NCBI GenBank assembly: GCA_021781515.1
Contig: JAJXWR010000004.1
Span: 1-61,241, forward strand
Reading direction: 5' to 3'
Origin: Pseudomonadota bacterium
GTDB taxonomy: Bacteria; Pseudomonadota; Gammaproteobacteria; Pseudomonadales; Moraxellaceae
DNA: 61,241 nt
A model generated the notes under the pieces. It did no database searches, was not told the DNA's origin, and saw nothing but the letters and a program-made list of their open reading frames with translations. Position numbers and translations under genes: made by a program. Positions within the stretch are counted from its first letter, which is position 1; every line of letters begins with the position of its first letter. Positions 1 through 61,241 of this stretch are shown here, piece after piece.

Positions 1-477
<477 letters not shown>

Positions 478-566
478 GTGTATATTCCAAGCCTCTGGCA
501 TTAACACAAAAACATTTTAAATCAAATTGCTATCCTGTAAAGTGAACTACATCAGAAACCTGCTCA

Positions 567-633
567 GCCTGTGCCTAATCGCACAGGCCAGGAATACCCG
601 TCTTTTAGGGCGTGGATGAAGTCAAATGATCTG
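567..633. mobile_element. IS200/IS605 (TnpB-type) right-end-like remnant in the 478-1114 gap
   Basis: A perfect 8-bp stem (567-574 with 581-588, six-base loop) is followed at 591-633 by 'GGAATACCCGTCTTTTAGGG' and a GTCAA-like tail. This resembles the conserved right end of IS1341/IS605 elements ('GGAATCCCCGTCCTTTAGGG'). The minus-strand 3' ends of the TnpB remnants near 14.3 kb and 20.6 kb carry the same GGAATC-CCGT-CTTT motif. The rest of 478-1114 has no gene I can support. It must contain the ccoNOQP promoter, but I could not identify a convincing -35/-10 pair. Confidence 0.45.
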
Positions 634-1114
634 CACCGTGTACCAACACAGTAAGTATTCAGCCCGCAGGCGGCCTGCGCCTTAATCCCGACAATTAACT
701 GGCCGGTATTTTCGCAGCATCTATACTTTGATCCGGTGGTCACCGTGTAATCTCTGGCATTGTTCTACTGACTCTAAGTAACCGCAATATTTTATGATTA
801 CCGGCCAAACTGTGAAAAGTATCCATTATATTGCCTGTTTTCACTGATCGCCGCCTGTAAAATATTCATAGTCCACTTCCAAAACGGACAGTTTACGTGC
901 ATAATTTTCAGTGGTTGAACAAATTGTTACCAACTCCGCACAAAACGTGATCTGCGACAATGAGTTCACATTTTGCTCCGGTAATATACGATATGGGTGT
1001 GATTTTTACACTCTTGGCGCAGTGATTGTTGATAGTTATGCCAGTTTCAACAACTCTCAATCACCCACCCTGGAGACTTCACAGCTAACTTCAGTTCAGT
1101 TTAAGGAAAATTTT

Positions 1115-2542
1115 ATGTCAGATAGTCCTACCTCTGTCGTGAATCCTGATTACGACATGTCTGTCGTCAGGATGTTCTCGATCATGGCGCTGGTCTGGGG
1201 TCTGGTTGCCATGACGGTTGGTGTTTACATCGCTGCCGAGCTTTGCTGGCCAGAACTCAACCTGGGATTGCCGTGGACCTCCTTCGGCCGACTTCGGCCG
1301 CTACATACCAATGCCGCTATTTTCGCCTTCGGTGGCTGTGCGCTGATGGGAACGTCATTTTATGTCGTGCAGCGCACCTGCCAGACCCGGATTTTTGCAC
1401 CCGGACTGGCTAAATTTGTATTCTGGGGCTGGCAGGCGATCATTGTTGCCGTTGCCATCACCCTGCCCCTTGGCATTACCCGCTCCAAGGAGTATGCAGA
1501 GCAAGAATGGCCGATTACGATCGCCATTGCGGTGGTGTGGGTGTGTTACGCCATTGTTTTTTTTGGAACAATAGCCCGACGCAAAACTTCGCATATTTAT
1601 GTCGCCAACTGGTTTTACGGCGGTTTTATCATTACTGTTGCCCTGCTGCACATCGTCAACGGCCTTTCGGTTCCTGTCACTTTATGGAAATCTTACTCGG
1701 TTTTTGCCGGTGCCCGTGATGCCATGGTACAATGGTGGTATGGGCATAATGCGGTCGGATTTTTCCTGACCGCCGGTTTTCTCGGCATGATGTACTATTT
1801 TGTGCCGGTACAGGCAGGCCGACCGGTATATTCCTACCGACTGTCCATTGTGCACTTCTGGGCGCTTATTGCCGTCTATATGTGGGCAGGCCCGCATCAC
1901 CTGATGTACACCGCACTCCCCGACTGGACCCAGTCGCTGGGCATGGTATTTTCCCTTATTTTGCTGGCCCCTTCCTGGGGAGGTATGATCAATGGCGTCA
2001 TGACCCTCTCAGGTGCTTGGGATAAACTGCGTACGGATCCTATCCTGCGATTTCTCATTGTCGCCTTGTCTTTCTACGGTATGTCAACCTTTGAAGGCCC
2101 CATGATGGCCATCAAATCGGTCAATGCCCTGGCCCATTACACCAACTGGGTCATTGGCCATGTGCACTCCGGCACACTCGGATGGGTGTCCATGATTTCG
2201 ATTGGCTCTCTATATGTCCTGATTCCCCGGGTGTTCGACCGGGAGTGCATGTACTCGACCCGCCTGATCAATGTGCATTTCTGGCTGTCTACACTCGGCG
2301 TCGTGTTGTACATCGCTTCCATGTGGATTGCCGGATTAATGCAGGGGCTGATGTGGCGTGCCTACAACTCCGATGGCACCTTGAGTTATACCTTCGTCGA
2401 AGTCGTCAAGGCGCTGCATCCCTTTTATATCGGCCGTTTGGGTGGTGGACTGCTATTCCTTAGCGGGATGGTTCTGATGGCGTATAACGTTATCAGAACG
2501 TTGCAGAACGTGGAACCCGCCGATCGTCCAGTAACTGATTAA
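1115..2542 (+). CDS. ccoN: cbb3-type cytochrome c oxidase subunit I
   Basis: Catalytic heme-copper subunit of the high-affinity terminal oxidase; it reduces O2 to water and pumps protons in the inner membrane. The 475-residue product is the usual CcoN length and is made of about 12 hydrophobic helices. Family signatures are '[10 protein letters not shown]' (CuB-side His), '[13 protein letters not shown]' (paired His of the binuclear site) and '[13 protein letters not shown]' (heme-ligand His pair). I chose ATG 1115 because AAGGA lies at 1103-1107 and the protein then begins like other CcoN; the frame is open upstream to 911, but that extension looks unrelated. It heads a ccoNOQP operon with short gaps. 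Confidence 0.97.
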
Positions 2543-2555
2543 CCGGGGGTTAACC

Positions 2556-3170
2556 ATGGCTTTTACTCATGAAACTATAGAACGTAAACTCCCGTTGTTG
2601 ATGATACTGATGGCCTTGGCGGTCAGTTTCGGCGGGCTGGTTGAAATCGTGCCCTTGCTGTTTGATAAGGACGTTACTCAACCCGTCGAAGGTCTCAAAC
2701 CCTTACCGGCACTGCAACTGGAAGGGCGTGACATTTATCTCCGTGAAGGCTGCTACCTGTGTCACAGCCAGATGATTCGTTCGCTACGTGCCGAAACCGA
2801 ACGTTACGGACATTACTCCGTGCCCGGAGAATCGGTTTATGATCATCCATTTCTCTGGGGATCAGAACGTACTGGCCCGGATTTGGCCCGCGTTGGTGGC
2901 AAATATTCTGATGCCTGGCATCAGGCGCATTTGCATAATCCGCGTGATGTCGTCCCTGAATCCATCATGCCGGCTTATCCGTGGCTAGAGAGCAATACCC
3001 TGAGCGGGGTAGATACTGCGGCCAAAATGCGCGCATTGCGGGCGGTTGGTGTTCCGTACACCGATGAAGATATCCGCACAGCCCAAGAAGATGTTAAAGG
3101 ACACTCGGAGCAGGAAGCCGTTATTGCTTACCTGCAACAGTTGGGCACCCACCTGCCAAATGCGAGATAA
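2556..3170 (+). CDS. ccoO: cbb3-type cytochrome c oxidase subunit II (monoheme)
   Basis: Membrane-anchored monoheme cytochrome c subunit that relays electrons from CcoP to CcoN. One N-terminal transmembrane helix (about residues 13-36) is followed by a periplasmic domain with the heme-binding motif CYLCH at residues 66-70. The family stretches '[15 protein letters not shown]' and '[14 protein letters not shown]' follow, and '[10 protein letters not shown]' supplies the axial Met. At 204 residues it has the expected length. It starts 13 bp after ccoN behind a G-rich ribosome-binding site (GGGGG), so the two are surely co-transcribed. Confidence 0.97.
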
Positions 3171-3176
3171 ACCGAC

Positions 3177-3338
3177 ATGGATATGGTAACGATTAAAACG
3201 GCAGGGCTGTTGCTGGCGATGGGGGCATTTGCCCTCATCAGCTGGTGGGCCTTTGCCCCACGTAACAAGAAAAGATTTGAAGAAGATGCCATGCTGCCTT
3301 TTGCCGGGGAAAAGCAGACTCAGAGGAAATCAACATGA
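3177..3338 (+). CDS. ccoQ: cbb3 oxidase small subunit CcoQ
   Basis: A 53-residue ORF between ccoO and ccoP. Residues about 5-27 form one hydrophobic helix ending in 'ISWWAFAPRNKKRFEEDAML', the typical CcoQ (FixQ) pattern of a Trp-rich helix end, a basic patch and an acidic amphipathic tail. CcoQ stabilises the assembled cbb3 complex. The stop TGA overlaps the ATG of ccoP (ATGA at 3335-3338), indicating translational coupling. The position in ccoNO-Q-P order makes the call firm despite the small size. Confidence 0.92.
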   Translation: MDMVTIKTAGLLLAMGAFALISWWAFAPRNKKRFEEDAMLPFAGEKQTQRKST

Positions 3339-4234
3339 ACAGTTTCTGGAGCGTGTGGGTTATTGTACTTTCGCTTTTTAATATCTTCGGCTGTGCATTT
3401 TTGCTCTGGTGGACCCGTAAAATGCCACTCAGCCATGTCGATGCCGACAATACCACCGGGCATGACTATGATGGCATCAAAGAGTTTAATAATCCACTGC
3501 CTCGCTGGTGGATGTGGATGTTTGTGGGCACCATCCTCTTTGCACTGGCCTATCTGGTTCTGTTTCCGGGTCTTGGCAATATTCCCGGGATTCTCGGCTG
3601 GAGTTCAGCAAAGGAACATGATGCCGGAGTGGCCGAGATGCGGGCGAAATATGGCCCCATGTATACTGCTTTTTACAAGACGGCTATTCCTGATCTGATC
3701 AAGGATCCACAAGCCATGCGCATCGGTCAACGCCTCTTCCTGAATAACTGTGCCGCCTGTCACGGTTCTGATGCACGGGGAGCCCGTGGCTTTCCCAACC
3801 TAACGGACAATGACTGGCTGTATGGCGGCACTCCGGAACGTATTGAGCAGACCATCCTTTATGGGCGGCAGGCGGCCATGCCCACCTGGGGTCCTATTCT
3901 GGGTGATGAAAAAATCAGGCAGGTTGCTAATTATGTACTGTCACTGTCCGGACGTAACGTAGATAACGATCTGGCCGCTCAAGGCAAACAGGTATTCATG
4001 ACTAACTGTATTGCCTGCCACGGACCGGATGGCAAGGGCAATACCATGATTGGTGCACCCAACCTGACCGATACCATCTGGCTGTATGGCGGCTCATTAT
4101 CGACGGTCATCCATTCCATCACCGCAGGGCGTCAAGGTAAAATGCCCGCCTGGAAAGACCGCCTGGGTGCAGAGAAAGTGCATCTTCTGGCTGCCTATGT
4201 GTATAGTCTGTCTCACGGTAATTCTCCGGAATAA
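3335..4234 (+). CDS. ccoP: cbb3-type cytochrome c oxidase subunit III (diheme)
   Basis: Diheme cytochrome c subunit that accepts electrons from soluble or membrane cytochromes for the cbb3 oxidase. The 299-residue protein has two N-terminal hydrophobic segments (about 6-26 and 57-80), then two cytochrome c domains with CAACH at 139-143 and CIACH at 225-229. Each is followed by a 'PNLTDxxWLYGG' block and an axial-ligand Met (MPTWG, MPAWK). Its ATG overlaps the ccoQ stop. The gene is followed directly by a strong terminator, which closes the ccoNOQP unit. Confidence 0.97.
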   Translation: MNSFWSVWVIVLSLFNIFGCAFLLWWTRKMPLSHVDADNTTGHDYDGIKEFNNPLPRWWMWMFVGTILFALAYLVLFPGLGNIPGILGWSSAKEHDAGVAEMRAKYGPMYTAFYKTAIPDLIKDPQAMRIGQRLFLNNCAACHGSDARGARGFPNLTDNDWLYGGTPERIEQTILYGRQAAMPTWGPILGDEKIRQVANYVLSLSGRNVDNDLAAQGKQVFMTNCIACHGPDGKGNTMIGAPNLTDTIWLYGGSLSTVIHSITAGRQGKMPAWKDRLGAEKVHLLAAYVYSLSHGNSPE

Positions 4235-4254
4235 CTCGCCAACTGATGTAACGC

Positions 4255-4289
4255 TCCGGACTTTCTGGTAAAGAAAAGTCCGGATTTTT
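4255..4289 (+). terminator. Rho-independent terminator of ccoNOQP
   Basis: A perfect 10-bp stem (TCCGGACTTT at 4255-4264 with AAAGTCCGGA at 4275-4284) and a 10-base loop are followed at once by TTTTT (4285-4289). It lies 21 bp after the ccoP stop and 62 bp before ccoG, separating structural genes from assembly genes. Confidence 0.9.
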
Positions 4290-4350
4290 CTGACGCTTTC
4301 CGGCCACACGGACGTTCTCCTGAAAGCCATGTACGAAGGAGATTGGGATC

Positions 4351-5775
4351 ATGCCTGAAAAAATCCCTGTGCATCAATACGATCCAGGCAAAGGCGAGCC
4401 CTCTGCCTCAGACCTTTATGCCAAACGTCGCAAAATTCAGCCCCGTTCAATTAGCGGAGCATTTGAACACTGGCGCAATTTTGGGGTCTGGCTGATTTTA
4501 GGTCTGTATTTTTCGGTGGCCTGGATTAACTACCATGGCAGACAGGCGTTGTTGTTTGATTTGCCCAACCGTCATTTCTATGTCTTTGGCTGGACCTTCT
4601 GGCCTCAGGATTTTATTCTTCTGTCCTGGCTGTTGATCATTTCTGCCTTCACCCTGTTTGCCGTCACGGTCTTTGCCGGCCGTGTCTGGTGCGGCTACGC
4701 CTGCCCTCAAACCGTCTGGACCAAACTGTTTCTGCATATTGAAAAATGGACGGAAGGCGACCGCAATGCCCGTATGCGCCTGGACAAAGCGCCACTGACA
4801 CTCAATAAAGCCCTGCGGCGTACCACCAAACACCTGGGATGGGTGGTGGTTTCTCTGCTGACTGGCCTGACTTTCATCGGCTATTTTGATCCAATCCGTT
4901 CGCTATGGAGCGAATTAAAGGCGTCTCAATGGAATGAAGCAGAAGTGTTCTGGATGTTTCTGTTTGCCGCAACCACCTACCTGAATGCAGGCTGGCTGCG
5001 TGAACAAGTGTGTATGTACATGTGCCCTTATGGACGTTTTCAAAGTGTCATGTTTGATCGCGATACCTTGATGGTATCCTATGATCATGCCCGGGGGGAG
5101 CCCCGCGGAAGTCGCCGCCGGGATGCTGACCCGAAGGCCGCTCAGTTGGGAGACTGTATCGACTGCGAACTCTGTGTACAGGTATGCCCGACCGGGATTG
5201 ATATCCGTAACGGCCTGCAGTTTGAATGCATTGCCTGCGCCGCCTGCATTGATGCCTGTGACAGCGTCATGGAGCAGATGGGCTATGCCAAAGGACTGGT
5301 CCGCTACACTACTGAAAATGCCCTGGAGCACGGCCATCCCATTCATATCCTGCGCCCCCGCCTCATCGGATATAGCCTGATGATCCTGTTCATGGCCACC
5401 TTGTTTATCTATACCCTGTCCACCCGCAATCCGATGGGACTCGATGTCATTCGTGACCGTAATGCCCTGTACCGGGAAAGCAGCGAAGGACTGATCGAAA
5501 ACAGTTATATTCTCAATGTGATGAACAAATCCCAGGATCCAGAAGATCTGGAAATTCATGTACAGGGTATGCCGCCGGGAAGTATTATGCAGGGAACTCA
5601 GCATTTGCATCTGCTCAGTGGAGAATTACGCACGGTGACGGAAACGCTGGAAGAAGAACCGGAGAAACTCCATCACACTGAAATGTCTATTGATTTCCAT
5701 GTCAATGAAACGGGAAAACCCGGAGTTGCTGTTGATGCCGCCAGTCGTTTTTTTGCGCCTGCTGCCGACAGATAG
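4351..5775 (+). CDS. ccoG: cbb3 oxidase assembly protein CcoG (FixG/RdxA), polyferredoxin
   Basis: Membrane iron-sulfur protein required for cbb3 assembly, thought to reduce copper for delivery to CcoN. The 474-residue sequence has transmembrane helices around residues 40-60, 85-110, 155-180 and 340-360, and the conserved 'GRVWCGYACPQTVW' motif after helix 2. A cytoplasmic 2x[4Fe-4S] ferredoxin domain contains 'CIDCELCVQVCP' and 'CIACAACIDACD'. An Ig-like FixG C-terminal domain follows. AAGGAG about 10 bp before ATG 4351 fixes the start. It begins a second unit, ccoG-ccoH-ccoI, after the ccoP terminator. Confidence 0.96.
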   Translation: MPEKIPVHQYDPGKGEPSASDLYAKRRKIQPRSISGAFEHWRNFGVWLILGLYFSVAWINYHGRQALLFDLPNRHFYVFGWTFWPQDFILLSWLLIISAFTLFAVTVFAGRVWCGYACPQTVWTKLFLHIEKWTEGDRNARMRLDKAPLTLNKALRRTTKHLGWVVVSLLTGLTFIGYFDPIRSLWSELKASQWNEAEVFWMFLFAATTYLNAGWLREQVCMYMCPYGRFQSVMFDRDTLMVSYDHARGEPRGSRRRDADPKAAQLGDCIDCELCVQVCPTGIDIRNGLQFECIACAACIDACDSVMEQMGYAKGLVRYTTENALEHGHPIHILRPRLIGYSLMILFMATLFIYTLSTRNPMGLDVIRDRNALYRESSEGLIENSYILNVMNKSQDPEDLEIHVQGMPPGSIMQGTQHLHLLSGELRTVTETLEEEPEKLHHTEMSIDFHVNETGKPGVAVDAASRFFAPAADR

Positions 5776-5952
5776 GACGGTTTGCCCAGAGGGTGTATCG
5801 CAGCGGCAGTGCCAACGAATTCAGCATGCCGATGCATACAGTAACTTTAACGTGGCAACAATGGAGACGTGACAGGTACGCCACACAGCAAAGAATACGT
5901 CGCATTCTGCGCTCAGCCTCAGCGGTCGCAACACCGCTGTTTCACGCACACA

Positions 5953-6492
5953 ATGATGAATAATCAAGTACTCACTACGCCTTCAGCCCCTGTCAGACCC
6001 GCTTGGCAACAATTCTGGTTCTGGTTCGTCATTGGTCTGCCTCTGCTGGCGGTGGTCGCCTCGCTGACCTCCGTATTCCTTGCCTTGCAACACCAGGACC
6101 GACCGGTGATCGCCAATGCCTATGACGAAGGCCAGGCGATCAATCAGGATTTAGCATTAGAGGCTTTTGCTAAACAGGCCGGGATTCAGGCCCGGTTAAG
6201 CACCGATCCACTAACCCACGTCCTCATAATTCACCTGCAATCCACTCAGCCTTTAGCCGCCAGTACGTTGCTCGGTGACTTGCGTGGTGGCCTGCGCTTG
6301 AACATCAGCCATCCGGAGGATCCGGATCAGGATTTCAGCCCGGCCCTGCGTCCGACCGGTACAGACACCTTCCAGGCCATACTCCCCGATAACATCAAGG
6401 GCTTGCGTTATATTGAGCTAAAAACTACCCGCTGGAAGCTAATCAAAGAATCATCATTCCCCATCACTCAGATGACCTTGCAGAGTTCATGA
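5953..6492 (+). CDS. ccoH: FixH/CcoH family cbb3 assembly protein
   Basis: FixH-family protein that helps mature the cbb3 oxidase. From ATG 5953 the product is 179 residues: a short cytoplasmic tail, one transmembrane helix ('FWFWFVIGLPLLAVVASLTS'), then a periplasmic beta-rich domain containing 'ANAYDEGQAINQDLALE', the usual FixH region after the membrane. The frame extends upstream to GTG 5869, but that extension is polar and unlike FixH, so I prefer 5953; no strong ribosome-binding site decides it. The stop overlaps the ccoI ATG (ATGA). Confidence 0.85.
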   Translation: MMNNQVLTTPSAPVRPAWQQFWFWFVIGLPLLAVVASLTSVFLALQHQDRPVIANAYDEGQAINQDLALEAFAKQAGIQARLSTDPLTHVLIIHLQSTQPLAASTLLGDLRGGLRLNISHPEDPDQDFSPALRPTGTDTFQAILPDNIKGLRYIELKTTRWKLIKESSFPITQMTLQSS

Positions 6493-8900
6493 GCCACCCC
6501 TGCTTTCATTGTTCCCTGGCAACCCCGGCCAACAGCCGCTTTCATCAACACTTGATGGGATCGGAACGGGTGTTTTGCTGTGGTGGCTGTATGGCTGTGG
6601 CAGAAACGATTGTCAATCAAGGTTTAGGTGACTACTACCTGCAGCGGCAGCGACCGGCACTGACCCAAAGCGATCTGGAACAGCTGTCAAGTGCCGATGA
6701 AGATCTGGACCACCCTGCCGTTCAGGCTGAGTTTGTACATACGCAAGGAGATCAATGCCAGGCAGAACTGGTGCTCTCCGGAATGACCTGTACCGCCTGC
6801 AGTTGGCTGATTGAACGGCAGTTACGCCGACTCAAGGGAATTACAGCAGCCTCTGTCAATTTCAGCACCCAACGCCTGCTGCTCGGATACACACGCTCCC
6901 TCCCCCTGTCACAGATCGTGCTGCAAATAGAAAAACTGGGCTATCATGCCCGGCCTTTCATTGCCAGAGAATACGAAGCCGAACTGAAAAAAACCGCACA
7001 AATAGCGTTCAGACGCCTTGCTGTGGCTGGTCTCGGTGCCATGCAGTCGATGATGTTTGCCCTTGGGCTGTATCTGGGGGCGGCGCAAGACATGTCGTCA
7101 GCGACCCGGGATTTTTTGCGGTTTATTACCTTTATTGTCTGTACTCCCGTAGTCTTCTATGCCGGATGGCCGTTTTACCTTCAAGGGTTCCGGGCATTAC
7201 GCCATCGGCAGTTGACAATGGATTTCAGTCTGTCCGTCGGCATCCTCCTGGGGTATGCGGCCAGCGTTCTGGCTTTACTGGAACATCGCGGAGAAACTTA
7301 TTTCGACAGCATAAGTATGTTGATTTTTTTTGTAACAACGGGGCGTTTTCTCGAATCACGGGCACGCCAGTCTTCCAGCACCTTGCATGCCAACCTGGAT
7401 GCCCTGATGCCTGCACTGGCCTGGAAACAGCAAGACAATCAGCTATTGCGCATCGCCAGCCGTCAGTTACAACCCGGGGACACGATTCTGGTCAAAACTG
7501 GAGAGCGCATTCCCTGTGACGGTATTATTCTCTCCGGCTCCAGTACCACCGATGAAGCATTACTGACCGGCGAAGTCATTCCCGTCAAAAAAACACCCGG
7601 GCAGAGTGCACTGGCGGGTAGCCTGAACCTGGATCAACCCTTACAGATCCGCGTCACTGCCAGTGGTTCAGCAACGACGCTGGCCTGTTTTGAACGACTG
7701 ATGCGCCAGGCGCTCAGCATTAAACCGCACACCGCCCAACGCGCTGACCAGATTGCTTCCTGGTTTATAGCGGCTGTTTTTATGCTGGCCAGCGCCACTT
7801 TTTTTTATGTGGCCTACGGATTGCATCAGGGGATTGAGGCAGCCCTTTGGCGTACTGTCAGTGTATTGATCGTCACCTGCCCCTGTGCCCTGGCACTGGC
7901 ACTGCCCTCGGCATGGACGATGAGCACACATCGTCTGGCACAATCGGGATTTCTCATCGCCAAGCCACACGTACTCGAAGCCCTTCCGGATATAGATACC
8001 GTTTTGTTCGACAAAACCGGCACACTGACTACCGGGACTTTTAAAATCATGACCGTTGTCAGCAACCTCCTGGATAAAGAACAGGCACTGCAACTGGCCT
8101 GCAGCCTGGAAGCACCTTCCGAACATCCACTGGCACAGGCGTTTGCTGAAGTGGATCGTCCCTTATTGCCTGTCGATCACTGGCAACGTTTTGCGGACGG
8201 CGTTGAAGGACAAATTGCCGGAACACGCTATCGCCTGGGCCGCCCGCGTTTTATCTCCCCCGCTGCCCCGGAATCGCCCACCAATGCCACACAGGCAGTG
8301 CACTGGCTGGCTCTCGGCGATGCCAATGCGCAGATTCTCGCCTGGTTTGGGGTACAGGACACCCTGCGTCCTGAGGCGCTGACACTGTTGACCGCACTGC
8401 GACAACAGTCGATCACTGTCGTCCTGCTAAGTGGTGACCGTGATCCCGTGGTCAGGCATTTGGCGGAGCAACTGCAAATTACGACCTGGTTTTCCCAACA
8501 AACACCGGCTGACAAACTCGCTGTATTGCAAACCTACCAGAAGCAGCATCAACGCCTTCTGGTCGTGGGCGATGGGATCAACGATGCTCCCATTCTGGCG
8601 GCTGCACATTTATCGGTCGCTATGGGGAGTGCTGCCCCGCTGGCACAAAGTTCAGCGGATGCCCTTTTAGTGAATAATCGGCTCAGTGTTCTGGCCGAAG
8701 CCATTGCTCTGGCCCGGCAAACCCGTACTATTGGTATACAAAACCTGGGATGGGCCGTTATATACAATGCCAGTATGCTGCCCTTGGCCACCCTAGGGTA
8801 CATCCCTCCCTGGCTGGCGGCACTCGGCATGTCTTGCAGTTCTCTGCTGGTCGTATTCAATGCACTGCGTCTGAAAAATACCAGATACGCAGGCACATAA
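6489..8900 (+). CDS. ccoI: Copper-translocating P1B-type ATPase CcoI (FixI)
   Basis: P-type ATPase that exports copper for insertion into the cbb3 active site rather than for resistance. The 803-residue protein begins with an N-terminal metal-binding region (Cys-rich 'FCCGGC' at residues 29-34). An HMA-like domain follows with 'GMTCTACSW' (Cys101/Cys104). The core has 'TGEVIPV' (actuator), the membrane 'TCPCALALALP' metal site, the phosphorylation motif DKTGT and hinge motif 'GDGINDAP'. The FCCGGC module is typical of CcoI and not of CopA. The start overlaps the ccoH stop by 4 bp. Neighbouring ccoG, ccoH and ccoS confirm the role. Confidence 0.95.
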   Translation: MSHPCFHCSLATPANSRFHQHLMGSERVFCCGGCMAVAETIVNQGLGDYYLQRQRPALTQSDLEQLSSADEDLDHPAVQAEFVHTQGDQCQAELVLSGMTCTACSWLIERQLRRLKGITAASVNFSTQRLLLGYTRSLPLSQIVLQIEKLGYHARPFIAREYEAELKKTAQIAFRRLAVAGLGAMQSMMFALGLYLGAAQDMSSATRDFLRFITFIVCTPVVFYAGWPFYLQGFRALRHRQLTMDFSLSVGILLGYAASVLALLEHRGETYFDSISMLIFFVTTGRFLESRARQSSSTLHANLDALMPALAWKQQDNQLLRIASRQLQPGDTILVKTGERIPCDGIILSGSSTTDEALLTGEVIPVKKTPGQSALAGSLNLDQPLQIRVTASGSATTLACFERLMRQALSIKPHTAQRADQIASWFIAAVFMLASATFFYVAYGLHQGIEAALWRTVSVLIVTCPCALALALPSAWTMSTHRLAQSGFLIAKPHVLEALPDIDTVLFDKTGTLTTGTFKIMTVVSNLLDKEQALQLACSLEAPSEHPLAQAFAEVDRPLLPVDHWQRFADGVEGQIAGTRYRLGRPRFISPAAPESPTNATQAVHWLALGDANAQILAWFGVQDTLRPEALTLLTALRQQSITVVLLSGDRDPVVRHLAEQLQITTWFSQQTPADKLAVLQTYQKQHQRLLVVGDGINDAPILAAAHLSVAMGSAAPLAQSSADALLVNNRLSVLAEAIALARQTRTIGIQNLGWAVIYNASMLPLATLGYIPPWLAALGMSCSSLLVVFNALRLKNTRYAGT

Positions 8901-9012
8901 TCTGGTGCATCTTCTTACAAAAGACCTTAGATTCAGCAGGCTAATTAGCCACCGGAAGACGCCGTAATTCTCGCATTTGTCGCATCCTCACCTACAATGT
9001 ATAGAGAGAGTT

Positions 9013-9030
9013 GTACAGAAAAATCTGTAC
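9013..9030. promoter_or_regulatory. Perfect inverted repeat upstream of the HD-GYP regulator
   Basis: GTACAGA (9013-9019), four A, then TCTGTAC (9024-9030) form a perfect 7-bp inverted repeat ending 29 bp before the preferred start at 9060. It could be an operator or a 5'-leader hairpin. It also argues against the upstream ATG at 8997, whose coding region would run through it. Confidence 0.45.
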
Positions 9031-9059
9031 TGACAAACCAGAAAGGCAGTGATACGATC

Positions 9060-10649
9060 ATGAGTACGACACCTTCAATGGCTGAACCAGTAGATGATGA
9101 TGACTGGCTGGTTGATGATGACGATGAAGATACAGGCAAAAATCCGGATTCACCGGCCGATCATCGACTGAATTGCCCCTGGAAAATCCTGATTACCGAC
9201 GATGAAGTAGATGTGCATTCCGTCACCCGTCTGGCATTACGCACCATGCAGTTTCATGGGAGAAATCTTGAACTATTGAGTGCCTATTCTGCTGCGGAAG
9301 CCTTCGAAACTCTGAAGAACAATCCGGATATCGCTGTGCTCCTGCTGGATGTCGTCATGGAAACCGATGACGCAGGGCTGAAACTGGTGCACCGTATCCG
9401 CCAGGAACTTGGCAACTCTCTGGTACGTATCGTCCTTCGTACAGGACAGCCCGGCCAAGCCCCTGAACAGGAAGTGATTATCAATTATGACATCAATGAC
9501 TACAAAGCCAAAACTGAATTAACCACCCAGAAGCTGTTTACCACGGTAATTTCTTCATTGCGGGCTTTTGAGAGTCTGTACGCACTGGAAAACCACCGGA
9601 TTGGCATGCATAAAATCATCCGTGCCTCGGCGGATCTCTACAAAATCCAGTCCTTGCGGGAGTTCTCCTCCGGATTGCTACGTCAGATCAACGCCTTGTT
9701 GAATATCGGCCTGGAAGGTTCCTTGTGTGTGCTGCACCAATCCAATTACGCTCCGCCCAAGGATTTCAAGATTATTGCCGCCACAGGCTCTTTTGAAACC
9801 CTGGCAGACACCGATTTTCTCCCTGTTGATCACACCGATCTCCCGTTGATTCATCGGGCCTTGCACGACAAAACCCATATCTATGAAAATATGGGTGATG
9901 CCTTGTATATTTCAGTACGCGACCTTAAAGAATTTGTGATTTACCTCACGCCGGTGCTCCCCCTCAATCATGTGGAACGTAGCTTACTGGAAGTATTTTG
10001 CGATCGTATTTCCCTGGCGTTTGATAATCTCTGGCTAAATGATCAGTTAAAAGAGTCACAAATGAGTGCGGTCACCTTGTTATCCGGCTTGGCCGATAAC
10101 CCCAAGGACCCACATTTTCGTCCCTTGATGATCTTACGCAGTAAAATCGAAGGGTTTGCGCATCAACTGCATGACCAGGGGCATTACCCGGATTCCATTG
10201 ATTACCGCTTTGCACAACAGATTGGTATGGCGTATCTGTTACATGATTTGGGCAAACTGTCCATGAATATGAAGCTGTTTGAACAAACCACTCCGTTGAC
10301 TGATGAAGAACGTAGTGCAATGCAACAACACACCGAAGTGGGACTCACCTTACTGGAGAAAGCGGCAACCACCGGAGATAATACTGATTTTCTCCATCTC
10401 GCCGCTGAAATTGCCTATGGGCATCATGAACGTTTTGACGGAACGGGATATCCACAAGGCTTAAAAGGCGAGGAAATCCCCCTCAGTGCACGCATTTCTG
10501 CACTGTTCGATGTTTACGAAGCGCTCATTCACCAGAAATCTTATAAAAAAGCCTGGTTGCCTGAAGAGGCCAAAGACTATATCCGCTCACAATCAGGCAA
10601 ACAATTTGATCCGGTGCTAGCTGAACTTTTCCTTCAGTATATGGGATAA
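9060..10649 (+). CDS. Response regulator with receiver, DUF3369-like and HD-GYP domains
   Basis: Likely a cyclic-di-GMP phosphodiesterase controlled by phosphorylation. The 529 residues run: an acidic N-terminal tail, a receiver domain ('ILITDDEVDVHS', phospho-acceptor Asp in 'AVLLLDVVMETDDAG', Lys in 'NDYKAKTEL'), a DUF3369-like linker domain, then an HD-GYP domain with 'LLHDLGK', 'HHERFDGTGYP' and 'GLKGEEIPLSARI'. All canonical HD and GYP residues are present, so hydrolase activity is plausible. AAAGG at 9042-9046 supports ATG 9060. No sensor kinase is in the window. It sits between ccoI and ccoS on the same strand, which suggests co-regulation with the oxidase; that link is inference. Confidence 0.88.
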   Translation: MSTTPSMAEPVDDDDWLVDDDDEDTGKNPDSPADHRLNCPWKILITDDEVDVHSVTRLALRTMQFHGRNLELLSAYSAAEAFETLKNNPDIAVLLLDVVMETDDAGLKLVHRIRQELGNSLVRIVLRTGQPGQAPEQEVIINYDINDYKAKTELTTQKLFTTVISSLRAFESLYALENHRIGMHKIIRASADLYKIQSLREFSSGLLRQINALLNIGLEGSLCVLHQSNYAPPKDFKIIAATGSFETLADTDFLPVDHTDLPLIHRALHDKTHIYENMGDALYISVRDLKEFVIYLTPVLPLNHVERSLLEVFCDRISLAFDNLWLNDQLKESQMSAVTLLSGLADNPKDPHFRPLMILRSKIEGFAHQLHDQGHYPDSIDYRFAQQIGMAYLLHDLGKLSMNMKLFEQTTPLTDEERSAMQQHTEVGLTLLEKAATTGDNTDFLHLAAEIAYGHHERFDGTGYPQGLKGEEIPLSARISALFDVYEALIHQKSYKKAWLPEEAKDYIRSQSGKQFDPVLAELFLQYMG

Positions 10650-10720
10650 TCTGCGCAGGTGCACCGCCTTCCCCTCTGCGTCAGAGGCTCCTGCGTTGTG
10701 CAGCCCCACAGGATAATATT

Positions 10721-10939
10721 GTGACTGCTATTTATTTTTTAATCCCATTGAGTCTGGTCGTTCTCGGCGTTGCGGTGTGGGCATTGCTCTGGGCCATCAA
10801 TAATGGCCAATATGACGACCTGGAAGGTTCCTCCTGGCGCATCATTCAGGAAGATCGCCACCGCCTGGGTACCTCCACTTCAGTGAGCGCTGATCCACCT
10901 GAAACAAAGCCTCTTTCACCACAGCCCCCTGTCCCATAA
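10721..10939 (+). CDS. ccoS: cbb3-type oxidase assembly protein CcoS
   Basis: Small single-helix membrane protein needed for cofactor insertion into the cbb3 oxidase. The 72-residue product shows the family pattern 'IPLSLVVLGVAVWALLWAI' followed by 'NGQYDDLEG', the conserved Asn-Gly-Gln-x-Asp-Asp-Leu block. It starts at GTG 10721, seven bases after AGGA. In many genomes ccoS follows ccoI directly; here the HD-GYP regulator lies between them. Confidence 0.92.
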   Translation: MTAIYFLIPLSLVVLGVAVWALLWAINNGQYDDLEGSSWRIIQEDRHRLGTSTSVSADPPETKPLSPQPPVP

Positions 10940-10941
10940 TC

Positions 10942-11706
10942 ATGCCACTGCCCAACGCAATACCCCACGTCCATGTAATTATGCTGTTTAGTTCCTTGAG
11001 CGTCGGCTTCCTCAGTTCTGGGCATTGTCTGGGAATGTGCGGTGGGATAATGAGCGCCTTGTCCCTGCCACCCGCCCCCGGGCTTGTTCCAAAATCCCGT
11101 CCTGGAATCTGGTGGCTGTCGTTTGCCTATAACATGGGCAGAATTACTACTTATACCGTTCTGGGTGCGCTAGCGGGCCTGTTGACCCTGATGTTTCTGC
11201 CCTCACCAAGTTTCTGGACAGGTTTGCGACTGTTGAGCGGCATAATGTTGCTGCTCATGGGACTGTATCTGGCCGGATGGTGGAGGGTGCTGACCCGTCT
11301 AGAAACGCCGGGATTACTCCTATGGCGTCAATTGCAGCCTATTGGCCACCGCCTGCTGCCAATACACCACCTTCCCGGCGCTTATGCAGCAGGTCTGATC
11401 TGGGGATTTTTGCCCTGCGGAATGGTGTATTCCGCACTAACGCTGGGTGCCAGCTCAGGCTCACCTGTTTATGCCGCTGCCTCCATGTTTTTCTTTGGGC
11501 TGGGTACCTTGCCAGTGCTGATTCTGGGAATGGCATTTTCCGCACAACTGCAACGCTGGCTGATGCGCCTGCAAATTCGCCCACTGGCTGGCAGCTTACT
11601 AATCATTTTTGGACTCTGGACACTTTACAGCAATTTCATGCCACACACCGCTCATCACCCCGGGATGCAGTCCATGCCGGGAATGCCCGATAATTCTGAA
11701 GGGTGA
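10942..11706 (+). CDS. Sulfite exporter TauE/SafE-like (DsbD_2-type) membrane protein
   Basis: A 254-residue polytopic membrane protein with about six helices. The first helix ends in 'GHCLGMCGGIMSA', the motif of the TauE/SafE-like family often encoded right after ccoS. Similar proteins are annotated as sulfite exporter TauE/SafE family or heavy-metal transport proteins. The GHCxGMCGG cysteines hint at a metal or redox role in cytochrome assembly, which is inference. A second helix start 'GFLPCGMVYSAL' carries another Cys. It starts 2 bp after the ccoS stop and its own stop overlaps the next gene. The C-terminal tail is His/Met-rich ('HTAHHPGMQSMPGMP'), consistent with metal binding. Confidence 0.85.
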   Translation: MPLPNAIPHVHVIMLFSSLSVGFLSSGHCLGMCGGIMSALSLPPAPGLVPKSRPGIWWLSFAYNMGRITTYTVLGALAGLLTLMFLPSPSFWTGLRLLSGIMLLLMGLYLAGWWRVLTRLETPGLLLWRQLQPIGHRLLPIHHLPGAYAAGLIWGFLPCGMVYSALTLGASSGSPVYAAASMFFFGLGTLPVLILGMAFSAQLQRWLMRLQIRPLAGSLLIIFGLWTLYSNFMPHTAHHPGMQSMPGMPDNSEG

Positions 11707-12884
11707 TCGCATCACGCATGGCTCACCGTGATACCCCCAACTATAACAGTCCCCTCGGAAACGCCTTTCCATGGCGAACGATTCCTCCACCGCTGCTGTG
11801 GATCAATGGCGAACAATTTTTCCCTGCCATCCTGCAGGCCATTGAATCCGCACACACATCCATCTGGATTGAAATCTATCTCATTCAATCCGGGCATCTG
11901 CTTGATCAGTTTAAAAGTGCATGGATTGCTGCTGTACAGCGCAATGTGCAGGTCTGTATTTGCTGTGACCATCTTGGCAGCAAAAACTTTAACAAAACCG
12001 ACCAGAAGGAACTACTCGCCGCAGGCGTTCAACTGGCACTCTATAACCCGCTCAACTGGCGACATCCTGTGCGTAGCCTGTTCCGCGATCATCGCAAAAT
12101 GCTAGTCATTGATCAGCGCCTTGTCTTTGTCGGCGGTGCCGGGATCAGCGACGATTTCTCTCCAGAGAACAGCCACCGCCACTGGAGAGAAACCATGCTG
12201 TCTTTAACTGGCAGCATTGTTCAGGACTGGATAGTACTCTTTAACTCGGTCTGGCAACAATTTTCACCGCCACTGCCCGCCACTCCCAGCCACGAACCCC
12301 CAGAGTCTCCCCCGGACAACACAGCGACCACGCAGGCCCGCGCCCGTATCAACTGCAGCGACCTCCTGCACCCGCACGGCACCAGCCTGCCGTTACTGGA
12401 AGCCATGCGGCATACCAGTCATTACATCTGGATCGCTACCCCCTATTTCCTGCCACCGCACCGCCTGCGCAAGGCCCTGCGCCAGGCAGCAAAGCGCCGG
12501 GTGGACGTGCGATTACTGATCCCCGGCACTTTCAGTGATCATCCCTGGTTAGGCCTGTTCAGTCGAACTTTTTACCCCGGCTTACTCCGCGCTGGCGTAC
12601 AGATTTACGAATACCAGCCCCGTTTCCTCCACATGAAAGTCATGCTCTGCGATGACTGGGTGTCGATCGGTTCCAGTAATCTCGATCGCTGGGGAATGTT
12701 CTGGAACCTTGAAGCCAATCAGGAATTGCACCATCCCGAGACCGCAAAAAACGTAAAATCCATGCTAGAAGCAGATTTTCAGGTCAGCGAACAAATACTC
12801 AATGTGCGCCGAAGCCTGCGCCTGCAACTGCTCAGACGCTTGCTGCAGGCGGCAATCCGTTTTATGGAACGTCTCCGACGCTAG
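11703..12884 (+). CDS. Phospholipase D-like cardiolipin synthase (ClsB-type)
   Basis: Predicted phosphatidyltransferase making cardiolipin or related phospholipids. The 393-residue protein has two phospholipase-D HxKx4D motifs: 'HRKMLVID' in the first half and 'HMKVMLCD' in the second, each followed by the usual Gly-Gly or Gly-Ser-Ser-Asn block. It lacks the N-terminal transmembrane helices of ClsA, so it fits the soluble ClsB/ClsC type. GTG 11703 overlaps the previous stop (GTGA); ATG 11718 is an alternative start. Its position at the end of the cco region suggests co-transcription but not necessarily a shared function. Confidence 0.85.
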   Translation: MIASRMAHRDTPNYNSPLGNAFPWRTIPPPLLWINGEQFFPAILQAIESAHTSIWIEIYLIQSGHLLDQFKSAWIAAVQRNVQVCICCDHLGSKNFNKTDQKELLAAGVQLALYNPLNWRHPVRSLFRDHRKMLVIDQRLVFVGGAGISDDFSPENSHRHWRETMLSLTGSIVQDWIVLFNSVWQQFSPPLPATPSHEPPESPPDNTATTQARARINCSDLLHPHGTSLPLLEAMRHTSHYIWIATPYFLPPHRLRKALRQAAKRRVDVRLLIPGTFSDHPWLGLFSRTFYPGLLRAGVQIYEYQPRFLHMKVMLCDDWVSIGSSNLDRWGMFWNLEANQELHHPETAKNVKSMLEADFQVSEQILNVRRSLRLQLLRRLLQAAIRFMERLRR

Positions 12885-12910
12885 GCAGAAGAAATACGGT
12901 AATCGCCCTC

Positions 12911-14068
12911 TCAATCAGCAATGCCCGCTGCTACCCCTTGATCTCTACAGGTATTATATTCCCGGTTAAGCACGGTAAACGTCGACGCCTCATAACCGGT
13001 AGACCCAGTGGTCGGCGGTACTTTCTTCAACGCCAGCGTCATGCAATCATTCTCTTTCAGTTGACTGGCCGGTTCATTTAACTCCAATCCAATAATTGTT
13101 GCCACCTGCTGCGCATCCAGTTGCAACGACACCTGGGCAAAACATTCCCAGGGAGCCCCTTCTGGATCCAGATACCCTTTGCCAGAGATCATCCGCAATA
13201 CCCCGACATCACCAATCGATAAATCCAGATTCAGTCCCCCATCCGTACGTTGGTGCGCCTGTGCAATGCCGCCAGCACAACGATCACCGGCCTGGAATAC
13301 CGGCGTCATGTGTATCAAGTCGGCCTGCCGGTCAAGACGCACGATAGCACTGGCTGTTTTCAATCCAGGCCCGTTCAGATAACGCACCAACCACAACTGC
13401 CCAACCGTTGAGTCAGGCTTTAGATTCAGCGGATCTACCGGCAACACACTCACCCAGTTCCGACTCAATTGCTGACTAAAACCCGTCCAGTCCGCATTCA
13501 GACCATTCACCAGGTAGCCCCACTGAGGCAAGCCAATGAGTGGATTGTGCTGCACCAAAGCCCCACAACGGCCAGTACTGACGCTAGTGGATTTGCCCTG
13601 ACGCAACGAGGGAATCATCAATGCCACACAGGCCGGAGACGTCCAGCCGGCAGGCAGCTTATCCATCTCAGCAGGGACTGCCACCGCTGAACGTCCCTGC
13701 AATTGACGCAACCGCTGTTGGTATAATCCCGTCACACAAGACAACATCTGCTGATGCAGTTTCGCCATGGGCAACCACTCCGTCATTACCGTAGGCACCT
13801 GACAGAGTTCATAACGCGCCTGCTCCCAAAGGCGCTCCTGCACTACCAGAGCCGCTCGCTGGCCCTCCGGCAATCCCTGGCGTTGTGCGCTGTAGATCTG
13901 TGCCAGTTGCCCATCCAGCGCCGACAGGGCTGGATCCGTACAGATCAATTGTTCCATTGGCCCAGCTCCCTGTGTTTTGCAATCAAAACTTGCCGCCTGA
14001 ACGACAACCGCACTGACTGCCATCCATGCACCAGCAAGGCACCTGCGCCACATTCCCCCCACATTATG
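12911..14068 (-). CDS. Secreted LprI-like (DUF1311) protein
   Basis: Predicted exported protein of 385 residues. The signal peptide ('LAGAWMAVSAVVVQAAS') is followed by 'FDCKTQGAGPMEQLICTDP' and 'LSALDGQLAQIY', the Cys-paired LprI/DUF1311 module also seen in lysozyme-inhibitor-like proteins. The remaining 280 or so residues are not a family I recognise; they contain further cysteines that may form disulfides. I chose the ATG at 14068 because it places the signal peptide near the N-terminus; GTG or ATG codons up to 14086 are possible. It stands alone, convergent with the cls-like gene. Confidence 0.7.
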   Translation of the reverse strand, partial: HNVGGMWRRCLAGAWMAVSAVVVQAASFDCKTQGAGPMEQLICTDPALSALDGQLAQIYSAQRQGLPEGQRAALVVQERLWEQARYELCQVPTVMTEWLPMAKLHQQMLSCVTGLYQQRLRQLQGRSAVAVPAEMDKLPAGWTSPACVALMIPSLRQGKSTSVSTGRCGALVQHNPLIGLPQWGYLVNGLNADWTGFSQQLSRNWVSVLPVDPLNLKPDSTVGQLWLVRYLNGPGLKTASAIVRLDRQADLIHMTPVFQAGDRCAGGIAQAHQRTDGGLNLDLSIGDVGVLRMISGKGYLDPEGAPWECFAQVSLQLDAQQVATIIGLELNEPASQLKENDCMTLALKKVPPTTGSTGYEASTFTVLNREYNTCRDQGVAAGIAD

Positions 14069-14343
14069 CATAACACACGCCCTCATTGTTCATTATTGCT
14101 AACAGTTTCGCCTTCAATTTGTGACCCACCATCTTGTGACCCACCTCACCGATTAATGCCTCCAGTTAAGTTCCGGGATCGAACGATGCCGCTGTGCCCT
14201 TCTTTAATAATTTGGCACGAATTTCACCAGTTCAGAACACAGCCCCTGACCAATCCATGAAGACATACGTTCACCTTTCTGTCAACCTCAGTTTATTACC
14301 CCAGAGTATAGAAGCACGACAGACCTTAAGACAATACAATAGC
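14069..14343. other. Intergenic stretch, no gene recognised
   Basis: The stretch between the LprI-like gene and the first TnpB remnant has no supported ORF. It contains two nearby copies of 'TTGTGACCCACC' (about 14115-14145). It probably holds the promoter of the LprI-like gene. Confidence 0.4.
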
Positions 14344-14618
14344 AGCCGCTTACGCAGAAAGGACGGGGATTCCTGCTGTTGGACGAAGCCCCCCCGCTGC
14401 AAGCATGTTCTTGGCGGCATTCACATCACGGTCATGAGATTCGGCGCAGAGTTTGTGCAAAAAATCTTTCCTACGATGGGCGACCTGCGCATGCAGTGCC
14501 TTGACCTTAGGATTTCTTCTTCGCACCTTGGGTGACGGCTAGTTTTGTTTCCGCACCACGATAAAACCGCTTCACTTCGATTTTCGTGCCATCGGACATC
14601 GTAGCAGCCTCTTGTGTA
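14344..14618 (-). pseudogene. Decayed TnpB (IS200/IS605-type) remnant, copy 1
   Basis: On the minus strand, pieces of a TnpB RNA-guided nuclease are readable in shifted frames: 'MSDGTKIEVKRFYRGAETKL', then after a stop 'KVKALHAQVAHRRKDFLHKL', and then, joined by an internal deletion, 'SHDRDVNAAKNMLAAG' (the C-terminal RuvC-III/zinc-ribbon end). The middle of the protein and the N-terminal domain are missing. The 3' side shows the element-end motif GGAATCCCCGTCCTTT and a CCGCTTACGCAG near-hairpin. It is non-functional. It is the best homologue for the pre-insertion site of the transposon at 15205. Confidence 0.85.
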
Positions 14619-14647
14619 CGCAGCAGAAAATTTTTGTGATACAATGA

Positions 14648-14657
14648 ATACATGTAT
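14648..14657. promoter_or_regulatory. Palindrome, candidate toxin-antitoxin operator
   Basis: ATACATGTAT is a perfect 10-bp palindrome ending 20 bp before the antitoxin start. RHH-type antitoxins usually bind short palindromes that overlap their own promoter, so this is the natural candidate site. No binding data can be read from sequence. Confidence 0.45.
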
Positions 14658-14677
14658 CCGATTTGGAGCAGCATGAC

Positions 14678-14905
14678 ATGACAACATCTATTCGCCTTGC
14701 AGCAGACATTGAGCAGCGGCTTGAATTTCTGGCTGAACATACAGGCCGCACCAAGGCTTACTACCTGCGGGAAATAATCACCCAAGGCATTGAGGACATG
14801 GAAGATTACTACCTTGCTGCTGATACGCTGGAGCGTGTCCGCAAAGGCCAGGAACGGGTACATTCTGCCGCCAGCGTGAGGAAAGACCTTGGCTTGGACG
14901 ATTGA
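14678..14905 (+). CDS. RHH-type antitoxin (RelB-like)
   Basis: Antitoxin and autorepressor of the pair with the next gene. The 75 residues begin 'MTTSIRLAADIEQRLEFLAE', a classic ribbon-helix-helix strand and helix, followed by 'RTKAYYLREIITQGIEDMED'. The acidic, flexible C-terminus ('SVRKDLGLDD') is the usual toxin-wrapping segment. ATG 14678 has GGAG at 14665-14668; a TTG at 14663 is in frame but lies in the ribosome-binding site. The stop overlaps the toxin start by 17 bp, typical of translational coupling. Confidence 0.88.
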   Translation: MTTSIRLAADIEQRLEFLAEHTGRTKAYYLREIITQGIEDMEDYYLAADTLERVRKGQERVHSAASVRKDLGLDD

Positions 14906-15155
14906 ATACACCAGTACGTCCAAGCAGCAGCTACGTAAACTCGATAAGCAGGTTGCTCGGCGCATTGTCGACTTCATGGATCATCGCATTGCAGGCAGCA
15001 GTAACCCTCGCCAATCTGGCAAAGCCCTGAAAGGGCCGCTTGGCGACCTTTGGCGTTACTGCGTAGGCGATTGTCGGATCATCTGTGAGATTCAGGACGG
15101 CATTTTATGCGTCCTCGTTGTGCGCATCGGGGATCGCAAGGACGTATACCGCTGA
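14889..15155 (+). CDS. RelE/ParE-superfamily toxin
   Basis: An 88-residue toxin of the RelE fold. Signature regions are 'YTSTSKQQLRKLDKQVARRI' (N-terminal helices), 'GKALKGPLGDLWRYCVGDCR' (beta hairpin) and 'VRIGDRKDVYR' (C-terminal catalytic Arg/Tyr). RelE toxins cleave mRNA in the ribosome; ParE relatives poison gyrase, and the exact class cannot be fixed by eye. It starts at TTG 14889 inside the antitoxin gene. The pair is intact and lies between two dead TnpB elements. Confidence 0.88.
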   Translation: MAWTIEYTSTSKQQLRKLDKQVARRIVDFMDHRIAGSSNPRQSGKALKGPLGDLWRYCVGDCRIICEIQDGILCVLVVRIGDRKDVYR

Positions 15156-15204
15156 CACCCTCTCCTCTCCGCTCAGCCAACATCTGCCGCTTATGCGGAA
15201 AGAA

Positions 15205-15227
15205 CGCTATTATGTAGCAACCGCCAT
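15205..15227. repeat. Left terminal inverted repeat of the IS1595-type transposon
   Basis: CGCTATTATGTAGCA followed by ACCGCCAT. The reverse complement of the right end differs at three positions only. The 8-bp target duplication GGAAAGAA lies immediately outside at 15197-15204. Confidence 0.88.
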
Positions 15228-15310
15228 TATCCATATAAACCAATGCGTTACGCAGGCCATTTGCCTGCATGGTAGCACCCGGAATATAGCATAGCGCAGC
15301 TCCTACGGGT

Positions 15311-18625
<3,315 letters not shown>

Positions 18626-18629
<4 letters not shown>

Positions 18630-18889
18630 TTTTTCCCACCAAATTTACCAATACCTGCGCCACGCGGCTTGTTTGGTGTTATCTCGATCCGAGATAACAC
18701 ATCCCTAAAATCAATTTTGCGCTCAGCCATTTCACCTAGCAGAGCAGCAATGACGGCTAGATGTGACGGAACCTCGCCGCTTTTGGCGTAGTTCGTAATT
18801 GAGTTGCTATTGAGCTTCACCAATTCAGCGAAATCCTTGGCAGTCAGCCCGGCCTTGCCTAATTGGCGGCGAAATTCTTCGTAGTTCAT
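18626..18889 (-). CDS. Small HTH (XRE-like) regulator of the RM cassette
   Basis: An 87-residue DNA-binding protein. 'RRQLGKAGLTAKDFAELVKL' with 'NSNSITNYAKSGEVP' matches a Cro/CI-type helix-turn-helix; the C-terminus is basic ('GAGIGKFGGKK'). Small XRE proteins upstream of restriction genes often act as controller (C) proteins that time expression of the nuclease, so this role is likely here. Its TGA stop overlaps the RM ATG (18629-18626), so the RM gene is probably translationally coupled. It is transcribed divergently from the transposase across 166 bp that contain an 18-bp palindrome. Confidence 0.8.
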
Positions 18890-18996
18890 GCCGTCTTATA
18901 ACATCGCATTTCTATGCTGTCAATACATTCATTAGTGAGACAAGTAAATATATTAGTTTGTAAACATAATAAATAAATGTGTTTAACACCTTGCAA

Positions 18997-19014
18997 ACAC
19001 ATAAGCTTATGTGT
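18997..19014. promoter_or_regulatory. Perfect 18-bp palindrome between regulator and transposase
   Basis: ACACATAAGCTTATGTGT is a perfect palindrome in an AT-rich 166-bp divergent intergenic region. TATGTGTTT and AATGTGTTT half-site-like copies lie on both sides (18976-18983 and 19033-19041). It is a natural candidate operator for the HTH regulator, controlling itself, the RM gene and possibly the transposase. Confidence 0.6.
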
Positions 19015-19055
19015 AGTATATTCACATTGATTTATGTGTTTATGAGGTATGCACC

Positions 19056-20072
19056 ATGTCCCAGCACTTCCTGTTATCAGCCAAAGCCCGCACGCTGTCC
19101 GTGCTCAAGGTCATGCAGATGACCGATACAGATGCTTTTTCGGTTTTTAAGGAATTGCGCTGGGGCGAAGGCAACGAGGTTTCATGCCCGTGCTGCGGCG
19201 TGATCGGCAAACATGCTTTTCGTCGCGACCGTAAGCAATGGCGCTGCAAAGATTGCGGACATACGTTCAGCGTTACATCTGGCACGATCTTCGCCAATCA
19301 CAAGCTGAGCCTCAAAACCTATCTGGCCGCGATTGCACTGTTTTCCAATGCCGTCAAAGGCATTTCAGCCCTGCAACTCTCCCGCGACCTTGGGACGCAG
19401 TACAAAACAGCCTTCGTGCTGGCGCACAAGATTCGCGAATCACTGATGGAGCAGCGCAACGTCGAACCCTTGTCGGGCGAGGTGCACATGGACGGCGCGT
19501 ATGTAAATGGCTACATCCGGCCTCAGAACAAAAAAGAGGATCGTATTGATCGCCGTCTGGCTGAGCATCAACGCCCTGACAAACGCTGCGTGTTCGTAAT
19601 GCGTCAGAAATCAACCGATGCCGACATGGCCGGTGCAATCAAGACGTTGACGTTCGTACTGAAGGGCGAGAATCAGATTGATGTTGGCAACCTAGCCCAC
19701 GCCTTCGTGAAGAAAGGCTCGATCATCTGCGCTGACGAATCCAACGCCTATGATGCACTGCATGCCAAGTTCGATACGCGCCGGGTGAACCACAGCGTTG
19801 AATATCGCAGTAACAAGGGCGTCACCAACAATATGGCTGAAAGCTATTTCTCACGCTTCCGCCGCATGCAGTATGGCCAGATGCACAAGTTCGGCAATAT
19901 GCACCTTGCCAGCTATGCCAACGAAGCCGCATTCAGGGAAGATACCCGCCGCCAAAGCAACGGGGCAATCTTTATGGAGGTGACGAAGCGCTGCGCCAAG
20001 ACCCGCGCAAGTCGTGTGTGGTGTGGATACTGGCAGGGTAACAAGCGTCATGAAGAACGCCTCGCGTCATAA
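19056..20072 (+). CDS. IS1595-family (ISXO2-like) transposase
   Basis: DDE-type transposase of 338 residues. An N-terminal zinc ribbon has cysteines at 44, 46/47, 64 and 67 ('CPCC', 'CKDCGH'). The ISXO2-type catalytic domain has Asp146 ('VHMDGAYVNG'), Asp227 ('IICADESNAYD') and Glu262 ('NNMAESYFSRFRR'). Length and motif order are normal and the frame is intact, so the element may still be active. The start ATG 19056 follows GAGG at 19043-19046. The stop at 20072 abuts the stop of the convergent gene at 20073. Confidence 0.95.
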   Translation: MSQHFLLSAKARTLSVLKVMQMTDTDAFSVFKELRWGEGNEVSCPCCGVIGKHAFRRDRKQWRCKDCGHTFSVTSGTIFANHKLSLKTYLAAIALFSNAVKGISALQLSRDLGTQYKTAFVLAHKIRESLMEQRNVEPLSGEVHMDGAYVNGYIRPQNKKEDRIDRRLAEHQRPDKRCVFVMRQKSTDADMAGAIKTLTFVLKGENQIDVGNLAHAFVKKGSIICADESNAYDALHAKFDTRRVNHSVEYRSNKGVTNNMAESYFSRFRRMQYGQMHKFGNMHLASYANEAAFREDTRRQSNGAIFMEVTKRCAKTRASRVWCGYWQGNKRHEERLAS

Positions 20073-20522
20073 TCACGCGATTTGCCAGAACACGGTCAAT
20101 CCAGACCGATCCACCTCTTTAACCAACCCGCGCTTTTCCAGACGCCTGAGCGTGCCGGTCAGCGTGCGTTGAATCGAGATTCGCAGTTCCTTTGTATCAT
20201 CCATCCCTCTATCCGCCATGATCGCGGTGCAGATCATCGCCGCCGTGAGCGGTTCTGTCGCCACCCGAAGCTTATCCAGCACCAGCGTATGGCTTTCCTT
20301 GTTCTTGAAGTGCTTGAAACCGCCCACGCTTGCGCTTGAACTGGTCACGCGCTTCGCGCCCAGTCTGCGCAGGTCAATTTCAGGAGAAAACAACTTGATT
20401 GTGGCGTCCAGGTGCTTGAGATCGGCGGCAACGCGCTCGATTTCCGCCCGGTGAAACTGTATGATTCCTGCCAGTTCGGAGTGTTTGGCGACGAGGCCGG
20501 ATACAACGTGAGATTCTGCCAT
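20073..20522 (-). CDS. Unknown passenger protein with helical N-terminus and winged-helix-like C-terminus
   Basis: I do not recognise this 149-residue protein. Residues 1-50 are helical and charged ('AEIERVAADLKHLDATIKLF'), likely a coiled coil. Residues about 75-147 ('HTLVLDKLRVATEPLTAAMI', then 'RTLTGTLRRLEKRGLVKEVD') look like a winged-helix DNA-binding fold. It is inside the transposon, convergent with the transposase and with no gap between the two stops. It may help transposition or regulate the RM cassette. No catalytic motif is visible. Confidence 0.65.
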   Translation of the reverse strand: MAESHVVSGLVAKHSELAGIIQFHRAEIERVAADLKHLDATIKLFSPEIDLRRLGAKRVTSSSASVGGFKHFKNKESHTLVLDKLRVATEPLTAAMICTAIMADRGMDDTKELRISIQRTLTGTLRRLEKRGLVKEVDRSGLTVFWQIA

Positions 20523-20582
20523 GATGCACCTGTTCGAATGTATAAACAGGCGTGAGGGTAACGGTTAGGCGGGGTTTAAGCG

Positions 20583-20605
20583 ATGGCAACTGCTACATAA
20601 TAGCG
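20583..20605. repeat. Right terminal inverted repeat of the IS1595-type transposon
   Basis: ATGGCAACTGCTACATAATAGCG, the imperfect inverted copy of 15205-15227 (20/23). Target duplication GGAAAGAA follows at 20606-20613. Confidence 0.88.
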
Positions 20606-20613
20606 GGAAAGAA

Positions 20614-21345
20614 CGGAGATTCCTACTTCCATGCCCCCCCGCCACAAACATGTTCTTGGCAGCATTCACATCAAGGTCATGAGGTGTGTCGCACTCCAAG
20701 CAACTCCATTCTCTTGTTCCAATTCCTGCTATACTTTTCGGCCACAAGTCGGGCAAAGCGCCACAACTCGAATAACACACCTGCCGCAATCGACTTAAAG
20801 CTGAACATTGTTTTGGTTTTTGCCAGGCTGGAGGCGTTCACGTTACCGACGAAGATAGCGCCGTTCTGTGAAACCAGCGATGGGCGACCTGTGCATGCAT
20901 CGCCCTAGACTTAGGATTTCTTCTTGGCACCTTGGGCGGCGGCTAGTTTTGTTTCCACACCACGGTAAAGCCGCTTCGCTTCGATTTTCGTGCCATCGGA
21001 CATCGTAGCAACCTCTTGTAGTCCTGGATCGATGCCGACAGAAGCGGTGCCATGCGAATGCACGGGACCGACCTCGACGCCACTATTGGCATATCAGCGT
21101 CAGCAAGCGTCCTGGCTGGAACTGCCAGATGCCAAGGTGTACTTGCTCAGGCCGAAGCATTGACCGGCATTTCTCAACTGGCCTTTTTTGTAGGCAATGC
21201 AATCTCGGCGAAAGGGAATTCATCCCAATTTGCGACTGCCATACGAAGTGTGCCAGTTCAATTTTGTTCATCTTGAACCGCTGGCGGCACACAACCAATT
21301 CAGCCCCAATCATCTGCACTGATGCCGAATTGATGATCAATCCTT
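20614..21345 (-). pseudogene. Decayed TnpB (IS200/IS605-type) remnant, copy 2, split by the transposon
   Basis: On the minus strand TnpB pieces appear in several frames. They include 'TASVGIDPGLQEVATMSDGT' (RuvC-I Asp region), 'KIEAKRLYRGVETKLAAAQ', 'FVGNVNASSLAKTK', 'SCGALPDLWPKSIAGIGTRE' and 'HDLDVNAAKNMFVAGG' (zinc ribbon and RuvC-III). Multiple frameshifts and stops make it dead. The N-terminal third (up to about 21345) is badly degraded and only tentatively included. Its 3' end, with hairpin CCGCTTATGCGG, now lies at 15188-15199 on the other side of the IS1595-type insertion. Nothing else fills the 900 bp before efp. Confidence 0.82.
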
Positions 21346-21463
21346 CCTAGGTGCTCCTGCCGTGTACTTTTGCAGGTCATAGCTGCTCTCGCTTACTACG
21401 CTCAGATACCTCTTCACAGGTTTAAAAAACACAAATTTACCCTGGGACCCAACAGAAAGGATC

Positions 21464-21492
21464 TGGTAGCGGCAGTCACATTGATCTATAAT
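21464..21492 (+). promoter_or_regulatory. Candidate sigma70 promoter of efp
   Basis: A perfect TATAAT at 21487-21492 lies 30 bp before the efp ATG, with a weak -35 (TGGTAG, 21464-21469) at 17-bp spacing. Confidence 0.45.
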
Positions 21493-21522
21493 GCATCGCC
21501 CGAATTTTGATGGAATACACCA

Positions 21523-22089
21523 ATGAAAACCGCTCAGGAAGTACGTGCCGGCAATGTCATCATGGTTGCCGACCAACCGATGATCGTGCTGAAGGCTGAA
21601 TATAACAAATCAGGCCGTAACTCGGCTGTTGTCAAGATGAAAATGAAAAACCTGCTCTCTGCACAGGGACAGGAAACGGTTTACAAGGCCGATGAAAAAT
21701 TTGAACAAGTCATTCTGGAACATGTCGAAGTAACTTACTCTTATTTTGCTGACCCACTTTATGTTTTTGTTGACAGTGAATTCAATCAGTATGAAGTAGA
21801 GAAAGAAAATTTGGGAGATGCCGTACATTTCATTGAAGATGGCATGACAGAAACGGTAGAAGTTGTTCTCTATGATGGCAAGGCCATCTCCGTTGAATTG
21901 CCAGTGACCATCGTTCGGGAAATTGCTTACACCGAACCTGCTGCTAAAGGCGACACTTCCGGCAAGGTTACTAAACAGGCGCGTCTGACGAACGGTTATG
22001 AACTGCAAGTCGCTGCTTTTATCGATATTGGTGAAAAAATTGAAATTGATACGCGCACGGGTGAATTCAAAGGGCGCTCTAAAAACTGA
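21523..22089 (+). CDS. efp: Elongation factor P (EarP-type, Arg32)
   Basis: Translation factor that rescues ribosomes stalled at polyproline. The 188-residue protein has the three-domain EF-P length and the C-terminal signature '[13 protein letters not shown]'. The loop at residues 27-36 is '[10 protein letters not shown]', putting Arg at position 32. In EF-Ps with Arg32 the residue is rhamnosylated by EarP; Lys34-type EF-Ps use EpmAB instead. earP is not in the window. Alanine- and proline-rich envelope proteins encoded nearby could be clients, which is only a guess. Confidence 0.97.
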
Positions 22090-22113
22090 ATACCGCTTTC
22101 ATGCCCAAAACTC

Positions 22114-22395
22114 ATGAAAAGGCGTACTGATATTCAGAATGACAGCGTATGGGTTTTCCCTATGCGCTATCCTTTGAAAATTATTGGCGAATCGCAATAC
22201 CCACTGCAAGATGCAGTGGTAAATATTCTCTGCCCCTTATTTACTGATTTCAATCCAGCAACGCTGCATTGCAGACCCTCATCGGGCGGTCGCTATCTGG
22301 CCATCAGTGCTGAATTTACACTGCACAGTAAAGAACAGGTCAACGAGCTTTATGCACAGCTAGCCGCCTGTCCCTATATCAAATGGGTCATTTGA
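22114..22395 (+). CDS. DUF493 (YbeD-like) protein
   Basis: Small conserved protein of 93 residues of the YbeD/DUF493 family, a ferredoxin-like fold linked by neighbourhood to lipoate synthesis. Recognisable blocks are '[13 protein letters not shown]' (first strand), '[14 protein letters not shown]' (central hairpin) and '[15 protein letters not shown]' (C-terminal helix and strand). It overlaps lipB by 13 bp. Its biochemical role in the family is unknown. Confidence 0.85.
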
Positions 22396-23075
22396 ATTTT
22401 TTAAGCGACTCCATACAGCGTGATCTGGGTCAAGTTGACTATCAGTTCACATGGGACTCCATGAAAAAATTTACCGATCAGCGCCATGCGGATACGCCTG
22501 ATGAATTCTGGAGCGTTATCCACCCCCCGGTGTATACCCTTGGTCAAACAGGCCGCTATGAACATTTACTGCATCCTGATCCGGCAATCCCTGTGGTCCA
22601 TAGCGACCGAGGCGGTCAAGTGACTTATCACGGGCCTGGCCAGCGGGTTATCTACTTGCTGGTGGATCTACGCCGTCTTGGTGTGCATGTACGCCAACTG
22701 GTTACTTCCTGTGAACAGGCACTGATCCTGACCCTGGCGGCCTTACAGATTCCGGCGTATACTCGCGATAAAGCGCCGGGGGTCTATACCGGCGACAAGA
22801 AAATTGCATCTCTGGGATTCAGAATTCGCCAAGGTTGCAGCTATCACGGATTAGCCTTGAATGTAGCGATGGATTTGCGACCTTTTGAACAGATCAACCC
22901 TTGTGGCTTTCCCGGACTTTGTATGACGGATGTACGACATGAACTGCGTACTGACCGTACCTCAGAACATCTGCAGAACGTCTGTTCATGGGACAATGCT
23001 CAATTAATGCAATTTTGCACCCAATTACTGCTGCAACATCTGCAAACCTTGTTGGGTTACAGCAAAAACGGATAA
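22383..23075 (+). CDS. lipB: Octanoyltransferase LipB
   Basis: Transfers octanoyl groups from acyl carrier protein to lipoyl domains, the first step of lipoate synthesis. The 230 residues contain the family motif '[12 protein letters not shown]', the substrate-pocket Lys in '[12 protein letters not shown]', 'SYHGLALNV' and the nucleophile Cys in 'INPCGFPG'. The start at ATG 22383 lies inside the DUF493 gene; no strong ribosome-binding site is seen, in keeping with translational coupling. The order ybeD-lipB-lipA is the usual one. Confidence 0.95.
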
Positions 23076-23126
23076 TATACCGCTGCACATCTACCTTATA
23101 ACCGCCTTATAACTTTGGAGTACCCC

Positions 23127-24080
23127 ATGACCGCTCATCACCGCCCCTTGCCTGGCGAAAAACAACGAGGCGCAGAGAAAGTGGCACGTATTCCTGTTAA
23201 AGTGATTCCCAGTGAAACACTGCCTCGCAAACCGGACTGGATTCGAGTGAAATCCGGACAACCCGGGGCCATTGAACGTATTCGTACATTACTGCGTGCA
23301 CAACAATTACATACCGTCTGTGAAGAAGCCGCTTGCCCCAATCTCCCGGAATGTTTTAGCCTGGGAACGGCCACTTTTATGATTCTCGGAGACATTTGCA
23401 CGCGTCGCTGTCCATTTTGTGATGTGGCACATGGCCGACCGCTGGCCCCCGACCACAACGAACCGGAACGACTGGCCACTACAGTCAAGGCATTGTCACT
23501 GAAATATGTAGTCATCACCTCGGTCGATCGCGATGACCTCAGTGATGGTGGAGCACAGCATTTTGCTGACTGCATCACCGCATTAAGACAATTGGAGCAG
23601 GCACCTCTCATCGAAATTCTGGTGCCGGATTTTCGTGGCCGGATGGAGAGCGCCTTATCTTCACTGCAACAGGGACTGCCGGACGTGTTTAATCACAATC
23701 TGGAAACCGTTTCCCGACTTTATCCCAGCGTTCGTCCAGGTTCAGACTACCAGTACTCGCTCACCTTGCTCAGGCAGTTCAAGGACAGACACCCACACAT
23801 TCCCACCAAATGTGGTCTTATGCTGGGGCTCGGTGAAACAGAAGAGGAAGTACTACACACCTTGCAAGACATAAAAACACACGGTGTCGATCTCGTTACC
23901 ATCGGCCAGTACCTGCAACCTTCAAAAAACCACCTCCCCGTACATCGTTTTGTGCATCCGGATGAATTTGAGCGCTATGCGGTTCATGGTAAAAACCTGG
24001 GATTTAGCCATGTCGCTTCAGGGGCAATGGTTCGCTCTTCCTACCATGCCGACGCACAGTTTCAAGAGAAGAAAATGTGA
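23127..24080 (+). CDS. lipA: Lipoyl synthase LipA (radical SAM)
   Basis: Radical-SAM enzyme that inserts two sulfurs into the octanoyl chain made by LipB. The 317 residues have the auxiliary-cluster Cys set in '[12 protein letters not shown]', the radical-SAM CxxxCxxC in '[13 protein letters not shown]', and the C-terminal '[11 protein letters not shown]' (Arg-Ser-Ser-Tyr motif whose first Ser ligates the auxiliary cluster). ATG 23127 is preceded by GGAG at 23117-23120. Confidence 0.96.
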
Positions 24081-24103
24081 TTTATTATGACCAATGTCTT
24101 GAT

Positions 24104-24180
<77 letters not shown>

Positions 24181-24277
24181 ATAAATTCAAGTGCGCATTG
24201 TAACCGACAATTTCTCAGGAAAGAAGAGAACTTATGACAATTTTGCAAATTACCCCTAGCAATAAACGGACGATTCC

Positions 24278-25249
24278 TTAAGTCACCCGGTGCAATGCCT
24301 GTTCGGCTAAAGCAATCATCGCCTGTTTATAAACACTGTCCGGAACTGGATGCAAAGACTGGATCGCCAGTTCCGATTCCCGGGCGGCGACCGCCCTGGC
24401 GTAATCTGCCGCACCACAATTGCGCACAATTGCAATGATATGTTCCAGATGTTCCAGACCGCCTGTGCGAATTGCCTGACGAATCAACGCCGCCTCTTCG
24501 ACATCGGCGACTTTCATGGCCTGAATCAATGGCAGGGTCGGCTTGCCTTCGGCCAGATCATCTCCGACATTTTTGCCCATGGCCGTACTACTCGACAAAT
24601 AGTCGAGAACGTCGTCAATAATCTGAAAAGCTGCACCCATATGCCGTGCATACACAGACATCACCTGACGCCAGCGTATGTCCCCGAGCACACACCCCCC
24701 TTCCGCTGCTGCTTCAAACATTTTAGCCGTCTTGCCGTGAATGACCTGCATATAATGCGCTTCAGTCATCTCAGGATCACGCTGGCTGATCAGTTGCAAC
24801 ACCTCCCCTTCAGAAATAATACAGGTGCTGTTAGCCATCACTTCCAGAACGTCCTGATTTTTCAGTTCAACAATCAACTGAAACGCCCGGGAGATCAGAT
24901 AATCACCACTGAGTACGGCGGTTGCATTGCCCCAAGTTTCATTAACAGTAGCCCTACCACGGCGTAAATGTGAAGCATCCACCACATCGTCATGCAGTAA
25001 CGTTGCCGTATGCAAAATTTCTACCGTCGCAGCCACCTTGATATGATCCCGTCCAGAATAGCCACATGCACGCGCCGCCAGCAGACAAGTCAATGGCCGC
25101 AGTCGTTTTCCGCCGCTGCCAATGATATATTCAGCCACTTCATTGATTAACGGTACCTGACTGTACAGGCACTGACGGATTTGTCGATCAACTTCAAAAA
25201 AATCATCCCCTACTACTGCACAAAGATCAGCAAAATCATTTAATGCCAT
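24278..25249 (-). CDS. ispB: Polyprenyl (octaprenyl) diphosphate synthase
   Basis: Trans-prenyltransferase making the quinone side chain from farnesyl and isopentenyl diphosphates. The 323-residue protein has 'GSGGKRLRP' near residue 45, the first Asp-rich motif in 'LLHDDVVDASHLRRG' (Asp87, Asp88, Asp91) and the second in 'IDDVLDYLSS', plus 'GKNVGDDLAEGKPTLPLI'. These are typical of IspB. It feeds ubiquinone to the respiratory chain. The usual neighbours rplU/rpmA are absent here. Confidence 0.94.
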   Translation of the reverse strand: MALNDFADLCAVVGDDFFEVDRQIRQCLYSQVPLINEVAEYIIGSGGKRLRPLTCLLAARACGYSGRDHIKVAATVEILHTATLLHDDVVDASHLRRGRATVNETWGNATAVLSGDYLISRAFQLIVELKNQDVLEVMANSTCIISEGEVLQLISQRDPEMTEAHYMQVIHGKTAKMFEAAAEGGCVLGDIRWRQVMSVYARHMGAAFQIIDDVLDYLSSSTAMGKNVGDDLAEGKPTLPLIQAMKVADVEEAALIRQAIRTGGLEHLEHIIAIVRNCGAADYARAVAARESELAIQSLHPVPDSVYKQAMIALAEQALHRVT

Positions 25250-25615
25250 GAAACACTACCCACACTGAAATTAAAGAGTACCAGTCGATTTCAGAAACGG
25301 CTCCTGCCACACCAACTGCAGCCTTGCCACACTGAACCCCCATACTCCCGGAGTTTTATCTGCAAAATTCTGTGGGCTATTATCCATTAAATCAGCAGAT
25401 AGCGCAAAGCAGACTAGCGGCATTGCTCCGGCATGTGCTTGTCTATGCGCTGCCGAGCTTTTGGTTAATTGCCATATATTATTTAAAAATCAACCTATTG
25501 AGCCAATAAAATAACATCCGTCATTAACAAAAAATTTACAGGCATTGCAAAACAGACCAGCAACCGATCACCTATGCGCATTCAGGAATCTGTACTTCTT
25601 GACAGCATTCGGGCA
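25250..25615. other. 366-bp intergenic stretch, nothing recognised
   Basis: It separates ispB from the metal-sensing repressor, both on the minus strand. No ORF, tRNA or terminator is convincing. It should contain the ispB promoter, but no clear hexamers stand out. Confidence 0.4.
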
Positions 25616-25915
25616 TCAGGAATATTTCGCCATCAAGACACGGACTTCCGACATGCGCGCCTGCACGTCTTCTTCTGATTGCTCAGAGCGCTGCTGCCCA
25701 ATACTTTGCACCACATTATGTTCAATCACACACGCCATCATTTCAAAATAAGCCTTGTCCAGGGCTTTACGTGCGGCCGTCATCTGCTGCAGTATTTTTT
25801 CGCATTCGGTAGTTTCATCCATTAATTTCTGCAGACCACGCAACTGCCCCTCTATCCGGGCCAGTCTTTTTTTCATATCGCTGCGGTGTTCCTGATTCGT
25901 CATTAGTTCAATCAT
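25616..25915 (-). CDS. CsoR/RcnR/FrmR-family repressor
   Basis: A 99-residue all-helical DNA-binding repressor that responds to a metal or to formaldehyde. Family hallmarks are 'KKRLARIEGQLRGLQKLMDE' (first helix), 'ECEKILQQMTAARKALDKAY' with the sensing Cys, and a later 'MMACVIEHNVV'. The spacing of the second-helix Cys and His differs from classic CsoR (His-x3-Cys), so the effector cannot be named. The start 25915 follows GAGGATGG; Met6 is an alternative. No efflux or detoxification gene is adjacent on either strand. Confidence 0.85.
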   Translation of the reverse strand: MIELMTNQEHRSDMKKRLARIEGQLRGLQKLMDETTECEKILQQMTAARKALDKAYFEMMACVIEHNVVQSIGQQRSEQSEEDVQARMSEVRVLMAKYS

Positions 25916-25983
25916 GGCTAACCATCCTCTAAAGCATACCCCATAGAGTATATTTTGAAATACACCATTCGTGAATAGCCCAT

Positions 25984-26009
25984 AAAAAAAAACCTGCCCA
26001 ACGGCAGGT
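25984..26009 (-). terminator. Rho-independent terminator after the porin-PBP operon
   Basis: On the minus strand ACCTGCC (26009-26003), a four-base loop, GGCAGGT (25998-25992), then a run of T (25991-25984). It lies 18 bp after the stop of the gene ending at 26027. Confidence 0.88.
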
Positions 26010-26026
26010 CTTAACTCAAAAAAAAA

Positions 26027-26458
26027 TCATTCGGGGACTTTTGTAATCACTTTTACCCCCTTCCCCACTGCCGCCGCATGTACATAACCAATCATACTGG
26101 GATTAGCACTCACCAGATTCATGACTTCAACATCGCCACCCACGGCTTTGGGTGGCTGACCCTGGCCGGTGAAAATCAATTTCGACCAATACGCATTCAT
26201 CTGTGCCGGGTTCTTGCCTGCCAGTTTGCTATAGAAATCTTTGCGTACTGCCGAACCATCCGCCTGATCAATAGGAATCAGTGTACCTCCCCCAGACAAG
26301 GCATTAGCTTTTGATAAAAACACTTTGGCAACTGCATCTTTATCTGCGGTGCCCACGGGGTAGGCAGCATTGACAATAACCGCCATATCTGCCCAGGCAG
26401 GGACAAGCCCCAATGCGAAAACGCATCCGAAGCACAAATTCATTACTGTGTTTTTCAT
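26027..26458 (-). CDS. Small periplasmic PBP-like protein (phosphate-binding-type), copy B
   Basis: A 143-residue exported protein with a signal peptide ('FGCVFALGLVPAWA') and a single PBP-like lobe. Blocks 'KVFLSKANALSGGGTLIPID' and 'NAYWSKLIFTGQGQPPKAV' are typical of the short PstS-like domain proteins annotated as phosphate ABC transporter substrate-binding. It is far too short for a full PstS and no ABC genes are present. It differs at few positions from copy A (28117-28551). It follows its porin partner by 12 bp and precedes the operon terminator. The ligand is unknown. Confidence 0.8.
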   Translation of the reverse strand: MKNTVMNLCFGCVFALGLVPAWADMAVIVNAAYPVGTADKDAVAKVFLSKANALSGGGTLIPIDQADGSAVRKDFYSKLAGKNPAQMNAYWSKLIFTGQGQPPKAVGGDVEVMNLVSANPSMIGYVHAAAVGKGVKVITKVPE

Positions 26459-26470
26459 GAAATCTGCCCC

Positions 26471-27958
26471 TCAGAACATCGCATTAACGACAAAGGTATA
26501 CATATTTACCTTGCCACCCACGGGGGCATCACTAAACATCCCCCATCCACTGGTATTGAAGAAGGAGCCGTTTAACCCGCCATACCCCGATCCGAACCCT
26601 TGAATCCGTGACCACTCCAACTTGGCTGAAATTTTTGGGGTAATATCGTACCTGACCCCTAAGGTATAAGTCGTTTCCTGCATCCCATCATTGGCAATAT
26701 TTTCCTGGGCGAAATAACTGGAATTGATCGCCGTCGCCAGTTGCGTAGGCGATGGATTCACCCCAGCCAACGCCGCAATTTTCGACAGATTTGCCGGATT
26801 ATTGATGGCACCAATGGCTTGAGAGCGGCGGATATTACCACTGGTATTGGTTCGTGCTTTGGATATCGTAAAATTAGGCAGGAACGATCCCATGTGATAA
26901 CCCACCAGCACATAGCCGCGGAATGGATCCTGAAAAATCCCCTGGCTGTAATGCAAATCGCCTACTTCGGTCATCACCAGCAACGAGCCATTGTCATAAT
27001 TCATGCCTACATCACTATAGTCGGCTTCTTCATGATCAATACCCGGGACACCCACCGCCTGTAGCAAATGGTCCAGGTTAAGAAATTTCTGTCCCGGCGA
27101 CTGATCATCCTGCACATTAATCAGCACATTTAACTGAATGTAAGAGGCACGAAAGCTGAAATCCCCAACATACATATTAAAAACAAGGCCACGTACATCC
27201 TTGAGATCAAAGCCCAATGGTACATAGGGTGAGTTGGACGTTGCAGGTGCCTGGCCAAACAACGCATCGATATCGCCACTTAAGCTGCCTGCCTGCCATT
27301 GCCACCGACCACTCAGCCCATTATAGGTATTCACGGGCACACTATAGAGATCCAGCGGCGGACGTGCCCACGGGTACGACATCCCCACATCCAGTTGCTC
27401 TGACAACATATAGAACGGCAGCCGTTGCCGACCCAGACGCAACTGCAAATTGTCATTAACCTTGTAGGTACCATAAGCCCAGATATCTTCCACTTCAAAG
27501 TTCTGCACGCCGTATGACACTAGCTGTGCCGTCACCGAACTCTTTTCATCGATCGTATAATCGGCCTGCAATCCCAGAATACTTGAGTTAGTCCACGAAG
27601 GAACCGACTGAATATGATCATAATAAGGGGTGTATTCAATAGGCCCGGGATTGACCACACTACGGCTGACCGTAGAACACTGTGGGGTCACGTTCATCAG
27701 GCCACTCACCACCTGAGTACCCAGTGTTACCGTTTTATTCGTCGGACATGGCGGCATGGTTTGCGCATCCATTCCTGTTACGCCCGCCGTCATGAACCCA
27801 TTAATCCTTAACTGATCATCGGCCATCACTGCGGCAGATAACGACGCCCCCAGCAACAGCCACACTCCACCGCTTACCCATCCATTTACTGCCTTTCTAT
27901 TTACTGCCTTTCTATTTACTGCCTTTCTATGCCGACTTTTAAATAGCGTGCCAGTCAT
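26471..27958 (-). CDS. Outer-membrane porin-like barrel, copy B
   Basis: A 495-residue predicted beta-barrel with a signal peptide ending 'LSAAVMADDQLRINGFMTAG'. It ends in 'NMYTFVVNAMF', the C-terminal Phe signal for barrel insertion. Middle segments ('LQLRLGRQRLPFYMLSEQLD', 'MSYPWARPPLDLY') are shared with copy A. The frame opens upstream to 28087, but ATG 27958 has AGGAAA six bases before it and starts a proper signal sequence. The n-region contains a triple in-frame repeat RKAVN. The substrate is unknown; pairing with a PBP-like gene suggests an anion or phosphate-like solute, which is inference. Confidence 0.82.
   Translation of the reverse strand: MTGTLFKSRHRKAVNRKAVNRKAVNGWVSGGVWLLLGASLSAAVMADDQLRINGFMTAGVTGMDAQTMPPCPTNKTVTLGTQVVSGLMNVTPQCSTVSRSVVNPGPIEYTPYYDHIQSVPSWTNSSILGLQADYTIDEKSSVTAQLVSYGVQNFEVEDIWAYGTYKVNDNLQLRLGRQRLPFYMLSEQLDVGMSYPWARPPLDLYSVPVNTYNGLSGRWQWQAGSLSGDIDALFGQAPATSNSPYVPLGFDLKDVRGLVFNMYVGDFSFRASYIQLNVLINVQDDQSPGQKFLNLDHLLQAVGVPGIDHEEADYSDVGMNYDNGSLLVMTEVGDLHYSQGIFQDPFRGYVLVGYHMGSFLPNFTISKARTNTSGNIRRSQAIGAINNPANLSKIAALAGVNPSPTQLATAINSSYFAQENIANDGMQETTYTLGVRYDITPKISAKLEWSRIQGFGSGYGGLNGSFFNTSGWGMFSDAPVGGKVNMYTFVVNAMF
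27886..27930. repeat. 15-bp tandem repeat, three perfect copies
   Basis: TTACTGCCTTTCTAT occurs three times with no mismatch. On the coding strand it encodes RKAVN three times in the positively charged n-region of the copy B porin signal peptide. It stays in frame whatever the copy number, so it would change length and charge but not phase. Confidence 0.95.
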
Positions 27959-28116
27959 CACGTTTCCTGCTTTCCTTTTATCCTTGAAATCCAGAGGACA
28001 GCCTCTCACAAATGCACCGACAGCTGATGAGTCCCCAGCCCTGCCATCGTCCTTCTGGTGCCCCCTCATCCCCACCACCTGCCGCATTCACTAAAGCTGT
28101 AGTTGCCAACAGGTGA

Positions 28117-28551
28117 TTATTCAGGAACCTTGGTAATCACCTTGACACCTTTAGCTACCGCCGCCGCATGCACATAACCAATCATGTTGGGGTTGGCGCT
28201 CACCAGATTGACCACATCGGCATCCCCACCCACGGCTTTTGGTGGCTGTCCCTGACCGGTGAAAATCAATTTTGACCAGTAAGCATTCATTTGCGCCGGG
28301 TTTTTACCCGCCAGTTTACTGTAAAAATCCTTACGCACCGGTGAACCATCGGCCTGATCCACAGGGATCAAGGTTCCACCACCGGAAAGACCATTTGCCT
28401 TTGACAAAAACACCTTGGCGACCGCATCTTTATCCGACGCCGACACCGGGTATGCACTGTTAACAATCACAGCCAGATCGGCCTGCGCCCAGTTCCCAAC
28501 CATTGCACTTAGCAGGAGAAGGGCTTTTCTGCTTTTTAACCAACGCATCAT
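28117..28551 (-). CDS. Small periplasmic PBP-like protein, copy A
   Basis: A 144-residue paralogue of the gene ending at 26027, with the same 'KVFLSKANGLSGGGTLIPVD' and 'MNAYWSKLIFTGQGQPPKAV' blocks and the same C-terminus 'GVKVITKVPE'. The two copies are near-identical across the mature domain but differ in the signal peptide ('ALLLLSAMVGNWAQA' here). It starts 14 bp after its porin stop. Very high similarity points to recent duplication or gene conversion. Confidence 0.8.
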   Translation of the reverse strand: MMRWLKSRKALLLLSAMVGNWAQADLAVIVNSAYPVSASDKDAVAKVFLSKANGLSGGGTLIPVDQADGSPVRKDFYSKLAGKNPAQMNAYWSKLIFTGQGQPPKAVGGDADVVNLVSANPNMIGYVHAAAVAKGVKVITKVPE

Positions 28552-28565
28552 TATCCAATCCCCCT

Positions 28566-29975
28566 TCAGAACATGGCGTTAACGACAAAACTGTAGATAC
28601 TGGCATGACCCCCAAGCGGGGCATCACTAAACTGCCCCCACCCACCGCCACCTGTACCCGCATAGTTGGTGCCGAGGCCCGTCACATAAGACCACTCCAG
28701 CTTGGCCGACATTTTCGGTGTCATATCCCAGCGCACGCCGAGGGTATACATCCGTTCCTGCATTCCCTGATTACCAATGCTCTGTTCAGCCCCTGTCAGG
28801 CTGTTTATTCCCTGGGCAATACACTGAGTTGGTGAACTTCCACCGGACTGACAGGCTGCCAGTTGCTCAGATTTTAACGCCATCATCCCGGGTGAATACA
28901 GATTGTTATTTATATTCTGCAGTGCCGACTGACGGTTGGAATTGCCCTGGCTGTTGGTGCGAGTCATTGAGTAGGTAAAATTGGGCATAAAACTACCCAT
29001 ATGGTACCCCAGTGTTACATACCCATCAAACGGATCCTGAACCACCGTACCGCTACCATAGCGCAAATCCGAGACTTCACTCATCAGCAACCAGGAACCA
29101 TCGTCATAAATCATTCCCAAGTTGTAGTAAGTCGCCAGTTGATCCGTCACTCCAGGGCTTCCTACTGCCGTCAGCAAGCTATTCAGGTTCTGGAACATAG
29201 CTCCCGGAGTTTTATCATCCTGCAGATTCAGGTTGACATTGCCTGCATTGACTCCACCATGGAAAGTGAAATTTCCATCATAAATATTAAAAGTGACACC
29301 TCGAATGTTCTTGATGATAAACCCCAAGGGAATATACGGAGAATTCGACGAACTTGGCGCATCACCCACAAGCGCACCAATATCACCACTCACATCCCCC
29401 AGCATCCACTGGTATTTTCCACTCAGGCCGTCATAACTGTTCACCGGATTGGTGTACATTTCTACCGGTGGGCGTACCCACGGATAGGACATCCCCACAT
29501 CCAGCTGCTCAGATAACATATAAAACGGCACCCGTTGCCGACCTATACGAAACTGCCAGCTATTGGTCGGCTTGAAGGTCGCATAGGCCCAAGTATTCAT
29601 CACCTGAAAATTCTGCTGCCCATAAGAAACAAGCTGCGCCGTCATTGAACTTTTGTCATCAATCTTGTAGTCCGTCTGCAGACCCAGAATTGTATCATTG
29701 CTCCAGGACGGCACATTGGAGATATGGTCGTAATACGGACCATACTGTAATGGCTTGGTCGCTGTCGTAACCACTGTACACCCTGCCGATGGCACCATCG
29801 CACCATCGAACCCGGTTGCCGGACAGGCCGGTAAAGATTTTAAATTACTCCCGGTAACACCAGCCGTCAAAAACCCGTTGATTCTCAGGTTGTCGTCCGC
29901 CAGCGCTGAAAGCGACGCCGACAGGGCCAAAGCTGCCATGCTTCCACCCATTAGGGCTTTTTTTCGCAGATACAT
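28566..29975 (-). CDS. Outer-membrane porin-like barrel, copy A
   Basis: A 469-residue barrel paralogue of the gene at 26471-27958. The signal peptide 'MAALALSASLSALADDNLRI' is followed by the shared 'INGFLTAGVTG', and the sequence ends 'SIYSFVVNAMF'. Both copies keep 'FRIGRQRVPFYMLSEQLDVG'-type barrel strands, while surface loops differ strongly, as expected if the paralogues have diverged in gating or exposure. AGGAG at about 29989-29985 precedes ATG 29975. It leads a four-gene minus-strand run: porin A, PBP A, porin B, PBP B. Confidence 0.82.
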   Translation of the reverse strand: MYLRKKALMGGSMAALALSASLSALADDNLRINGFLTAGVTGSNLKSLPACPATGFDGAMVPSAGCTVVTTATKPLQYGPYYDHISNVPSWSNDTILGLQTDYKIDDKSSMTAQLVSYGQQNFQVMNTWAYATFKPTNSWQFRIGRQRVPFYMLSEQLDVGMSYPWVRPPVEMYTNPVNSYDGLSGKYQWMLGDVSGDIGALVGDAPSSSNSPYIPLGFIIKNIRGVTFNIYDGNFTFHGGVNAGNVNLNLQDDKTPGAMFQNLNSLLTAVGSPGVTDQLATYYNLGMIYDDGSWLLMSEVSDLRYGSGTVVQDPFDGYVTLGYHMGSFMPNFTYSMTRTNSQGNSNRQSALQNINNNLYSPGMMALKSEQLAACQSGGSSPTQCIAQGINSLTGAEQSIGNQGMQERMYTLGVRWDMTPKMSAKLEWSYVTGLGTNYAGTGGGGWGQFSDAPLGGHASIYSFVVNAMF

Positions 29976-30213
29976 CCCAGGTCTCCTCGTTCAATAATAA
30001 TCTGGGTTCCAGTAGTCTAGGTGGTTTTCTAAAAAATCCATCACAAAACAGCAATAATTGATAACAATTTTCCCAGACACACCGAATCACCCGAAAACAC
30101 CGATACAGACACTGCAATCTATCCACCGGTTTCTGATTCTGGCGTCAGATGCCCGTTCATTGTCGGGCCTGAGCCTCTACCTTGGAGCGTACTGGTATCC
30201 CTGCGCTGTATTC

Positions 30214-30678
30214 TTAAAAATCACTCTCCGCCGCAGGCGGTGCTAAAATGGCCTCCGGGGCTTTCAGGGCAATCCGCTGCGCCTCCTCGGCCGGCAATAT
30301 ATAGAGTGTATTGTTCCAGTACGCCAGGCGCAGACTGCCCCGACACATGGCTTCGTATTGGGCTTCAGCCAGCCACAAGCGCTTGATACGCCCGGCAGCC
30401 ACCACATGAAACGCCAGATCACCGGGTTATCGCTGCACGGCGGCCGCCTGCAGCATATTGCCAATTCCCGCCAGACGTTCGGTTTCCTGACGTTGTAGTA
30501 ACTGCTGCGCCTGAATATCCCGTTGCCGGGCCACCTGCTGCTGCTTCTCTTCTTCAAGCCGCTGTTGCCGCTCGGCGGCTTCACCCGTGGCCTGATCCTG
30601 ACGTTTTCCGTGCGCTGCCCGACGTACCGCCTTGGCATCCGCCAGGCCCAGTTTCTGAAATTGCTGACTGAACGACAT
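30214..30678 (-). pseudogene. DUF2058-family gene interrupted by an in-frame stop
   Basis: Two ORFs on the minus strand share one reading frame and together form a DUF2058 (YaiL-like) protein of about 154 codons. The first half is a charged coiled coil ('ERQQRLEEEKQQQVARQRDI'). The second has the conserved 'GDLAFHVVAAGRIKRLWLAE' and 'YILPAEEAQRIAL'. Between them a single TAA (30429-30427) replaces what is probably a Gln or Glu codon ('VQR-stop-PGDLAF'). There is no frameshift. It is either a recent nonsense mutation or a sequencing error. The role of the family is not established. Confidence 0.8.
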
Positions 30679-30788
30679 AATTCTCTACCAATCCATATCA
30701 AGAGTTCATCAGGACCTTGCCACTTCGTCCTGTGTTAAATTGCCGACAGACCAGTTCACAACCCAGAACTGGCTGTATGTGCCAATCC

Positions 30789-30810
30789 TTTAGTACCCAT
30801 TTAGTACCCA
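30789..30810. repeat. 11-bp tandem direct repeat
   Basis: TTTAGTACCCA occurs twice in direct succession in the 210-bp gap between the DUF2058 gene and the SLT lipoprotein gene. No integrase is near. Otherwise the gap shows nothing. Confidence 0.6.
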
Positions 30811-30888
30811 TTGGTTATTCCCTGTAAGCATAGCGACAGGCAATCAGCCGGTATTTTTTAAATGCGCCACCCCTGCTGTCGGTGTTGC

Positions 30889-34371
<3,483 letters not shown>

Positions 34372-34375
<4 letters not shown>

Positions 34376-37300
34376 CCTACAGCCGCCAGGCGGGCCGCCT
34401 CCTCCAAATCGACCGATACCAGTCGCGATACCCCCGGTTCCTGCATGGTTACCCCCATTAACTGTCGTGCCATTTCCATGGCTATTCTATTATGTGTAAT
34501 ATATATAAATTGTACTTGTTGCGACATTTCTTCAACCAGTCGGGCGAAACGACCGACATTCGCATCATCCAGTGGGGCATCCACCTCATCAAGCATACAG
34601 AATGGGGCTGGATTCAATGCAAAGATAGAAAACACCAAGGATAGCGCAGTCAGTGCTTTTTCCCCCCCAGAGAGCAGATGAATCGTTGAATTACGTTTGC
34701 CAGGTGGCCGTGCCATAATGGAAACGCCGGCTTCCAGCACCTCATCCCCAGTCAGTTCCAGCCAAGCCTCTCCACCTCCAAACACTTTGGGAAACAACGC
34801 CCGAAACCCGCCATTCACCCGATCAAAGGTGTCACGAAACAACGTCCGTGTCTCTCGATCAATGGTGCGAATGGCCTGTTCCAGGGTAGTTAATGCCTGT
34901 TCCAGGTCGTTATACTGTGCATCCAGCCAGACCTTCCGCTGCTGTTGCGCTGCAAATTCTTCAATGGCCGCCAGGTTGACGGAACCTAGCCGCTGCAAGC
35001 GCCCCTGCACTTTTTCCAGACGTTCCTGCCAGAGGGTTTCAGAGGCAGCGCTGTCCAGTTGCCCCAGACGTTCAGGCAACGTCTGCCCCAGTTCCCGCAG
35101 TTGCTCAGTCAGCGTGTCCTGACGGCTCTGTGCATCCTGACCGATCAATTTTCCGGCGGCCACCAGTTCACTCAAGCGATCGCGTTGCTGCGCGGCGTGG
35201 TGCCGTTGCCGTTCCAGTGTCTGCAGTTGTTGCTCCAGCACCGCCAGCGCATCCTGTACCGCATGCAGCGTCTGCTCCGCCTGCAAACGCCACTGCAAGT
35301 GATGCTGCACCTCCACCTCTCCTGGCACCGCCTCCGCCGCCAACTCCTGTTCCTGGCGCTGCAAGCGTTCCCAACGTTGCTGCACCAGCAGCAACGCCTG
35401 CTGCGAACGTTCCAGCGCCCGCTGTGCAGCCTCGCCATGGCCTTCTGCCTGCTGTTGCTGCCGTTCTGCCTGCTGCTTCGCCTCTTGATGACGTCTCAGC
35501 GCCACTCGACAGTGTTCCAGCGACTGGCGGTTTTCTTCCTTTTTCTCCTGCCAGTGGAACTGTTGTTCAGCGTCCAACTGCATGGCTTCCAGCGCCTGGT
35601 CCAGTTCTAGACGCACGCTGGCATAGCGTTCCCGATCCTCTTGCCGTTGCATTTCCACTTCGGCAATGTCCTGTAAGATTCGCTGCTGCCTCGCCACCCC
35701 CTGTTCCCGACGCACCAGTTTTCCGCTACGTTCCGCCAGTTTCAACGATTTTTGCCGGGCGAGTTCCGCCTGTTGCTGACGCTGAACGGCCTCCTGCTGC
35801 TCCAACTGCGTCTGGCGCTGTTGTAGACGACCAGAGGCTTCTTCCTGCGTCCGTAGTTGTTCCTGCAACAGCGCTGTATGTTCCCGCAGGGCACAGAGCG
35901 TCTGTTGCCGCTCCAGCACCCCCATCGAAGGATCCGCCTGTCCAGGCCATTGAATCCAGTGAGGCCCCAGCAAAATCCCTTGTGGCGTCACCCAGAATTC
36001 ATCCCCCAACAACTCCTGGCGGCGTTGGCATGCTTCTGCTAACGAGACGACACACCGGGCGTTGGCCAACCAGGGGTGCACGGCAACGGGACGCACCTGA
36101 TGCACCAGTGCATCCGCAGGCAACGACCGTTCTATTTCATGCGTACTGTCTATTTCCAGAACGCAACAAGTCGATGGAGGCAAGTGTTCCGGCGCCCCCT
36201 GGTCCCAACGCCCTTGGGTTAATGCCTGCAGCCGGTACCCCAGCACCACCTCGACAGCCAGCATCCACTCAGGAGTGACCTGCAGTGCAGCAGACAGTCG
36301 GGGATGGTGTTCCCACCCTTGTTGCTTTAACCACTGCACCAGTGCCGTATTCTGCCCGGCGGCGGCCTGTTGCAACGCCTCCAGCGCCGATAACCGTCCC
36401 TGTTCCTGACGCCAGAGCAATTGCAGCGCCTCCTGTTGCCGACGCCAGTGCTGCTGTTCCTGCCGCAGTTGGACTAACTGCTGCTGCGTCTCCTGCAAGG
36501 CGATTTCAGTTCCCTGCTGATCGTCCTGCAACTGTTCAATCCGGGCATCCAGCACCAGCAACTCTTCCTCCTGTTGCGACACCTGCAACAGATCCTGTTC
36601 CTGGACTAAACGTTGCAGCCGTTCCTGATTGCGCTTTTGCGACTGTTCCAGCGATTGCAACAAGGACTGCTGCACTTGCGCCTGTTGTCGGTGCAACGCC
36701 ATCCTGGCATAAAACTGTTCCCACGCCGTTTGCCATTCCTGCATGGCCTGTTCTGCGGCGTCCTGAGCCTCCTGAGCCTGCACCACAGCCGCCGCCAGCC
36801 GCTCCAGCTCCGGTGCCAGACGTCGCAGTTCCCGCTGCGCTACTGCCACCGCTTCTGCATCATGATCATCTGCCTGCTGCGCCTGCTGACGTTGCTGCAT
36901 CACTTCGTCCTTGTCGCTGAGCAGACGCTGCTGCCGTTCCGTATAATGCGCACGCCACTGCTCAATACGGTTAAGCTCGGCTCCGGCCCGATAAAATTCC
37001 TGCTGGGCCTCCTGATGCTGTTGCGCCTGCTGCCGACGTGTTTCCTGCGTCAGTTCCCACTGCGTTTCCGCACGCTGCCAGGCAGCCGCCTGTGCCGCCA
37101 GTTCCACTTCCTGTTCCTGAAGCGTTTGTGCAGTGCTACGGCGTATTTTCTCATAATGCTGCCATCGCAAAGCCAGCAGATCGGCTCGCAATCCCAATTC
37201 TTCGTTTTTGTACTGACGAAACTTTTCCGCCGCCGCTGCCTGCCGCTCCAGATGCTGCAACTGACGTTCCAGTTCACTGCGCACATCCTGCAGTCGATCC

Positions 37301-37872
37301 AGATTTTCCCGGGTATGCCGCATCCGGGTCTCCGTTTCCCGCCGTCGCTCCCTGTACCGGGAAATCCCAGCCGCTTCTTCAATGTAAACCCGTAATTCCT
37401 CCGGCCGCGCCTCAATCAAACGGGAAATCATGCCTTGTTCTATAATGGCGTAGCTGCGTGGCCCCAGCCCCGTTCCCAGAAAAATATCGGTAATATCTTT
37501 ACGCCGGCAACGACTGCCATTGAGAAAATAATCAGATCGGCCATCACGGGTAACCAGCCTGCGGATCGAAATTTCCGCATAAGCGGCGTATTCCCCCCCC
37601 AAAGCACCGTCGGAGTTATCAAACAGCAACTCAATAGAAGCCTGCGCTACTGGTTTACGCTCCGTAGACCCATTAAAAATGACATCCGCCATCGACTCGC
37701 CACGCAAATGCCGTGCCGAGGACTCCCCCATCACCCAACGGACTGCATCAATGACATTCGATTTGCCGCACCCATTAGGCCCCACCACAGCGGTGAGATT
37801 CGTCGACAGCCACACGGTCGTGGGATCCACAAATGATTTAAAACCCGCCAGCCGCACTGATTTCAGACGCAT
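34372..37872 (-). CDS. smc: Chromosome segregation ATPase SMC
   Basis: Condensin subunit of 1166 residues. It has Walker A 'GPNGCGKSN' (31-39), the signature motif 'LLSGGEKALTALSLVF' and Walker B 'FCMLDEVDAPLDDAN' at the C-terminal head. Long Gln/Glu/Arg-rich coiled coils flank a hinge near residues 520-620. The coils are unusually Gln-rich. Antisense frames give proline/alanine-rich shadows that are not genes. scpA and scpB are not in the window. Confidence 0.96.
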
Positions 37873-37878
37873 ACGCCA

Positions 37879-38577
37879 CTAACGCCGATGCCGCTGCGCC
37901 CAGGCCAGTTCCACCTGTTTCAGACGCAACAGGGATTCAATCACCAGTTCACATTGGTCTTTGCTTAAGTCTTCAACACGTTTGGCCGCCAGATCCGGAT
38001 TACGCTGCTCTATAGCCTCTAAAATGCCCTGCAACCCGTTGACCATATCACCGATTCCCTGACGAAAACTATGTAAAGCCAGATACGAGGCCCGTTTCAC
38101 CGCATCTTCCAGATCTTCAAGCATGTTTTCCACATAGGCATTTTGGGCAAAACGATAGCCAATACGAAAAAAATCAAAGACCTCCTGATTAAAACGTTCA
38201 ATATCCTGCGTCAAAGCCCGTTCACGGATTTTACGCAACTGCACGACATAGGCTTCCAGATCTGACACTCGCCAGTTTTCTGCCGCCCGTCGCGCCAGCA
38301 GCGACAACAGTAAACCCACTACTTCATACAACGAACGGATATGGGCACCAGACATTTCCGAAACCACGGCACCCCGCCTTGGAAAAATCTCAATCAGATG
38401 CCGACGTTCCAGCAATAACAACGCCTCTCTGACCGACCCGCGTGATACATTCAATTCCTTGGCAATACGCAATTCCTGAATGCGTTCCCCTTCAATCAAA
38501 TCACCCTTCATGATCTGATCAGCCAAATGTTGGGCAATCTGCTCAGACAGACTGTCTGTCGCCTTGAATTCCGTCAT
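37879..38577 (-). CDS. GntR-family (FCD-type) transcriptional regulator
   Basis: A 232-residue regulator: N-terminal winged helix ('GDLIEGERIQELRIAKELNV', 'SRGSVREALLLLERRHLIEI') and a helical FCD effector domain ('YEVVGLLLSLLARRAAEN' onward). Effector-binding His residues usual for metal-bound FCD domains are not obvious. I chose ATG 38577 because AGGTGGG lies nine bases upstream; codons at 38586 and 38598 are possible. It stops 6 bp before smc, so it likely heads the smc operon, and is divergent from cysI. Its target is unknown. Confidence 0.88.
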   Translation of the reverse strand: MTEFKATDSLSEQIAQHLADQIMKGDLIEGERIQELRIAKELNVSRGSVREALLLLERRHLIEIFPRRGAVVSEMSGAHIRSLYEVVGLLLSLLARRAAENWRVSDLEAYVVQLRKIRERALTQDIERFNQEVFDFFRIGYRFAQNAYVENMLEDLEDAVKRASYLALHSFRQGIGDMVNGLQGILEAIEQRNPDLAAKRVEDLSKDQCELVIESLLRLKQVELAWAQRHRR

Positions 38578-38847
38578 GGCCTGCATCCCACCTGGCATAA
38601 TTTCTAAAATTGCATTCCGCTATCTATGATGCATCTACCACTGTCCGGCAATTTTGTCGAACAACCCGACCCTCAAAATACAATAGTAACGATTTAACGT
38701 GGTAAAAACCATAGACCCTACCGGTTTGACCGAGGATTTATATACCAGTTTTGAATAAATATATCGAAAAAAAGAATTTTATTTTATGAGACATTCTTGA
38801 TAATCTAGCCATTCCGGGATAAACCGTGCACCGCACTTCGAGCAAGC

Positions 38848-40500
38848 ATGTACCTTTACAACGAATATGATCAACAGATGGTCGATGAACGTGTTCAACA
38901 ATTTCGCGACCAGACCCAGCGTTTTCTCGAAGGCCGCCTGAGCGAAGATGCCTTTCGCCCTCTCCGACTGCAAAATGGCCTCTATATTCAACGCTATGCG
39001 CCAATGCTGCGGATAGCCATCCCTTACGGCCAGTTACGCACCAACCAGCTCCGACAACTGGCGATGATCACTCGCCACTACGACCGCGGCTATGCTCACT
39101 TCTCTACCCGGCAAAATATTCAGCTTAACTGGCCTGAACTCAAAGAAGTCCCCGATATTCTGGCTGCACTGGCACAGGTACAGATGCATGCCATACAAAC
39201 CAGCGGCAACTGTATCAGAAATACCACCACCGATCCCTTTGCCGGGCGGATTCAGGGAGAAACCGAAGATCCAAGACCCTGGTGTGAAATCATCCGCCAA
39301 TGGTCAACGTTTCACCCGGAATTTTCTTTCCTGCCGCGCAAATTCAAAATTGCCGTCAATGCCCACACCCTTGATGACCGGGCCGCCATCGCCGTCCATG
39401 ACATCGGACTGCAACTGAGCAAAGATGCACAAGGCAATACCCGTTTCAAGGTCATGGTCGGCGGCGGTTTAGGGCGTACCCCCATCATTGGCGTCTGTAT
39501 CAAGGAGCAACTGGAAGCCAGACATCTGCTCAGTTACCTGGAAGCCATTGTGCGGGTCTACAACCTCCATGGCCGACGCGACAACAAATTCAAGGCACGC
39601 ATCAAGATTCTGGTACGTGCCATGGGCAGCGACGCCTTCGCCGATGCCGTTGAACAACACTGGATCCCGCTGAAAGACGGTGCACTCACCTTGACGACCG
39701 AGGAAATTCAGCGGGTACAACAGCATTTTCAAGATCCGCCCTACCGGGAACTAGAGGCTCATCCTTGGAACCACAGCAACTCTCCTGCTGGTTTCATCAC
39801 CTGGTATCAGCACAATACACAGCCCCATAAAAAAACCGGATACCGGATAGTCACCCTGTCCTTAAAAAAAACCGGGCATGCCCCCGGCAACTTGAGTTCC
39901 GAACAAATGCTGGCCATCGCTGATATGGCCGACCGCTACAGTTTTGCGCAGTTACGTACCACTCATGAACAGAACCTGGTATTGGCCGATGTCGAAGAAC
40001 AGGCACTGGTAGCGCTTTGGCAAACACTGAAACACTGGGAACTGGCTACCGCCAACATCGGCTGTATCACTGACATTATCTGCTGCCCGGGTGGCGACTT
40101 CTGCTCACTGGCCAATGCTAAATCCATACCGATAGCCACCGCCATTCAGCAACGCATTGACGAACTGGACTGCGTTTACGAACTGGGTCCCCTGACCCTG
40201 AATATATCCGGATGCATGAATGCCTGTAGTCCCCACCATGTGGGCCATATCGGTATATTAGGTGTCGATAAACGCGGGGGTGAGTATTATCAGGTCTCCC
40301 TAGGCGGCGAGTCACAAAAAAACGCACGAATAGGCGCCATTCTTGGCCCCTCATTCAGTGCCGCCGATATTGCCGACATCATTGAAGAAATCCTGCAGGT
40401 CTATCTGGATCAACGCCAGCCCGGCGAGACCTTCATTGCTTTGTATCACCGCATCGGGATACAACCTTTCAAGGAACGTGTTTATGCCCACACTGATTAA
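38848..40500 (+). CDS. cysI: Sulfite (nitrite) reductase hemoprotein
   Basis: Siroheme/[4Fe-4S] enzyme reducing sulfite to sulfide in assimilation. The 550 residues contain 'MITRHYDRGYAHFSTRQNIQ' in the N-terminal half and the siroheme/cluster Cys sets 'CCPGGDFCSLANAKS' and 'NISGCMNACSPHHVGHIG'. This single-polypeptide form is common with DUF934 downstream. No strong ribosome-binding site precedes ATG 38848. Nitrite cannot be excluded as substrate, but the DUF934 neighbour favours sulfite. Confidence 0.92.
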   Translation: MYLYNEYDQQMVDERVQQFRDQTQRFLEGRLSEDAFRPLRLQNGLYIQRYAPMLRIAIPYGQLRTNQLRQLAMITRHYDRGYAHFSTRQNIQLNWPELKEVPDILAALAQVQMHAIQTSGNCIRNTTTDPFAGRIQGETEDPRPWCEIIRQWSTFHPEFSFLPRKFKIAVNAHTLDDRAAIAVHDIGLQLSKDAQGNTRFKVMVGGGLGRTPIIGVCIKEQLEARHLLSYLEAIVRVYNLHGRRDNKFKARIKILVRAMGSDAFADAVEQHWIPLKDGALTLTTEEIQRVQQHFQDPPYRELEAHPWNHSNSPAGFITWYQHNTQPHKKTGYRIVTLSLKKTGHAPGNLSSEQMLAIADMADRYSFAQLRTTHEQNLVLADVEEQALVALWQTLKHWELATANIGCITDIICCPGGDFCSLANAKSIPIATAIQQRIDELDCVYELGPLTLNISGCMNACSPHHVGHIGILGVDKRGGEYYQVSLGGESQKNARIGAILGPSFSAADIADIIEEILQVYLDQRQPGETFIALYHRIGIQPFKERVYAHTD

Positions 40501-40960
40501 ACACCAGCGGCTCCAGCCAGTAACACCTGTAGCACCAGGAACACCTGAAGCGCCAGTAACACCTGAACCAGAGATACCTGCGTTAGCAACATTCCTGGCC
40601 TCCCCTCACTCCAGTTGCGTACAGCTCGCACCGGCAGACAACCCGGCAACATTGCTTCCCTACCTGCAACAACTTGAGCTGATTTGCCTGGAGTTCCCCA
40701 CCTTCCAGGACGGCAGAGCCTTTTCCCAGGCACTACTGCTGCGACAACAACGCTATAGCGGCGAACTCCGGGCCGTCGGCGATATCCTGCCAGATATTTG
40801 TTATCATCTCTATCAGTGCGGTTTCGACAGTTTTCTGATCCCTGACCACTATCCTGCAGAAGACGCCCTGCACTGTATTCAGGCCATTCCCCACCCTTAC
40901 CAGAGCACCCAGAGAACTCCACAACCCTGGTTTCGCCGAAACCCGGCAACCACTGGATAA
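40484..40960 (+). CDS. DUF934 protein, sulfite-reduction partner
   Basis: A 158-residue protein that overlaps cysI by 17 bp and belongs to DUF934, usually annotated as an oxidoreductase probably involved in sulfite reduction. Its core has 'LICLEFPTFQDGRAFSQALL', 'LRAVGDILPDICYHLYQCGF' and 'DSFLIPDHYPAEDAL', all typical. Between residues 8 and 32 it carries an atypical Pro/Thr/Ala linker made of near-repeats. Co-occurrence with cysI across genomes is strong; the biochemical role is unknown. Confidence 0.88.
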   Translation: MPTLIKHQRLQPVTPVAPGTPEAPVTPEPEIPALATFLASPHSSCVQLAPADNPATLLPYLQQLELICLEFPTFQDGRAFSQALLLRQQRYSGELRAVGDILPDICYHLYQCGFDSFLIPDHYPAEDALHCIQAIPHPYQSTQRTPQPWFRRNPATTG

Positions 40961-41053
40961 ATCACCAACAATTCGCCTTATTCCCTTAATTTCATTGACA
41001 TAACCACAATGGCTCAGCTACCCTGAATAGAAACCACCCGGATCAATTCCCCC

Positions 41054-41644
41054 ATGCCCTTTACCGTTTTTGATACCCCGCTAATCAACACCCTGCTGCG
41101 CTGGATCTCAGTGTTCACCTTGAAGCTCCTGGGCTGGAAAATCATTGGCAGCAAACCCACTGAACCCCGCTACGTCATCGTCGCCGCCCCACACACCAGC
41201 AACTGGGACTTCCCCTTTACCCTGATGGTTTGCTTCGCCCTGAACCTCAACGTCCACTGGATGGGAAAATCCAGCCTGTTTCCACCGTTTATTGGCGGTG
41301 TCATGCGCTGGCTAGGCGGCATTCCCGTCAACAGGGAACAAGCCGGTCATATCGTCGACGCCACCATCACTGCTTTCAAAAATGCCAGCTACCTCACCGT
41401 CATCGTACCGCCTGAAGGCACCCGTGGCCGGGTCAGCACCTGGAAAACCGGATTTTATCGCATCGCTACCGGTGCCCAGGTCCCCATCGCCCTGGCCTTC
41501 CTCGACTTCAAGACCCGGCACGGCGGTATCGGCAAATTATTCTGGCCCACCGGTGACCTGTCCGTTGACCTCCCGGAAATTCAGGCTTTCTATGCCGGCA
41601 TCACCGGCAAACATCCCAACCGCTTTAATGCAGGCACTGATTAA
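41054..41644 (+). CDS. 1-acylglycerol-3-phosphate acyltransferase-family protein
   Basis: A 196-residue PlsC-type acyltransferase. Motif I is 'PHTSNWDFPF' (HxxxxD) and motif III 'PPEGTRGRV' (EGTR), with the hydrophobic 'FIGGVMRWLGGIPVNREQ' between them. It likely acylates a lysophospholipid or related glycerolipid in the inner membrane. It is short for PlsC (about 240) and has no clear N-terminal membrane anchor beyond 'LLRWISVFTLKLLGW'. It is separated by 93 bp from DUF934 and may be transcribed alone. Confidence 0.88.
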   Translation: MPFTVFDTPLINTLLRWISVFTLKLLGWKIIGSKPTEPRYVIVAAPHTSNWDFPFTLMVCFALNLNVHWMGKSSLFPPFIGGVMRWLGGIPVNREQAGHIVDATITAFKNASYLTVIVPPEGTRGRVSTWKTGFYRIATGAQVPIALAFLDFKTRHGGIGKLFWPTGDLSVDLPEIQAFYAGITGKHPNRFNAGTD

Positions 41645-41831
41645 CACCCTTGAACAAGGTGGCTATCAACATCAGCACCGATCCTCTGCACATAGAAAAA
41701 CTGCAACCCTACAGGATTCCGACGGACTTCGTTACCCTGAACCCTCCGGGAAGTCAACGCTTGCCAAAAAAAAGCATGCACCACCCTGCTGCCGCCTGAA
41801 TTCAAAAAAATAATTAAATGACCGCCTTAAA

Positions 41832-41871
41832 TTGATCTGTATCAATATTTCGCCTTTTGTAGCTCTTTAAT
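41832..41871 (+). promoter_or_regulatory. Consensus FNR/ANR box with a -10 at class II spacing
   Basis: TTGAT-CTGT-ATCAA at 41832-41845 matches the FNR consensus exactly. A -10-like TTTAAT lies at 41866-41871. If transcription begins near 41880 the box is centred at about -41.5, the position of FNR-activated class II promoters. It reads toward the 42025 and 42107 ORFs. The rest of 41645-42024 shows nothing else. Confidence 0.7.
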
Positions 41872-42024
41872 AATACCAGCACACAAGGAACTTTAACTAG
41901 ATCGTCGAGTTCCTCCAATAATTTTGCTAACGCTTTTGTGGTAACGTTTACGGATATTACGCTAATAGTGTTATAATACGACTCCCTCGGAGCCTCTCTT
42001 GCAGACGCTACGGAGGATTTTTCG

Positions 42025-42096
42025 ATGTTTGGTACAGTCCTTGATCACCTTTGCACAGCAGTAACACCGATACTGTATTTAATCTCGCAACGCTAA
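42025..42096 (+). CDS. Possible 23-residue leader ORF
   Basis: A perfect GGAGG (42012-42016) lies eight bases before ATG 42025, which opens a 23-codon frame ending TAA at 42096. The next gene starts 10 bp later with only a weak ribosome-binding site. The peptide ('MFGTVLDHLCTAVTPILYLI' plus three residues) is hydrophobic. It could be a translational coupler or a small membrane protein; it could also be chance. No attenuator stem was confirmed. Confidence 0.35.
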   Translation: MFGTVLDHLCTAVTPILYLISQR

Positions 42097-42106
42097 TGAG
42101 AACGCA

Positions 42107-43195
42107 TTGAACACGTCTTTAGCTTCCGTCATTACTCCCCTGGCGCTTAGTATACTGATACGAAGTGCAACCGCAGAAAATCCGCAATTTTACCAGCAAG
42201 TTCAGGCCGACAGTTATGCCGAGCCTGTTCCCATCCATGCGTTTATTGGTGCCTGGCATGCGCCAGAACGTCCTGGACATCTGGCCTTTATGGATGCCTA
42301 TAGCGAAACAGGCATTCACTCAGGCAACAATACACTGGCATATACCCTGTCTGATGATTATATGCTGCGTTTCAGCCCAGCCCTGGCCAGCATGTATTAC
42401 GCCTACAAAAACACCCAGCCGCTGGCTTCCGGTGCCTATCCCGTTGCCTTACAGGTTCAACAAATAGCAACAGAAGGTATTCGCTGGGGACACCGCTGGT
42501 CGTTGCAGCCCTCTTGGTCACTCACCACGGGATTGAATCTGCTCAACGGCTTATCGCTGATTAACGGACAGACGAATGGAATGATCAATTATTCAGGGCC
42601 ACATTTCAATGCCAACAATTTTCCTGCGGCCAATCTGAACGTTGATTACGCCTACAGCAAACCCCATCTTCATGAGTCCGAACTGGATACACAATGGTAT
42701 CCCAATCAACCTACCGGAGTGGGCTATGCGCTCGATTTCGCTTTACACGGACAATGGTCCGCACTCCTTGCCGATCTGCAAGTCCGCAACCTTGCCGGCA
42801 AAATGCATTGGTCCACTGTTCCACAAACCAGTTATAGTGCCGACTGCCAGTGCGCTCAACATCTGTATAACTTTAGTGGATCCCTGCAAAAAGCCTCGCA
42901 TTATGAACAAACCTTACCCTGGGTTGCCGAAGGCCATCTGCAATGGCAAGTAGCACCCGGTGCAATCACCCTGGATTCATTCAGTAATCACTTGCAGACC
43001 CTGATACGTGCAGGAGTTGCAATCCCCTCCGGTTTACCTAAACTAAGCTTAAAACTGGCCATTGAACCACAAAGCCACTCTGTAGATTTAGAATGTAATT
43101 CGACCAATTTCAGTTTACGCTGGCAAAGCGATGCATTGAATATGAATCAATCCCATCGACTGGGTACCGCACTACGTTTCAATATCCCAATTTAA
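42107..43195 (+). CDS. Unknown exported, probably outer-membrane, protein
   Basis: I do not recognise this 362-residue protein. From TTG 42107 it begins with a signal-like segment ('SVITPLALSILIRSATA'). It continues with alternating hydrophobic/polar strands rich in Tyr, Trp and Asn ('SLQPSWSLTTGLNLLNGLSL') as in barrels and ends 'LGTALRFNIPI'. Histidines are frequent ('HGQWSALLADLQ', 'KASHYEQTLPW'), and there is a short 'CQC'. The TTG start is chosen only because it places the signal peptide correctly. It has an FNR site 262 bp upstream, so expression under low oxygen is likely. Confidence 0.6.
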   Translation: MNTSLASVITPLALSILIRSATAENPQFYQQVQADSYAEPVPIHAFIGAWHAPERPGHLAFMDAYSETGIHSGNNTLAYTLSDDYMLRFSPALASMYYAYKNTQPLASGAYPVALQVQQIATEGIRWGHRWSLQPSWSLTTGLNLLNGLSLINGQTNGMINYSGPHFNANNFPAANLNVDYAYSKPHLHESELDTQWYPNQPTGVGYALDFALHGQWSALLADLQVRNLAGKMHWSTVPQTSYSADCQCAQHLYNFSGSLQKASHYEQTLPWVAEGHLQWQVAPGAITLDSFSNHLQTLIRAGVAIPSGLPKLSLKLAIEPQSHSVDLECNSTNFSLRWQSDALNMNQSHRLGTALRFNIPI

Positions 43196-43204
43196 AATAA
43201 AAAA

Positions 43205-43224
43205 CCCGGTATTCACCGGGCCTT
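43205..43224. terminator. Bidirectional terminator
   Basis: CCCGGT (43205-43210), four-base loop, ACCGGG (43215-43220), with A-rich bases on the left and CCTTTT on the right. It lies between the convergent genes ending at 43195 and 43248 and can serve both. Confidence 0.8.
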
Positions 43225-43247
43225 TTATAACATGATTTATCAAAATA

Positions 43248-46200
43248 TCACTGATACATCTTGAACCAGTTTTGCGCCAAGGCCATACAGTAAGGAACTT
43301 CAACGACCCCATGAATTGTTTTCAGCATAGCCCCCAACCCATTCCTTGCATCCGCAGCGGCGAGTGTCGCCCCTTCAGTCGTTGCCACTGACTGAGCCGA
43401 CCCCAAGGGCTGACCATTAATCAACGGATTTGCACTGGCAATTTGTGCGAGCAGTGTTGGATTTTGTGCCGCAGAACCCGCAGAGACCGCAGCCTGACTG
43501 ACTGCTGCACTGCTGTATTGGGCAACTGCCTCCCCACCACTGGTGTTTGCTGCAGGGGTTACCCCTGTATCAACAGCCGAGGCAGTGGCGGTACCAATAC
43601 TTAGGCTTAGAACCTGTGCCCCAGCCCCAACTTTCTGCATACTGGCATAAGCCGCCTGAGTTGCCGTTGCAACAGGCACGGCATTATGTGTCGCCAGCTC
43701 TACCCCACCGACATAAGTCGCCACAAAAGCAGTGGCATACGAAGAGAAGCCACCCTGAGTCAAAGCTGGATTAACTGTACTGGTAGCCAATGAACCTTGC
43801 AATGCCTGCGCAGGGCCATTGATCAGAAAGGTATTTTCCAGACTGGCACCATACATGGACGCATTCCCGGCAGCGGTGTCAGCCGCATACACCGTTGAAG
43901 TAGTTTGCTGTACCTGGTTTAATGCATCCGCCGTGGCTTTCCCGGCTTCAGCACCAGAAATGGCGGTTACTGCCGCTACGGTTGCAGCAGCCACGGCTGG
44001 CAAATACGTAGTGTTGTTGGCCAGCGTAGTCATCGCCGCCGTCACAATGGCATTAACAATGGCACCGGTATCCGTTGTATCGCCGCCAATCGCTGCGCCA
44101 GCGGCAGTTGACGCCGCTGTCTGAATACTTGTAGCAGTTGCCCCCGATTTAACGGCCGCCGCCCCTGCAGCAGCCAGTGCCGCGTTATAAGCTGCGGTAT
44201 AGAGGTTGCTCGTATAGCCACCCACCGAGTATTTCATGACTGCGGCCGAAACTGCATTGATGACACTTGGGGACAGCGAATTAACAGACAACATCCCTGT
44301 AGCCGCCGCCGTTGCTGCGGAAGCGACTGTGGCGGTTTCCCGAGTCCAACTGCCAGCAGCGCCTGTTTGATTGTCGGTCATTTGCCCCACAATAGCCTGA
44401 ACCGAAGACATACCAAACGTTGTATTCATCAGACCTGTTTGCGTACTGACAAATGCATCATTGAATACCTGTGCCACATCACCCTGTAATGTCGCTTTGT
44501 ACTGGCCTGAATAAGCGCTTTCGAAGACACTGGTCATGTCTTTAAGATAGTTGCTCTGTGCGGTACTCACCAGTGCGCTAAAATTGCTCAGACTAGGAAT
44601 AGCTGCCGCATTTAACGGGGTTGGGAACTGTCCGGTACTGGTTCCCAATGGTTGCGAAGACCCCGTGGCCGCATCCGCCTCTGAGGTAATCACCCCGACT
44701 TCAGGCGTACCCAAATCCACCATAGCGACTGGTGCCGTCAACGGATTAGTCGGCAACGCCATGGCCTGACCTAGATTTCCATACATCAACACTGTATTTT
44801 GCAAGAAAAACACCGTAGGATCACCAGCCCCACCACACATCAACAACGGCATTTTCGGTACATAGTTGCGCAGATCAAAGCGTTTCAATATCTTGCGTAA
44901 CGGATTTTGCGGGTTGGCTGCGGTCGCCAGATTGGTCGTCTGGAAATAATTAGTCAGATTCGTGGAATTGGTAAAGGTTGGATCACTAAAGGACGTCAAC
45001 GCCGACATCTGCGAGGCACCGTCCGGATTGGTCTGTTCATCCTGAAGATAAGCCTCACGGAAGCTGTCTTGAAACAGATAATTCGTCGGATCCAGTCCAA
45101 GGCTTGCCAAAAACGGACTCGGCCCACCCGACTGCGGATTTTTGTAGGCATTTTGTGCCGCCGACAGTGGATACTTGCTGGCATCCGGCGCAGAGTCAAA
45201 CAAGGCATAGGTGGGTATCGCCTGTGGAGCACCACTCCCGGAAGGGGTCGTCAACTGCGTGTAAGTCTCAAATGCAGGCAAGGATTTATCCGCATAGGGA
45301 TAGAGCGGATTGAAGATCGTCGTCCCAACCAGAGAACCGCTGGCTAAATTCTCAAACGATTCAATCATCATGGAAGCAAACAGAGTCGACCCAGCACCCA
45401 CTGCACCATTAATCACGGAATCGCCAAAATTTTCCAGGGAATAGGCTCCTGAGAGGGTAGCTCCCGCTGTTGCTGGATGTCCATGATTTTGCAAATACTG
45501 CAAGGTCGCCATCGCCACAAAACCACCTTGAGAGTAACCGGTTACAAATAATTTGCCATTTTGCGAGATTGTTAATTTATTGGCACTGGCAATGGTCGGC
45601 AACACCTGTTGTGCCGCCGTCAGTGAATCAGCGGCATCCACCGGTTGCTGGTCACCATTCAGATAGGGATGATATTTCAGTGGTGAAGTGTTATATCCCG
45701 CATAATTGGGCCCGACAACAATATACCCTTGAGAAACAAAATTCGCCGCCAGTTCAGCCACATCAGCAGCCGCATCCTGGTCATTACCACCTAGCTGTGC
45801 CGGAACAGAAATATTCAGTGCCAGATCATAAAATCTGGAAATCGCCGTACCATGCGTATAAAGCACCGTTGGCCGGGCTCCAGAACATTGAGTCTGCGCT
45901 GCCGCACTGGCTCCCGCCGGAATACTGGGTAGCATCAAGGCACCCGAAGCCATCGTTGGGCTTCCAGTGCCATCTATCGTAGCATATTCATAACGATAAA
46001 TGCGTACATCACATACCGGTGCAGATTGTAACGACGACGCTACTGCATAAGGCTGAGTCTGTTTGTTGGCCGTATCATTAGGCAATCCTTCTCCATTAAG
46101 AATACCCGACTCCAGTGGCAAAATCATCGCCGCAGGAATAGGAGCGGTGCCAGTGATATCGCAATACATTGCGCCTTGAATACAGGTCACTGCTGGCTGC

Positions 46201-46406
46201 GGATCACCATTCGTATACTTGCCTGGAGTACTGGCCAAATCAGCAGCGCTATAGTAAGTACGGGCAGAACCAATTAAGGTATTCGACGACCCACTAAGGC
46301 CCTGACTCGTTGTCGCACTCGATGTTTGCGATTTATTACTACTGCCACATCCTGCCAACAAGGCCGTGAGCGCCACCCCACCTACTATTTTCCAATCGAC
46401 CTGCAT
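43248..46406 (-). CDS. Giant lipase-like alpha/beta-hydrolase lipoprotein with Ala-rich C-terminus
   Basis: A 1052-residue lipoprotein: signal 'MQVDWKIVGGVALTALLAGC' with lipobox LAGC. The first half is an alpha/beta hydrolase ('PTVLYTHGTAISRFYDLALN', nucleophile Ser in 'FVTGYSQGGFVAM') like secretory lipases. From about residue 580 the remaining 450 residues are low complexity, dominated by Ala, Thr, Ser and Gly ('AAAGAAAVKSGATATSIQ' type), with no known domain. Such a tail is unusual for a lipase and may be a fibrous or surface-binding region. ATG 46406 follows GGAGGG. It ends the envelope cluster that begins at 53367. Confidence 0.72.
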   Translation of the reverse strand: MQVDWKIVGGVALTALLAGCGSSNKSQTSSATTSQGLSGSSNTLIGSARTYYSAADLASTPGKYTNGDPQPAVTCIQGAMYCDITGTAPIPAAMILPLESGILNGEGLPNDTANKQTQPYAVASSLQSAPVCDVRIYRYEYATIDGTGSPTMASGALMLPSIPAGASAAAQTQCSGARPTVLYTHGTAISRFYDLALNISVPAQLGGNDQDAAADVAELAANFVSQGYIVVGPNYAGYNTSPLKYHPYLNGDQQPVDAADSLTAAQQVLPTIASANKLTISQNGKLFVTGYSQGGFVAMATLQYLQNHGHPATAGATLSGAYSLENFGDSVINGAVGAGSTLFASMMIESFENLASGSLVGTTIFNPLYPYADKSLPAFETYTQLTTPSGSGAPQAIPTYALFDSAPDASKYPLSAAQNAYKNPQSGGPSPFLASLGLDPTNYLFQDSFREAYLQDEQTNPDGASQMSALTSFSDPTFTNSTNLTNYFQTTNLATAANPQNPLRKILKRFDLRNYVPKMPLLMCGGAGDPTVFFLQNTVLMYGNLGQAMALPTNPLTAPVAMVDLGTPEVGVITSEADAATGSSQPLGTSTGQFPTPLNAAAIPSLSNFSALVSTAQSNYLKDMTSVFESAYSGQYKATLQGDVAQVFNDAFVSTQTGLMNTTFGMSSVQAIVGQMTDNQTGAAGSWTRETATVASAATAAATGMLSVNSLSPSVINAVSAAVMKYSVGGYTSNLYTAAYNAALAAAGAAAVKSGATATSIQTAASTAAGAAIGGDTTDTGAIVNAIVTAAMTTLANNTTYLPAVAAATVAAVTAISGAEAGKATADALNQVQQTTSTVYAADTAAGNASMYGASLENTFLINGPAQALQGSLATSTVNPALTQGGFSSYATAFVATYVGGVELATHNAVPVATATQAAYASMQKVGAGAQVLSLSIGTATASAVDTGVTPAANTSGGEAVAQYSSAAVSQAAVSAGSAAQNPTLLAQIASANPLINGQPLGSAQSVATTEGATLAAADARNGLGAMLKTIHGVVEVPYCMALAQNWFKMYQ

Positions 46407-46594
46407 TGCCTGCCCTCCGCATCGCAACTGTTTGTTATCGGTTCAGTAAATTGCCACTTAACACGTAGAATGCAGTGTAGATGAGGCTTGCAGGTTCTGC
46501 CATCCAGAACAACAAAAGATTTTAAATTCCTGATTCCAAGTGAATCACTCTGATTGTAGGCACGAAACCCAACCTCGCCCACTGTACCAGGGAG

Positions 46595-48499
46595 TCAGGG
46601 TGCGCAGGATTCCAGCTGGGCAGTCACGTTCCCCACAATGCCTGTGGTTTGTGCAATGTTCGTTGCGCTATTCAGGTTGTTAATATTTGCCGCCACCTCG
46701 CTATAAAAACCCGGCAAGCTCATCCATTGCGCCGGATTAGTACTATTGTCTGGCTGAATCTGCCCATTCGCCGCCACCGAATTACCAAACAACTGATACT
46801 GTACATTACTACCCCCGGCGTCCAGACGCAGTCGCACTGAGGCTGTATTGCTGTCCGCACCGATCACCACCCCTTGCAGAGCGGCTGGAATAGCCGCATT
46901 GGCCGGAAATACAAAAACGGGACTTAAATAATGCGCTGAACCATTAGAAAGAATATTCGCCACCACTCCCACTGGCCATTGCTGAACACCGTTGGCATCT
47001 TTCAGCGTCGCCGGATCAATGGTGGCACAGCTTTGCTTCAGATCAGTAACGATATTGCCATCAGGAAGAATGACCACCCCCAAAACCGTCGTACTTCCAG
47101 CCGCCGTTACTCCAGCAAAGCTCAACTGCAGGTACAACGGAAAAATCTGGTTGGGCCACAATGCAGGATCCAGTGTCGGTGCTACCGGCACCGTTCTGGT
47201 TAACGCATAGGTCCCCTGGATCGTACTGTTCTGCACAATGAACAGCCCCAGATCCGCCATGGGCACCTGGACACTGGCACCATAAGTACTCTGATAATCG
47301 GGCGCATTGTCTAAAATATGATCCCGGTATAAACGCCCCTGGGTAATCTGCAAATTTAAATTACCTGCTCCATTGGGCATGACCCACTGATTAGTGAACA
47401 AACCACCGCGACTGAAGGTCATAAAAGGCGTCATCTGCGTCGTCATCGATGCCAGTTGTGGATTCGTTAGCACCGATGTTGGTGAATTAGCGCAACCGCC
47501 AGCACACTTGGACAAAGAGGTGATGGCAAATCCCAACGACCGCCCGGCACGATCCAGCAACAGATACGGCAAGGCAAACAGTTCCTGACTATTGCTCGCA
47601 CTACTGCATGGCGAGGTGGTGCCTGTGGTTAAACTGCCATTAAACGCATCACAGCCAAAAAATCCAGCGGTATTCACCGTGGTATTGGCCAACAGACTTC
47701 CGGGATCGGTGTACAGTCCGGCGCGAGTAGCATTAAGCATGGCATCCAGGCGGTTCTGTGCCACCGCCTGCGATGGCAATGTCCGGCCGAGTGCATTGAT
47801 CAGCGGTAGCAGTTTCTGATTAAACGCCGATTCCGAGTCCGCAAAATCTGCCGCCCCCAGCACCGTCAGTGTCTGCGCTACTGCCGAAGTCCCCGCAACC
47901 GGCACCGCCAGCACACTGATCTGCTGCTGGTCGGAAGTGGTCAGACTGATCACCTGATCCGGTGCCGTGCTGCTCACCTGTGCCTGATCCGGATCAAACA
48001 GATAGAGCAGGCGGCTGACATTCAGACTGTAATTCGAGTAAGTGTCGCTTTTTTCATCGCCCGCCAACGTTCGCGGAGTGACCGCCAGATAACCACTACT
48101 GGTTAAACCATTGCTGTCTGAAGTCTGGGTCACTGGTGCCGTTCCCAGATCAATCTTATAAGTGCCCGTACTGTCTGCCAGATAAAAATCCACCTGACCA
48201 CTATCGCTTGGGCAACTGAATACCCCACCGGCATCGGTTACGGCCTGTACCGTCATATTGCTGTCGGCACAGGTATAATGCAAACCCGCCACCACGTCAT
48301 CCACAAATCGGCCGCTGATACAACTGACACTGGAACTCGGCGTACAGGCAGGTGTCAGGTTACCGGCACCTGAACCCGGCCCGGTTGTATTCAGACTGGA
48401 GGCTCCACCTGTACCACAGCCACTCAGCCCTCCGGACACCAGTAGCACCAGGCTACACCATACGCCAAGGATCACCCCCACATTCCTGCTCAACCGCAC
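46595..48499 (-). CDS. Large exported lipoprotein (FilF-like)
   Basis: A 634-residue lipoprotein: signal peptide ending 'LVLLVSGGLSGC', then a Gly/Thr-rich spacer and a beta-sandwich-like repeat 'GRFVDDVVAGLHYTC', often found at the start of surface adhesins. The rest resembles proteins annotated FilF in Acinetobacter; this is from memory and of low certainty. GTG 48499 has AGGAG with 5-base spacing and is preferred over GTG 48505. Cysteine pairs suggest disulfides. It lies between the giant lipase and the smaller lipoprotein, all on one strand. Confidence 0.6.
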   Translation of the reverse strand: MRLSRNVGVILGVWCSLVLLVSGGLSGCGTGGASSLNTTGPGSGAGNLTPACTPSSSVSCISGRFVDDVVAGLHYTCADSNMTVQAVTDAGGVFSCPSDSGQVDFYLADSTGTYKIDLGTAPVTQTSDSNGLTSSGYLAVTPRTLAGDEKSDTYSNYSLNVSRLLYLFDPDQAQVSSTAPDQVISLTTSDQQQISVLAVPVAGTSAVAQTLTVLGAADFADSESAFNQKLLPLINALGRTLPSQAVAQNRLDAMLNATRAGLYTDPGSLLANTTVNTAGFFGCDAFNGSLTTGTTSPCSSASNSQELFALPYLLLDRAGRSLGFAITSLSKCAGGCANSPTSVLTNPQLASMTTQMTPFMTFSRGGLFTNQWVMPNGAGNLNLQITQGRLYRDHILDNAPDYQSTYGASVQVPMADLGLFIVQNSTIQGTYALTRTVPVAPTLDPALWPNQIFPLYLQLSFAGVTAAGSTTVLGVVILPDGNIVTDLKQSCATIDPATLKDANGVQQWPVGVVANILSNGSAHYLSPVFVFPANAAIPAALQGVVIGADSNTASVRLRLDAGGSNVQYQLFGNSVAANGQIQPDNSTNPAQWMSLPGFYSEVAANINNLNSATNIAQTTGIVGNVTAQLESCAP

Positions 48500-48615
48500 G
48501 TTCACTCCTCAGCAATTTTTGGTAATTGACAGTGTAACGCTTTAGTGATGTGACTACTCTAAAACCTGTTTAATACGACCGCAGTCTTTCCCATTTATGT
48601 GCTGATTATCCGGGC

Positions 48616-49587
48616 TTACTGATTATCCGGAGACAGTGTATCCAGCACCCACTGCGCCTTCTCCATATTCGGGGAGTGCCGATAACCCATGGGTAACAAT
48701 AAAACGAGACGCCGGGTCGTACTCAAGGTTTGCAGTGGCCCGCGCCAACCTTGCCACTGCCAGTCATCTCCTGGACGGTACTCATTAAACCGGCTCAACT
48801 GTCCCGCCTGCATTTTTCCATTTCCGTCCAGACACACCACGCCCCAAAACCGTGGAGCCTGCAGCGGTTTGTCCCGGGCCCCATACATAAACAACTGCCA
48901 GTGCGTTGCCTGTCCCTTGGGTAATTGCAAGGCCAAGGCCAGCCAGTCTGCATTCAGTGGATGAAAATCTTCTGGCAACAGATTCAGGGTAACACCGGCA
49001 TGTACCTTGGTGTATGATTTTTTGTCGAGATGCTGTAGCCAATTGTTAAGTGCCGTGTACAGTGCCTGCGTCAACGGCGGCGCTGTAACCGGTGAATCCA
49101 GAAGTGGCTTCCAGACGGAGGGCTGCTGAAAAACCGGTTCCCGGGCTTTTTGACGGTCCAGCGCCCCTCCAGACCCGAGCACCACTTCCCCGGATCCGGC
49201 CTGGGCAATACCACTCGGAACCACGTAGAAATGCTGATTTTCTTCCGCCTGTTGACGTTCAAAGGTTTCGAGCGGGGTGTACGTTGCTTCCTCAGCGGCA
49301 GACCATACGGCTGCTGCCCCTGCCTTCGCCTGTTTTTTAGCCACTGTCACCGAACTGACAGCCGGATTACTGGACGTATGCGTCGGGGTCATCGCCACTC
49401 CCGCCTGCGTCATCAGTACGGCATGTCCTTGTGCATCCAGCATGATTGCCGGGCGACGCAGGGCAGCCTTCCGGTCTTTATCCGAAACTGCCTTATCCGA
49501 AACTGCCTTGTGGCTCAGACACCCACTCAGCATCAGACACAGGCCGCTGACGAATAACAGCGATTTTCTATAAGACCTAAGACCCAT
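48616..49587 (-). CDS. Exported lipoprotein of unknown family
   Basis: A 323-residue lipoprotein with lipobox LSGC after 'SLLFVSGLCLM'. Just after the Cys it has an in-frame duplication AVSDK-AVSDK (15-bp repeat at 49478-49507), then a low-complexity spacer and a C-terminal globular part ('FHPLNADWLALALQLPKGQA', 'WGVVCLDGNGKMQAGQLSRF'). No family is recognised. ATG 49587 follows AAGGGG. It sits between FadL-like and FilF-like genes and is probably co-transcribed. Confidence 0.6.
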   Translation of the reverse strand: MGLRSYRKSLLFVSGLCLMLSGCLSHKAVSDKAVSDKDRKAALRRPAIMLDAQGHAVLMTQAGVAMTPTHTSSNPAVSSVTVAKKQAKAGAAAVWSAAEEATYTPLETFERQQAEENQHFYVVPSGIAQAGSGEVVLGSGGALDRQKAREPVFQQPSVWKPLLDSPVTAPPLTQALYTALNNWLQHLDKKSYTKVHAGVTLNLLPEDFHPLNADWLALALQLPKGQATHWQLFMYGARDKPLQAPRFWGVVCLDGNGKMQAGQLSRFNEYRPGDDWQWQGWRGPLQTLSTTRRLVLLLPMGYRHSPNMEKAQWVLDTLSPDNQ

Positions 49588-49611
49588 ACTGCTGCCCCTT
49601 GCAGATGCCAC

Positions 49612-51291
49612 TCACCAGCGCGTACGATACGCCATACCCAGCAAAGTGACCTGTGCCAGTGTGGTTCCATCCAAGCCGGCATAGGGGTTATAAATGACAT
49701 TATTAATGCCTGTGGAATTAAAATTCGTGCTGGAATTGGCGGGAATAGTGTCCTTGCTGGTCAGGCGCATGATCGTAAAATCCAGGTCCGAATCTTTATC
49801 CAGTTTATAGCCAATCCCGGTTCCCCACATATGGGCGGTAGTAATAGGTACTAATGTACTTCTCTTATCCAGAGGGATCGCCGAACCGCGCTGCTCAAAG
49901 CCAAAACGAAACACCAGACGATCGGTTAATGACGTTTCCGTGCCAACACCCCATGACCACGGACTCTGGAAACCCAACGGCATATTGATAGAACTCAAGG
50001 TGGCGTTGGGCGACAGCAAACGGGCAATCTGCAACACCCGCGGCGTGCGGTCAAACTGAATAGGAAAACTGCTCCACTGCCCATAATCATCCCAGCTCAC
50101 GTCAAAATTGACCTTGAACGGATTCCAGAGGCGCCAGGAAATCCCCGTCTGAAAATGCTGCGGATAAGTGAGGTTCATCGACACCATCCCGGTTTCTTTC
50201 GCAGGAATAGAAGTCGGCAGCCCTAAAATAGACAACATAATGGAGCCCGTCGCCGATCCACCCACTGCATTGAACACATCCTGGGTTCCTTGCCCATAAT
50301 CAATTTCATATTTACCAATCAGATGCATCCGCGATTCAGAACGATAGACGGCCCCCCAGGAAAAACTGTCGTTAGGTTTCCAGAGCACCCCCAGGTTATA
50401 GCTCGGCGACATCGTATCCTGCATGGTCAGTTGCAATGAGGCCAATGGCGTAAAAGGCCCGACACTCTGCTGAGCATTACAGAAACCAAAGAGAAACAGG
50501 TCGGTAATAATGTTGCCATTGTTTTTGAATGGCGGACATACCGAATCATTGATCAGACGCATCAGCCCCAGCAACTCGTTGGGCGAACGAAACTGCGTAT
50601 CCAGGGACAATGCCTGATAGGAAATATTGAATGAGGCACCCACCGACCAGTGATCATTGACTTTCAGGCCCACCGAAGGTGAAAACAGGGTCAGCCGTTC
50701 CAGCGCCATCTGTTGCCCCAGATACACACCCGGATCAGTACCGTCACGATAAAATCCAGCGACCATCGGTGCGTACAATCCATTCGCAAAAGTCAGCTTC
50801 GACCCCGGCTCCTGCACCGACACCCCGAGCAACGGGGCAATCGCCGGCCCTGGCGGCAAATTGATGGTTTTGTCCAGCACGGGTACATAGAGCGACACCC
50901 CTTGCACATTACTCTGTCCGGTAATGAAATTTTTGCAATAACCAACATTGCCGTTTGGCTCCTGACACACCACCGGATCATCCGAATAGCCAAACACATT
51001 GTACCCCGGCGGCGCACTGAAGGTATTATGAATGGCAAAAATAGCACTCATTACCTGATAATCAATGTGCCGACCTTCCAACAGTGCCAGTCCAGCCGGA
51101 TTGTAGTTGATGGCGCTCACGCCCGGAGGATCCGCCGTTACCGCATTCCCCATGGCATCGGCCACCACGTCTACCGTCAGGTCAGTCGCCAGTGCCCCGG
51201 CCTGACTTTCCCGTGCCATTAAAACCAACAACACGCCAAGCAGACAGACACAACGGACTGCGCCCTGTTTCCAGAATCTGGACAAACTCAT
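49612..51291 (-). CDS. FadL/TodX-family outer-membrane transporter
   Basis: A 559-residue barrel that lets hydrophobic compounds (fatty acids, hydrocarbons) cross the outer membrane. The signal peptide is followed by the FadL-type hatch region 'SAINYNPAGLALLEGRHIDY', and further matches are 'SPSVGLKVNDHWSVGASFNI' and 'GTGIGYKLDKDSDLDFT'. It ends 'MAYRTRW' with a terminal aromatic residue. ATG 51291 follows GGAG (8-base spacing). Together with the lipase-like protein downstream it suggests uptake of lipid breakdown products, which is inference. Confidence 0.82.
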   Translation of the reverse strand: MSLSRFWKQGAVRCVCLLGVLLVLMARESQAGALATDLTVDVVADAMGNAVTADPPGVSAINYNPAGLALLEGRHIDYQVMSAIFAIHNTFSAPPGYNVFGYSDDPVVCQEPNGNVGYCKNFITGQSNVQGVSLYVPVLDKTINLPPGPAIAPLLGVSVQEPGSKLTFANGLYAPMVAGFYRDGTDPGVYLGQQMALERLTLFSPSVGLKVNDHWSVGASFNISYQALSLDTQFRSPNELLGLMRLINDSVCPPFKNNGNIITDLFLFGFCNAQQSVGPFTPLASLQLTMQDTMSPSYNLGVLWKPNDSFSWGAVYRSESRMHLIGKYEIDYGQGTQDVFNAVGGSATGSIMLSILGLPTSIPAKETGMVSMNLTYPQHFQTGISWRLWNPFKVNFDVSWDDYGQWSSFPIQFDRTPRVLQIARLLSPNATLSSINMPLGFQSPWSWGVGTETSLTDRLVFRFGFEQRGSAIPLDKRSTLVPITTAHMWGTGIGYKLDKDSDLDFTIMRLTSKDTIPANSSTNFNSTGINNVIYNPYAGLDGTTLAQVTLLGMAYRTRW

Positions 51292-51306
51292 CTCCGACGC
51301 TCCCAC

Positions 51307-52404
51307 TCAGTGCGTCTTCAACAGGCCAGAAACATCCATGGGCACTGTAATCGTGAAATCAATATTCGGAGTATCCTGCGTCAGCCCATAAGCAAAACCA
51401 ATGTTGATAATCTGCGACGGTGTCGTTCGGAAACCCACCGAGAAATTAATCGAAGCGGCCATCATCTGCGGGGTGCGGACGGTCGATCCCCCCTGAAAAT
51501 CATAGGTGGTTGCCAGCGAATAACTCATCTGGTACGACGTCGTCATCGACACATCGTAGTTCAGCGAATAACCCAATCCTGCCGAGGCAGAAAATGTAGC
51601 TCCCGGCTGAAATCCGGTTAACAACTGCCCGGCACGATTCTGGTTCAACCCCGAAACAGGCAGCGCCACGGCATCAGAAAATGAACCAAACACCACCACC
51701 GGGTCCAGCACCTTACTGAAACTGGCACCACCAGAAAATGAATAGTACCCCTTGCCGGTCGACAGATCTGAATTCAGATTGATGTTATAAGGACTCACAC
51801 CGGTCGCCGTCGAAAAGACGCCAAACAAGGTCGTCGACATGGAACCTCGTTCCTCAGGAACCGGTTGCCAGCGCGCCGAGAAGGCCGCATCACCAAGGGC
51901 CATGGTCGTCAGATTGTTCGTGGAGTCGTATTTTGCCACAAAGGGCAACACGGCATTGAATGTCAGATTATCCCAGACGCCGTAGTCCATGGACAAGGAA
52001 TTGGTCAGGGTATTCTGGGAATCTTCTTCGATACGGAATCGGGAAATCGACGAGGAGTTAGGCGTCAGGGCGATATCAATCGCCGCATTGTAATAATAGG
52101 TATAGTCAAAGGTATAGTAAAGCGTCGCATTTCCCTTTTTCAATAAGGAATAGGTCGGCTGACTCGCATCAAACACCTGTGCCAGGTTCTTTTCCGAAGA
52201 CGCATCGCCTGCCTGTTGCTTCAGGGCAGCTTCCGCCGCCTGCGTCCCTGTTGCCGGTTGTGCGGGTGCGGCACTCCCGGCCGACGCAGCAGGCGTTGCC
52301 GGCGCAGCGGATGCCGGTGCCGTACTGCTGGCCGCATCATCCGCCCATACTACTGGTGCCGTCAGCACGGCTAATGACAAGAAGGAAATACCCCACTGCT
52401 TCAT
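51307..52404 (-). CDS. Outer-membrane beta-barrel protein
   Basis: A 365-residue exported protein: signal 'LSLAVLTAPVVWA', a 50-residue Ala/Pro/Ser linker, then about ten strands typical of small barrels ('ATLYYTFDYTYYYNAAIDIA', 'DNLTFNAVLPFVAKYDS', 'MAASINFSVGFRTTPSQIIN'). It resembles the meta-pathway phenol-degradation transporter group but is not a clear member. The frame extends upstream to 52512; ATG 52404 gives a correct signal peptide. The stop is 15 bp before the FadL-like start. Confidence 0.65.
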   Translation of the reverse strand: MKQWGISFLSLAVLTAPVVWADDAASSTAPASAAPATPAASAGSAAPAQPATGTQAAEAALKQQAGDASSEKNLAQVFDASQPTYSLLKKGNATLYYTFDYTYYYNAAIDIALTPNSSSISRFRIEEDSQNTLTNSLSMDYGVWDNLTFNAVLPFVAKYDSTNNLTTMALGDAAFSARWQPVPEERGSMSTTLFGVFSTATGVSPYNINLNSDLSTGKGYYSFSGGASFSKVLDPVVVFGSFSDAVALPVSGLNQNRAGQLLTGFQPGATFSASAGLGYSLNYDVSMTTSYQMSYSLATTYDFQGGSTVRTPQMMAASINFSVGFRTTPSQIINIGFAYGLTQDTPNIDFTITVPMDVSGLLKTH

Positions 52405-52512
52405 AATCAACGGTCTCATCCTGAACTTGAGAGAGTATTCAACCCCGAATCGGAACTGAAACTGGAAAATATTATTTCGGGCGATTTGACGCCCCAACGC
52501 TGCCTGCATCAC

Positions 52513-53367
52513 TTAACGATCCCTGAAAAATGTTCGGGTGGGCACGAGAATCGGCGTTCCCGTCGTCGTGGCGTTACCCAAAGGCTGACCACTGCCGACA
52601 TCCAGTACCAAGTGCATAGAGGCCGCCTTGTCTGCATTGTGCTCCATGGTTTCCACCGGAAATTCATTCTGATAGACCTGCTGCAAAGTAATCAGGTCAA
52701 GCATTTCATCGGTGTAATAACGCATGTCTTCATCGGAAATCTGTAACTTGTTATCCGTATGGCCCTGAGCAAACACCAGAAACATCACGTTTCCATCCCA
52801 GACTTCCTTGAATCGTTCCTGGGGAAAACTAAGATTACCCAATGCAGGATCGGCGATGAACACCCGCTGATTGCGTACGGCTTTCACCACCACAAAATGT
52901 TTGAATCCCGAATAATGAATAGGGACCAGCGCCGGCTGCGTCAGATTTTTCAGATCATCGAAGGTTCCGCGAAAACCACCACTTTTATAGCCCAGCGCCG
53001 TCACCAGACGCTTCATATCCAGCAGGGAAAAACCGCGACGCTTGACAATCCGGTCCGTTTCTCCAAAACGTAACAACCCCTGCATCAACTGCCGTTCGTC
53101 AAAGGTACGGTCGAGATAACCATTGAGCAGTGTCGTCAACGAAGCGGAGCCGCAACTGTAGTCAAACGCCTGATGCACGATCCCCTTGAAATTGGTTTCA
53201 GACATCGGCTTGACCGCCACGGGCCGTTCGTAATCAACGTACTTGCTGTCTACCCGGGAATCCAGCGTTTGAAAGACGTAGATCGACCCAGGTTGCACAT
53301 CTTCAACCCGGGTTACGTGGCTTACGCCGTAAAACATGAGAAAAACGCCCATTATGACAGCTAACAT
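52513..53367 (-). CDS. Peptidase C39-like exported protein
   Basis: A 284-residue protein with an N-terminal membrane or signal segment ('LAVIMGVFLMFYGVSHVT') and a C39-like cysteine protease domain. The catalytic Cys is in 'QAFDYSCGSASLTTLLNGY', His in 'GFKHFVVVKAV' and Asp in 'IADPALGN'. C39 domains usually sit on bacteriocin ABC exporters, but here there is no ATPase, so it is a stand-alone periplasmic protease or transpeptidase. It is the first gene of the cluster running to 43248 and may process the envelope proteins encoded after it (inference). Confidence 0.8.
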   Translation of the reverse strand: MLAVIMGVFLMFYGVSHVTRVEDVQPGSIYVFQTLDSRVDSKYVDYERPVAVKPMSETNFKGIVHQAFDYSCGSASLTTLLNGYLDRTFDERQLMQGLLRFGETDRIVKRRGFSLLDMKRLVTALGYKSGGFRGTFDDLKNLTQPALVPIHYSGFKHFVVVKAVRNQRVFIADPALGNLSFPQERFKEVWDGNVMFLVFAQGHTDNKLQISDEDMRYYTDEMLDLITLQQVYQNEFPVETMEHNADKAASMHLVLDVGSGQPLGNATTTGTPILVPTRTFFRDR

Positions 53368-53608
53368 TGCCTTTTGTTTTAATATCTTCCTGAAGTGCCG
53401 CTATTCAACACGGCAAAAAGATTCAAGTCAACGTCCTCAACGACGCAACTTCCCAGAAAATTAGCTTTTTTTACAACTTAACAACACAAACCGCACAGGA
53501 CCACTATGAATCACCTCCCCTGCGCCGCCCTCAGTATAGTCAATCTGCAACAGGCACACGGAGAAAGCAAAAAAATTTAGCACAGACGATCCGCAGGACT
53601 GCAAAGTT

Positions 53609-54394
53609 CTACAGCTGCAAAATTCTGCCGAGTGTACGGGTGTGACACTGTTGTACATCCGACTCAGACAGCGCCAGACAGCGACTGACGGCGCGGACAA
53701 TCACCGCCAACTGTGCCGGCTCATTGCGGCGTACTCCTTGGCACCACAGCGAATGTGGCAGCATATCCGGCGCATCCGTTTCCAGCACCCAGGCGTGCTC
53801 CGGGAGCCGACGCAGCAACTGCTGCAGTCGCTGCGCCGACGGCTGGGTAATCAGGGATCCAATCCCCAGAACAAACCCCGCCTCAAGCAAGGCGCAGGCA
53901 TCACGTTCCGAGCCGTTAAAGGCATGGACAATACCGCCTCGCTGCAGCGGCTGTTGCTGCAACACACGAATCAACTCAGGATAACAGCGGCGGACATGAA
54001 TCAATACCGGCAACTGCGCACGCCTGGCCATTGCCAGCTGTTCCCGAAAAAACAGCTGCTGACGTCGCCAATGCTCCGGTTCCTGCGCCTTGCACCCAAA
54101 GCGATCCAGCCCGATTTCGCCGACCGCTACCGCATTACAGAGCATTGGTTCTAGCTGTTCAAGGGCCGCTGGCGACAGTTCCTGCACATAGAGCGGATGT
54201 ATTCCCGCCGCATACCTGAGATGAAACGCCGCCGGGCACCACGTCAGCAACTCGCCAATCCGCAACAGTTGATCCAGCCGCCACCCCGGTACAATGGCAC
54301 CATTCACACCGGCAGCCAAGGCCCGTTGCACGACCGCCAGGCGGTCTGCCGCAAATTCCGGCGCATCCAGATGGCAATGACTGTCAATCAGCAC
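53609..54394 (-). CDS. TatD-family metal-dependent deoxyribonuclease
   Basis: A 261-residue TIM-barrel hydrolase. Motifs are 'LIDSHCHLDAPEF' (metal His-x-His), 'AVAVGEIGLDRF' (Glu), 'PVLIHVRRCYPELIRVL' (His), 'GIVHAFNGSERDA' (His) and 'VLETDAPDMLP' (Asp). All metal ligands are present. The family has 3'-5' exonuclease activity. It lies 22 bp from the SDR gene upstream and is likely in its transcript. Confidence 0.92.
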   Translation of the reverse strand: MLIDSHCHLDAPEFAADRLAVVQRALAAGVNGAIVPGWRLDQLLRIGELLTWCPAAFHLRYAAGIHPLYVQELSPAALEQLEPMLCNAVAVGEIGLDRFGCKAQEPEHWRRQQLFFREQLAMARRAQLPVLIHVRRCYPELIRVLQQQPLQRGGIVHAFNGSERDACALLEAGFVLGIGSLITQPSAQRLQQLLRRLPEHAWVLETDAPDMLPHSLWCQGVRRNEPAQLAVIVRAVSRCLALSESDVQQCHTRTLGRILQL

Positions 54395-54416
54395 GGTTAT
54401 TCCACGGCATCAAGGT

Positions 54417-55208
54417 TCAGGCGGCGTGTTTTGCCATCCGTGCCGCCAGTCGCAGCACCAATGCCTTCGGCGACAGACGCACCAACAAGGGCAATGGTTT
54501 ATTCATCCATCCCGATACCACGGCTGATTTCTGCTGCCAGAGTGCGGCATAGGCGGTTTCTGCCACCAACTCCGGAGAGTCCATCAACCGGGTCAGCAAC
54601 GTGCCCTGATTCCCGGCCACCGCATGAAATTCCGTGGCCGTCGCCCCTGGGCACAACGAGGTAACATTGACGTCTGTACCGCGTAATTCATGGTTCAACG
54701 CTTCAGAAAACGACAACACATAAGCCTTGCTCGCCGCATAGACCGCAAAATTCGGGCAGGGCATAAAACTGACAACAGAAGCAACATTGAGTATCCGCCC
54801 AAAACCGGCGGCCTGCATGGGACTAATCGCCAAGTGCGTCAATTCCGTCAGCGTCGCTATATTTAACTGTATCATCGACTGCCACTCTGGCAACGGACGT
54901 TCGGCAAAAGCCCCATTGACACCAAAACCAGCATTGTTAACCAAAATCTCCACTTGCAGACCGGCCTGATGAATCCGCTCAAACAACTGACCGGCAGCCC
55001 CTGGAATTGATAAATCCTGAGCCAGAACATGCACATCAACCGCAAACTGCTGACGTAACTGTGTGGCCAGCGCTTCCAGCGCCTGCTCCCGACGGGCCAC
55101 CAGAATCAGCGAATGCCGATCTTTTGCAAAACGTTGGCTCAACGCCTTGCCTATTCCACTTGAGGCCCCGGTAATCAATACGGTTCTAGGGGTCGTTGTA
55201 GCTGCCAT
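54417..55208 (-). CDS. Short-chain dehydrogenase/reductase
   Basis: A 263-residue Rossmann-fold oxidoreductase. The cofactor motif is 'TGASSGIGKAL', then 'NNAGFGVNGAF', catalytic Ser in 'LNVASVVSFMP' and Tyr/Lys in 'YAASKAYVLSF'. Arg-Arg after beta2 ('VARREQAL') favours NADPH. The substrate is unknown. ATG 55208 has GGAG seven bases before; longer frames up to 55316 are not credible. It lies near an OYE-type enzyme that may share a regulator. Confidence 0.92.
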   Translation of the reverse strand: MAATTTPRTVLITGASSGIGKALSQRFAKDRHSLILVARREQALEALATQLRQQFAVDVHVLAQDLSIPGAAGQLFERIHQAGLQVEILVNNAGFGVNGAFAERPLPEWQSMIQLNIATLTELTHLAISPMQAAGFGRILNVASVVSFMPCPNFAVYAASKAYVLSFSEALNHELRGTDVNVTSLCPGATATEFHAVAGNQGTLLTRLMDSPELVAETAYAALWQQKSAVVSGWMNKPLPLLVRLSPKALVLRLAARMAKHAA

Positions 55209-55360
55209 TATATTCTCCATCCTGTTATTTTTAGCCAGATAAAAATCAAATAAATCAAGCACAAATAAATATAAATTATTACACTTACTAAAATAGTCAA
55301 ATGGTCCGCCAGTCACGCAACACCACTTAAAAACAGTGCAAAAGCCAGCAAATTCTCCAT

Positions 55361-56596
55361 TCAGGCACGCAGTCTCCTGGTTTTCCAGGTTTTCCAGCCG
55401 GAACTGACAATAATTCCTGCAAAAGCCAGCAAGGCGGATTCTTGGGGTTTAGTGGAACGGCCCGCCGCCAACCGGTGAATCTGTCGGGTATACCAGGACA
55501 CTTCCATTAACCCCATGCGATCCACGGCGGCCAGCCCCGTGGTAATACGTGACGGTGTCGGATTACGGGGTAACTCATCATTCAATAACTGTGCGGCGTA
55601 GTCCGGATCCAGCGCCAATGGCCGCGCCAGTCCCACCAGATCCAGCGCACCGGAGGCCAGCGCCGCTTCCATTCCGGCACGTGTCCTGAATCCACCGGTC
55701 ACCATCAGGGGTGTATTCACCCGAGCCCGTACTTTTTCGGCAAATTCAAGGAAATAGGCTTCGCGTTGCTGTGTGCTTTCTTTGACCACACCAACACTCA
55801 TCACCGGTGCCTCATACGTCCCACCGGAAATCTCGATCAGATCAATTCCTGCGGCTGCCAATGCGTCGATGACCGCCAAGGATTCTTCTTCCGTAAAGCC
55901 GCCTTTCTGAAAATCAGCCGAATTCAACTTGATGCCTACGGAAAACTCCTGACCCACCGCCTGGCGAATCGCCTGATACACCTCCAGCACAAACCGGCGA
56001 CGGTTTTCTGCGGATCCGCCATAGCGATCCTGGCGTTGATTGTGCTTTGGCGACAGAAACTGCGACACCAGATAACCATGCGCACCATGAATCTGCACCC
56101 CTGAAAATCCAGCTTTCTTTGCCAGCGCCGCCGCCTGGGCAAAACGTCCGATAATCTGCTCGATTTCTTCAATGGTCAACGCCCGCGGTTCAGCGAAAAA
56201 CCGCTGCAGCTGCTCATTAAAACCCAGGGCAGAGGGAGCCACTGTCTCGCGGTTCAAGCCTTTTGGTGCCTGTTTTCCCGGATGATTCAACTGCATCCAG
56301 CACACGGCCCCCTGCGAGGAGGCGGCATTGGCCCACGCCCGTAACAGTTCAGCATCCCGGTCATCTTCCAGCGCCACATTGTTCGGTTCACCCAAGGCTT
56401 GGCGATCAATCATCACATTGCCGGTAATCAACAGCCCCGTACGGCCCGCCGACCAACGTTCATAAAGAAGCGCCAACGCCGGTGTTACCCGGTTATCGGT
56501 CGTGCCCAAGGCTTCACTCATGGCGGATTTCGCCAGCCGGTTCGGCAATAGTGTCCCATTGGGTAACAACAATGGTTGGTTCAATAAAGCAGTCAT
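55361..56596 (-). CDS. NADH:flavin oxidoreductase (Old Yellow Enzyme family)
   Basis: A 411-residue FMN-dependent oxidoreductase. It begins 'LPNGTLLPNRLAKSAMSEAL', has the active-site 'VQIHGAHGYLVSQFLSPKHN' and 'RYGGSAENRRRFVLE', and the phosphate-binding 'MVTGGFRTRAGMEAAL'. It is expected to reduce activated double bonds of enones. The C-terminal tail is Arg-rich and about 60 residues longer than the barrel needs. ATG 56596 follows AAGGGAGAG; the frame upstream to 56656 is unlikely. It is divergent from arsR. Confidence 0.93.
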   Translation of the reverse strand: MTALLNQPLLLPNGTLLPNRLAKSAMSEALGTTDNRVTPALALLYERWSAGRTGLLITGNVMIDRQALGEPNNVALEDDRDAELLRAWANAASSQGAVCWMQLNHPGKQAPKGLNRETVAPSALGFNEQLQRFFAEPRALTIEEIEQIIGRFAQAAALAKKAGFSGVQIHGAHGYLVSQFLSPKHNQRQDRYGGSAENRRRFVLEVYQAIRQAVGQEFSVGIKLNSADFQKGGFTEEESLAVIDALAAAGIDLIEISGGTYEAPVMSVGVVKESTQQREAYFLEFAEKVRARVNTPLMVTGGFRTRAGMEAALASGALDLVGLARPLALDPDYAAQLLNDELPRNPTPSRITTGLAAVDRMGLMEVSWYTRQIHRLAAGRSTKPQESALLAFAGIIVSSGWKTWKTRRLRA

Positions 56597-56654
56597 CGTG
56601 TGTACTCTCCCTTCAGCCAGAGTGCCTACGGTACCCAATAGTTCGACGATTGTC

Positions 56655-56667
56655 AAATTATCAATTT
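56655..56667. promoter_or_regulatory. Palindrome, candidate ArsR operator
   Basis: AAATT-ATC-AATTT is a perfect inverted repeat in the 140-bp region between the divergent OYE and ArsR genes. It is the natural candidate site for auto- and co-regulation. Confidence 0.45.
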
Positions 56668-56736
56668 AACTATCCCGTATTTTCCGACGACATGCTAAAA
56701 TAAGAAAGAGCACAATTTGCTGAAGGGGAACCAAAA

Positions 56737-57042
56737 ATGTTCTGTACGCTGGATGTTGCGACCAACGAAGAGGTTGATAGCCTGGCCCGGGCCTTTAAAG
56801 CCCTGTCCCATCCCAACCGCCTCGCCATCTATATGGAAGTCATGAAACAGAGTGAAACCGCCCTGAAAAGCTGTGGTCTGGCTGAACTGATTGACCGTCT
56901 GGATATTGGTGCCCCCACCATTTCACATCACACAAAAGAACTGGTGCAGGCACGCCTCATTCATGTGGAAAAAGACGGAAAGTTCCTGCGCTGTCGACTC
57001 AACCCCATCATGCAAAAAAAAATAGCAGATTTTTTCGCATAG
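56737..57042 (+). CDS. ArsR-family transcriptional regulator
   Basis: A 101-residue winged-helix repressor. 'LARAFKALSHPNRLAIYMEV' is the classic ArsR first helix pair, and 'DIGAPTISHHTKELVQARLI' the recognition helix. Cys3 and Cys46 are present but no standard CxCx metal site, so it may sense a redox or organic signal. ATG 56737 follows AAGGGG. It is divergent from the OYE gene; the SDR and tatD genes follow that gene, so all may be in its regulon (inference). Confidence 0.9.
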   Translation: MFCTLDVATNEEVDSLARAFKALSHPNRLAIYMEVMKQSETALKSCGLAELIDRLDIGAPTISHHTKELVQARLIHVEKDGKFLRCRLNPIMQKKIADFFA

Positions 57043-57045
57043 ACC

Positions 57046-57079
57046 TTTAGCAGCGGGCACTGGCTACGTACCCGCTAAA
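57046..57079. terminator. Possible terminator hairpin between convergent genes
   Basis: TTTA...GCGGG (57053-57057), a 13-base loop, CCCGC (57071-57075), TAAA. It lies between the arsR stop (57042) and the SPFH gene stop (57091). The loop is long and no clear U-tract follows, so this is tentative. Confidence 0.35.
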
Positions 57080-57090
57080 TCCATTGGCAT

Positions 57091-57894
57091 TTATTTATCG
57101 GAATTCAGCAACACCGGCAATGAACCATTCTTGTCCGATCCCATAATAATCGTCTTGCTGTTTGGCGACTCCGCCAGTTTTTCCATGGCTTCAATCGACT
57201 TCCAGCGCAGAATTGGCTCTGATAAACCTTCGCTGATGATCCGCTGGTACGCCGCTATCCCTTGCGCCTGAATCTGCTTACGTTCCGATTCCTGACGTTC
57301 CTTGTCCAGCACAAAACGCATCGCCAGCGCCTGTTGCTCCCGCTTTAACTTTTCTTCAATCGCTTCTTCGACAATTTTTGGCAGATGCACATCGGCAATC
57401 AGAATATTGTTGACCTGAATATGCTGATGCTGCAACTTGCGCTGTACTTCCTTAAAAATTTCCCGTTCAACTTCTTCCCGCTTGGTGGAATATATTTCTT
57501 CCGGAGAATAACGACCTACCACCTTGCGCGCCCCACTACGCAACACCGGTTCTACGACCACGTCGTAAAAATTCGGACCAATCTCCGTCTGTAACTGATA
57601 CAGTTCAGCAGCGACTGGCTGAAACTGCACCGACGTATCCAGAGAAATCGCCAAGCCATTATTGGCCAGTACTTCCAAACGTTCATGGCGTTCCTGCTCG
57701 CGCAAATCATAATCATAGATCCGGCTGAACAACGAGATGATATGAAACCCTTCATAGAGAGGGCGCTCCATGGTGCCATGACTGGGCGTCCACTCAATGC
57801 CCTGATGCCCAGAACCGATTGTTGTACAACCGGCCAGTAAACCCAGACCAGCCAACGCCGCAGAACGCCATACATTTTTCTCAAACGTTTTCAT
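57091..57894 (-). CDS. Prohibitin/SPFH-family lipoprotein
   Basis: A 267-residue protein with a lipobox (LLAGC after 'SAALAGLG') and an SPFH (prohibitin-like) domain: 'YEGFHIISLFSRIYDYDL', 'RYSPEEIYSTKREEVEREIF'. A long charged helix follows ('EEAIEEKLKREQQALAMRFV', 'DKERQESERKQIQAQGIAAY'). Most bacterial SPFH proteins have an N-terminal transmembrane helix; a lipoprotein anchor here means the protein faces the periplasm. It may scaffold envelope complexes. It stands alone. Confidence 0.85.
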   Translation of the reverse strand: MKTFEKNVWRSAALAGLGLLAGCTTIGSGHQGIEWTPSHGTMERPLYEGFHIISLFSRIYDYDLREQERHERLEVLANNGLAISLDTSVQFQPVAAELYQLQTEIGPNFYDVVVEPVLRSGARKVVGRYSPEEIYSTKREEVEREIFKEVQRKLQHQHIQVNNILIADVHLPKIVEEAIEEKLKREQQALAMRFVLDKERQESERKQIQAQGIAAYQRIISEGLSEPILRWKSIEAMEKLAESPNSKTIIMGSDKNGSLPVLLNSDK

Positions 57895-58131
57895 TGCAGC
57901 ACCTCACAGTAAATTGAACCTGTTCACAGTCTAGAGAAGAAAATCTTTTAATAATCATTAACTTTTTTTAATAACTGCCGGGTTTTGGCCTGTCAATGTT
58001 TTTTGACCAGGTTAAAGCCGTTGTTTCCACGTATCGAGCAACCACAAGAATAGGTTGTTTTTCTGGCAAAATCTGACAAAATCTGACAGAATAGATGCAC
58101 AGTCACGTTCGGAGCAACCTGATAACGTTTT

Positions 58132-58998
58132 ATGAAGACACCTAAACAACTTGAACCCCTGGTCGCCGATGGTTTGGTCGATGAGGTGATAGGTTCACTC
58201 AAAAGTGGTAAAGAAGCAACCGTCTATCTGGTGCGTTCTCGTGGCAAGGTATGCTGCGCCAAAGTTTACAAAGAGGCGGCTCACCGTAGTTTTAAACAAG
58301 CGGTTCAGTACCGGGAAGGCCGTAAAGTGCGTAACAGCCGTCAGGCTCGCGCCATGGAGAAAGGATCGCGCTACGGCCGCCAGGAACAGGAAAGTGCTTG
58401 GCAACAGGCCGAAGTTTCAGCACTTTACCGTTTACAAGCGGCTGAAGTACGGGTTCCTGAACCTTATGGGTTTTATGATGGTGTATTGCTGATGGAAATG
58501 ATCAGCGATATTCAGGGGAACCCTGCTCCAAGACTGAATGATGTGCTTGAAATGTCCGTTGAACAGGCGCTTGATTATCATGCCTGCATGATGCGTGAAA
58601 TTGTGCGTATGTTGTGTGCGGGTCTCGTCCATGGGGATTTATCTGAGTATAACGTGCTGATGGATGCCCATGGCCCTGTGATCATTGATTTGCCACAGGC
58701 CGTTGATGCCGCCGGGAATCTGCACGCCCACCGGATGCTTTTGCGAGATGTCGGCAATATGACCGCTTATTTTTCGCGTTTTGCTCCAGAACTACAACAT
58801 TCCCGTTATGGGGATGAATTGTGGGCAGCGTATGAAGCGGGGGTACTGACGCCTGAATTTATCTTGACCGGTACGTATCAAGAAAACCGCAGTTATGTGG
58901 ATGTTGATGATGTTCTAAGAGAGATTAGTGATGTGCTGGCAGAAGAGCAAACCCGTCAACGTGCCCGTAGTGATGCTGCTTCCGATCAGATGGTGTAG
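58132..58998 (+). CDS. RIO-type serine/threonine kinase
   Basis: A 288-residue atypical kinase of the RIO1 group found in some Proteobacteria. Motifs are 'SGKEATVYLVRSRGKVCCAK' (ATP loop and Lys), catalytic loop 'LVHGDLSEYNVLMD' and metal-binding 'VIIDLPQAV'. All catalytic residues are present. The central insertion is Arg/Gln-rich. Bacterial targets are not well known. It stands alone with no obvious partner. Confidence 0.93.
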   Translation: MKTPKQLEPLVADGLVDEVIGSLKSGKEATVYLVRSRGKVCCAKVYKEAAHRSFKQAVQYREGRKVRNSRQARAMEKGSRYGRQEQESAWQQAEVSALYRLQAAEVRVPEPYGFYDGVLLMEMISDIQGNPAPRLNDVLEMSVEQALDYHACMMREIVRMLCAGLVHGDLSEYNVLMDAHGPVIIDLPQAVDAAGNLHAHRMLLRDVGNMTAYFSRFAPELQHSRYGDELWAAYEAGVLTPEFILTGTYQENRSYVDVDDVLREISDVLAEEQTRQRARSDAASDQMV

Positions 58999-59075
58999 AA
59001 CGAGTTGGCCTTGAGGACGCAACAGAGGGATGCTTGTCGAAGGATATCTATCAGCGCACCACCCGACGCCCCCTT

Positions 59076-60146
59076 TCAGGGCTGTGCCGACTTCACCGGG
59101 GTGGGAGAAAAAGCCAGTTGATGCAGTGCAGTGCGCCGTGCCGCTGGATGCAAACGTTGCAAAGAGGCGCAATCAACGAAAAACTGCTGCAGATTTCCCT
59201 GATCCCGGCGCAATAATGCCTGGAAATCCGGCACCAGATCGTGATAATCCGCCACCGACGCCAGACTGGCGTTATTGGTCACCTGAATCAGGCGGCTATA
59301 GGATCGCAACAGCGGATCTTGTTGTGCCATCTGCTGAAATGTCTGGTGCAACTGCACCAATACAGCCGATTTGGCCGCCTGCAGACTTTGCATGCTGGCC
59401 TCCGTGTGGTAAACAGCTTGCAATTGCCCCCGGGTAGCCATCAACAGTTGCATCACCTGACGCTCCACCCGTTGCTGTGCCTCCCAGGGCTGCAAGTCCA
59501 GTTGCCAGGTGGCCGCATAACGCTTCAACCCCTCCTCGGCCACCGCATTGGCAAAACTCTCATTGAAAGCGGTATCTCCCCGAAAAAACAGTTTCTGGTG
59601 CGCCAGTTCATGAAAAATCAACTGTGCCAAATCCGCCTCACTCATCGCCAGAAAACTGTTTAACACCGAGTCATGAAACCAGCCCAGTGTCGAGTAGGCC
59701 TGTACCGGGGCAACGTAAATATCCATGCCTTGCTGCTTCAAGGCTCCGGCGTAGCGACGTGCCCGGTCTTCATTAAAAAATCCGTGATAATCCAGACAAC
59801 CCACCAACGGGTAACACCACTGATGCGGGATCAACGAATAAGCCGGGGCAGCCATCACCGCCCAGGCCACATAGTGCCGTCCCAGATCCGCATAGGTATC
59901 ATACTGGTGCCGGGTAGGCATGAACAATTGGCTACCGGCAAACTGGCGAATACGCTCCACTTCTTCCAGCCGGGTTCTCTGTATCGCCGTCAGTCCAGGG
60001 TTTTGCAAAGCCTTGCCAATCGGCTGACGGGCTCGCCAGATCGCCACCTGTCCGCCAATACCCTGACGATAATACCCCAAGGTATCACAAGCCACCAGTG
60101 GCAACAGTAAACCAAACAACAACCAACAACGGATAAATCGACTCAA
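59076..60146 (-). CDS. Putative aminopeptidase lipoprotein (HExxH metalloprotein)
   Basis: A 356-residue lipoprotein with signal 'CWLLFGLLLPLVAC'. A zinc-protease motif 'QLIFHELAHQKLFFRGDT' (HELAH) is followed by 'FNESFANAVAEEGLKRY', whose Glu could be the third ligand. It matches a family annotated as predicted aminopeptidase (COG4324). Its natural substrate is unknown. It follows rsmI by 6 bp on the same strand. Confidence 0.82.
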   Translation of the reverse strand: MSRFIRCWLLFGLLLPLVACDTLGYYRQGIGGQVAIWRARQPIGKALQNPGLTAIQRTRLEEVERIRQFAGSQLFMPTRHQYDTYADLGRHYVAWAVMAAPAYSLIPHQWCYPLVGCLDYHGFFNEDRARRYAGALKQQGMDIYVAPVQAYSTLGWFHDSVLNSFLAMSEADLAQLIFHELAHQKLFFRGDTAFNESFANAVAEEGLKRYAATWQLDLQPWEAQQRVERQVMQLLMATRGQLQAVYHTEASMQSLQAAKSAVLVQLHQTFQQMAQQDPLLRSYSRLIQVTNNASLASVADYHDLVPDFQALLRRDQGNLQQFFVDCASLQRLHPAARRTALHQLAFSPTPVKSAQP

Positions 60147-60152
60147 TTTTTG

Positions 60153-61016
60153 TTATCCCTGATTCTCCAGATCCTGCAGATGCTGCAGTGCCTCGGTGTA
60201 AAACCATTTTTTACGGCCGCCTCGCAGCGCCACCGCCAAATCCACCGCCTGACGCAACGGCAATTGCTGCAACAGCAGATGCAGCACCCGGCGATCTTCC
60301 GCTTCTGCCAGCGCCGATTGATCCGTCGTGGCACCCGCCACCAGCAACACCATCTCACCACGCTGCTGCATACTATCCGCCTGGACCCAGTCACGCAGTT
60401 CCACCAATGGACGGTGATGCACCGTTTCAAACAGCTTGGTCAATTCACGACACAGCGTGGCTTCCCGGTTGCCCAACGTCTCCAGCATCGCCTCCATCGT
60501 CTCCAGCAACCGGTGCGGTGCCTCATAAAAAACCAGTGTACAGGACAAGGTAGAAAGGGCTTGCAACCGCTGTTGGCGGGCCTGGGCTCGTGCTGGCAGG
60601 AAACCCTCAAAAAAAAACCGGTCACTGGCCAGCCCCGCCACTGACAGGGCGGCGACCATTGCACTGGCTCCGGGAATGGGGCTGACTTTTAATCCGGCCT
60701 GCAACACCGCCCGCACCACCCGATAGCCCGGATCACTGATCAACGGTGTACCGGCATCGCTGACCAGTGCCACTCGCTGACCACTGCGAATCCGTTCGAC
60801 CACACTCGCCACCTGAGCAGATTCATTATGTTCATGTAACGCCTGCATGGGTGTCTCAACGCCATAATGCGCCAACAAATGCGCTGTATGCCGGGTATCT
60901 TCAGCAAGAATCAGGGTCGCCTCCGCCAGAACACTCCGGGCTCGCTGACTCCAGTCGCTCAGATTGCCTATTGGTGTCGCCACCACATAAAGTACACCCT
61001 GCCATTCCTCGCCCAT
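60153..61016 (-). CDS. rsmI: 16S rRNA (cytidine1402-2'-O)-methyltransferase RsmI
   Basis: Methylates C1402 of 16S rRNA. The 287-residue sequence has the tetrapyrrole-methylase-like fold: 'LYVVATPIGNLSDWSQRA', 'LAEDTRHTAHLLAHYGV', 'SDAGTPLISDPGYRVV' and 'GASAMVAALSVAGLASDRF'. All are standard for RsmI (YraL). The C-terminal domain is present and the frame is intact. Confidence 0.95.
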   Translation of the reverse strand: MGEEWQGVLYVVATPIGNLSDWSQRARSVLAEATLILAEDTRHTAHLLAHYGVETPMQALHEHNESAQVASVVERIRSGQRVALVSDAGTPLISDPGYRVVRAVLQAGLKVSPIPGASAMVAALSVAGLASDRFFFEGFLPARAQARQQRLQALSTLSCTLVFYEAPHRLLETMEAMLETLGNREATLCRELTKLFETVHHRPLVELRDWVQADSMQQRGEMVLLVAGATTDQSALAEAEDRRVLHLLLQQLPLRQAVDLAVALRGGRKKWFYTEALQHLQDLENQG

Positions 61017-61241
61017 CGCTACCCTGTTCCCTGCTTCGCCATCTCATTTCCAGAGGAATGCTTCCTGACCTGAGTTCCCGTTTTCTATCCTGCACCCGGA
61101 AGAACACGCCCTCTGTGCCACTGGCCATCACGAAGATACTGCTCCTAAAAACTTGAGCAAAGTTGCTCATAGGATTTATCCGCACTTCGTTGACGCGGCT
61201 TTCGCCGCCCAACTGAAGCCTCTTGACGCTCAGTTGCGCCG
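61017..61241. other. Window edge upstream of rsmI, nothing firm
   Basis: A weak minus-strand frame (61212-60901) runs into the start of rsmI but shows no recognisable family. There is a GCGGC-TTTC-GCCGC hairpin at 61195-61208. It probably includes the rsmI promoter. No RNase P RNA signature is visible. Confidence 0.3.

Follow-up and report, generated by a model that had tools for sequence, protein, structure and literature searches.

Six consecutive genes in a Moraxellaceae genome, within a window of 61,241 nucleotides (the whole stretch of DNA that was analyzed), appear to encode a peptidase, two outer-membrane barrels and three lipoproteins, one of them lipase-like. Does such a cluster capture, hydrolyze and take up lipids, or does it make surface fibers? 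The original prediction had put forward both readings.

Gene content and conservation of the cluster

As predicted, the six ORFs lie on one strand, the minus strand, with short gaps of 0, 0, 0, 110 and 167 bp. The filB-like gene (52513..53367) encodes a 284-aa protein with an N-terminal signal/anchor followed by a stand-alone C39 cysteine peptidase. This protein matched NCBIfam FilB (8e-95), NCBIfam FapD (1e-34) and Pfam Peptidase_C39 (1.2e-18), and the FilB profile matched the double-glycine proteases 6mpz (1.7e-11) and 4ry2 (2.9e-10). Residues Q66, C72, H157 and D173, presumably the active-site Gln, Cys, His and Asp of a C39 peptidase, were invariant in 15 aligned sequences and again in 15 FilB sequences. 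No ABC exporter gene was found within the six-gene stretch, in agreement with the proposed C39-like protease without an exporter, and FilB is by homology a putative FapD-related C39 peptidase.

The filC-like gene (51307..52512; likely start near 52404, by eye) encodes a 401-aa protein that matched NCBIfam FilC (7e-97) and FapF (2e-11). Moreover, a 13-row FilC profile matched solved FapF at 1.4e-27, so that the second barrel of the original prediction can be assigned as a predicted FapF-type outer-membrane barrel. The 564-aa product of the filD-like gene (49612..51306) matched NCBIfam FilD (2e-225) and Pfam Toluene_X (4e-63), as expected for the FadL-type channel that had been proposed, and is predicted to be a FadL-family outer-membrane barrel.

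Three candidate lipoproteins follow, each with a lipobox-like cysteine near the N terminus (by eye), as anticipated. The 331-aa protein in the filE position (48616..49611) gave no Pfam or NCBIfam match at E 0.1 and had BLAST relatives only in loci L032, L121 and L122. The 636-aa protein (46595..48505) matched NCBIfam FilF at 5e-34, below the cut-off; 31 of the 80 top-ranking named FilB loci contained a BLAST relative, and its AlphaFold model, of middling confidence, gave no PDB match at E<=0.001. The FilF family model was found in only 2 of 115 genomes and is thus a poor marker. The 1059-aa protein (43248..46427) is the lipase-like member: its residues 132-352 matched the solved esterase 3h2g/3h2h (about 3e-25), and a GYSQGG motif was seen by eye, which makes it a putative esterase or lipase. 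A terminator-like hairpin (43197..43228, minus strand) with a 14-pair stem and a T run stands directly 3' of this gene; the terminator scan overall showed no excess (10 sites versus a shuffle mean of 12.5), and the promoter scan (7 found, 10.2 expected) was uninformative.

The likeness to Acinetobacter Fil proteins noted in the original prediction is reflected in the NCBIfam homologies (NF050077-NF050081). The cluster shares with Acinetobacter Fil the order filB-C-D-E-F, with filB, filC and filD contiguous on one strand, best matches for B, C, D and F, and a FilA-family subunit in the genome. It differs in having no filA beside filB and in the addition of the esterase-like gene. All scores fell below the curated cut-offs (bits: FilB 317/475, FilC 325/630, FilD 749/970, FilF 119/390, FilA 50/220), and we call the cluster Fil-type because the curated models look tuned to Acinetobacter. 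Thus, five of the six genes are, judging from these homologies, the diverged filB-C-D-E-F operon of a putative pilus (Fil) system.

The expected co-occurrence of all six families held in part. Across these 80 FilB loci, filC was the next ORF after filB in 79 and filD lay within 4 kb downstream in 79, which is not chance; the single exception to this order (L178) is ended by a contig edge. In contrast, the esterase-like gene was present in 2 of the 80 loci. It adjoins filF also in L121 and L122, and its relatives among 115 genomes were confined to G000 and G035, in the latter off the fil contig. The lipase was therefore rejected as a core member, and the sixth gene is a lineage-specific neighbor.

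These data bear directly on lipid uptake, in which the esterase would free fatty acids, the lipoproteins would bind lipid, and FilD together with FilC would import. Such a role would suit the FadL-family barrel, the esterase-like lipoprotein beside filF in L121 and L122, an alpha/beta-hydrolase gene that adjoins the fil locus L031, and the fibers attributed to Fil that coat triacylglycerol-grown cells of Acinetobacter Tol 5, as reported in a passage of PMC3498257. However, the lipase is not conserved with the barrel, genome G251 carries filB-filC without an adjoining filD, FilC matches the FapF polypeptide transporter, and neither the C39 peptidase nor the co-occurring leader described below would have a role. 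We thus consider lipid uptake highly improbable as the main function, and this part of the original prediction is not supported. Since FilB is kin to FapD and FilC is of FapF type, we read the cluster as an exporter of proteins. A lipid context is possible, in view of FadL-type FilD and the triacylglycerol-grown Tol 5 fibers.

A leader shared by many proteins

Seven proteins of the same genome, with genes outside the window on three contigs other than the fil contig, carry a leader of the pattern L(-12)..L(-7)..V(-4)..G(-2)Q(-1), spaced like the double-glycine leaders of C39 peptidases. The leader corresponds to Pfam DUF6160, a domain of unknown function, which 40 of the 42 aligned members matched at E<=0.001. 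A full-length Pfam scan of the own-genome proteins placed DUF6160 above the cut-off in two and below it in one, and found none at 0.01 in two proteins of contig C22, so that some leaders are called from our own profile alone. In a table of 97 leaders, for which the search pattern partly fixed positions -12, -7 and -2, G(-2) occurred in 90, D(-10) in 72 and V(-4) in 62, while position -1 was Q in 84, E in 6, A in 4, and S, R or Y in 1 each. The table includes six hand-added leaders in which -1 is A, S or R, and omits L064 8693, whose leader was in the wrong register; alignment A4 left out two false motif matches.

As given in part of PMC6959990, the C39 leader consensus is L(-12)xxxE(-8)L(-7)xxxxG(-2)G(-1), with -4 as a specificity site, and the cleft of PCAT is narrow and Gly specific. 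The leaders found here share the hydrophobic residues at -12 and -7, the -4 site and Gly at -2 (the first, second and last partly fixed by the pattern), but not the Gly, sometimes Ala, at -1. The system resembles PCAT/AMS bacteriocin exporters in C39 fold family and leader spacing, and differs from them in lacking an ABC transporter part, in the periplasmic processing expected and in this Gln, which counts against the export reading. Bacteriocin-leader models in family libraries did not match the leader except for one pheromone_VP1 hit at 0.017, so the double-glycine reading is based on spacing.

The leader tracked strong FilC matches. Of 115 order-level genomes, a set that also supplied the leader alignment, the leader (E<=1e-3) occurred in 14, each of which belongs to the group of 15 whose FilC match reached E<=1e-45. 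In 274 class-level genomes, the leader (E<=1e-3) and FilC (E<1e-70) selected the same six, a test with four new positives only, and 21 other genomes of this set with weaker FilC-profile matches gave no leader at E<=0.01. Tail probabilities overstate these associations because related genomes are not independent. Leader matches of 0.003-0.04 in G048, G113 and G032 and of 0.003-0.01 in G340, G364 and G367 were taken as chance. A leader gene was present in 60 of the 80 loci; none stands beside filB in the window. The 91 bodies behind the leader fell into 36 BLAST clusters, i.e., the leader sits on many unrelated bodies.

A related arrangement was seen in Fap (FapA-F, Pseudomonas), which likewise has a FapD-type C39 peptidase, a FapF-type barrel and a C39-type leader on a neighboring secreted protein; FilB and FilC are distant relatives whose scores fall far short of the Fap cut-offs. 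The same leader pattern, ending in GG, GR or GK, was present in ORFs next to FapD-type C39 genes, which suggests that these ORFs are the FapD target. The strict leader pattern reached 9 of 25 non-Fil C39 loci, and the profile detected no FapE-type leader at 4 of the 25 (L216, L217, L218 and L226). An AG-ending look-alike leader was noticed by eye in L216 and L226. Fil differs from Fap in its GQ-ending leader on many scattered proteins, in the additional FadL-type FilD and lipoproteins, and in having a FilA relative solved as a pilus-like filament.

The leader might instead be an export or assembly element that another protease cuts, co-occurring with FilB-FilC through the shared fiber. Gln at -1 would fit such a protease, as would the FilA-like proteins without leader beside filD in L035 and L036 (by eye). 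However, the leader has the spacing of C39 leaders, recurs in a GG-ending form next to FapD-type genes and is spread over 36 body clusters, all of which argues against this reading, and we regard cleavage by another protease as quite unlikely.

FilA-family proteins and a solved filament

FilA-family matches in the own genome lay on contigs C124 and C22 (best 4e-13), not beside filB. In Acinetobacter Tol 5, the band of FilA is reported to have been identified through Edman degradation (PMC3498257). The short FilA matched PDB 9xfv_A at 2.3e-12, an environmental filament deposited as 'bacteria pilus (like)', 'Pilus-like-alpha', with 25 chains; the longer FilA profile A6 gave no sequence match to it. 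Residue 1 of the 9xfv chain (entry numbering 38-210) corresponds to the position right after GQ, and GQ directly preceded the 9xfv start in 11 of 11 aligning ORFs (7 distinct genes by our reading), with the caveat that where the chain starts may depend on which residues were built into the model. By alignment, 9xfv is thus a leaderless FilA relative whose chain begins exactly after the leader. Neither its gene nor its operon was found in 390 genomes with a weak query, an absence that proves nothing.

FilA is modelled as a folded beta protein. In a VIA-align search with FilA, 9xfv ranked fifth (Z 5.1, rmsd 2.8 over 96 residues); the top match, FapF (Z 5.8), had an rmsd of 7.5 and was judged meaningless. 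These structures bear on the possibility of a Fap-like functional amyloid, built from FilA-type proteins that are unfolded during export, in place of a pilus of folded subunits. The FapD/FapF homology and the FapE-type leaders speak for an amyloid, but both the folded FilA model and the pilus-like deposition of 9xfv speak against it, and we hold it to be unlikely. Taken with the Fil homologues and the FapD/FapF kinship of FilB and FilC, a FilA relative solved as a filament favors the surface-fiber system that the original prediction had offered.

A proposed export route and its implications

On the basis of the homologies, the leader pattern, its co-occurrence with FilC and the mature-chain start in a solved homologous filament, the cluster probably encodes a FapD/FapF-like machinery that exports and assembles Fil pili, with FilB cutting the leader and FilC exporting. 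FilA-type subunits, encoded elsewhere in the genome, would carry a signal sequence and, behind it, a leader of about 16 residues that usually ends in Gly-Gln. Once the subunits have reached the periplasm, FilB would dock this leader as the C39 domains of ABC transporters dock double-glycine leaders, and would cut after Gly-Gln; the trimmed subunits would then leave through FilC, the FapF-like pore, and build fibers. FilD, FilE and FilF may act as accessories, as may the esterase of this lineage, perhaps in anchoring, tip function or lipid-surface work. These steps of cutting and export, like the accessory roles, are inferred.

We lean somewhat toward a wider version of this route, in which FilB/FapD peptidases serve a general two-step pathway of signal sequence, periplasmic C39 leader reading and exit by a FapF-type pore. 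DUF6160 would then be an address tag for up to about 19 scattered, unrelated cargoes per genome, not for one fiber.

What is new here is most likely a Fap-type export variant with an unrecognized leader common to many cargoes. The substrate of FapD was described as "yet to be determined" in 2018 in a passage of PMC6173800, and a readable leader opens simple cleavage experiments both for this substrate and for the making of Fil pili. Moreover, DUF6160 would be given a role, an orphan filament structure would be tied to a gene system, and the leader would predict the exported set in any FilB-FilC genome, among them species of Acinetobacter, Pseudomonas and Marinobacter. If true, leader-cleaving export would account for the biogenesis of these bacterial pili, a family that is poorly understood.

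The Fil-type cluster and its core

The six minus-strand genes at 43248-53367 are present as described in the original prediction. Family scans placed the C39 peptidase closest to FilB and second closest to FapD (C39 peptidase of the Pseudomonas Fap amyloid system), the following barrel closest to FilC and more distantly to FapF (the Fap barrel), and the FadL-family barrel closest to FilD. They also recognized a FilF-like lipoprotein and left the lipoprotein in the filE position unmatched, while the last lipoprotein (43248-46427, minus) resembles a known esterase. Since every Fil score falls under its curated cut-off, we term the cluster diverged, Fil-type. The esterase-like protein carries a long Ala-rich stretch (approximately residues 640 to 1010) outside the region matched by relatives, the best match stopping at residue 621. 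Convergent to the cluster, a plus-strand gene (42107-43195, TTG start) adjoining an acyltransferase gene at 41054-41644 encodes a 362-aa protein with a signal-like N-terminus, for which Pfam and NCBIfam scans gave no match.

A FilB search of named genomes returned at least 555 relatives, the best 80 of which, from Acinetobacter, Marinobacter, Pseudomonas, Alcanivoracaceae, Agitococcus and others, were retained for locus comparison. Among these 80 loci, filC was the next ORF after filB in 79 and filD lay within 4 kb downstream in 79, the exception to this order being L178, which is cut by a contig end. Sixty loci held a gene for a leader (profile E ≤ 0.01), a stretch of about 16 residues after the signal sequence that usually ends in GQ. 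Relatives of the window's FilF occurred in 31 loci, and those of its FilE and its lipase in 2 each. The grouping thus holds for filB-filC-filD but not for the lipase. The two loci with FilE and lipase relatives (L121 and L122), nearest to the window among the matches listed (77% in FilB), share the order leader gene, filB-C-D-E-F, inverted leader gene, lipase; the window lacks a leader gene at both places. In compared genome G251, filB-filC stands without filD alongside; in G322 filC is followed by filD, and in G363 and G123 the contig stops after filC, so that the presence of filD is unreadable there. FilB and FilC therefore look like the core of the system.

Co-occurrence and pattern of the leader

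At order level (115 genomes), 15 genomes matched FilC at E ≤ 1e-45, and all 14 genomes in which the leader was found (E ≤ 1e-3) are among them; in the remaining one, G058, a gene adjacent to filB matched the leader at 0.027. The putative pilus subunit family FilA occurred in 12 of the 115, every one of which also matched FilB (6e-79 or better) and FilC (7e-91 or better); G072 and G101, from the same family as the window, had neither FilA nor such a FilB-FilC pair. In an out-of-sample test at class level (274 genomes), strong FilC (E < 1e-70) and the leader (E ≤ 1e-3) selected the identical six genomes: G000, G035 and the new G123, G251, G322 and G363, which hold 4, 16, 5 and 19 leader matches (E ≤ 0.01), respectively. 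A further 21 of the 274 genomes matched the FilC profile less well (E of 9e-21 or lower, but above 1e-38), and none of these gave a leader match at E ≤ 0.01. Tail probabilities of co-occurrence were 4e-17 (order) and 4e-9 (class), as plain values that ignore kinship.

Counting back from the proposed cut, the 97 leaders have L or M at -7 (97), G at -2 (90), Q at -1 (84), D at -10 (72) and V at -4 (62), and information content, 3.7 bits at -1, drops to 1.3 bits at +1. This conservation is partly built in because the register-finding pattern restricted -12, -7, -2 and -1 to small residue sets and gave preference to D/E/N/S at -10 and to certain residues at -4. Position -8 was unconstrained; in 32 leaders from loci not used in the leader alignment A4 (from G251, G363, G322, G123, G016 and contig C16 of the window's own genome), 19 have E at -8 and 28 have V at -4. 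ABC-transporter C39 substrates have the published consensus L(-12)xxxE(-8)L(-7)xxxxG(-2)G(-1), in which -10 to -4 form a short helix (PMC6959990). In an AlphaFold model of FilA from L122 (mean pLDDT 77), residues 28-35, corresponding to -10 to -3, form a helix in a part predicted with low confidence. The Gln at -1 sets the Fil leader apart from known C39 sites.

In the Fap system, Rouse et al. (2017; PMC5557850) showed that FapC secretion requires the FapD Cys, detected no FapE peptides within the first ~70 residues and left the FapD target open; according to a 2018 review, that target had still to be determined (PMC6173800). Two named Pseudomonas genomes have a FapD above its cut-off; in both, the ORF after fapD has LSDQELSQLRGR behind a signal-like stretch, and comparable strings ending in GG, GR or GK adjoin other FapD-type genes. 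A leader-like string was present at 21 of 25 non-Fil C39 loci (12 profile seeds, 9 found by the profile at E 4e-9 to 1e-3). With a stricter pattern, 11 of the 59 adjacent ORFs matched, at 9 of the 25 loci, compared with none of 277 distant ones and 1 of 812 other signal-like ORFs. Our best guess is that FapE is the target of FapD and that the Fil leader is a GQ cousin of the FapE-type leader.

Tagged proteins and a leaderless filament

The leader corresponds to Pfam DUF6160 (function unknown), matched by 40 of the 42 A4 rows at E ≤ 0.001; within the literature searched, a single paper uses this name. Since the leader precedes 91 bodies falling into 36 BLAST clusters, it behaves as a tag. In the window's own genome, a draft in 142 contigs, the A4 profile found seven proteins, of which C22 encodes four, C124 two and C16 one. 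FilA-family matches likewise lie away from the window's contig, two each on C124 and C22. The C16 protein (L104:2199-3071, minus) starts with an MshE-type c-di-GMP-binding domain (NF053729, 3e-21), followed by a hydrophobic stretch and the leader, and may couple a cytoplasmic sensor to a tagged part across the membrane. On C22, a tandem of four leader proteins of 208 to 814 aa (L005:5532-11359, plus) lies directly downstream of genes resembling, by eye, flagellar fliM, fliP, fliR and flhB. Groups of small leader proteins (mostly ~100 to 250 aa) with differing bodies occur at L098, L099, L103 and other loci of G251, G363 and G123; a domain scan of two found only DUF6160.

Beside filD, large FilA-like proteins without a leader are encoded at L035:4523-7384 (plus, 953 aa) and L036:2165-6790 (minus, 1541 aa). 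By eye, the post-leader residues of other FilA proteins come straight after their signal peptide, as if they were born without a leader.

A Foldseek search with the FilA model ranked 9xfv_A, from the PDB entry of a pilus-like filament, at the top (E 0.029), and a profile built on the short FilA proteins of Pseudomonas-type loci (12 sequences) matched this chain at 2.3e-12. Residue 1 of 9xfv_A falls on profile position 39, directly past G37-Q38 (register counted by hand on the profile consensus), and its last residue on the final position; the entry numbers the chain 38-210. Because the chain starts directly after GQ and is numbered from 38, a FilA relative makes a filament in exactly the leaderless form. 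Our literature search found no publication describing 9xfv.

Lipid context and proposed secretion route

The original prediction also offered lipid capture, hydrolysis and uptake. A lipid context is plausible, since Acinetobacter Tol 5 is covered with long fibres attributed to Fil on triacylglycerol and carries sparse ones on other substrates (PMC3498257), and FilC and FilF are reported to rise in Acinetobacter biofilm and FilF in pellicle (PMC8792954, PMC3203104). However, it leaves the peptidase and the leader unaccounted for. The analysis shows the homologies, the leader pattern, its co-occurrence with the cluster and where the mature chain begins; from there we infer that FilB and the leader are enzyme and substrate, that FilC is the pore, and that the other genes have accessory functions. 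Most likely, the signal sequence would drive export of the precursor, FilB would cut the leader after GQ, and the trimmed cargo would cross FilC and assemble into a fibre.
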